NCBI GenBank assembly: GCA_030681555.1
Contig: JAUXRW010000026.1
Span: 1-33,445 of the forward strand
Reading direction: 5' to 3'
Length of the DNA: 33,445 nucleotides
DNA from: Acidimicrobiales bacterium
Lineage (GTDB): Bacteria; Actinomycetota; Acidimicrobiia; Acidimicrobiales; VFJN01
Of the stretch, positions 1-33,445 are shown piece by piece. The notes below the pieces were generated by a model that was not told the DNA's origin, made no database searches, and worked only from the letters and a program-made list of their open reading frames with translations. The translations under genes were made by a program, and so were the position numbers. Numbering within the stretch: the stretch's first letter is position 1; the number at the start of each line of letters is the position of its first letter.

Positions 1-19
1 CTAGGAGACTGCTGAGCAA
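1..19. repeat. Left terminal inverted repeat of the IS1182-type element
   Basis: The sequence ctaggagactgctgagcaa is the exact reverse complement of 1772-1790. Similarity becomes patchy further inward. The window starts exactly on this repeat. Confidence 0.9.
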
Positions 20-74
20 TCGGCGGTGAGCGGTTCGATTCGCGAAGTGGGCGTGGATCGAAGAGCATGGCTGG

Positions 75-1613
75 ATGCAGGGTTCGTCTCGTCCTGACCG
101 TGAGCTGCTCGACGCCGCTGCGCTGTGTGCGCATCTCGTGCCGGAGGGGTCGGTGCACGCGTTCCTGGCGGAGCACCGCCTACGACTGTTTCCCGATGAG
201 ATGTTCGTCGACCTGTTCCCCACCAAACGGGGCCGCCCGTCGGTGCCTGCTGATGTGATCGCCACGGTGATGGTGCTCCAGGCGTTGGAGGGCCTGTCGG
301 ATCGGGAGGCGGTCCGCCAGCTCGAGACGAACATTGCGTGGAAGGCGGCCACCGGTCTGGCGTTGACCGACGAGGCGTTCCACTCGACGGTGCTGGTGTT
401 GTGGCGCAACAAGCTGCGCAGCTCCGATGCGCCGCAGCGGATCTTCGACGCGGTGCGTGCGGTGATCGCCGAGTCCAAGGTGCTGGCCGGCAAGCACCGC
501 CGGGCCCTGGACTCCACGGTGCTTGATGATGCGGTGGCCCGCCAGGACACGATCACGATGCTGGTCACCCAGATCCGTCGGGTCCGCAAGCTCATCCCCG
601 AACTCGGGTCGGTGTGGGTCCGCGAGCACAACCTCGAACCGGGTCGGCCGCCGTGTGACTGGGACGACCCTGCGGACCGGGACCGGCTGGTCTCCGAGCT
701 CGTCGATGACGCCAACGAGCTGGTGTGGGCCGTCGAGGACCTCGTCACCGACGGTCTGGAGCTGACCGAGAAACAAGCCGACGCGGTCGCCTTGTTGGCG
801 CTCGTCGCCGGCCAAGACGTCGAACCCGGCGACGGCCCAGGCCAATGGCGCATCGCCCGGCGCACCGCCGAAGACCGGGTGATCTCGACGGTCGATCCCG
901 AGGCCCGTCACGCTCACAAGACCCGCCGCGCCTACCGCGACGGCTACAAGGCGCACGTCGCCGCCGAGCCCGACACCGGGCTCGTCACCGCCTGTGACCT
1001 CGGGCCGGGCAACGTCGGCGATGCTCACGCCGCCCCCGACCTGCTCGCCGATGAACCGGCCGGGACCGAGGTGCTCGGCGACTCCGCCTACAGCGCCGGC
1101 GAGTTCCGCGCCCATCTCGAAGCCCACGACATGACCGCGGTGATCAAGCCCCCGCCGCTGCGGCCCGCGGTCGAGGGCGGCTTCACCCTCGATGACTTCA
1201 CGATCGACCTCGAAGCCGCCACGGTCACCTGCCCCGAAGGCGTCACCGTCACCATCACCCGCTCCGGTTCGGCCCGCTTCGGGACGGCCTGTCGGACCTG
1301 CCCGGTCCGGAAGCGATGCACGAACGCAAGAGCAGGCCGGGTGATGGTGTTGCACCCCCAGCATCGGCTGCTCGCCGCCGCCCGGATCCTCGCCGGCACC
1401 GACGACTTCGACACCACCTACCGGCAGCACCGGCCCATGATCGAGCGCACCATCGCCTGGCTCGTCAAGGACAACCACCGACGTCTCCGCTACCGAGGCA
1501 CCGAACGCAACCGGCTCGGCTGGTCCCACCGCTGCGCCGCGGTGAACCTCAAGCGGCTCCTCGCGCTCGGACTCACCCACCACGACGGCTGGGCCATCAC
1601 CGCGCCGGTCTGA
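75..1613 (+). CDS. IS1182-family DDE transposase
   Basis: A 512-residue transposase, the usual size for the IS1182 group. The N-terminal third resembles the InsH/DUF772 DNA-binding region (FPTKRGRPSVPADVIATVMV near residue 48). The catalytic triad can be assigned as Asp146 (ALDSTVLDD), Asp336 (VLGDSAYSAGEF) and Glu457 (RPMIERTIAWLVKDN). A cysteine cluster CRTCPVRKRC lies between the second Asp and the Glu, as is common in this family. The ATG at 75 is the first in-frame start after the left inverted repeat; the ATG at 67 is in another frame and opens only a short shadow. The long reading frame on the opposite strand is a high-GC artefact. The gene looks intact. Confidence 0.93.
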   Translation: MQGSSRPDRELLDAAALCAHLVPEGSVHAFLAEHRLRLFPDEMFVDLFPTKRGRPSVPADVIATVMVLQALEGLSDREAVRQLETNIAWKAATGLALTDEAFHSTVLVLWRNKLRSSDAPQRIFDAVRAVIAESKVLAGKHRRALDSTVLDDAVARQDTITMLVTQIRRVRKLIPELGSVWVREHNLEPGRPPCDWDDPADRDRLVSELVDDANELVWAVEDLVTDGLELTEKQADAVALLALVAGQDVEPGDGPGQWRIARRTAEDRVISTVDPEARHAHKTRRAYRDGYKAHVAAEPDTGLVTACDLGPGNVGDAHAAPDLLADEPAGTEVLGDSAYSAGEFRAHLEAHDMTAVIKPPPLRPAVEGGFTLDDFTIDLEAATVTCPEGVTVTITRSGSARFGTACRTCPVRKRCTNARAGRVMVLHPQHRLLAAARILAGTDDFDTTYRQHRPMIERTIAWLVKDNHRRLRYRGTERNRLGWSHRCAAVNLKRLLALGLTHHDGWAITAPV

Positions 1614-1771
1614 CCAACCCGCCCGGACTGCGGCACGTCCCCACAGCCGCCTCCTGGGCGTGCTCGCCTCATCTGGCCCCACCGACTCCGTCACAACTAG
1701 CCGACACGCCGCGGCCACCCTCAGCAACCGGCCGGCCGTCATCACCCCGCGTCGCCGTCACCTGAGCGCCC

Positions 1772-1790
1772 TTGCTCAGCAGTCTCCTAG
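1772..1790. repeat. Right terminal inverted repeat of the IS1182-type element
   Basis: The sequence ttgctcagcagtctcctag is a perfect reverse complement of positions 1-19 and marks the right boundary of the insertion sequence. Confidence 0.9.
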
Positions 1791-1794
1791 GCGG

Positions 1795-2096
1795 ATGAAC
1801 AGCGAGCACATGACCCTGCTGCGATCCGACGGCTGGCGCAGCCTCCTCGAGGACTTCATCCTCCCGTTCGCCCTGAACGGCCTGCCGTGGCCGGCCCTCG
1901 GCGACAACGTCCTCGAGGTCGGCCCCGGGCCGGGGACGACCACCGACATCCTCCTCCGCCACCTCCCGTCGGTGACGGCTCTGGAACTCGACATGGAGCT
2001 GGCGACCGATCTCGCTCGACGGGCAGCGGGATCGTTGCGAGTCGACCAAGGCGACGCGACGGAGATGCCCTACCCCGATGGATCCTTCAGCGCGCG
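1795..2096 (+). pseudogene. SAM-dependent class I methyltransferase, 5' fragment
   Basis: From the ATG at 1795 the translation matches the N-terminal half of a Methyltransf_11-type enzyme: LLEDFILPF, then motif I VLEVGPGPGTTTD, then an acidic post-I strand (ALELDMELA), then GDATEMPYPDGSFSA. Homology stops at about base 2096, inside the motif that normally continues into the core strand and the LHH region. What follows is the antisense of an Lgt-like fragment. The gene has therefore lost roughly its C-terminal half. Its start lies 4 nt from the IS right end, so its own promoter has also been displaced. It is almost certainly non-functional. Confidence 0.75.
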
Positions 2097-2320
2097 GTCA
2101 GCTGACTTCCGGACAGACCGAACCCGACTGTGTCATCGACGCGGAAGAAGTCCTCGACGAAGCGACCGGTGCCGTACCAGGCCATGGCGACCAGGATCAG
2201 CTCCCCCTCGAACCGGCGAGGGCGCCTTCGCAACCAGAGCAGCGTGGTAAGGAGCAGCGCAGCGGATCCCAGGTCGTAGAGGGCCGGCATGTGAGCGGCG
2301 CTCGCCAGCGGGCACCCGCC
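2087..2320 (-). pseudogene. Prolipoprotein diacylglyceryl transferase (Lgt-like), 3' fragment
   Basis: The minus-strand frame reads PALYDLGSAALLL, then WYGTGRFVEDFFRVDD, then GLSGSQLTAR and a stop. This matches the C-terminal signature of Lgt (an xLYD block, a YGxGRFxxEFxR block and a GLTxSQ block). Lgt attaches the diacylglyceryl group to the lipobox Cys of prelipoproteins in the membrane. Only about 75 residues remain; the N-terminal two thirds with the His-Gly catalytic region are missing, and the last C-terminal helix appears cut where the frame meets the methyltransferase fragment near 2090. Upstream it runs out of frame into a CcmD-like start. I call it a pseudogene created by deletion. 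Confidence 0.65.
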
Positions 2321-2420
2321 GGGCGAGCGTTCGACCCCGCCAGAGCAGACGCCCGGCGTAGCCCCCCAGGGCCGTAAGGGCGACCCCCCACCCAGCGGAG
2401 ACGTAGCCGGTGTGAGTCAT
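2291..2420 (-). pseudogene. CcmD-like short membrane protein, 5' part
   Basis: From the ATG at 2420 about 42 residues read MTHTGYVSAGWGVALTALGG, then a single membrane segment, then an Arg-rich tail (RGRTLARRVPAGERR). The size, the single helix and the basic tail resemble actinobacterial CcmD-like heme-exporter accessory proteins. No stop follows the tail; the frame runs on over the Lgt-like fragment, which is read in a different frame, so the 3' end seems lost at a deletion junction near 2290-2310. A BlaI-type palindrome 28 bp upstream (2448-2463) suggests it once headed a repressor-controlled operon. The family call rests on pattern only. Confidence 0.45.
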
Positions 2421-2447
2421 CGGACAGCCATCGCCCGACGCTAACTT

Positions 2448-2463
2448 CTACACAGTGTCGTAG
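2448..2463. promoter_or_regulatory. Putative BlaI/CopY-type operator upstream of the ccmD/lgt remnant
   Basis: The imperfect palindrome ctacacagtgtcgtag has the reverse complement ctacgacactgtgtag. It shares the ACACTGTGT core with the site at 3260-3270 and is related to 3181-3191. It lies 28 bp upstream of the minus-strand ATG at 2420. Confidence 0.5.
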
Positions 2464-2501
2464 TCCAGACCGAGCGGAAGATCAGTCAAGGGCTACACCG
2501 G

Positions 2502-3137
2502 TCAGCCGGTCATCCCCATCGAGGAGGACGTCGAGGCCGCTGTGCCACCCTCATCGAGGATCGCCTGCATCTCCGCGATCTCCGATTCCTGGGCATCGAT
2601 GATCGCCTCTGCGAGGGCGATCGCGTCGTGGAACTGGCCGTCTTCCACCTCGGTCTCGGCCATGTCGAGGGCACCGTTGTGGTGCTCGATCATCATCGTG
2701 AGGAACATCTGGTCGAACTCCGCGCCCGATGCCGCTTCGAGCGAGTCCATGTCCTCTGTGGTCATCATTCCGGAGACGCCGGAGCCGGAGTCGTGCTCGT
2801 CGTGACCGCCCTCGCCCTCTGCCGGAACGTCCTCATCCCAGTCCTCGAGCCAGCCGGTCATCTCGGCGATCTCGGGCGCCTGGGCGGACTCGATCCGCTG
2901 CGCCAGGTCCAGCACCCGCTCGTCCTCCGCCCGGTCCGGCGCGAGCTCTGCCATCTCGATGGCCTGACGATGGTGCGGGATCATGCCCTGGGCGAACGTG
3001 ACGTCGGCGTCGTTGTGCTCTGCGGCCGCCTCGGAGGGAGACGACTCCACTGCGGCATCGTCGTCGTCCGAGCATGCCGCCCCGACGAGGCCGACAAGAC
3101 CGACGAGACCAGCGGCAAGGAACGTTCGACTGAGCAT
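2502..3137 (-). CDS. DUF305 family lipoprotein
   Basis: A 211-residue exported protein with a lipoprotein signal (about residues 1-21, lipobox VGAAC) followed by an Asp-rich linker. Two His/Met-rich repeats characteristic of DUF305 are present: MIPHHRQAIEMAE and MMIEHHNGALDMAE. The paired HH and Met residues are typical of metal-binding, often copper-linked, proteins of this family. The ATG at 3137 is preferred over an upstream start at 3185 because it has a strong GGAGG ribosome site 7 nt upstream and gives a clean signal peptide. It is transcribed divergently from a BlaI/CopY repressor, which supports a stress or copper role, although no copper pump is visible here. Confidence 0.85.
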   Translation of the reverse strand: MLSRTFLAAGLVGLVGLVGAACSDDDDAAVESSPSEAAAEHNDADVTFAQGMIPHHRQAIEMAELAPDRAEDERVLDLAQRIESAQAPEIAEMTGWLEDWDEDVPAEGEGGHDEHDSGSGVSGMMTTEDMDSLEAASGAEFDQMFLTMMIEHHNGALDMAETEVEDGQFHDAIALAEAIIDAQESEIAEMQAILDEGGTAASTSSSMGMTG

Positions 3138-3164
3138 CAGGATCCTCCAGGGGGCGACGAGAGC

Positions 3165-3193
3165 ACGGTAGCGGAGCTCCGACACGGTGTCGC
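3165..3193 (-). promoter_or_regulatory. DUF305 promoter with overlapping palindromic operator
   Basis: On the minus strand GCGACA (3193-3188) and TACCGT (3170-3165) are 17 bp apart and fit -35 and -10 boxes. The palindrome gacacggtgtc (3181-3191) overlaps the -35 and resembles the operator at 3260-3270, so the BlaI-type repressor encoded divergently probably controls this gene. Confidence 0.5.
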
Positions 3194-3259
3194 AGCGGTC
3201 GGCGACCGGCCACTACCTCGCTGGACCGGCAGGCAACCCGCGTGCCGTGGTCCAGATCA

Positions 3260-3299
3260 GACACTGTGTCGTTGATCGACCTGAGAGCGCCCCTACGAT
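3260..3299 (+). promoter_or_regulatory. blaI-like promoter and operator (leaderless)
   Basis: The near-perfect palindrome gacactgtgtc (3260-3270) sits just upstream of a promoter with TTGATC (3272-3277), a 16-bp spacer and TACGAT (3294-3299). The GTG start at 3306 lies 6 nt past the -10, so the message should be leaderless. The layout suggests autorepression. Confidence 0.55.
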
Positions 3300-3305
3300 C
3301 GATTC

Positions 3306-3680
3306 GTGGTCAAGAGGCTGGCGGACGGTGAGCTCGAGGCACGGATCCTGCAGGTCCTGTGGGCATGCAGCGAGCCGCAGACCCCTGGAGACGTCCACGC
3401 AGCACTGGCAGGCACGCACGACATCGGGTACTCGACCGTGACCACCGTCCTCTCGCGCCTCCGCGACAAGGGCCTCCTGGACCGCACGAAGACCGGGCGC
3501 GCGTACGCCTACCGACCCGTCATGTCGAGGGCAGATCAGACCGCGGCGCGCATGCAGGAACTGCTCTGCGCCGCTGGTGACCCCGCAGTGGCGCTGAGTC
3601 GCTTCGTCGACGCACTGGGACCGACCGAGCGGGCGGAGCTCCGCAAGGCTCTGCGAGCCAAGAACCGTCGGACCCCGTGA
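3306..3680 (+). CDS. BlaI/MecI/CopY family transcriptional repressor
   Basis: A 124-residue repressor of the BlaI/MecI/CopY fold. The N-terminal winged helix is clear: LEARILQVLW, then the recognition region GYSTVTTVLSRLRDKGLL, then the wing RTKTGRAYAYRPVMS. The C-terminal helices (AALSRFVDALG, TERAELRKAL in outline) match the dimerisation and protease-cleavage region. No CopY-type Cys-x-Cys metal site is seen, so it is closer to BlaI than to enterococcal CopY. Three similar palindromes (2448-2463, 3181-3191, 3260-3270) flank it. The stop overlaps the start of a truncated M56 protease gene by 4 nt (GTGA), the usual blaI-blaR arrangement. Confidence 0.9.
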   Translation: MVKRLADGELEARILQVLWACSEPQTPGDVHAALAGTHDIGYSTVTTVLSRLRDKGLLDRTKTGRAYAYRPVMSRADQTAARMQELLCAAGDPAVALSRFVDALGPTERAELRKALRAKNRRTP

Positions 3681-3897
3681 GTGCTGCCCTGATCCTCGCG
3701 GGGTTCGGGCTCCTGTGCCTTCCGGGGCTCCGTGCTCTCCCCTTCGGGCGGCTCGACCCGGCCGAGTGGGCTCGGGCGGTGAGGTTCTCCCTTCGCGCGG
3801 GACACCTGATCACGCGCATCGGTCTCTTCTTCGGGGCCGCGCCGACCGCGGTTCTCTCACACCTGGTGCGGGCCGGAGCCGACCCAAGCAGGCTGAC
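3677..3897 (+). pseudogene. M56 (BlaR1-type) metallopeptidase, 5' fragment
   Basis: Starting at the GTG that overlaps the repressor stop, about 70 residues look like the N-terminus of an actinobacterial M56 membrane peptidase: a first hydrophobic helix (LILAGFGLLCLPGL), the conserved LDPAEWARAVRF block, and a second hydrophobic stretch. The zinc-binding HExxH region and the remaining membrane helices are absent; past base 3897 the frame only reads antisense to the next gene. M56 proteins in this position sense a signal and cleave the BlaI repressor. Its loss suggests that the repressor is now constitutive or is relieved some other way. Confidence 0.6.
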
Positions 3898-4752
3898 TCA
3901 GCGCCGAAGGGGAGCGAGGGCCTCCCACTGCTCAGGTGTCGACGTCGCCCAGTCATACAGGCTCCCGCCGATCGCGTTCCGGTCGTGGATCACGGCCACC
4001 ATCTCCTCAAGGTCGGCCACGGTCGCAGTGTCGGCGATCCCTCCGATGGGGTGGACGGGCACGTCGTCACGACCGATCGACACCCGCACCCGGTCGAGGT
4101 TCTCGCCCACGTACCGGGCGCCGTCCCGCAGGTCGTCCCGGCGGATCGTCCAGTACGCCATCGGCTGGATGACGTCGTAGATCGCTCCGAGCTCGGCCCA
4201 CGGGTAGCCCGGCCAGAACGCCGGGTTCACGACCTGCACGTGCACGCTCGACAGCGTGATCGCCGACAGCACCTTCTCCGCACCGACCTCCGCCCGCAGG
4301 CGCCGGGACAGGTCGAGGACGCGGCGGTTGCGCTCGACGGGGTCGGCCACGGTCACCGCTTCGATGTCGACGCCGAGCCCGTCCACCCGGAGCTCCGATG
4401 CGGCGACCAACCGCTGGAGATCGCGCTCGACGTCGACGAAGGTCGGCAGATACCAGGCGACGACGTGCAGGCCTTCGAGGTGGGCGCGATCGATGAGGTC
4501 CTCCAGCCGGTTCGGCTCGATCACGTCGTCGTCCGTGCGCTCGTGGGCCGTCTGCACGTAGACCGTCTGCACGCCGGCATCGGCCATCGCCCCGATGTCG
4601 TCCGGCCCGACGGCGGGATCCTCCCCGCCCAGCCCCTCGGTCCAGTCGTAAACGTCGACCCACGCACCGAGGCCGTGGTGCGGCACCAGCGTCCAGCTCC
4701 CGGGCGGAGATGACGGGCGCTCCGTCAGGGTGAGGACCACGGCCGCCACCAC
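3898..4752 (-). CDS. Secreted or membrane-anchored TIM-barrel protein, putative glycoside hydrolase
   Basis: About 284 residues with a barrel-like alternation of strands and helices: GLGAWVDVYDW, then AGVQTVYVQTAH, LHVVAWYLPTF, VDGLGVDIEAV, YDVIQPMAYWTI, and HPIGGIAD. The central DGLGVDIEAV strand with paired acids, and the QPMAYW strand, recall putative glycoside hydrolases of the DUF4015/GHL type. I cannot assign a substrate. The GTG at 4752 is the first usable start. In-frame codons upstream encode a good hydrophobic anchor (LLALVLTAAVVVAAVV) preceded by basic residues but contain no ATG, GTG or TTG, so the true start may be non-standard or the anchor may have been shortened. It is transcribed toward the M56 fragment. 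Confidence 0.6.
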   Translation of the reverse strand: MVAAVVLTLTERPSSPPGSWTLVPHHGLGAWVDVYDWTEGLGGEDPAVGPDDIGAMADAGVQTVYVQTAHERTDDDVIEPNRLEDLIDRAHLEGLHVVAWYLPTFVDVERDLQRLVAASELRVDGLGVDIEAVTVADPVERNRRVLDLSRRLRAEVGAEKVLSAITLSSVHVQVVNPAFWPGYPWAELGAIYDVIQPMAYWTIRRDDLRDGARYVGENLDRVRVSIGRDDVPVHPIGGIADTATVADLEEMVAVIHDRNAIGGSLYDWATSTPEQWEALAPLRR

Positions 4753-4849
4753 GACGGCAGCCGTCAGGACGAGCGCCAGCAGCCGCGTCCGGGGCGACCA
4801 CTGCCCGGTCGAGGTAACCCTGGCGAGCCGCCGAGGCGGCCCGCCGCGA

Positions 4850-4933
4850 CTACCTCCCGCGGCCCTTGCGCCAGCCCCAGCCGGCGACCAGGAACACGAC
4901 GAAGAGCAGCAGGAGCCAGATCAGGAAATCCAC
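4850..4933 (-). CDS. 27-residue single-pass membrane micro-protein
   Basis: The GTG at 4933 opens a 27-codon frame ending with TAG. It begins MDFLIWLLLLFVVFLVAG and ends with a Trp-containing basic tail (WGWRKGRGR). A ribosome-binding stretch AGTGAGG lies 5 nt upstream. The single helix with a positive C-terminus is typical of bacterial membrane micro-proteins. It lies between a putative hydrolase and a PsiE-like gene on the same strand, in a stretch otherwise without genes (4753-5049). I do not recognise a named family. Confidence 0.45.
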   Translation of the reverse strand: MDFLIWLLLLFVVFLVAGWGWRKGRGR

Positions 4934-5049
4934 GTAGACCTCACTTCTCGGGACGGTGCCGTCGGGTGCGCCGTCAGGGATGCGGCGAGAGCCTTCCCCA
5001 TCCGGGCCTCGTTCAGCCGCGTGAGCCCATCTCGGGCCGAGCGAGCAGA

Positions 5050-5520
5050 TCAGTCCTCGGCGGGCTCCCGCTCCTTGCGCCGCACGAGGTAGCTGCTGAT
5101 GGCGAGCACGAGGACGACGCCACCCAGCACGCCGACCTCGGCCATCGCGTCCTCGAAGGCCTCACCCTTCGCGTCCGCCGCCTTGAGGGACGCCACGATG
5201 ATCTCCTTGATCGACGCGATGATGCCGACGATCAAGAACGGCTCGGCGACGAGCTTGCGCTCGCTGATTGTGGCCCGCACCGCGCCCAGCAGCTCCACGA
5301 GGATGAACACGAGCAGCAGGCCGTCGAGTGCGGTCGTGACGGCGTCGAGCACGCCGTCGTCCGCGTCGGTGACGAGGCGGTAGCCGATCGCACCCACGGT
5401 GCCGAGGGCGCTGAGGAGCAGGAGCAGGCCCACCACTGCGTAGACGAGCTGCTCGGCGCCGCGCATGGAGCGGTCTACGATGGCGCCGATCGCGCCGTGC
5501 TGATCGGGTCCGTCGGCCAT
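5050..5520 (-). CDS. PsiE-like phosphate-starvation-inducible membrane protein
   Basis: A 156-residue protein with four predicted membrane helices: one after EQLVYAVVG, a second around DGLLLVFILVELLG, a third around PFLIVGIIASIKEII, and a C-terminal one (VGVLGGVVLVLAISSYLV) followed by a charged tail. The order, the Arg-x-x-Ile-Ser-Glu loop and the PFLIVGIIA(S/A)I block match the PsiE family. The function is unknown beyond phosphate-stress induction in some species. The ATG at 5520 is chosen because the frame upstream to 5631 reads as a low-complexity Arg/Pro shadow; a purine-rich AGGGGTGG lies just before it. The gene is divergent from a TetR regulator. Confidence 0.75.
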   Translation of the reverse strand: MADGPDQHGAIGAIVDRSMRGAEQLVYAVVGLLLLLSALGTVGAIGYRLVTDADDGVLDAVTTALDGLLLVFILVELLGAVRATISERKLVAEPFLIVGIIASIKEIIVASLKAADAKGEAFEDAMAEVGVLGGVVLVLAISSYLVRRKEREPAED

Positions 5521-5633
5521 GTCGCCACCCCTACCCAAAGGTGGGCCCCGCGACCCGCGGATGCGGTTCGGCGGGCGAGGGGGAGCCGCCCTCCCCCACC
5601 TGAGGCGCCGGACCCCAGCGGGCACCGTCATCG

Positions 5634-5669
5634 GCGACAGAGGACTCGCCCGAACGTAACCTCACGTTC
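5634..5669 (+). promoter_or_regulatory. tetR-type promoter and palindromic autoregulatory site
   Basis: GCGACA (5634-5639) and TAACCT (5657-5662) are 17 bp apart and could form the promoter. The perfect inverted repeat GAACGT-6-ACGTTC (5652-5669) covers the -10 and ends directly before the ATG at 5670, so a bound repressor would block transcription. The transcript would be leaderless. Confidence 0.5.
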
Positions 5670-6431
5670 ATGAGCACGACCGCTGCCCGACCGACCATGC
5701 GCGCGCCCAAGGAGCAGTTCCGCATGGAGCGGCACCGCGAGTTCCTGACGGTCGCACTGGGCATCGTGATGGAGGAGGGCCTCGCAGGCCTGACGATGCA
5801 GCATCTCGCCGACGAGATCGGCTGCGGCATCGGGTCGCTCTACCGCCACTTCCCCTCGAAGGACGCGCTCATCGCCGAGCTCGAGCGGGAGGCCCTCGAG
5901 ATCGTCAACACGTCGTGCCAGGTGTCCCAGTCCCACCTCGAGGATCTCGTCCAGGCGCGAGCGATCACAGACCAGCGGCTCATCGCACTGGCTCGCATCC
6001 TGACCGCCACCCGATTCTGGGTCGCGGCGGAGACGGTGTTCCCGCAAGAGATTGAGCTGTCCCGGCGGATGTTCACCGACCCCGAGCTGCACATGGACGA
6101 GAGCGACGTCGCCCGAGTGCTGCCCGCGGCGCTGCGCCTGCTCGACATGGCTCGCCAGCTCCTCGACGACGCCGCCGAAGCCGGTGCGCTCCGCGACGGG
6201 CCGAGCATCCAGCGCGCCGTCGTCGTGATCGCCGGCACCACAGGGGTGCTCATGACGTCCGGCCTGGGGCGGTTCGACGACGCCCTCTTCGACGGCCGGG
6301 GGCTCGCCTCGATGATGGTGCACGACCTCTTCCTCGGGTGGGGTGCCGACCCCGATCACCTGAGCGCGGTGGAGGACCTCATCGCGAACCTGGCCGAGCA
6401 CGGCCACCTCATCCCGACGCCCCGCAGCTAG
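5670..6431 (+). CDS. TetR family transcriptional regulator
   Basis: A 253-residue regulator with a canonical TetR N-terminal helix-turn-helix at about residues 25-70 (FLTVALGIVMEEGLAGLTMQ, then ADEIGCGIGSLYRHFPSKDA). The remaining helical ligand-binding domain has no recognisable subclass and the ligand cannot be predicted. A short Ala/Pro/Arg leader precedes the DNA-binding domain. A perfect inverted repeat abuts the start codon and is probably its operator. It is divergent from the PsiE-like gene; the two starts are 149 bp apart, so it may also control that gene. Confidence 0.88.
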   Translation: MSTTAARPTMRAPKEQFRMERHREFLTVALGIVMEEGLAGLTMQHLADEIGCGIGSLYRHFPSKDALIAELEREALEIVNTSCQVSQSHLEDLVQARAITDQRLIALARILTATRFWVAAETVFPQEIELSRRMFTDPELHMDESDVARVLPAALRLLDMARQLLDDAAEAGALRDGPSIQRAVVVIAGTTGVLMTSGLGRFDDALFDGRGLASMMVHDLFLGWGADPDHLSAVEDLIANLAEHGHLIPTPRS

Positions 6432-6461
6432 CGCTCCCGACTCCCACCCATGCGCGGAGGG

Positions 6462-6671
6462 TCAGGGGCGGAGGAACGTGCCGTCCTCGTCGAGGCACCC
6501 GGCGGGGGTGGACTCGTCCGGGCCCCCTGACGGGCAGCTCGGGAGGGTGCGCGAGGTCGTGGTCGTCTGCCCGGCTCCGGTGCTCTGCGTGGGAACGCCG
6601 GGATCCTGATCGGAGGAGCACGCCGACGCGGCCCCCACCAGGAGCGCCGCCAGCGCCAGCCGACGCCTCAC
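6462..6671 (-). CDS. Small putative lipoprotein
   Basis: A 69-residue frame starting with GTG at 6671, read RRRLALAALLVGAASAC, a short lipoprotein signal with a Cys after SA. The mature part is Thr/Ser/Pro-rich with two more Cys (LPSCPSGG and AGCLDEDG), which could form a disulfide. The GTG overlaps the stop of the degraded esterase by 4 nt (GTGA), so it was probably the last gene of that operon. No family is recognised. The neighbour's decay raises the possibility that this gene is no longer expressed. Confidence 0.55.
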   Translation of the reverse strand: MRRRLALAALLVGAASACSSDQDPGVPTQSTGAGQTTTTSRTLPSCPSGGPDESTPAGCLDEDGTFLRP

Positions 6672-6994
6672 GACAGCGCTCCCCGGACAGCGGCGCCTGT
6701 CCGGTCCATGGCGACGACGGCGTCTTCGAGCAGCGCCATCATGTCGACGAAGCCGTGGATCTGGCCGTCGTACCGCACCAGCTCGATGGGCACGCCGGCG
6801 TGTACACCCGCACGGCCACGTCGCCGCCGGGAACGGGCACCGAGCGGTCGTCGACCCTGGCGACCTCTTCGGGCTGGTCGAACCGGCTTGCCCTTGTACA
6901 GGGACCTCGCCTCGGTCGGCGCGAGCGTCTCCATCGGCCCGACGACCTTGGTCAGGCCGCCGAGCAACGCCTCGACCTGCGGGTGGAGCGGCAC
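6668..6994 (-). pseudogene. HSL-type alpha/beta hydrolase (acetyl esterase), internally deleted
   Basis: The 5' part from GTG 6994, with ribosome site AAGGGA, reads PLHPQVEALLGGL and TEARSLYKGKP, a normal N-terminus of the hormone-sensitive-lipase-like esterases. A second piece in another frame reads FDQPEEVARVDDRSVPVPGG and AVRVYTPA. The 3' part reads GVPIELVRYDGQIHGFVDMM, the C-terminal strand with the catalytic His. The whole central domain with the HGGG oxyanion motif and the GDSAGG nucleophile elbow, about 150 residues, is absent and the frame shifts at least once. It is non-functional. Confidence 0.75.
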
Positions 6995-7060
6995 GGTTCC
7001 CTTCTGCACCCGGCCCCTCGGCCAAGCGCGCCGCCATCCTCGCGCAGGGGCTCGGCGCCT

Positions 7061-9751
7061 TCAGCCCTGGTCGTAGAAGCGGCGCTCGACGATCCGCCTG
7101 GCCCGCCGCGTCACCCGCCGGTACTCGGCGCGGAGGTCACCGACGGTCACGCCGAGGGAGCGGGCCAGGGGGGCCGCCTGTTCCGGCCGCAGGGGCAGCG
7201 AGTCGCCGGGACCGACCACGAGGAAGCTCCGGTTCCGGGTGCGCTCGCAGAACCGGTAGGACTCCGCGAGGACGTCCGCCTCGTCGGCGGGCAGGTGGCC
7301 CGCCTCGACGAGGGCGTCCAGGGCGCCGAGGGTGCGCGCACCCGGCACCCCGTGGCGCAGCTGCAGCAGCTGCACGGTGAACTCGACATCGGACAGCGAG
7401 CCCCGACCCAGCTTGAGGTGGAACTCGGGGTCCTCCCCCGGGGCCAGGCGCTCCTGCTCGATCCGCACCTTCCTGCGCCGGACCTCCCGCGCCTCGTCCT
7501 CCGTGAACGGTCGGGCCCACACCGCATGGTCGATCTCGTCGATCAGGTCCGCGGCCAGCGCCGGCTCCCCGGCGACGCGGCGAACCCGCAGGTATGCCTG
7601 GCGTTCCCAGGTGGACGCCCACCGGGCGAGGTAGGCGCGCCACCCGTCGAGGCTGCGGGCCAGGGGGCCGTTGCGGCCCTCGGGGCGCAGCGACGCGTCG
7701 ACGGCCCAGATGCGCTCCGCCGGAGTGCTGCCGCCCACGAATCGCAACAGCCCGGAGGCCACGCGCTCGGCCTCGGCGATCTCGTCCGGTGACGTGCCGT
7801 CGTGCACGAACACGAGGTCCAGGTCGCTGGCGTAGCCGAGCTCCGCGCCGCCGAACCGCCCGAAGGCGACGACGGCGACCGGCACCTCGGGGCGCAGCGT
7901 CGACAGCGCTCCCTCCAGCGTGGCCTCGGCCAGCGCGCTCAGATCGGCGCCCACCACGTCCACCGAGGCCTGGCCGAAGACGTCCCTCGCCGCGACGCCG
8001 AGGAGGTGGCGGTGCTGCCAGCGCTGCAGGGCTCGTTGGCGCTGGTCGGGCTCCTCGCGCCACGCCAGGGCCCCCTCGGCGCCGGCGACGAGCTCGTCAA
8101 CCGAGCGCGTGCGCAGGCGGTCCGGGTGCGGGAGCCGCTCGATCAGGTCAGGGTTGGCGAGCAGGACGTCGCCGAGGCGGCGGCTCGTGCCGAGCAGGAG
8201 GGCCACGTGCCGGGCGGCCTCGGGCGAGTCGCGGAACGTCGAGGCGAGCGCCCGCGACCGCTGCTCGCCGGAGGCGAGGCGTCGGAGCCCGAGCAGCCCG
8301 AGGTCGGGATCCGGCGACGCCGACAGCCAGTCGAGCAGGAGCGGGAGGAGCTGCTGCATCATCCGCGACGACCGCGTGAGGCCGCGCGTCAGCTCGATGA
8401 CGGCCTGGCGCGTGCGCTCCAGGTCGGCGAACCCGAACGCGGCCAGGCGACGGGCGGCCGCCTCGGGACCGAGGGGCCCCGCCCCCGAGAGCGAGGCCAG
8501 GAGCGGACGGAACCACACCCGCTCGTGGAGCGACCGCACCCGGACGCGGTGGGCCGCAAGGTCCCGGTCGAACAGCTCCGTCGGGCCGCCCTCCGGGGTG
8601 CCCCGGTAGCCGAGCACGCGCGCGAGGCGGCGCCGCTGGGAACGCTCGGCGGGCACGACGTGCGTCTGGCGCTCGTCCTCGAGCTGGACGCCGTGCTCGA
8701 CCCGGCGCAGGAACCGGTACGAGCCCGCCAGCACCTCGGCATCACTGCGGTCGACGTATCCGCCGCGCCCCAACGCCTCGAGCGCGTCCAGCGTCGTCGG
8801 CGTGCGCAGCTCCTCGTCGACCCGCCCGTGCACGAGCTGCAGGAGCTGGACGGCGAACTCGACGTCGCGGATGCCGCCCGGGCCGCGCTTCACATCGCGG
8901 TCGGCTGCCCCCCGCCGACGGACGTCCGTCTCGGCCCGCACCTTCATGGCGCGGACGTAGCGCAGGTCGTCTGCCTCGAACGCCCCGTCCCAGAGGACCG
9001 GGTGGGCCGCGTCGACCCACCTCCGCCCGAGCTCGGGATCGCCTGCGACCGGAGCGCTCTTGAGCAGCGCCTGGCGCTCCCAGGGGTCGGCCCACCTGCT
9101 CCAGTAGGTCTCGTAGGCGGCGATGCTCCGGACGAGCGGCCCATCCTTCCCCTCCGGTCGCAGGTCGGCGTCGACCCGGAAGCAGCGCCCCGCCCGTTCG
9201 AGGAGCCTGCGGGCGGCCCGCTCGAGCCGCTCCGGGTCGCCGCGGCCGACGAACAGGACGTCCACGTCGCTCGCGTAGTTCAGCTCGCCGCCCCCGAGCT
9301 TGCCCATCGCGACGACGGTCAGGCCGTCGCCCGGGGAGAACGACCGGGTGGCCTCGGCATGAGCCGCCACCAACACGTCCCGCGCCATCGAGGACAGCGC
9401 GCGCACGATGACGTCGAGCGGCTCGGCGCCGGTGAGGTCGAGCGATGCGATGCGCAGCAGCTCCCGCCGCTTCCAGGCCACCACGTGCTCCCACCCGCCC
9501 AGCGGGTCCGGAGCGAGCTCGCGCTGGTCGGGCCGCGCGAGCACCTCGAACGCGCCCGGATCCGCCTCGAGGACGCGCGCCAGGCTGCGGCTGGCGGCCA
9601 GCACCGCGACCACTGACGCGGCGAGGCTCGGATCATCGCTCGCCACGCCGACGAGGTCGGGCCGGGAGATGGCCAGCCGCTCGAGCGCAGCCCGGACGCG
9701 AGGCGGGTCGGCCGACCGCTCGACCAGCTCGGCCACCGGGGGGTGCGCCAT
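7061..9751 (-). CDS. glnE: Bifunctional glutamine synthetase adenylyltransferase / adenylyl-removing enzyme
   Basis: A protein of 896 residues, full length for GlnE, which adds and removes AMP on glutamine synthetase in response to nitrogen status. Both nucleotidyltransferase domains are present. The N-terminal adenylyl-removing domain has MGKLGGGELNYASDVDVLF at about residues 149-167 with the metal-binding Asp pair. The C-terminal adenylyltransferase domain has FGRFGGAELGYASDLDLVF at about residues 630-650. The ATG at 9751 (AHPPVAELVERS) is preferred over an upstream start at 9826, which would overlap the divergent nadE. TACGGT at 9769-9764 could be its -10. No glnB or glnA is in the window. 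Confidence 0.95.
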   Translation of the reverse strand: MAHPPVAELVERSADPPRVRAALERLAISRPDLVGVASDDPSLAASVVAVLAASRSLARVLEADPGAFEVLARPDQRELAPDPLGGWEHVVAWKRRELLRIASLDLTGAEPLDVIVRALSSMARDVLVAAHAEATRSFSPGDGLTVVAMGKLGGGELNYASDVDVLFVGRGDPERLERAARRLLERAGRCFRVDADLRPEGKDGPLVRSIAAYETYWSRWADPWERQALLKSAPVAGDPELGRRWVDAAHPVLWDGAFEADDLRYVRAMKVRAETDVRRRGAADRDVKRGPGGIRDVEFAVQLLQLVHGRVDEELRTPTTLDALEALGRGGYVDRSDAEVLAGSYRFLRRVEHGVQLEDERQTHVVPAERSQRRRLARVLGYRGTPEGGPTELFDRDLAAHRVRVRSLHERVWFRPLLASLSGAGPLGPEAAARRLAAFGFADLERTRQAVIELTRGLTRSSRMMQQLLPLLLDWLSASPDPDLGLLGLRRLASGEQRSRALASTFRDSPEAARHVALLLGTSRRLGDVLLANPDLIERLPHPDRLRTRSVDELVAGAEGALAWREEPDQRQRALQRWQHRHLLGVAARDVFGQASVDVVGADLSALAEATLEGALSTLRPEVPVAVVAFGRFGGAELGYASDLDLVFVHDGTSPDEIAEAERVASGLLRFVGGSTPAERIWAVDASLRPEGRNGPLARSLDGWRAYLARWASTWERQAYLRVRRVAGEPALAADLIDEIDHAVWARPFTEDEAREVRRRKVRIEQERLAPGEDPEFHLKLGRGSLSDVEFTVQLLQLRHGVPGARTLGALDALVEAGHLPADEADVLAESYRFCERTRNRSFLVVGPGDSLPLRPEQAAPLARSLGVTVGDLRAEYRRVTRRARRIVERRFYDQG

Positions 9752-9806
9752 GACCACGGCGTCACCGTACCGACGCGAAGGCCGCAGGCCGTCGGTGCGA
9801 GCCGCG

Positions 9807-9812
9807 TACGCT
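9807..9812 (+). promoter_or_regulatory. nadE -10 box (leaderless)
   Basis: TACGCT lies 7 nt before the GTG start of nadE, the spacing expected if transcription begins at the start codon. I see no convincing -35. Confidence 0.4.
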
Positions 9813-9819
9813 GGCCACT

Positions 9820-11538
9820 GTGGCACGCATCCGGATCGGGCTCTGCCAGCTCAACAGCGTCGTGGGCGACCTCGACGGCAACGTCGAGCGGATCCTCGCC
9901 GCCTACGACCAGGCCGAAGCAGCGGGCTGCGACCTGGCGGTGTTCCCCGAGCTGGCCATCACCGGCTACCCGCCCGAGGACCTGCTGTTGAAGCCCGGCT
10001 TCATCGCGGCGAACCGGGATGCGCTCCACAAGGTGGCCGCCCGCACGGGCCGGTGCGCCGCGGTGATCGGGTTCGTCGACATCGACCGCGACCTGCGGAA
10101 CGCGGCGGCGATGTGCGCCGGCGGCACGGTGCTCGGCACGTACCACAAGCGCCTGCTCCCCAACTACGCCGTGTTCGACGAGCAGCGCTACTTCGCCGCC
10201 GGCGACGCCCCGCTGCAGCTCTTCGAGGTGGCGGGGGTGAAGGTGGGGATCGCGATCTGCGAGGACGTGTGGAGCCCGGAGGGTCCGATCGCCGAGCAGT
10301 CCGCTGGGGGCGCGGAACTGATCGTCCTGCCCAACGGCTCGCCCTACTTCCAGGGCCGCCAGGCCGAGCGCGAGCGGATGGTGGCCACCCGAGCCGAGGA
10401 CGCCCACTGCCACCTCGTCTACGTCAACCAGGTCGGCGGCCAGGACGACCTGATCTTCGACGGCGCGTCGTTCATCGTGGACGACGACGGCGAGATCGTC
10501 GCCCGCCTGCCCCAGCTCGAAGAGACCGTGGTCTCCGTCGACCTCGACGTCCGCCCCGTCTACCGGACGCGCCTGCTCGACCCGCGCGGTCGGGCCTCGG
10601 CCGCCGCGCTGCCGATCGTCCGCGTGTCCGCCGCCGTGGCCGACCACCCGGCTCCTGCCCGCCCACCGGAGATCGTCTCCCTGCTCGACCCTGTCGCGGA
10701 GGTCTACGACGCCCTCGTCCTCGCCACGCGCGACTACATCCGGAAGAACGGCTTCACCGACGCCGTCTTCGGGCTGTCCGGGGGGATCGACTCCTCGCTG
10801 GTCGCCGTGCTCGCCGCGGACGCCCTCGGCGCCGAGCACGTGCACGCGGTCGCGATGCCCAGCCGCTACTCCTCCGACCACTCCACCACCGACGCGGAGC
10901 GGCTCTGCGAGGCGACAGGCATCGAGCTGCGCACCATCCCCATCGAAGCCGCCCACGCCGCCTTCCTCGAGCTCCTCGGACCGAGCTTCGAAGGACGGGC
11001 AGAGGACCTCACCGAGGAGAACCTCCAACCCCGCATCCGCGGCACGCTGCTGATGGCGCTCTCGAACAAGTTCCGCGGCTGGATCGTCCTCACCACCGGC
11101 AACAAGAGCGAGCTGGCCGTGGGCTACTCCACGCTCTACGGCGACACGGCCGGCGGGTTCGCCGTCATCAAGGACGTGCCGAAGCTCCTCGTCTACGACC
11201 TCTGCCGGTGGCGCAACGAGCGGGCCGGCCGGGAGCTCATCCCCGAGTCCGTGCTGACGAAGCCTCCGTCCGCCGAGCTCCGTCCCGATCAGCGGGACGA
11301 CCAGTCGCTCCCGCCCTACGAGGTGCTCGATCCGCTCCTCGAGGCCTACGTCGAGCGCGACCTCAGCCGCGGCGACCTCGTGGCGGCGGGCTTCGACGCG
11401 GCCCTGGTCGACCGGATCACGCGCCTCGTCGACGTCTCCGAGTACAAGCGGCGCCAGAACCCCCCGGGGCCGCGGCTCACGCCCAAGGCCTTCGGCAAGG
11501 ATCGCCGCATGCCGATCACGAACGGATATCGCGGATGA
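9820..11538 (+). CDS. nadE: Glutamine-dependent NAD+ synthetase
   Basis: A 572-residue two-domain enzyme that amidates nicotinic acid adenine dinucleotide to NAD+ with ATP, using ammonia from glutamine. The N-terminal nitrilase-type amidase has the triad Glu44 (FPELAITGYPPEDLL), Lys110 (TYHKRLLPNYAVFDE) and Cys147 (GIAICEDVWSPEGP). The C-terminal synthetase has the pyrophosphate loop SGGIDSS at about residues 320-326, TTGNKSELAVGYSTLYGD, and the C-terminal KPPSAELRPDQRDDQSLPPY block. Length and motifs are complete. The GTG at 9820 appears leaderless. The stop overlaps the next gene by 4 nt (ATGA). Confidence 0.96.
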   Translation: MARIRIGLCQLNSVVGDLDGNVERILAAYDQAEAAGCDLAVFPELAITGYPPEDLLLKPGFIAANRDALHKVAARTGRCAAVIGFVDIDRDLRNAAAMCAGGTVLGTYHKRLLPNYAVFDEQRYFAAGDAPLQLFEVAGVKVGIAICEDVWSPEGPIAEQSAGGAELIVLPNGSPYFQGRQAERERMVATRAEDAHCHLVYVNQVGGQDDLIFDGASFIVDDDGEIVARLPQLEETVVSVDLDVRPVYRTRLLDPRGRASAAALPIVRVSAAVADHPAPARPPEIVSLLDPVAEVYDALVLATRDYIRKNGFTDAVFGLSGGIDSSLVAVLAADALGAEHVHAVAMPSRYSSDHSTTDAERLCEATGIELRTIPIEAAHAAFLELLGPSFEGRAEDLTEENLQPRIRGTLLMALSNKFRGWIVLTTGNKSELAVGYSTLYGDTAGGFAVIKDVPKLLVYDLCRWRNERAGRELIPESVLTKPPSAELRPDQRDDQSLPPYEVLDPLLEAYVERDLSRGDLVAAGFDAALVDRITRLVDVSEYKRRQNPPGPRLTPKAFGKDRRMPITNGYRG

Positions 11539-12179
11539 CCACCACCGCTCCCCCCGGGCCCATCTCCACCGTGCTGTTCGACTTCGCCGGGGTCGTCACC
11601 TCGTCGCCCTGGGGCCCGCTGACGGCCGCCGGGGGAGGCAACCTCGAGCTGCTCATCGGCGTGTACGCGGACGACGGCGACCACCCGTGGCACCGGGTGG
11701 AGCGGGGTGAGCTGGCCATCACGGACTGGGCCGTCGAGGTGGCGCAGATGGGCCAGGAGCAGGGCGTCGAGGTGGACTTCAGCCTTCTGCAGGGCCTGCT
11801 CGGCGACATGACGGTCAACGAGCAGATCGTCGACCGCATCCGGCGCCTGCGGGGCGAGGGCTATCGCGTCGGGCTCATCACCAACAACGTCCGCGAGGGC
11901 TCCACGGCGTGGCGGGCGAAGGTGCCGGTCGACGAGCTCTTCGACGTCGTGATCGACAGCTGCGAGGTGGGCATGCGCAAGCCCAACCCGGCGATCTACC
12001 ACCACGCCCTCGAGCTGCTCGGCGGGATCGAGCCGGCCGCTGCGGTCTTCCTCGACGACGCGCCCGGCAACGTCGAAGGAGCGAAGGCAGCGGGCCTCGC
12101 CGCCATCCTCGTCGACGATCCGGACGCTGCGATCGCCGAGCTCGACGAGCTCCTGGCCGCCGCTTCGGCGGCGTCGTAG
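11535..12179 (+). CDS. HAD-superfamily hydrolase
   Basis: A 214-residue HAD phosphatase. Motif I is FDFAGVVTSS (nucleophile Asp; the second Asp of the usual DxD is Ala, as in many epoxide-hydrolase-N-terminus-like members with DxG/A). Motif II is LITNN, motif III the Lys of MRKPNPAIYHHAL, motif IV FLDDAPGNVEGAKAAG. A helical cap lies between motifs I and II. The substrate cannot be predicted. The ATG overlaps the nadE stop (ATGA), so it is translationally coupled with nadE and is followed 9 nt later by the carbonic anhydrase. Confidence 0.85.
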   Translation: MTTTAPPGPISTVLFDFAGVVTSSPWGPLTAAGGGNLELLIGVYADDGDHPWHRVERGELAITDWAVEVAQMGQEQGVEVDFSLLQGLLGDMTVNEQIVDRIRRLRGEGYRVGLITNNVREGSTAWRAKVPVDELFDVVIDSCEVGMRKPNPAIYHHALELLGGIEPAAAVFLDDAPGNVEGAKAAGLAAILVDDPDAAIAELDELLAAASAAS

Positions 12180-12188
12180 GTAGCCGCC

Positions 12189-12695
12189 ATGTTCGACGAC
12201 CTGCTCGCCGCCAACCGCCGCTACCAGGCCGGGTTCGACGACTCGGGCCTCCGGGGGAAGGCCGCCAAGGGCCTCGCTGTGGTGACGTGCATCGACTCCC
12301 GGATCGACCCGCTGGCCATGCTCGGGCTGCGTCCCGGCGACGCGAAGATCATCCGCAACGCGGGAGCACGCGTCACCGAGGACGCGCTGCGGTCGCTGAT
12401 CCTCGCTGCCAACCTGCTCGACGTCACCCGCGTCTGCGTGGTGCAGCACACCGAGTGCGCCATGGCCGGGCAGCGGGAGGACGACCTGCGGGCCCGGATC
12501 GGTGAGCTGCGCGGGACCGACGCCAGCGGCACGGACTTCCTCACGATGACGGATCAGGTGGCGGCGCTGCAGGGCGACATCGAGCGCATCCGCGCCTGCC
12601 CGCTCCTGCCCCCCGACCTCGAGGTGGGCGGGTTCATGTTCGACGTGCGAAGCGGCGCGATCACGCCAGCCGCTCCGCACCAGCCGAGCTCTTGA
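12189..12695 (+). CDS. Beta-class carbonic anhydrase
   Basis: A 168-residue small beta-carbonic anhydrase interconverting CO2 and bicarbonate. The zinc ligands are readable: Cys34 with the Asp36-Arg38 dyad in VVTCIDSRID, and His87 and Cys90 in VVQHTECAMAG. The length and the RNAGARVTEDALRSL block fit the short mycobacterial-type subgroup. It is the last gene of the nadE run. The next segment holds a convergent ABC transporter remnant. Confidence 0.92.
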   Translation: MFDDLLAANRRYQAGFDDSGLRGKAAKGLAVVTCIDSRIDPLAMLGLRPGDAKIIRNAGARVTEDALRSLILAANLLDVTRVCVVQHTECAMAGQREDDLRARIGELRGTDASGTDFLTMTDQVAALQGDIERIRACPLLPPDLEVGGFMFDVRSGAITPAAPHQPSS

Positions 12696-12714
12696 TCCGC
12701 GGCGGCCGCGGCGG

Positions 12715-13055
12715 TCAGGCGTGGGCCTGCCACGTGGCGACCATGGTCCCGTAGCGTCCGCCCGCCGCCAGGAGGTCGCCGTGCGTGCCCAGCTCGACGA
12801 CCCGGCCCCCGTGGACGACGGCGATGCGGTCTGCCCGCATCGCCGTAGCAAGCCGGTGGGCGATGAGGATGGCCGTGCGGCCCTCCAGCAGCACGTCGAG
12901 GGCCGCCTCGGCCGCACGCGCCGGAGCCACCCGACCGTCGGGTCGGGATCCACCCGTCCCGCCGGCGCCGGCGCCGCTGTCCCCGGTGGCAGGGGCGGTT
13001 CGTAGGCGCGGCCGCCCTGGGCCAACCGCGCCAGGTCGTCGTCGAGCGCGGTCAC
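12715..13055 (-). pseudogene. ABC transporter ATP-binding/permease protein, internally deleted
   Basis: The 3' part (about 12930-12715) encodes the end of an exporter-type ATPase: [18 protein letters not shown] with the H-loop His, then [20 protein letters not shown] and a normal C-terminus. Walker A, the signature loop and Walker B are missing. Upstream, in another frame, a start-like segment from GTG 13055 reads [20 protein letters not shown]. That segment is plausibly the N-terminus of the same protein, but I could not confirm it. If so, about 500 residues have been lost from the middle. The C-terminal identification is firm; the link to the 5' piece is inference. Confidence 0.6.
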
Positions 13056-13122
13056 GTGGCTGCGGTCACCTCCTCGCCTCGGCGGGTTCGCCCTCCCTCG
13101 GGGCAGCCCGCACACTGGTGCG

Positions 13123-14049
13123 ATGGCCCGGTCGAGCACAAGGAGGACGGCCAAGGGCGACCTCGCTCTCGTCGCCGCCGCCCTGTGCTTCGGCGCCACC
13201 TTCGTCGTCGTGCAGGATGCCATCGAGCGCGTGGAACCGGTCCCCTTCCTCGCAGTCCGCTTCCTCATCGGCGCTGGCTTGCTCTGGCCGTTCGCCCGAC
13301 GGCGGCCCCGCTCAGCCGGCGAGGGACGCGACGGTGTGCTCGCCGGTGTGGCCCTGCTCGTCGGCTACCTCCTCCAGACGATCGGCCTGCAGTACACGGA
13401 CCCGGCCACATCGGCCTTCATCACGTACCTGCTGGTGGTGTTCGTGCCGCTGCTGAGCCTGGTGGCCTTCCGCCGCCGGCCCCATCCCCTCACGCTGGTG
13501 GCCGTGGCGGTCGCCGTCGGTGGCCTCGTGCTGCTGACCGATCCCGGCGGCTCCTCCGGGCTCGGCCGCGGCGAGGTGCTGACGCTGGGCTGCGCGCTGG
13601 CGTACGCGGTGCACGTGCTCGTGCTCGGGCGCACGGCGCATCGCCACGACCCGATGCGCCTGGCGACGATCCAGGTCGCCGTCGTCGGCCTCGTGTGCCT
13701 GGTGCCGGGGGCGGGCATGGGCGGCTACGACTTCCCGGCATCGGCCCTGGCTGCGGCAGCTGCAACCGGCGTGATGGCTACCGCGGTGGCCTTCGCGTGC
13801 CAGGTCTTCGGTCAGCGCACGGTGCCGCCAACCCGCGTCGCGCTGGTGCTGCTCCTCGAGCCTGTGTTCGCGGCGGTGATCTCCGCGTTCGGCGGCGACC
13901 CGCTGTCCACGGTCCAGTACCTCGGGGCGGGGAGCATCCTGATCGCCGTGGTCGTCGGCGAGGCGGTGCCCGGATGGCTTGACCACCGGGTCGAGCTGCG
14001 TCAGGCTGGCGTCGATAACGACCGTTCTCAGGGGGACATGGTTGGCTGA
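13123..14049 (+). CDS. EamA/DMT family transporter
   Basis: A 308-residue membrane protein with two EamA repeats and about ten hydrophobic helices. The first repeat starts at DLALVAAALCFGATFVVVQD and the second at GEVLTLGCALAYAVHVLVLG, with the family-typical EPVFAAVISAFGG near the end. These transporters move small metabolites or amino acids; the substrate is not predictable here. Its last codons contain the TTG start of the first ferritin-like gene (8-nt overlap), so it heads a four-gene operon. A role for the transporter in the ferritin-like system is possible only by association. Confidence 0.88.
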   Translation: MARSSTRRTAKGDLALVAAALCFGATFVVVQDAIERVEPVPFLAVRFLIGAGLLWPFARRRPRSAGEGRDGVLAGVALLVGYLLQTIGLQYTDPATSAFITYLLVVFVPLLSLVAFRRRPHPLTLVAVAVAVGGLVLLTDPGGSSGLGRGEVLTLGCALAYAVHVLVLGRTAHRHDPMRLATIQVAVVGLVCLVPGAGMGGYDFPASALAAAAATGVMATAVAFACQVFGQRTVPPTRVALVLLLEPVFAAVISAFGGDPLSTVQYLGAGSILIAVVVGEAVPGWLDHRVELRQAGVDNDRSQGDMVG

Positions 14050-14701
14050 CTCGAAGAAGCCTCGGGCGCCGTTCGCACCGTGGGACCGCCGAGAGATCCC
14101 CGGGATCTTCTCGGTCGAGGAGTCCGCCCGGCGGGTGGGTCACTACAAGTGGATCGAGATGCGCCTGTTCGAGGTGCTCGGCGGCTGGGTCGCCACCGTG
14201 CCCGAGCTCGACGTGAAGCTGCGGCTCGGCACCCATTGCTACCACCACGCCTGGCACGCCGAGCTCTGGCACAAGCGCCTGCCCGAGCTGCGCGAGATGA
14301 ACCCCGAACGGCTCACCGCTCCCCCGAACGACGAGCTGGTCGCGTTCGTCGAAGCCATGACGGAGCCGGAGGCCGCCGACCTCACGATTGAGAAGATCGT
14401 CGGCGCCTACCGGGTGCTCATCCCGGCCAAGATCGCGGCGTACACGTACCACCTCAACAACACGTCGACGATCACCGACGCCCCCACCATTCGGTCGCTC
14501 AGCTTCATCCTCCAGGATGAGATGAGCGACTGGCGGGACGGCGAGATGATGCTCCAGTCCCTCATCGAGACCGAGGACGAGCTGCAGCGCGCGATCGACC
14601 ACCAGGCCAAGCTGCAGCGGCTGCTGCTCGCCGCCGGTGGGATCGCCGGACCCGGGACCATCGGCGACTCGTACGCCAACGATCAGGAGGCCCACGCATG
14701 A
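14042..14701 (+). CDS. Ferritin-like protein with incomplete diiron site
   Basis: A 219-residue, largely helical protein. The TTG at 14042 is chosen because AGGGGG lies 6 nt upstream and it overlaps the transporter stop; the frame also opens at 13979 but has no ribosome site there. A ferritin-type half-site is visible: Glu39/Glu44 in YKWIEMRLFEVL and ExxH at Glu74-His77 in HHAWHAELWHKRL. The second half-site is degraded: the third helix (YRVLIPAKIAAYTYHLNN) has no Glu at the expected place and the fourth has Glu160-x-x-Asp163 (LQDEMSDWRDGE) instead of ExxH. It may be a structural partner of the next protein, with which it overlaps by 4 nt (ATGA). Confidence 0.65.
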   Translation: MADSKKPRAPFAPWDRREIPGIFSVEESARRVGHYKWIEMRLFEVLGGWVATVPELDVKLRLGTHCYHHAWHAELWHKRLPELREMNPERLTAPPNDELVAFVEAMTEPEAADLTIEKIVGAYRVLIPAKIAAYTYHLNNTSTITDAPTIRSLSFILQDEMSDWRDGEMMLQSLIETEDELQRAIDHQAKLQRLLLAAGGIAGPGTIGDSYANDQEAHA

Positions 14702-15558
14702 GAAAGTCCTTCCCTGTCGAGGATCTGGCGCGGGACGCGCGCTTCGTCCGCGTGCCGATAATGGAGCGGATCACCGATCCGCGGAACGCCTTCCAGGAGC
14801 AGGCGGGCTCGAGCAGCCGCCGTGCTGCGGGCCGGCTCACCCCGGAGCGCCCCGACGCCCCCGATGCCGCCAGGGCCCTGATGCACGGCATCTTCGTGGG
14901 CGAGATCCAGGCCCTCGAGGGCGCCGGCCGCACGTGCTGGGACTTCGAGGTCGGGGCCGGCGACGAGGAGGGCGTGCCCGAGGTGCCCTTCGAGCTGAAG
15001 CTCGACATGGCGCGGCAGTGCTGGGACGAGGCGCGCCACTGCGAGATCTCGATCAAGCTCAGCGACCACATGGGCACCGAGCTCGGAGAGTTCTCCGAGA
15101 ACACGTTCCTCTACGAGGCGGCCTGCAACCCCGACCCCGTCCTCCGCCTCACCGGCGTGAACCGAGCCCTCGAGGGGCTGGCCATCGACGTCTTCAACAC
15201 GATGCGCGAGTTCGGCGAGCTGGCCGGCGACCCCATCCTCGAGTTCTGTGAGGACTGGATGCTCGCCGACGAGGTGACCCACGTGAAGATGGGATCCGAC
15301 TGGCTCCGCCGGCTGACCGTGAACGACAAGGACCGGCAGAAGCGGGCCCTCGAGTTCCAGCGCGTCGTCGACAAGCTCTTCTCCCTCGGCGGCTTCCGCG
15401 GCGAGGAGGAGGACAGCCCTGTGCGCCTAGCCCGCCGCTTCCGGGAGCTGGCCGGGTTCAAGGAAGCGGAGATGGACACGCTCGCCGAGGTGGCCCGCGA
15501 GGCCCGATCCGAGATGGAAGCGCAGGTCGCGCGGAACAAGATCGCCGTGACCGGCTGA
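14698..15558 (+). CDS. Ferritin-like diiron protein (DUF455-like)
   Basis: A 286-residue protein with a full set of carboxylate-diiron ligands in order: Glu69 or Glu74 (FVGEIQALEGAG), Glu111-x-x-His114 (RQCWDEARHCEI), Glu159 (NRALEGLAIDVF) and Glu192-x-x-His195 (LADEVTHVKMG). This E, ExxH, E, ExxH pattern and the spacing resemble DUF455 and MiaE-like ferritin-fold oxygenases or oxidases. The reaction is unknown. It begins in the stop of the preceding ferritin-like gene, so the two are probably made in equal amounts. The pairing of a complete and an incomplete ferritin-fold subunit recalls PaaA/PaaC of phenylacetyl-CoA epoxidase in layout only. Confidence 0.8.
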   Translation: MRKSFPVEDLARDARFVRVPIMERITDPRNAFQEQAGSSSRRAAGRLTPERPDAPDAARALMHGIFVGEIQALEGAGRTCWDFEVGAGDEEGVPEVPFELKLDMARQCWDEARHCEISIKLSDHMGTELGEFSENTFLYEAACNPDPVLRLTGVNRALEGLAIDVFNTMREFGELAGDPILEFCEDWMLADEVTHVKMGSDWLRRLTVNDKDRQKRALEFQRVVDKLFSLGGFRGEEEDSPVRLARRFRELAGFKEAEMDTLAEVAREARSEMEAQVARNKIAVTG

Positions 15559-15566
15559 GGCGCGGC

Positions 15567-16121
15567 GTGGCTGTCGAGATCCGACCGGAGACCTTCTCTC
15601 TTGTGCTCTTCGATGTGGAGGAGATCCGCGCCCTGACCGAGCAGCTCGTCGCCCAGATCGGCCTCCCGCGGGACGCCTCCGTAACGGTCGAGGTCGACGA
15701 GACCACCCCGCTGGGGTACGCGCACGTCACGTCCCTCTCGCCGGTCATGCTCTCCCTCGAGTCAGGGGCGCTCGAGGATCCGAAGCGCCCACGCCAGATG
15801 GATCCCGTCGGGTCGGCCGACGTGCTCGGCCGACTGCTGTTCGAGGTGCGCGACCGGCTCGACCCGGCCTTCGGCGAAGCCCCTGCGTCCGGCGATCTCA
15901 CGCTGCCCGAGGCCTCGGCCTGGCAGGCCTACTGCGTCGGGCGCCTCGGCCGGCTCGGCCACCACGTGCAGCGCCAGCGCCGGCTCTACCACTTCCGCAA
16001 CCGGCACGCCTTCAGCGACGCCGCCGATGCCGCGTTCGACCGGCTCTGGAACGGGGATGGGCTCACCTGGGCCGACATCGTCGCCGAGTCGAACGGCGCG
16101 CTCGCCGCCCAGCCTGCCTGA
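15567..16121 (+). CDS. Conserved-looking protein of unknown function in the ferritin-like operon
   Basis: A 184-residue soluble protein. The N-terminal half (about residues 1-75) looks like an alpha/beta domain with strands around TFSLVLFDVEEI, SVTVEVDET and AHVTSLSPVMLSLES. The C-terminal half is helical with many Arg/His residues (LGRLGHHVQRQRRLYHFRN) and ends with a Trp-containing helix. No family is recognised. The GTG at 15567 has GAGG 6 nt upstream, and the gap to the previous stop is only 8 nt, so it belongs to the same transcription unit and may act with the two ferritin-like proteins. Confidence 0.7.
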   Translation: MAVEIRPETFSLVLFDVEEIRALTEQLVAQIGLPRDASVTVEVDETTPLGYAHVTSLSPVMLSLESGALEDPKRPRQMDPVGSADVLGRLLFEVRDRLDPAFGEAPASGDLTLPEASAWQAYCVGRLGRLGHHVQRQRRLYHFRNRHAFSDAADAAFDRLWNGDGLTWADIVAESNGALAAQPA

Positions 16122-16130
16122 GCTGCCGGC

Positions 16131-16469
16131 CTAGCGCAGGTCGTGGGCGCTGATCGGGTCGAGCAGATCGATCTGCGGCGGCTCGGCGAGGAGGCCCTCG
16201 CAGCCCGTCGCCATCTGGACCATGTCCGCGGAGTCGAAGTGCCGCTGCTGGTCCTCCGGCTGCTCCCACTTCTGCAGGATGACGAAGCGGTTGGGACGCG
16301 TGGTCGAGAGGGCGAGGTCGATGTTGCGGCAGCCCGGATGCCCCCGGCTCACGACGACGTAGCGCGCTAGCACGGCCTGCAGCGCCTCGGGATCGACGGC
16401 GTCGAAGGCCATCGTTACCATGGTGAGATCGACCTCCCGGGCCCCGGGCCCGTCGCCATCGTCGCCCAT
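16131..16469 (-). CDS. Antibiotic biosynthesis monooxygenase (ABM) domain protein
   Basis: A 112-residue single-domain protein of the ABM/YgiN dimeric ferredoxin-like fold: a TMVTMAFDAVDPEALQAV opening, the GHPGCRNIDLALS strand turn, and FVILQKWEQPEDQQRHFDS, the most conserved ABM block. Members include quinol and heme-degrading monooxygenases, but most are uncharacterised. The ATG at 16469 is preferred to the GTG at 16472 because AAGGAG lies 7 nt before it. The gene converges on the ferritin-like operon with 9 nt between the stops and may be unrelated to it. Confidence 0.8.
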   Translation of the reverse strand: MGDDGDGPGAREVDLTMVTMAFDAVDPEALQAVLARYVVVSRGHPGCRNIDLALSTTRPNRFVILQKWEQPEDQQRHFDSADMVQMATGCEGLLAEPPQIDLLDPISAHDLR

Positions 16470-16669
16470 CACAGATCTCCTTCAGATAACGGTACGAAGC
16501 CCCTGACCTGGGGTTTCCTCCTCGATCGACCGGCCAGCAGGCCCCAATGAGGGGACGCTTGACCAAGTCGGTATCGTAGATCCGTACCCCGCGCCGAGGA
16601 CGGGTCCCGGCGGCTCCCGTCGTTGTGTGCGTCCCCGGCTCCCCAGTTCACGAGCAAGAGGTGCATCAG

Positions 16670-17608
16670 TTGCCCAAGGAGCGTGTCGAGCGCGACGAGG
16701 AAGACCTCGTCCGGCTCTACCTCACCGACATCGGTCAGTACCCGCTGCTGACCAAGGACGACGAGGTGCGGCTGGCGCAGGCCATCGAGGCCGGGAACGA
16801 GGCGCGCACCGAGCTGGACGCAGGGGGCAAAGAGGTCACGCCCGCCCGCAAACGCGAACTGCGCCGCACGGCCCGTGAGGGCGAGAACGCCGAGCGCACC
16901 TTCGTGCAATCGAACCTGCGGCTCGTGGTATCGATCGCGAAGAAGTACCAGGCGTCCGGCCTGCCGCTCCTCGACCTCATCCAGGAGGGCAACCTGGGCC
17001 TGATGCACGCCGTCGAGAAGTTCGACTGGCGCAAGGGCTTCAAGTTCTCCACCTACGCGACGTGGTGGATCCGTCAGGCCATCACGCGCGGCATCGCCAA
17101 CACCGGCCGCACCATCCGCCTCCCCGTGCACGCCGGCGACACCCTCGCCCGCTTGCAGAAGGCGCGGGCCCGTCTCGAGCTCAAGCTCGGACGCCCGGCC
17201 ACCCTCGCCGAGCTCTCCGCCGAGGTGGAGATGCCGGAGGACAAGGTCACCGAGGCGCTGCGCTTCGCGGCCGAGCCGCTATCGCTCTCCGAGCCGCTCC
17301 GCGAGGACGGCGACGCCGAGCTCGGCGACGTCGTCGAGGACCGCTCGGCCGAGTCGCCCTTCGAGGTGGCCGCCACAGCGCTGCTGCCCGACGAGATCAA
17401 CCGGCTCCTCGCACCCCTCGACGACCGCGAGCGCGAGATCCTGAAGCTCCGCTTCGGCCTCGACCGCGGCGAGCCACGCACGCTCGAAGAGGTGGGTGAG
17501 CACTTCAACCTCACCCGGGAGCGCATCCGCCAGATCGAGGCGCGGGCGATGTCCAAGCTGCGCCACCCGTCCAGCGACACCGGCGCTCGCGACCTCCTCG
17601 CCGTCTGA
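16670..17608 (+). CDS. Group 1/2 sigma-70 family RNA polymerase sigma factor
   Basis: A 312-residue sigma factor with regions 1.2 ([20 protein letters not shown]), 2.1-2.4 ([20 protein letters not shown], then [20 protein letters not shown], then [13 protein letters not shown]), 3 ([15 protein letters not shown]) and 4.2 ([20 protein letters not shown]). It lacks the acidic region 1.1 of a large housekeeping factor, as do HrdB-like group 2 paralogues such as mycobacterial SigB. It may be the principal or an alternative factor. The TTG at 16670 is chosen because AAGAGG lies 8 nt upstream; a GTG at 16661 is possible. The 197-bp upstream gap contains TTGACC at 16559, but I could not find a well-spaced -10. 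Confidence 0.93.
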
Positions 17609-17650
17609 TCAGCCGGTCCGCCGGCCGCGCTGACGACCGCTCGACGACCG

Positions 17651-18613
17651 TCAACCTCCGCGGCTGACGAGCGCCGGGAGTCGGGACCCGGATGGGTGAC
17701 TAGCCTCTGGCTCCATGAAGAAGCTTCTGCTGCTCATCGTCCTCGTCAGCCTCGCCGCGGTGGCCGCCAAGAAGGTGCGCGAGGTCTGAGGTGCTGGGGG
17801 CGGGGCGTCACCGTCCCGTCGCCACCACCACCATCCGGCCACCACAGCCGCCCCGAGCACGAGCGCGCCGCCACCGGCTGCGGCATGCCGTCGCGCCGGC
17901 ATCGGCACCCGTTCGCGCAGGGGTACCTCGAGCCGGAAGCGCTCGATCTGCCAGCCCCGCTCCCGAGCGATCCGGGCCAGCTCACGATCCGGGTTGACTG
18001 CGACCGGGTGGCCGACGGCGGCGAGCATCGGCACGTCGGTAGCCGAGTCGGAGTAGGCCCAGGAGTGGTCGAGGTCGAGCCCGTCTCGGGCCGCCGCCTC
18101 GAGGATCGCCACCTCCTTCTCCGCGCCGTAGACGTAGCGCTCGGTGCGCCCTGAGTAGCGGCCCGCGTCGTCCAGCTCGGCGCGCGTGGCGATGGCCTCG
18201 TCGACGCCGAGCAGCTGCGCGATCGGTGCTACGACCTCCTCGGGGGAGGCGGAGACGATGAACACCTTGTGGCCCCAGCTCTGGTGCTGGCGGATTCGAT
18301 CGAGCGCCTCGTCGAAGACGATGGGCTCGATCACGTCGGCGAGGGTGTCGCGCACGATCTGCGCGATCTCCGACTGGTCCCAGCCCCTCGTCAGGGCGAG
18401 CACCGCCGCCCGCAGCTTCTCGAGCTTCTCGGGCGTGGCGCCGAGCTGTGCGTAGACCAGCTGGCCCCACGCCGCCTTCAGCATCATCCGCCGGGGCAGC
18501 ATGCCGGCCCGGTGGAGGGGGCCGCTGAACGCAACCATCGACGCCTTCGAGATGACGGTCTTGTCGAGATCGAAGAAGGCCGCGGGGCGGAGGTCTCCGT
18601 CGCCGTAGGGCAC
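17651..18613 (-). CDS. HAD-IB family phosphatase with C-terminal membrane segment
   Basis: A 320-residue protein. The SerB-like HAD-IB core occupies residues 10-225: motif I FFDLDKTVISKAS (Asp15, Asp17), motif II FIVSASPEE, the Lys of YGAEKEVAILEA, and motif IV YSDSATDVPMLAAVG. A hydrophobic segment follows (about 247-263) ending in four consecutive Trp and two Arg, then a low-complexity Ala/Arg/Ser tail. HAD-IB enzymes include phosphoserine phosphatase and lysophospholipid phosphatases; the membrane tail suggests a lipid-related substrate. The GTG at 18613 is 6 nt past TACTGT (18625-18620) and appears leaderless. It is divergent from the Tad operon, as Rv3661 is from Rv3660c. Confidence 0.85.
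   Translation of the reverse strand: MPYGDGDLRPAAFFDLDKTVISKASMVAFSGPLHRAGMLPRRMMLKAAWGQLVYAQLGATPEKLEKLRAAVLALTRGWDQSEIAQIVRDTLADVIEPIVFDEALDRIRQHQSWGHKVFIVSASPEEVVAPIAQLLGVDEAIATRAELDDAGRYSGRTERYVYGAEKEVAILEAAARDGLDLDHSWAYSDSATDVPMLAAVGHPVAVNPDRELARIARERGWQIERFRLEVPLRERVPMPARRHAAAGGGALVLGAAVVAGWWWWRRDGDAPPPAPQTSRTFLAATAARLTRTMSSRSFFMEPEASHPSGSRLPALVSRGG
17715..17789 (+). CDS. 24-residue hydrophobic micro-ORF, antisense to HAD-IB tail
   Basis: The ATG at 17715 encodes 24 residues starting MKKLLLLIVLVSLAAVAAKK and ending VREV. The opening resembles the DLW-39 family of actinobacterial micro-proteins, but the DLW motif is absent. TAGCCT (17701-17706) lies 8 nt before the start. The frame is fully antisense to the low-complexity C-terminus of the HAD-IB gene, so either it is the real gene and the phosphatase ends earlier in an ancestor, or it is a coincidence. 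It is listed as tentative. Confidence 0.35.
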   Translation: MKKLLLLIVLVSLAAVAAKKVREV

Positions 18614-18750
18614 GGGTCGACAGTAGCGGCGCCTCCCGAGAAGACACCCTTGTCGCTCGCGAGGTCGTCGTCTACCGTCGCCGGCAGGCGGCGCGACCTC
18701 GGTCGTCGCCCGGCTTCCCCCGATGCAGCCCGCTGTGGCGTTCCACAGCC

Positions 18751-19416
18751 GTGCCGTCGGAGGCTCCTGTGCTCATCGCCTGCTGGTCGTCCAAGGGCGG
18801 CGCCGGCACCACCGTCGTCGCCACCGCGCTGGCGCTCCTGCTGGCGCGGCACGGCGAGGGCGGCGCGGTGCTGGTCGACCTCGCCGGCGACGTACCCGCC
18901 GTGCTCGGGCTGCCCGAGCCCGACGATCCGGGCGTCGCCGGGTGGCTGGCGGCGGGTGGCGACGTGCCCGTCGACGCGCTGACCCGCCTGGAGCAGCCGG
19001 GCGCTCCCGGCCTCGCGATACTGACCCGCGGTCGTGGGCCCCTCGCCGACGACCGGGGCGCGGTGCTGGCGGCGCTCCTGGGCGCCGACCCCCGGCCGGT
19101 CGTCGTGGACTGCGGCACGGCCCCGGCCGGCGTCGCGCTCACGCTCGCCGCTGGTGCCGGCCGGTCGGTGCTGGTCACCCGGGCCTGCTTCGTGTCGCTC
19201 CGTCGCGCGCAGGCCGCGCCGCTCCGGCCCTCCGAGGTGGTGCTGCTCGCAGAGCCAGGGCATTCGCTCGGCGCGCGTGACGTCGAAGAGTGCCTCGGCG
19301 TGCCGGTCGTCGCCACGGTCGACGTCGATCCTGCCGTTGCGCGGGCGGTCGACGCCGGGCTGCTCGCCGCCCGCCTGCCTCGCGCCCTCGTCCGGGAGCT
19401 CCGCCGTGCTGCCTGA
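18751..19416 (+). CDS. TadZ/CpaE-like pilus-assembly ATPase (ParA/MinD family)
   Basis: A 221-residue P-loop protein. The deviant Walker A SSKGGAGTTVVATAL at about residues 13-27 and the VLVDLAGDVPAVLGL strand are those of MinD/ParA-type ATPases. It lacks the receiver domain of CpaE but has the position and size of mycobacterial Rv3660c homologues, which are annotated as septum-site or Tad proteins. It probably places the Tad secretion machine at a cell site. The start GTG at 18751 is the first gene of the Tad operon, and its 3' end overlaps tadA by 11 nt. Confidence 0.85.
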   Translation: MPSEAPVLIACWSSKGGAGTTVVATALALLLARHGEGGAVLVDLAGDVPAVLGLPEPDDPGVAGWLAAGGDVPVDALTRLEQPGAPGLAILTRGRGPLADDRGAVLAALLGADPRPVVVDCGTAPAGVALTLAAGAGRSVLVTRACFVSLRRAQAAPLRPSEVVLLAEPGHSLGARDVEECLGVPVVATVDVDPAVARAVDAGLLAARLPRALVRELRRAA

Positions 19417-20566
19417 CGCACGCCGTGCCGCCGTGGTCGACGCGATCCACGCCCACCTCCTCACGTCCGACCCCACGAGCACGGGCGACCGTCGGCGGGT
19501 GCTCGCAGCGGTGCGGGAGGGGCACCCCCTCCTGTCGGACGCCGACGTCGCCGCCGTGGCCAGCGCCGTCACCGCTCGCGCCACCGGGCTCGGCCCGCTC
19601 GAGACGATCCTGCTCGACCCCTCCGTGAGCGAGGTGATGGTGAACGGCACCGGGCCCGTGTGGATCGAGCGGCACGGCCGTCTGGAGGCGACCGACCTCC
19701 ACATCCCCCACAGCGACGTGGAGCTGTTGATCGAGCGCATCGTCGCCCCGCTGGGCCTTCGGGCCGACCGCTCGTCGCCGATCGCCGACGCCCGGCTGGC
19801 CGACGGCTCGCGCGTCAACGTCATCGTCCCGCCGCTCGCCATCGACGGGCCGTGCCTCACGATCCGGCGCTTCGGCGCTCGTGCCGTCCCGCTCGACGAG
19901 CTGTGCCCGCCCGGGGTCGAGGCGCTGCTGGCCTGGGCGGTCCTCGGTCACGCCAACGTCATGGTGAGCGGCGGCACGGGCGCCGGCAAGACCACCCTGC
20001 TCAACGCGCTCGGTGCGCTGCTCCCGCGCACGGAGCGCCTCGTCACGGTCGAGGACACGGCCGAGCTGCGCCTGCCCGGCGACCACGTCGTGCGCCTCGA
20101 GGCTCGCCCGGCCACTGCCGACGGGCTGGGGGTCATCACGATCCGACAGCTCGTCCGCAACGCTCTGCGAATGCGACCGGATCGGCTCTTGGTCGGCGAG
20201 GTCCGGGGCGCGGAGGCCGTCGACATGCTCTGGGCGATGAACACGGGCCACGAGGGGTCGCTCTCCACCTGCCACGCCAACTCCCCCGTCGACGCACTCC
20301 GGCGGTTGGAGGTCATGGTGCTCTCCGCCGGCCTCGATCTACCGCTCGACGCCGTCCGCGATCAGCTCACCGCCGCCCTCGACCTCGTCGTGCACGTCGC
20401 CCGGCTGGAGGGCGGCCGGCGGGGTGTCGTGGCCGTCCACGAGGTGCTCGACCCGCCGGCGCCCTCGCGCACGCGGCCGTTGGCCGATGCCGACGGCCTG
20501 CACCAGCTGCCGCTGCGCCCGCCGCGCCGACCCGTCCCGGCGGCGGACACTCGGTGGTGCCGGTGA
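19406..20566 (+). CDS. tadA: Tad pilus assembly ATPase TadA (CpaF/VirB11 family)
   Basis: A 386-residue secretion ATPase powering Flp pilin export or assembly. The N-terminal domain has [20 protein letters not shown], then the [15 protein letters not shown] block. The ATPase core has Walker [16 protein letters not shown] at about residues 188-201, the Asp box [11 protein letters not shown], Walker [16 protein letters not shown] and the His box [15 protein letters not shown]. All catalytic motifs are present. The GTG at 19406 lies inside the end of tadZ with a GGGAG upstream. This gene must not be confused with the tRNA deaminase of the same symbol at 31770. Confidence 0.95.
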
Positions 20567-21333
20567 GGGCGCGCCTCCGCCCCCCGGCGCCCGCACCGCC
20601 CTGGATCACGGCCCTCGCCCGCGAGCTGCCCGGCGCTGTCGAGGAGCGCACGCTGTGGCGCGGGGCCTGCGCCGCCGCCGTGGCCGCTCCGCTCGCCGGC
20701 GGGATCGTGGCGGGCTCGCCCATCGGGATCTTCCTGATCGTCGTCGTGCTCACGGCTCCCCGAGTCGCCGCACCGCTGCTGCTCCGACGACGGGTGGCGC
20801 AGCGCGACGCCCTCCTGCCCGATGCTCTCGACCGTCTGGCCTCGGCGATTCGTTCCGGCACGGCCGTCCGGCCCGCACTCGTCGCCGTCGCTCGCCGCTC
20901 GCCCTCGCCGCTGGCCGAGGAGCTCGCACCCCTGGCCGACGCCCTCGACCACGGCGCCCCCCTGCGCCCTACGCTCGACGGGTGGTCCCACCGGGCGATG
21001 TCGCGCGACGTGGCACTGGCCGCCGCCGCGATCGGGCTCGGCGCCGCCGCCGGCGGTCAGGTGGCGCGAGCCCTCGACGGCGTGGCCGCCACGCTTCGCG
21101 AACGTCGTGAGCTGCAGGCGGAGGTGCGCGCCCTGGCCACGCAGGCCCGTGCCTCAGCCGGTGTCCTCGTCCTGGCCCCGTTGGGCTTCACGGCCCTCGT
21201 CTCGACCATCGAGCCGGGCGCGGTCCGCTTCCTCGTCGCCACCCCGACGGGTCTGGCCTGTCTCGTGATGGGCCTGGCCCTCGACGGGGTGGGGGCCTGG
21301 TGGATGCGACGAATCGTGGAGCAGGCCACGTGA
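20563..21333 (+). CDS. tadB: Tad secretion inner-membrane protein TadB (GspF-type)
   Basis: A 256-residue type II secretion F-domain protein with two N-terminal and two C-terminal hydrophobic helices around a cytoplasmic helical domain. Helix one pair is near LAGGIVAGSPIGIFLIVVVL; the GspF core is around LPDALDRLASAIRSGTAVRP and AAAIGLGAAAGGQVARALDG; the final helix is LACLVMGLALDGVGAW. It pairs with TadC to form the platform of the pilus machine. The start is the GTG within the tadA stop (GTGA overlap), implying coupled translation; GTGs at 20554 and 20557 are alternatives. Confidence 0.85.
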   Translation: MRARLRPPAPAPPWITALARELPGAVEERTLWRGACAAAVAAPLAGGIVAGSPIGIFLIVVVLTAPRVAAPLLLRRRVAQRDALLPDALDRLASAIRSGTAVRPALVAVARRSPSPLAEELAPLADALDHGAPLRPTLDGWSHRAMSRDVALAAAAIGLGAAAGGQVARALDGVAATLRERRELQAEVRALATQARASAGVLVLAPLGFTALVSTIEPGAVRFLVATPTGLACLVMGLALDGVGAWWMRRIVEQAT

Positions 21334-22067
21334 GCACTGCGGCATTGGCGGTGGGCGTGCTCGCCGGCGTGCTGGCGGGCGGCGTCGTGGCCACCGGGTC
21401 GTCCGGCAGCGGAGGTCGTCGGCTTCCCCAGGCGGCCGCCGTACCGCCGCCGCCCGCGCGGTCGCCCTCGCCGGGCTTCGTGCGGCTGCGATCGTCCCTC
21501 CCCCTTGCCGCGCTCGCCCTCGGTGCGGGGCTGGTCGCGCCCCCGCTCCTGGCGGTGGTGCCCCTGACGGTCCTGTTCCACCGCCGCCGGGCACAGCGGG
21601 CCAGGCGCAGCTCGCACGAGCGAGCGGCGGCCGCGGCCCTGCCAGAGGTGGTCGACCTGCTCCTCCTGTGCGCCGGGGCGGGCGTCGCCGTACCGCTCGC
21701 CCACCCGCTGGTCGCAGCGCGAGTGCCCCCGCCGCTTTGCGACGCGCTGCTCGCCGCCGACGCCGCGACGAGCGGCGGCCAGGCGCGGGCCGACGCCCTG
21801 CTCGCCGCGCTCCTGCCGCTGGGCGATCGGGCCGCCGCCCTCGGGCACGTCCTGGTCGACCACCTGCGGTACGGGGTGCCCGTCGTGCCGGGGCTCGAAC
21901 GCCTCGCCCTGGAGCTGCGGCTCGACCGACGACGGCGAGCGGAGGAGGCAGCCCGCCGCGTGCCGGTGCGCATGCTCGGGCCCCTCGTCACCTGCATCCT
22001 CCCTGCCTTCGGCCTCCTGACGGTCGTGCCGCTGCTGGCCGCTTCACTGCGCGGCCTGCCCACCTGA
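21330..22067 (+). CDS. tadC: Tad secretion inner-membrane protein TadC (GspF-type)
   Basis: A 245-residue second platform protein. An N-terminal helix (LAVGVLAGVLAGGVVATG) and a Pro-rich linker precede another hydrophobic block (PLAALALGAGLVAPPLL), the helical GspF-like domain starting at LPEVVDLLLLCAGAGVAVPL, and the C-terminal RVPVRMLGPLVTCILPAFGL, the best-conserved TadC segment, ending in a last membrane helix. The GTG start overlaps the tadB stop (GTGA) with GGAG 8 nt upstream. The length is short for the family, consistent with actinobacterial reduced Tad operons. Confidence 0.85.
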   Translation: MSTAALAVGVLAGVLAGGVVATGSSGSGGRRLPQAAAVPPPPARSPSPGFVRLRSSLPLAALALGAGLVAPPLLAVVPLTVLFHRRRAQRARRSSHERAAAAALPEVVDLLLLCAGAGVAVPLAHPLVAARVPPPLCDALLAADAATSGGQARADALLAALLPLGDRAAALGHVLVDHLRYGVPVVPGLERLALELRLDRRRRAEEAARRVPVRMLGPLVTCILPAFGLLTVVPLLAASLRGLPT

Positions 22068-22100
22068 AGCGCTCTCCTCGTCACACCGACCTCCTCGCCG

Positions 22101-22160
22101 CCGGCCTTCGCCGGAGCCGCTCGGGCCCCGCCCCGCCACGCCACCCCGACCTCGGAGGTC
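22101..22160 (+). promoter_or_regulatory. Structured leader upstream of the Flp pilin
   Basis: A small hairpin (CCGGC-CTTC-GCCGG, 22101-22114) is followed by a perfect 13-bp palindrome GACCTC-G-GAGGTC (22148-22160) that contains the GGAGG ribosome site of the pilin. In RNA the outer four pairs could hide the ribosome site. This is in the only sizeable gap of the Tad operon, where RNA processing or translational control would set pilin levels apart from the machine. Confidence 0.4.
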
Positions 22161-22165
22161 ACCCC

Positions 22166-22390
22166 ATGCTCACCATCCTCATGTCCGCCCACGCCCTCCT
22201 GGTTCGTGCCACGTCTCGCACGACCCGCCGCCTCGCCGCCGATCGGGGCCAGTCCACGGCGGAGTACGCCCTCGTCCTCCTCGGCGCGGCGGCGGTCGCG
22301 CTGTTGCTCGTCACGTGGGCGACGGGCACCGACAAGATCGGCGACCTCATGGACTCGATCCTAGACGAAGTCCTGTCCAAGGTCTCGTGA
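22166..22390 (+). CDS. flp: Flp/Fap-type pilin
   Basis: A 74-residue class III prepilin. A 31-residue cytoplasmic leader rich in Arg (ATSRTTRRLAADRG) ends in Gly, after which QSTAEYALVLLGAAAVALLL forms the conserved Flp segment with Glu at position +5, cleaved by a prepilin peptidase and exposed as the single hydrophobic helix. The mature tail is about 20 residues. GGAGG lies 7 nt before the ATG at 22166; a second ATG at 22181 would shorten the leader. No prepilin peptidase gene is in the window. Confidence 0.92.
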   Translation: MLTILMSAHALLVRATSRTTRRLAADRGQSTAEYALVLLGAAAVALLLVTWATGTDKIGDLMDSILDEVLSKVS

Positions 22391-22773
22391 GGCCCGGGCC
22401 GCGGGGCCGGGATCGGGGGCAGTCGTCGGTCGAGCTCGCCCTGCTGCTGCCGGTGGTGGTGCTGTTGCTGCTGACGGTGCTGCAGGTCGGCCTGGTCGCC
22501 CGGGACGTGGTGCTGGTGACGCACGCGTCCCGGGAGGCGGCGAGGGCCGCCGCCACCGATCCGGCCCCCAGGGCCGCCGCCGAGGCGGCCAGCGCCTCGA
22601 GCGGCCTCGACCCCGACCGCCTCTCGGTGCGGACGTCCGGGCGGGGCGAGGCGGGCAGCCGGGTGCGGGTGGAGGTCATCTACCGGGCGCCGACGGAGGT
22701 GCCGCTCATCGGTGCGCTGCTGGGCGACCGCACCATCACCTCCACGGCGACGATGCGGGTGGAAGGACCCTGA
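22387..22773 (+). CDS. tadE: TadE-like pseudopilin
   Basis: A 128-residue TadE-family minor pilin. After an Arg/Gly-rich leader, GQSSVELALLLPVVVLLLLT forms the prepilin-type segment with Glu at +5, followed by an extracytoplasmic domain of about 90 residues (HASREAARAAATDPA, then strands VRVEVIYRAPTEVPLIGALL). The GTG at 22387 overlaps the pilin stop by 4 nt, so pilin and pseudopilin are coupled. A second TadE/F-like gene, common in mycobacterial loci, was not found here. Confidence 0.88.
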   Translation: MRPGPRGRDRGQSSVELALLLPVVVLLLLTVLQVGLVARDVVLVTHASREAARAAATDPAPRAAAEAASASSGLDPDRLSVRTSGRGEAGSRVRVEVIYRAPTEVPLIGALLGDRTITSTATMRVEGP

Positions 22774-22843
22774 TGCCGGCCACGCCGGGGCACCCCTGCG
22801 GTCGATCCTCCGGGCTGACTACAACGTTCGGGCGCCCTCCCGG

Positions 22844-22849
22844 TACGAT
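22844..22849 (+). promoter_or_regulatory. Sortase gene -10 box
   Basis: TACGAT lies 11 nt before the ATG at 22861 and may start a short-leadered transcript separate from the Tad operon. The 87-nt gap from tadE is otherwise featureless, with no clear -35. Confidence 0.35.
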
Positions 22850-22860
22850 CTGCACCTGCC

Positions 22861-23643
22861 ATGGCCCCCCTGATCGCCACCGCCTGCATCGTCTTCCTGG
22901 TCGCCGCCTTGTCCGTCTACGGACCTGGGACGCGTTCCCCGAAGGCTGGTGCCCACCTCCGCGACGGCGGATCCTCGTCAGTCCCCGTCCCCCCGGCCCA
23001 GCTGGGCAACGACCCCGTGAGCAAGCTGGTCGGCGTGCTGCGGCGCCGGCCGTGGGCCCGCTTCCTGCTCACGACGGCGTCGATCGGGCTGCTCGTCGGG
23101 GCCATCGGCACCATCGGCTACCCCTTCTACACGAACCTCCTGCAGGATCGGATCCAGTCCCGGCTCGACCGCCAGTTCAACAGCGACGAGCTGCGCCAGC
23201 AGTACCTCGACCGCAACGTGAAGGTCGGCGACAGCCTCACCCGGATCCAGATCCCGGAGCTCGACGTGGACGTCGTCGTGGTGGAGGGCATCACGGCCAG
23301 CGCCCTGCGCGCCGGGGCCGGCCACTACCCAGGCACGCCGCTGCCGTGCGAGGAGGGCAACGTCGCGATCGCCGGTCACCGCACCACCTATGGCCGCCCC
23401 TTCCACAGCGTGCACCAGCTGGAGATGGGCGACGAGATCACGCTGGTGACCCCGATCGGCCCGTGCACCTATCGGGTCTCGGAGAAGCCGTTCACGGTCT
23501 CGCCGAAGGAGATCTCCGTCGTGGCGAACACCCCGGACACCCCGATGCTGACGCTCACCACCTGCCATCCCATCGGCAGTGCCAAGGAGCGGCTCATCAT
23601 CCGCGCCGAGCTGGTGTCGAGCCAGGTGCGGACCGCCGCGTGA
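22861..23643 (+). CDS. Sortase (class E-like)
   Basis: A 260-residue transpeptidase that links surface proteins to cell-wall material or polymerises them. The catalytic residues are clear: His173 (AGHRTTYGRP), Cys235 (LTLTTCHPIG) and Arg244 (AKERLIIRAEL). It has two predicted membrane segments, at residues 5-20 and 67-87, with a Pro/Ser linker between; the second anchors the enzyme so that the catalytic domain faces outward. The class is judged from its actinobacterial setting and the TTCHPIGSAKERL block. It overlaps the next gene by 4 nt, making that protein the obvious candidate substrate or partner. Confidence 0.88.
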   Translation: MAPLIATACIVFLVAALSVYGPGTRSPKAGAHLRDGGSSSVPVPPAQLGNDPVSKLVGVLRRRPWARFLLTTASIGLLVGAIGTIGYPFYTNLLQDRIQSRLDRQFNSDELRQQYLDRNVKVGDSLTRIQIPELDVDVVVVEGITASALRAGAGHYPGTPLPCEEGNVAIAGHRTTYGRPFHSVHQLEMGDEITLVTPIGPCTYRVSEKPFTVSPKEISVVANTPDTPMLTLTTCHPIGSAKERLIIRAELVSSQVRTAA

Positions 23644-24791
23644 GGCCCCTCGCCCCCCGGGTGCTGGCCGGCTTCGCAGCGGTCGGCCTCGGCGTCGTGC
23701 TCGTGGCCCCGTCGAGCCATGCCGCCGAGAACCCTCCCGCCTACGAGGGGTCACGCGTCACCACGCCGAGCACCACGTCGGACCCCGCGCCGATGATCAC
23801 CGCCGAGATCGTGCGGCGCTACAACGACACGGTCGGATCGCTGACCGTCGAGACCGAGGTCACCCCGCCGGCCGGTCTGGCCGAGGGATGCACCACGGAC
23901 GAGAAGCCCGAGACGGTCGCCAAGGCCGGCCCACAAGACCACACGGCGTACACCTCGGCGCCGCTCACGGTCAGCTGCAACGGCACCTACGAGTTCCTGA
24001 TCACCGCCGAGTTCAACCCGACGATCGGGTTCGGCGACCGGGCGGAGTTCCCCGGTGAGATCACGGTCGCGGCGCCTCCGCCGCCCGTCGCCGGGGTCAC
24101 CCACTTTGTGGGAGAGGACCGGAAGGCGTCGCTGTCGTGGACGCCCGCCGCGTCGGTCTCACCCGACTTCCTCGGCTACCGCGTCGAGCGCCAGACCGCC
24201 GACGGCAAGTACATCACCGTAAAGGACCTTCCCCGCGGCGAGAAGACGTTCACCGACCCGGAGCCGATCCCGGAGGGGGGCGAGGTCGTCTACCGCGTGC
24301 GGGGCCGGCGGGCCGCCCCGACGGGTGAGGTGCTTTCCGAGAGCGGCGACAGGGTCACCGCCAAGGTCGGCGCCGGCAGCACCTCCACCACGGTGCCCGG
24401 TACGCCGGCGCCTGGCGGCACCGACGGCGGCGTCGGTGGCCCGACCGGCGGCACCACGCCGAGTACGGGCAGGGGCGGCGGCTCCCGCGGCGGTCCCCGC
24501 GTCACCGGCCGGGCCCGCGGGCTCACCGGCATCGGTGTCCGGGTGCCCAGTGCCAACAGCGCCCGGGCGGACTTCCCCGATCTGGAGATCGCCGACGAGG
24601 GCTTCGACGAGGAGCTCCCGTTCGACGACGGCCTCGCCGGCGAGGAGCCGAGCGACCAGGACGACCTCGCCTCCCTGCTCTACGAGGAAGAGGAAGGCCG
24701 CGGTATGGCCGTCCCGGTGGCGATCGGCACCGTCATGGCCGCCTGGGCCTTCCACCTCCGCTTCCTCGCACGCGCCGCCCGCCCCGGCTGA
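23640..24791 (+). CDS. Secreted FnIII-like protein with C-terminal membrane anchor, sortase-linked
   Basis: A 383-residue exported protein. A signal peptide ends near residue 28 (PSSHAAEN). An N-terminal domain (30-145) holds a Cys pair (Cys84, Cys113) that could form a disulfide. A fibronectin type III-like domain spans about 150-242 (ASLSWTPAASVSPDFLGYRV, VVYRVRGRR). Then come a Gly/Thr/Pro linker (245-295), an acidic stretch (310-353) and a final hydrophobic helix (356-378) with a basic end. That end resembles a cell-wall anchor, but I see no LPxTG or LAxTG motif before it. The GTG overlaps the sortase stop (GTGA). Confidence 0.72.
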   Translation: MRPLAPRVLAGFAAVGLGVVLVAPSSHAAENPPAYEGSRVTTPSTTSDPAPMITAEIVRRYNDTVGSLTVETEVTPPAGLAEGCTTDEKPETVAKAGPQDHTAYTSAPLTVSCNGTYEFLITAEFNPTIGFGDRAEFPGEITVAAPPPPVAGVTHFVGEDRKASLSWTPAASVSPDFLGYRVERQTADGKYITVKDLPRGEKTFTDPEPIPEGGEVVYRVRGRRAAPTGEVLSESGDRVTAKVGAGSTSTTVPGTPAPGGTDGGVGGPTGGTTPSTGRGGGSRGGPRVTGRARGLTGIGVRVPSANSARADFPDLEIADEGFDEELPFDDGLAGEEPSDQDDLASLLYEEEEGRGMAVPVAIGTVMAAWAFHLRFLARAARPG

Positions 24792-24812
24792 CCCGCCCGG
24801 GGCAGGGCCGAC

Positions 24813-27179
24813 TCAGTCGGCCAGCACGTCGTGCAGCAACCGTATGGCCCCCGCCTTGTCAAGGTGATCGTTGCCGTTGCCGCACTTGGGTGACTGGACG
24901 CACGACGGGCACCCCGACTCACAGCCGCAGGCCTTCACGCTGGCCAAGGTCGCCGCGAGGTGACGGTCGGCCGCCTCGTAGCCCAGCTCGGCCACACCGG
25001 CCCCGCCGGGCATCGCGTCGTAGATGACGATCGTGGGCAGCGCCGTGTCGGGGTGGCAAGCGATCGAGAGCCCGCCGACGTCCCACCGGTCGCAGATGGC
25101 GAACAGCGGCAGCATGCCGATGGCCGCGTGCTCCACGGCGTGGAGCGCCGAGGGGAGCTCCACGCGGTCCACGCCCGCCGCGGCCGCCCGCTCCGGGCAC
25201 ACGAGATACCAGAACGCCCGGGTCACGAGGGTGGAGGTGGGCAGGTCGAGCGCCTCGGTGGCCACCAGCGAGCCGCCGAACGTCTCCTTCCGCTGGTAGC
25301 CCACCACCCGGCTCGCCACCTCGACCGCACCCACGCAGAGGGTGGCGCGGCCGACCGTGCGTTGCCGATCGACGTGGAGCAGGCGGATGGAGGTTTCCGT
25401 GCGCGGCACGGTGTAGGTGAGGCCCTCGTCACGTTCGACCGTGGCGACGCCTGCGTCGAGGTCGAGGTCGACCACCCGCCAGTGCAGCCCCTGGTGCAGG
25501 TACGACGCGCCGGGGTGCACCTGCTCGGGGGCGCGGGCGCGGTCGACGTCGCCGACCTGGGTGCCCGTGACGCCATCGACGATGCGCACCGGTCGACCGG
25601 CAGCGGTGCGCAGGCCGACGCCGTGCGACGGCCACCCGGCTCCGTTCCACACGGCCATGGGCTCGTTGCGGCGCCCGCGGTGGCGCACGAGGAGCTCGTC
25701 GGTCAGGGCCAAGCGGCGCACACCGTCGTCCAGGGAGCCCGGCCACCACCGCGCGTCGGCGTGGGTGAGCGGCAGCTCGTGGGCCGCGCACCGCAGGTGC
25801 GGGTCGACCACGTGCGGGTTGTCGGGGTTCACGATCGCCGGCTCCGGGCGACGGGTGAGCAGCTCGTCGGGGTGGGCCACCAGCCACTGGTCGAGCTGGT
25901 CGGCGCCCGCGACGAGCACACCCGCGGAGGCGGCGCCCGACCGGCCGGCCCGCCCGACCTGTTGCCAGAACGAGGCGATGGTGCCGGGGAACCCGTCGAG
26001 CACCACGGCGTCGAGGCAGCCCACGTCGATGCCGAGCTCGAGAGCCGACGTGGCCACCACCCCGCGCAGCCGCCCTGCGAACAGCTCGTCCTCGATCTCG
26101 CGACGCTCCTCGGCGAGGTAGCCACCGCGGTAGGCCCGCACCCGCCGGGCCAGTGCCCTGGGGAGACGCCGCCGCACGTCCGCGGCCACCGTCTCGGCGG
26201 TCCGGCGGCTGCGGGTGAACCCGAGCGTGGCGTGCCCGGCGTCGATGAGCCCGGCGACAATCGCCGCCGACTCGCGATGGGCGGACGCCCGGGCGCCGGT
26301 GGCTTGGTCGAGCAGCGGGGGCCGCCAGAGGGCGATCGTGCGAGGGCCCTGGGGCGAGCCGTCGTCGAGCACGGGGACGACGTCCACCCCCGTCACGGCC
26401 GACGCGAGCCGCTCCGGCGCACCTACCGTGGCCGAGCAGCAGATGAACGTCGGGTCGGCGCCGTAGTGCGCGGCCAGCCGGCGGAGCCGCCGCACCAGTT
26501 GGGCGACGTGGCTGCCGAACACGCCCCGGAAGGTGTGCAGCTCGTCGATGACGACGTAGCGCAGCCGGCCGAGGAAGGTGGCCCATCGGGCGTGGTGCGG
26601 GAGCAGGCCCGAGTGGAGCATCTCGGGGTTCGTGAGGACGACGTTGGCGTGCTTGCGGATCCACGTCCGCTCCTCTGGCGACGCGTCGCCGTCGTAGGCG
26701 CCCGGCACGACGCGAGGCAGCCCCAGGTCGGCGAGCGCCCGGAGCTGGTCGTGCGCCAGCGCCTTCGTGGGGAACAGGACCAGCCCGGTGCCGGGCCGCA
26801 CCGGGGCGCTCGCCGCCTCCGCCATGGCCAGCTGGTAGCAGAGCGACTTCCCGGACCCGGTGCCCGTGGCCACCACGACGGATCGCCCGGCCCGCAGCAG
26901 ACCGAGGGCCTCCACCTGGTGCGTCCAGAGCGCTCGTGGGACCGCTGCCGCGACGGCTGGGGGCAAGGGGCGCTCGAGCTCGGCGTGCCGCGCCGGCCGC
27001 GCGGGCAGGTGCACGAGGTGGGCGAGGCGCCCCTCCTCGAGGGACGCGGGAGCCAGCGCCCCCGATCGCTCGTCGCCGTGGCGCAGCTCTTCGTCGCGGG
27101 CGGCGGCGAGGCGGCACAGCACGTCCGCCACGGCCGTGGCGTTGGCCAGGTCGACGTCGGAGGAGGGCAGGAGGGCCAT
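24813..27179 (-). CDS. DEAD/DEAH-box helicase with DUF1998 zinc domain (YprA/MrfA-like)
   Basis: A 788-residue superfamily 2 helicase. Motif I is ATGTGSGKSLCYQLAMAEA at residues 104-122, motif II is the DELH of VVIDELHTF, motif III is CCSATVGAP, motif V is TSALELGIDVGCLDAVV and motif VI is QQVGRAGRSGA. The C-terminal DUF1998 region ends with four clustered Cys (GCESGCPSCVQSPKCGNGND), the zinc site seen in MrfA, a repair helicase. The ATG at 27179 is chosen because the frame upstream is antisense to the STAS gene. TACGCT at 27196-27191 may be its -10. In M. tuberculosis the homologue Rv3649 occupies the same place beside the Tad locus. Confidence 0.93.
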   Translation of the reverse strand: MALLPSSDVDLANATAVADVLCRLAAARDEELRHGDERSGALAPASLEEGRLAHLVHLPARPARHAELERPLPPAVAAAVPRALWTHQVEALGLLRAGRSVVVATGTGSGKSLCYQLAMAEAASAPVRPGTGLVLFPTKALAHDQLRALADLGLPRVVPGAYDGDASPEERTWIRKHANVVLTNPEMLHSGLLPHHARWATFLGRLRYVVIDELHTFRGVFGSHVAQLVRRLRRLAAHYGADPTFICCSATVGAPERLASAVTGVDVVPVLDDGSPQGPRTIALWRPPLLDQATGARASAHRESAAIVAGLIDAGHATLGFTRSRRTAETVAADVRRRLPRALARRVRAYRGGYLAEERREIEDELFAGRLRGVVATSALELGIDVGCLDAVVLDGFPGTIASFWQQVGRAGRSGAASAGVLVAGADQLDQWLVAHPDELLTRRPEPAIVNPDNPHVVDPHLRCAAHELPLTHADARWWPGSLDDGVRRLALTDELLVRHRGRRNEPMAVWNGAGWPSHGVGLRTAAGRPVRIVDGVTGTQVGDVDRARAPEQVHPGASYLHQGLHWRVVDLDLDAGVATVERDEGLTYTVPRTETSIRLLHVDRQRTVGRATLCVGAVEVASRVVGYQRKETFGGSLVATEALDLPTSTLVTRAFWYLVCPERAAAAGVDRVELPSALHAVEHAAIGMLPLFAICDRWDVGGLSIACHPDTALPTIVIYDAMPGGAGVAELGYEAADRHLAATLASVKACGCESGCPSCVQSPKCGNGNDHLDKAGAIRLLHDVLAD

Positions 27180-27276
27180 GGAGCCAGGAGAGCGTACGCC
27201 TCCCGGCGGCGAGATGACAGGGCTGTAGTTCCACGGGTGTGGTCCCCCCGTTACCGTCGGGTGTGTGCTGCGCAGG

Positions 27277-27282
27277 TAGGTT
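27277..27282 (+). promoter_or_regulatory. -10 box of the STAS gene (leaderless)
   Basis: TAGGTT ends 6 nt before the GTG at 27289, placing the transcription start at the start codon. This supports GTG 27289 over the ATG at 27295, which has no ribosome site. Confidence 0.4.
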
Positions 27283-27288
27283 CGGGAC

Positions 27289-27639
27289 GTGGACATGTCC
27301 GTGCAGGTCGAACAGTCGGATGGTTGGGCCGTGGCCCGCGTGCACGGTGACGTGGACGTGGCGACGGCCCCCCGCCTCCGGGAGCAGCTCATCGCCATCG
27401 TCACCGGAGGTGAGGCGAACATCGTTCTCGACCTCGACGGGGTCGACTTCCTCGACTCCACCGGGTTGGGCGTGATCGTGGGGGTCCTCAAGCGGGTGCG
27501 AACGCTGGGCGGCGACCTGCGGATCGTGTGCAGCCGCCCGGGGGTGTGCAGGGTGTTCGAGATCACCGCCCTCAACCGCACGCTCCCGCTGGCCGGCTCT
27601 GTGGCGGATGCGGTGGCCGGAGCCTCGCCGGCCGGCTGA
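27289..27639 (+). CDS. STAS-domain anti-sigma factor antagonist (BldG/SpoIIAA-like)
   Basis: A 116-residue single STAS domain: strands VQVEQSDGWAVARVHGDVDV and NIVLDLDGVDFLDSTGLGVI, the latter carrying the phosphorylatable Ser57 (LDSTGLG), then the ICSRPGVCRVFEITALN-like C-terminal half. These proteins bind and titrate an anti-sigma kinase when unphosphorylated. The next gene, 3 nt downstream, encodes such a kinase. No sigma gene follows, so the regulated sigma factor must be elsewhere, possibly the one at 16670, which is speculation. Confidence 0.9.
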   Translation: MDMSVQVEQSDGWAVARVHGDVDVATAPRLREQLIAIVTGGEANIVLDLDGVDFLDSTGLGVIVGVLKRVRTLGGDLRIVCSRPGVCRVFEITALNRTLPLAGSVADAVAGASPAG

Positions 27640-27642
27640 GCG

Positions 27643-28065
27643 ATGCGCAGCGAGTTCGCCCTCGAGATCCCCCCTCATCGCGAACACCTGGCGCTCGTGC
27701 GGCTCATCGTAGGTGGGGCGGCCGCCCTCAGCCCGGTCGGCGACCGCCGGCTCGAAGACCTCAAGCTGGCCGTCTCCGAGGCCTGCGCCAACGCCATGGA
27801 CGCGCAGCTGCGCTCGGGGTCGGACGCTCCCCTGCGAATCAGCGTGGAGGTGGACGACGACGCCATGGTGGTGACCGTCACCGATCACGCCGGCGGCTTC
27901 GAGCCCGGCGCCCTCGACCCGCTGCCGTCGGTCACCGACCCCCAGCGCCTCCGCCACGAGCGCGGCCTCGGGGTGCCGCTGATGCGCTCGCTGGCCGACC
28001 TCGTCACGTTCACGAAGGTGGCCGACGGCACGGCGGTGCGGCTGGAGATCCGCGCTCCCGCGTGA
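27643..28065 (+). CDS. RsbW-like anti-sigma factor (HATPase_c serine kinase)
   Basis: A 140-residue single-domain GHKL ATPase. The N box is EDLKLAVSEACANAMDA, the G1 box is TVTDHAGGFEPG, and the G2 region is RHERGLGVPLMRSLAD. It would phosphorylate the STAS protein encoded 3 nt upstream and bind a sigma factor. It has the minimal domain size of the RsbW/SpoIIAB group. The gene ends 227 bp before the convergent recR, across the structured intergenic segment at 28101-28290. Confidence 0.9.
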   Translation: MRSEFALEIPPHREHLALVRLIVGGAAALSPVGDRRLEDLKLAVSEACANAMDAQLRSGSDAPLRISVEVDDDAMVVTVTDHAGGFEPGALDPLPSVTDPQRLRHERGLGVPLMRSLADLVTFTKVADGTAVRLEIRAPA

Positions 28066-28100
28066 CGCCATAAGTTCTCCGAACGGTCACCCACAGGTGC

Positions 28101-28140
28101 TTGTCACGCGACCGCAATCGTTGTAACGTGACCGCAACGT
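28101..28140 (+). repeat. Two tandem 20-bp repeats carrying a promoter
   Basis: ttgtcacgcgaccgcaatcg (28101-28120) and ttgtaacgtgaccgcaacgt (28121-28140) agree at 16 of 20 positions and sit two helical turns apart. Repeat one supplies TTGTCA (28101-28106) and repeat two TAACGT (28124-28129), a -35/-10 pair with a 17-bp spacer. Transcription would begin near 28136. The repeated GACCGCAA core could bind a regulator or nucleoid protein. Confidence 0.55.
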
Positions 28141-28290
28141 CGCGTGGGTGGCGGACGGAGAGCGAGTCCTCCAGTCGCTAGCCGGCCATCACCACTCGTA
28201 GACGGTAGATCTCGAGGCACCGGTCTTGTCGGTGGTCTGTCCGCCCGCCCCGCCGATATGGGCCGGTGCCTCGGGCGTTCTCGCGCCCAG
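28136..28290 (+). ncRNA. Candidate structured small RNA between rsbW-like gene and recR
   Basis: Downstream of the promoter at 28101-28129 the sequence has no coding frame and folds readily. An outer stem pairs GTGG/TGGC (28144-28152) with GCCA/CCAC (28185-28195) around an inner hairpin AGCGA/TCGCT (28161-28165 with 28175-28179). A perfect 11-bp stem CGAGGCACCGG/CCGGTGCCTCG (28213-28223 with 28263-28273) encloses a 39-nt C-rich loop, and a short GGGCG/CGCCC hairpin (28273-28288) follows. The flanking genes converge on this segment, so the promoter has no protein gene to serve. Part of the 3' structure may be a terminator. No known RNA family is recognised. Confidence 0.4.
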
Positions 28291-28292
28291 CG

Positions 28293-28901
28293 TCAGCCGT
28301 CGACCTCCCGGCGGCCCTCCAGGGCCCGCCCGAGCGTGAGCTCGTCGGCGTACTCGAGGTCGCCGCCCACCGGCAGACCGCTGGCGATGCGGGTGACCTT
28401 CACGGCGAGCTCACGCAGGAGCCGGCTGAGGTACATCGCCGTGGCCTCGCCCTCGAGGTTGGGGTTGGTGCAGAGGATGACCTCGCGCACGCCCTCGGCA
28501 TCCAGCCGGCCGAGCAGCTCACGGATGCGCAGCTGCTCTGGGCCGATCCCCTCGATGGGGCTGATCGCGCCCTGCAGCACGTGGTAGCGGCCGTTGAACT
28601 CCTGGGTCCTCTCGACGGCGACGATGTCACGCGGTTCCTCGACCACGCACAGGACGGTGCCGTCGCGGCGGTCGTCGTCGCACAGCTCGCACACCGTGCC
28701 CTCGCTGATGTTGAAGCACCGCTCGCAGAAGACGACCCGCTCCTTGGCGGTGGCGATCGCCTTGGACAGTCGGAGGGCATCGGTCGGAGTCTGCTTGAGC
28801 AGGTGGAAGGCGATCCGCTGGGCCGACTTTGGGCCGACCCCCGGCAGGCGCCCGAGCTCGTCGATGAGCTCCTGGACCGAGATCGGGTACGCCGCCGCCA
28901 T
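28293..28901 (-). CDS. recR: Recombination mediator protein RecR
   Basis: A 202-residue RecR, full length. It has the N-terminal helix-hairpin-helix ([20 protein letters not shown]), the four-Cys zinc finger ([19 protein letters not shown]), the Toprim domain ([20 protein letters not shown]) and the C-terminal [20 protein letters not shown] with the Walker-B-like segment. It works with RecO and RecF to load RecA at gaps. The start lies 8 nt after the ebfC stop, in the usual dnaX-ebfC-recR order. Confidence 0.97.
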
Positions 28902-28909
28902 CGACCCGC

Positions 28910-29296
28910 TCAGCCCCCGCCGAGCAGGTCGCCCAAGGGCCCCATGGCCTCACGCTGGAGCTCCTGGAGCTGGGTGTCGACGTCGTGGAGCGCGGCGAGC
29001 ACGAGGTCTTCCAGCATCCCCACGTCGGTGGGGTCGACGACCTCGGGGGCCAGCCTGACGCCGAGCACGCGACCTGCCCCGGTGGCCCGGATCCGGACGA
29101 CGCCGCCGCCGGCCACGCCCTCGACCTCCTGCTCCGCCGCCGCGGCCTGGGCCGCCATCATCTCCTGCGCCTGGGCCAGCAGCCCCCCGAGCATCCCGCC
29201 CTCCAGGCCCTCGAGGTCGGGCAGACCGGTCGTGAAGGCCGCGCCGGTGACGACCTCGGGTACCTCGGCAGCGTCGTCGGGGGGAACGTCGGGCAC
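28910..29296 (-). CDS. ebfC: YbaB/EbfC family nucleoid-associated protein
   Basis: A 128-residue YbaB/EbfC protein. The coiled helix ([20 protein letters not shown]) is followed by the strand pair [18 protein letters not shown] and the C-terminal helix [20 protein letters not shown]. Family members bind DNA as dimers. The first 25 residues are an extra acidic extension; the start is GTG 29296. It is flanked by dnaX and recR as in most bacteria. Confidence 0.92.
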
Positions 29297-29347
29297 GCTG
29301 GCAGCGTAGGCCGCGACCCCGCGTTCCCCGTGCCGTCGTGGAGGCGG

Positions 29348-31234
29348 CTACGCCTCGTCGACAAGCTCGGCGCCGGGGAAGGCTTCGGTGAGCCGCTGGG
29401 CACCGGAGCCCTCGGGAGGCGCGTCCTCGAGGTCGGCGACGTCGCCCACGTCCACGACCTCCTCGTCGACGCTGACGGGCGTTGCGACCGGCGCCACCGC
29501 GGCGGGGATCGAGCCGGCACCCACCTCTGAGTCGGTGACCAGGCGGAGCGGCACCGGCCGTCCGAAGTGCGACGCCAGCGCCGCCTCCACCTCGGGCCGC
29601 TTCTTCTCGCAGTGGTCCCGCGTGGGGGCGTTGGCCAGCGCGAACACGGCCGCCTTCCCAGCGCTCTCGACGAACCGGCCCGTGCTGAAGATGGCCCTGG
29701 TGCCGCGCGTGAGGAGGTCGAGCACCGCATCTCCCCAGGCCAGCGTGAGCTCCTCGCGGGTGGGCAGCGCTCCCCCACCGGTGGGAGCCGCGGCGGGCGC
29801 GGCCTTCGCCGCCGCGGGTGTGGGCCTCGAGGCAGGCGCAGGGGTGGGCGCAGGCTCGGAGCGGGGCGGGGCAGCCTGCGCCGGCGGCGGCCCCGGAGCC
29901 GCTGCGGAGCTGGGAGCGATCGTCGCGCGGGGAGCGGTCGTCGCGCTGGTGGCCTTCGTGACGCGGGCGCGGGCCGGTCGGGCCGTCCCGCCGGCGTCGG
30001 GCGCAGCCTTGGCCAGCTCCGCGCGGGCGGAGTCCGCAGGGCCGCTGCGAGCGCCGGGTGGGGTGCCGGCGGCCGCCGAAGGGGGCGGCGCAACGGTGGC
30101 TGCGGGCGCTGAGCTCGCCCCGCCCTCCGCCAACGCTCGCTCGAGGCGCTCGACGCGGTCCATCAGGGCGTCGAGGGACCGGTCGGCGTCCGGCCGGCAC
30201 AACCGGACCAGCGCCACCTCCAGCACGATGCGGGGGTCGGGCTTCTTGGCCAGCTCGACGAGGGCCTCCCCCAGCACTTCGAGAGCCCGGGTGAGGCCAG
30301 CCGCACCCAGGTCGGCGCCCAGCGCGGCGGCCTGCTCGAGGTCGGGGCCCGGCAGGTGGCGGTCGGGCGCTCCCATCACGGCGAGGAACGCGGCCCGGAG
30401 GCGTCCGATCAGGACCTCGCCGAGGGCGCGAGGGTCACGGCCGGCGTCGGTGGCGTCGGCTACAGCGACGAGCACCCCGCCCGCGTCGTGGGCCCGGAGC
30501 GCCGTGAGGATGGCCTCGACGGGTTGAGCCTGCTCGACGACGCCGCCCATCGCCGAGACCTGGTCGAGGGCGGAGAGCGTGTCCCGGGCCGACCCCCCGC
30601 CCATGCGCACGACGTGGTCGACCGCGTCGTCACCGAGGGCAAGGCCGGCATCGGCGATCACGTGGCGCACGTGGGCCGACAAGACGTCGGCGGGGAGCAG
30701 GTGGAACTCGAAGTGCTGCGTGCGGCTGCGGATGGTCGACAGCACCTTCTGCGGATCGGTGGTGGCGAGGATGAAGACGACGTGGCTCGGCGGCTCCTCC
30801 AGCGACTTCAGCAGGGCGTTGGCCGCGCCCGTGCTCAGCATGTGCACCTCGTCGAGGATGACGACCTTGCGGTTGCCCGACGTGCCCAGCGGGATGCGCT
30901 CGATGAGCTCCCGGATGTTGGCGACGCCGTTGTTCGACGCTGCGTCGAGCTCGAGCAGCCAGTCGACGATGCGGCCCTCCTCGACGGCGATGCAGTTCGG
31001 GCAGACGCCGCAGGGCTCGCCACCGTCGGGCTTCTCGCAGTTCAGGACCTTGGCGAGGATTCGGGCGGTTGATGTCTTGCCCGTGCCCCGAGGCCCGCTG
31101 AACAGGTAGGCGTGGCCCACCCGGTCCCCCGCCACCGCGGTGCGCAGGGCCCGCACCACGTGGTCCTGCCCCAGCAGTTCGCTGAAGCGGCGCGATCGGT
31201 AGCGGCGGTAGAGCGACTGATACGCCTTGGCCAT
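29348..31234 (-). CDS. dnaX: DNA polymerase III subunit gamma/tau
   Basis: A 628-residue clamp-loader ATPase. Walker A is FSGPRGTGKTSTARILAKVL near residue 45, followed by the four-Cys zinc module (NCEKPDGGEPCGVCPNC), Walker B VVILDEVHMLS, the SRC-like sensor region TIRSRTQHFEFHLL and sensor 2 GGGSARDTLSALDQV. The middle is a long Ala/Pro/Thr-rich linker (about 385-490), then a tau-like C-terminal domain. No slippage signal was seen. ATG 31234 is preferred to GTG 31237, since TAGGGT (31247-31242) lies 7 nt before it, giving a leaderless message. The 265 bp upstream hold no gene, only GC-rich inverted repeats. Confidence 0.95.
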   Translation of the reverse strand: MAKAYQSLYRRYRSRRFSELLGQDHVVRALRTAVAGDRVGHAYLFSGPRGTGKTSTARILAKVLNCEKPDGGEPCGVCPNCIAVEEGRIVDWLLELDAASNNGVANIRELIERIPLGTSGNRKVVILDEVHMLSTGAANALLKSLEEPPSHVVFILATTDPQKVLSTIRSRTQHFEFHLLPADVLSAHVRHVIADAGLALGDDAVDHVVRMGGGSARDTLSALDQVSAMGGVVEQAQPVEAILTALRAHDAGGVLVAVADATDAGRDPRALGEVLIGRLRAAFLAVMGAPDRHLPGPDLEQAAALGADLGAAGLTRALEVLGEALVELAKKPDPRIVLEVALVRLCRPDADRSLDALMDRVERLERALAEGGASSAPAATVAPPPSAAAGTPPGARSGPADSARAELAKAAPDAGGTARPARARVTKATSATTAPRATIAPSSAAAPGPPPAQAAPPRSEPAPTPAPASRPTPAAAKAAPAAAPTGGGALPTREELTLAWGDAVLDLLTRGTRAIFSTGRFVESAGKAAVFALANAPTRDHCEKKRPEVEAALASHFGRPVPLRLVTDSEVGAGSIPAAVAPVATPVSVDEEVVDVGDVADLEDAPPEGSGAQRLTEAFPGAELVDEA

Positions 31235-31484
31235 CACGCCGACCCTACCGGCCCCCGCCCCCTCGGACTCCGGCCCGCCCGGACCCAGCCGTCAGAGTCA
31301 TACCCGGGGTGTCGGATCGTTCGGTGCGTCTTCGCGAGTGGATCCCAGCGGCTGGCTGCGGCGCCGCAGGGGCACAGTCGGGACCGTCACCCCCCATGCA
31401 GGAGGGGGCGTACACCCAGCCGGGGGCGATCCCGCAGGGCAGCCCTTGCCAGAGACAGGGCGCCGCCGCAGGAGGCCCCACGGC

Positions 31485-31500
31485 AAAAGCGCGGCCCGCT
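31485..31500 (-). terminator. Possible terminator of the SRP RNA gene
   Basis: Read on the minus strand, AGCG-GGCCG-CGCT is followed by TTTT just after the 3' end of the SRP RNA. The stem is only four pairs, so this is a weak candidate; transcription may also run on toward dnaX. Confidence 0.3.
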
Positions 31501-31502
31501 CC

Positions 31503-31618
31503 CCCATGTGACGGTCAGGCTGTCTGCGGCACACCACAGGCTCCGCTGAGAGCTGCTGCCTCCCGGCCCTGACTCGGTTCACGGACTGCGATTGCACAGG
31601 ACCCGACCGCCACATGTG
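31503..31618 (-). ncRNA. ffs: Small signal recognition particle RNA (4.5S)
   Basis: On the minus strand 31573-31552 reads GTCAGGGCCGGGAGGCAGCAGC in two parts, the near-universal SRP RNA core (the Ffh-binding symmetric loop and a GNRA-type GGGA tetraloop instead of GGAA), preceded by the characteristic GTGAACC. The ends close the hairpin: CATGTG (31616-31611) pairs with CACATG (31510-31505) and CGGTC (31609-31605) with GACCG (31516-31512). The length of about 116 nt fits the actinobacterial small SRP RNA. The place between the tRNA-Ser/deaminase pair and dnaX is the usual ffs neighbourhood. Ends are accurate to a few bases. Confidence 0.85.
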
Positions 31619-31680
31619 AGAGCGGGCCGGTCGACACGATAGCCTCGCCGATTCTGGGTGCCACCTTCGGGTGGCCCCGA

Positions 31681-31768
31681 GGAGGGGTGCGAGAGCGGCC
31701 GAATCGGCACGCTTGGAAAGCGTGTGTGGGGCAACCCACCGTGGGTTCGAATCCCACTCCCTCCGCCA
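31681..31768 (+). tRNA. tRNA-Ser (GGA)
   Basis: The acceptor GGAGGGG (31681-31687) pairs with TCCCTCC (31758-31764). The anticodon stem CACGC/GCGTG (31708-31712, 31720-31724) holds loop TTGGAAA with anticodon GGA (31715-31717). A long variable arm follows, then the T arm GTGGG-TTCGAAT-CCCAC (31741-31757), discriminator G and an encoded CCA (31766-31768). Class II form fits serine. Confidence 0.96.
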
Positions 31769-31769
31769 C

Positions 31770-32240
31770 ATGAGCCCGGCACCCGACGAGCTGGACGATC
31801 ACGCCGCGATGGCCCTGGCCCTCGCCGAGGCCCGGGCGGCCGGCGAGGCGGGCGACGTGCCCATCGGGGCGGTGGTCCTGGTGGGCGGGCAGGTGGTCGG
31901 TCGGGCGGGGAACCAGCGGGAGCGGCTCGGCGATCCGACCGCCCATGCGGAGATCCTCGCGCTGCGCCAGGCCGCGGCCGCCCTGGGTCGTTGGCGCCTC
32001 GACGACGCCACGCTGGTCGTGACGCTGGAGCCGTGTCCGATGTGTGCCGGAGCGCTGGTGGCGGCCCGGGTGCGGCGGGTCGTTTTCGGCGCCGCCAACG
32101 TGGACGCCGGGGCCTGCGGCACGCTCTACAACCTGTGCGTCGATCCGCGGCTGAACCACGAGGTCGAGGTGACCCACGGCGTCGAAGCAGACGCGGCAGC
32201 CACCGTGCTCCGGGAGTTCTTCGTCACCCGGCGCGCCTGA
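31770..32240 (+). CDS. tadA: tRNA adenosine(34) deaminase
   Basis: A 156-residue zinc deaminase converting A34 to inosine in tRNA-Arg. The catalytic motifs are HAEILALRQ (His zinc ligand and proton-shuttle Glu) and PCPMCAGAL (two Cys zinc ligands), with GAANVDAGACGTLYNL after them. The ATG at 31770 is only 1 nt beyond the CCA of tRNA-Ser(GGA), so there is no room for a ribosome site, and the N-terminal D-E-x-D-D-H block fits the family, making a later ATG at 31809 less likely. It is presumably translated from a message released by tRNA 3' processing. Confidence 0.92.
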   Translation: MSPAPDELDDHAAMALALAEARAAGEAGDVPIGAVVLVGGQVVGRAGNQRERLGDPTAHAEILALRQAAAALGRWRLDDATLVVTLEPCPMCAGALVAARVRRVVFGAANVDAGACGTLYNLCVDPRLNHEVEVTHGVEADAAATVLREFFVTRRA

Positions 32241-32293
32241 GCGCTCGCTTCCGCCTTGTCGGCGCCGCGCGCCCAGCCTCTAACGTGGTCGAC

Positions 32294-32383
32294 GGAGAGC
32301 TGCCAGAGCGGACGAATGGGACGGTCTCGAAAACCGTTGTGGGTTTCGGCTCACCGTGGGTTCGAATCCCACGCTCTCCGCCA
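32294..32383 (+). tRNA. tRNA-Ser (CGA)
   Basis: The acceptor GGAGAGC (32294-32300) pairs with GCTCTCC (32373-32379). The anticodon stem ACGGT/ACCGT encloses CTCGAAA with anticodon CGA (32328-32330). A long variable arm precedes the T arm GTGGG-TTCGAAT-CCCAC (32356-32372), discriminator G and encoded CCA (32381-32383). Its 3' end lies just upstream of an integrase remnant, so it probably served as an attachment site. Confidence 0.96.
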
Positions 32384-32464
32384 CGTAAGTCCAGGTCAGA
32401 TCGGGCAAGGAACGTGGCCACCACCACGCCACCCGAGGCCCCGCAGGCCAGCCACCGGAGTCCC

Positions 32465-32479
32465 GTACCACTGTGGTAC
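32465..32479. repeat. 15-bp palindrome in the presumed attachment region
   Basis: GTACCAC-T-GTGGTAC is a perfect 7+1+7 inverted repeat, 72 bp before the integrase start and 82 bp after the tRNA. It could be an operator for the integrase or an arm site. Confidence 0.5.
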
Positions 32480-32550
32480 CACTGGTGGAGGGTCCTGCGG
32501 GCGCCTGACGGCCACCAGCGGTCGCTCGCGAGCAGCCGTCGGGGGATCTC

Positions 32551-33186
32551 GTGAACGGTCCGCCGCAGCGCGTGTTCGTGTTCTCCCTGGGCCGCCCGCG
32601 ACCCGGCAGCGAGCGCGGGCAGCGCCGCCACTACGTGAAGTGGCGGGTCGACGGCCGGGACCGCACCCGCGCGTTCAAGACCCGGGCCGAGGCCGACCGC
32701 TACCGCTCCGGCCTCCTCTTGGCCGTACAGGACGGCCAGCAGTTCGATCCCGGCACCGGCCAGCCGGTGACGTGGGTCGAGCACGGCGGAGCGCCGAACT
32801 GGTGGACTTGGTCCCGGGAGTGGCTGGCGCTGAAGTGGCCGCAGTGGTCCGGCCACACCCGGCGCAGCGCCGTCGAGACGCTCACCCTCCTGGCCCCGCA
32901 GCTGGTACCCACCGGTGCCCCCGCACCACCCGAGGACCTGGGCGACTGGCTGCGGAAGACCGGCTACCGACCGGGCGCTCCGACCGAGAGCCCGCCGGCG
33001 GCGTGGCTGGCCCGCTGGTCGCTCCCCCTCACCGACATCGACCCGGCCACCATCGAGCGAGCGCTCCAGGCCATCTGCGTGAAGGCCGACGGAACCCCCA
33101 CGGTGCCCTCGGTCGCCCGCCGCCGGCGCGGGACCCTCGGCGCGGTCCTCCGGGCAGCCGTCCGGCGCGAGCTGCAAGTGCTCTGA
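32551..33186 (+). pseudogene. Tyrosine-recombinase integrase, truncated before the catalytic domain
   Basis: About 211 residues from GTG 32551 (GGGGGA upstream). The N-terminal arm-binding-like part reads RHYVKWRVDGRDRTRAFKTR and EADRYRSGLLLAVQDG; a core-binding SAM-like part follows (WTWSREWLALKWPQWSGHTR, then ATIERALQAICVKADG). It stops after RRGTLGAVLRAAVRREL, where the catalytic domain with the R-H-R-Y residues should begin. The break lies just before an IS630-type remnant, so the insertion probably removed the 3' half. It should be non-functional for recombination. Confidence 0.75.
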
Positions 33187-33209
33187 CCACAAACGTTCGC
33201 GCGGGTGGG

Positions 33210-33445
33210 TCAGGCCGCTCGTGAGGCTGGTCGTCCCCATCGGCGGCCTTTCTCGGCTCGGACTCGTGCTCGTTCTCGGCGCTGGGCGGCGAGGAGCTCG
33301 GGGACCCGGGCGTGTGCGTTGCGCCAGCGGAGGTGGTCGTGGAGCCGGCGGGTGAGCACGACGTGGTTGGCGTGGTTCGAGTTGTTCAACACGAACTCTC
33401 GTAGCGGCCCGAAGTGCGCTTCGATCGGGTTCGCCCAGGAGCTGT
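33210..33445 (-). CDS. IS630-family transposase, C-terminal part (continues past the window)
   Basis: The minus-strand frame is open from the window edge. It reads SWANPIEAHFGPLREFVLNN, holding the third catalytic acid (NPIEAHF), then NHANHVVLTRRLHDHLRWRN and a basic tail ending with a stop at 33210. This matches the DDE domain C-terminus of actinobacterial IS630-like transposases. The 5' part, start codon and one end of the element lie outside the window. The inverted repeat expected near 33187-33209 could not be confirmed without the other end. Confidence 0.8.
   Translation of the reverse strand, partial: SSWANPIEAHFGPLREFVLNNSNHANHVVLTRRLHDHLRWRNAHARVPELLAAQRRERARVRAEKGRRWGRPASRAA

Follow-up and report, generated by a model that had tools for sequence, protein, structure and literature searches.

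The stretch of DNA analysed here (the window, 33,445 nucleotides from an Acidimicrobiales bacterium) belongs to a 3.3 Mb assembly of 162 contigs, and its closest named relatives are metagenome genomes of Acidimicrobiia/Actinomycetota. It carries a gene for an EamA-family transporter followed by genes for two ferritin-like proteins, here termed FLs and FLb, and for a protein of 184 residues, U184 (Table 1). The limits of these four open reading frames agree with those given in the initial annotation. FLs starts with a TTG codon at position 14042, within the 3′ end of the transporter gene, and this start is backed by the alignment of its orthologues. The stop codon of FLs and the start codon of FLb overlap, which makes translational coupling of the two probable, and U184 begins 8 bases after FLb.

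Table 1. Ferritin-like gene module of the window and its upstream neighbour.
Feature	Position	Strand	Remark
EamA-family transporter gene	13123..14049	+	Overlaps FLs by 8 bases; not part of the core set
FLs, ferritin-like protein of 219 residues; degraded diiron site, N-terminal WDRR arm	14042..14701	+	
FLb, DUF455 ferritin-like protein of 286 residues; complete diiron set, N-terminal LARDxRF arm	14698..15558	+	
ATGA, overlap of FLs stop and FLb start (4 bases)	14698..14701	+	Read from the sequence
U184, 184 residues; no known family, confident alpha/beta model	15567..16121	+	

FLb is a member of the DUF455 family (PF04305; Pfam HMM, E 5e-18, 66 bits against a curated cut-off of 34.3), and our literature search found no published function for DUF455/COG2833. 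The complete E, ExxH, E, ExxH set that had been read from this protein at the outset consists of E69, E74, E111xxH114, E159 and E192xxH195, all of which are invariant among the 43 FLb sequences aligned. The protein thus meets the ligand pattern of ferritin-like diiron oxidases and oxygenases (E/ExxH/E/ExxH), and the residues lie on four helices of its model. An N-terminal arm with the motif LxRDxRF is present in 78 of 78 FLb sequences.

FLs is a detectable homologue of FLb, as judged by pairwise tests and a shared helix register. BLASTP of one against the other gives E 5e-5, and that of a stand-alone FLs from another locus (L135) against FLb gives E 9e-10, with z of 8 and 15, respectively, relative to shuffled sequences; hhalign, run on the FLs and FLb alignments as profiles, gave a probability short of significance. 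In the joint model described below, H69 of FLs and its equivalent E111 of FLb each occupy the 14th place of helix 2, and E160 and E192 likewise that of helix 4. For helix 1, the register of E39 and E69 is that of the MAFFT alignment and the helix positions, the BLAST alignment using a gap there. FLs matches no Pfam family at E<=1, so it is not DUF455 by HMM, and no ferritin-like or DUF455 family was found among the Pfam matches of 13 FLs proteins and relatives. A match of the paralogue FLs2 to TetR_C_31 (E 8e-4, below the family cut-off) was taken as a chance helical match.

The metal site of FLs is indeed degraded, as initially proposed: E39 is kept and the rest is altered. The retained half-site had been placed at Glu74-His77, which we reject, for these residues are variable (E74 is replaced by Asp in 13 of 81 orthologues, H77 by Asp or Asn in 21 of 81) and out of register. 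Instead, both the alignment and the matching helix positions of the model identify H69-x-x-H72, found in 81/81 sequences, as the counterpart of E111xxH114 of FLb. The position of the bridging E159 is occupied by Ile, Leu or Val127 in all 81 (I127 in the window protein), and that of E192xxH195 by E/D160-x-x-D/E163 (E160xxD163 in the window). Hence the principle of asymmetry was right and the residue assignment wrong. E39, H69, H72, E117, R124, H137 and D159 are invariant among the 81 orthologues, and the identity of 69-88% to the window FLs that these maintain over many families indicates an apparently strong constraint. From their ligands only, FLb would be the catalytic protein and FLs a non-catalytic one.

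A joint model was built from a locus (L101) in which FLs and FLb lie in one frame apart from one TAG; its alignment comprised five in-frame loci read through the stop, together with FLb rows. The read-through model has a pLDDT of 68 and a pTM of 0.66; most of each N-terminal arm lies under a pLDDT of 50. The best match of its FLb half is an aldehyde deformylating oxygenase (ADO; 6jzu_B, Z 17.8, rmsd 2.9, 195 aligned), and that of its FLs half an R2-like ligand-binding oxidase (R2lox; 6i94, Z 16.8, rmsd 3.1, 196 aligned). These Z-scores, which concern the fold and not the interface, exceed the tool's level for chance helical bundles; by Foldseek alone, no E-value was below 0.03. By sequence, no significant relative of FLs, FLb or U184 was found in the PDB, the best being U184 against an engineered protein (E 0.012). 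The structural matches rank oxidases of the RNR/ADO/R2lox type first, with soluble diiron monooxygenase hydroxylases also among them.

This ranking bears on whether the two proteins might serve in iron handling or peroxide defence, FLb being a ferroxidase or peroxidase akin to ferritin or rubrerythrin, and FLs a variant subunit, as in heteropolymeric ferritins. The ferritin-like fold and diiron ligands of FLb are compatible with such a role, as is the conserved location near housekeeping genes. However, the top structural matches are oxidases of another type, a rubredoxin domain was not found in the Pfam scan, and the neighbours of the paralogous pair described below are a dicluster ferredoxin gene and acyl-CoA genes, not iron or peroxide genes. 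We therefore regard this explanation as very unlikely.

U184, which the initial annotation had listed as a protein of unknown kind, indeed matches no known family in Pfam scans. Its model is alpha/beta and highly confident (pLDDT 97.5). The closest solved folds are zincin peptidases, at a borderline level: the best Foldseek E-value is 0.08, and the comparison with ERAP1 gives a VIA Z of 8.1 (rmsd 4.3, 164 aligned), a level which the tool warns may equal a common arrangement. The HExxH zinc motif is absent from 73/73 U184 sequences, and a zincin metallopeptidase was accordingly rejected.

To describe the surroundings of the genes, 80 orthologous loci were compared, many of them cut by contig ends. 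The common order is FLs, usually FLb and U184, then a gene on the opposite strand, and then a sigma factor gene; nadE lies upstream of FLs in about half of the loci. The opposite-strand gene, at 16131-16472 in the window, encodes a monooxygenase-like (ABM) protein of 113 residues and is found downstream of the module in 63 of the 80. An EamA homologue lies upstream in only 23/80, and the operon of four genes that had been proposed from the window is not borne out as a core feature: the transporter is variable and FLb is often unlinked, the constant set being FLs, FLb and U184. FLb is present in 64 of the loci. Of the remaining 16, two break off right behind FLs, and in 13 of the 14 that continue past it U184 is the next gene; U184 is thus linked to FLs more tightly than FLb is. 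Over many Acidimicrobiia families, the three proteins are conserved at 36-88% identity to those of the window.

Co-occurrence was determined in 298 genomes of the order, counting FLs of this type at 61% identity or more, or as clear fragments, and FLb at over 60% identity. FLs, FLb and U184 were found in 61, 57 and 58 genomes, respectively. Outside the 61 with FLs, no FLb was found, and U184 gave no more than two trivial scores. In two additional genomes, G254 and G351, the sole FLb-like protein is the FLb2 paralogue, at about 50% identity. Fisher tests give values of about 1e-57, which are inflated by shared ancestry, and the joint presence is itself partly a reflection of such ancestry. Several families, among them f1, f2, f57, f67 and f95, contain genomes in both states, which argues for a probable joint gain or loss of the set.

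Among the 61 genomes, FLb adjoins FLs in 36. Of the 25 in which it is not beside FLs, 21 have it at another place in the genome, and in 4 no FLb was found. Separate occurrence in relatives had been named beforehand as an outcome that would speak against a pair. What is seen is divided: distant FLs do stand alone, yet FLb, when it moves to another contig, is retained. The unlinked copies examined mostly belong to a separate clade, FLb-B, and this paralogue may therefore serve in trans. At the FLb-B loci (L152-L171), the unlinked gene is often followed by one for a conserved, probable membrane protein of 100-125 residues. From their sequences we take the FLb-B neighbours to be PEP carboxykinase-like, small membrane, CaiB-like and D-Ala ligase-like proteins; these neighbourhoods gave no clue to function.

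More distant FLs proteins (about 35-50% identity in the loci examined) lie between nadE and the same sigma factor gene in other families, without FLb or U184, and they retain E39, H69, H72, R124, D159 and E168. Moreover, one genome (G134) has lost FLb by deletion and kept FLs intact. Given how widespread stand-alone FLs is, and its retention in G134, FLs evidently has some role without FLb. Beside FLs in that genome lies a relic of the deletion (L150:6068-6445), in which an FLb N-terminal arm, LARERRF, forms an in-frame fusion with the C-terminal helices of U184.

It could then be argued that there is no complex of FLs and FLb at all, FLs being a housekeeping ferritin-like protein of the nadE-sigma locus, with FLb and U184 co-inherited in the same pathway or stress response. 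Stand-alone FLs at that position in many families, and its persistence in G134 after FLb loss, are what one would expect of such a protein. In addition, roughly one in three of the 61 genomes has its FLb apart from FLs, and in a mirror-tree analysis (distance-matrix correlation) the correlation within the trio is equalled by that with the adjacent nadE. Against this, the WDRR arm at the N-terminus of FLs tracks the presence of FLb: it is found in 80/81 orthologues of the FLb-associated type and in 3/3 FLs2 proteins, but in 0/11 stand-alone FLs. The arm is thus a candidate FLb-docking element. The constraint on FLs orthologues noted above also speaks against this explanation, as does the duplication of the pair together with a ferredoxin, in swapped order and with 4-base overlaps. 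Weighing these, we hold the absence of a complex to be rather unlikely.

Another proposal is that FLs has catalytic activity of its own at a mononuclear 2-His-1-carboxylate site (E39/H69/H72), the pair then forming an oxygenase with two sites. In a set of FLs sequences that includes the stand-alone forms, E39 occurs in 22/22, H69 in 21/22 and H72 in 20/22, and R124, H137, D159 and E168 are nearly invariant. However, confidence in the FLs part of the model is moderate and no metal is included in it, and we give this proposal little credence.

The strongest sequence evidence that the pair works together, and that electrons are supplied to its iron site, is its joint duplication with a ferredoxin. 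On contig C1 of the source genome (L006:7030-8968), genes for a dicluster 4Fe-4S ferredoxin, FLb2 and FLs2 share one orientation and overlap by 4 bases at each junction, the order of the pair being swapped relative to the window. FLb2 is also a DUF455 protein (75.2 bits against the cut-off of 34.3), and the same trio is found in G351 and G254. Its neighbours in the source genome are genes for Mce4, a FadD-like (acyl-CoA) ligase, a Baeyer-Villiger-type monooxygenase and an aldehyde dehydrogenase; in G351 and G254 they are genes for a BadI/MenB-like hydratase, a lipase-like hydrolase, an SDR, an acyl-CoA dehydrogenase and a FadD4-like ligase. The arrangement shows that FLb and FLs were copied together and came to be linked with a ferredoxin, and it suggests reductive O2 activation. 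No reductase or ferredoxin gene lies beside the window copy. The lipid and CoA context belongs to the paralogue, and to extend it to the window copy is guesswork.

Other proteins of related appearance were observed. A further FLb2-like fragment lies at C116:32838-33044 (80% identity over 69 residues). A protein of 372 residues at L006:434-1552 may, from its DEAPH motif, be ferritin-like as well; it has no Pfam match. Two similar proteins of the source genome (L011 on C65 and L012 at C1:31466) carry a MDEARH ... SDEARH pattern of diiron type and match DUF455 weakly, without the LxRDxRF arm.

Taken together, the gene set is real, conserved and, as far as could be found, undescribed in the literature, and it looks like a multi-part oxygenase of the mostly uncultured Acidimicrobiia. 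On balance, though by a modest degree, we think it probable that FLb is a catalytic diiron oxygenase or oxidase of the RNR/ADO type, with FLs as a structural or regulatory partner and U184 as an accessory component, fed by ferredoxin. The heteromer, the O2 chemistry, the electron donor, the role of U184 and the class of substrate are what we infer from the above, as follows. FLb would bind two irons as the catalytic subunit, and FLs, a diverged paralogue without the dinuclear site, would pair with it, the N-terminal arms (WDRR in FLs, LxRDxRF in FLb) being candidates for docking; U184 would be tied to FLs. Ferredoxin would reduce FLb, in trans for the window copy and in cis in the paralogous operon, and reduced FLb would activate O2 for the oxidation of a substrate that is lipid-like or linked to CoA.

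A bolder version, which we regard as conceivable but improbable, is a new type of three-component oxygenase with a DUF455 catalytic subunit, an FLs pseudo-subunit bearing its own single-metal E/HxxH site, and U184 as a pseudo-zincin adaptor. These parts would have been recruited to a much older stand-alone FLs, and a copy of the pair, with a ferredoxin of its own, would later have entered lipid or steroid-type catabolism. A paired ferritin-like oxygenase with a ferredoxin-linked paralogue would provide three gene families (DUF455, FLs and U184), in a group with few cultures, with one specific enzyme hypothesis.

Several known systems resemble the proposed one in part. Aldehyde deformylating oxygenase and R2-like ligand-binding oxidase, which are diiron or Mn/Fe carboxylate oxidases, are the best structural matches, but the identity over the alignment is under about 20%; there is no acyl-ACP reductase partner here, and a paired, degenerate subunit is present. 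MMOH and its relatives have two homologous ferritin-fold subunits, one of them with a diiron site, although the subunits are far larger and are joined by a gamma subunit and an effector protein. No sequence relation of FLs or FLb to the soluble diiron monooxygenase hydroxylases was found. From PF04305 proteins at large, FLb differs by its LxRDxRF arm and the paired FLs.

The closest parallel is phenylacetyl-CoA epoxidase (PaaABCE), in which PaaA and PaaC, 17% identical and of the same fold, form a heterodimer bridged by PaaB (PMC4498308). As in that enzyme, we find a homologous pair of a putatively catalytic diiron subunit and a putatively non-catalytic ferritin-fold subunit, a third small protein and, presumably, an external reductant. 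The initial suggestion of a catalytic and structural ferritin-fold pair accordingly gains from the homology, the co-occurrence in the 298 genomes and the duplicated ferredoxin operon, and the likeness to PaaA/PaaC holds for the probable way of working but not for membership: neither FLs, FLb nor the FLs relatives match the PaaA_PaaC family in Pfam at E<=1. FLb is instead a DUF455 protein and U184 belongs to no known family; the genes have no PaaE-like reductase beside them and differ in order and companions. If the proposal is true, FLs and FLb would be a further catalytic and pseudo-catalytic ferritin-fold pair beside PaaA/PaaC, in a different sequence family.
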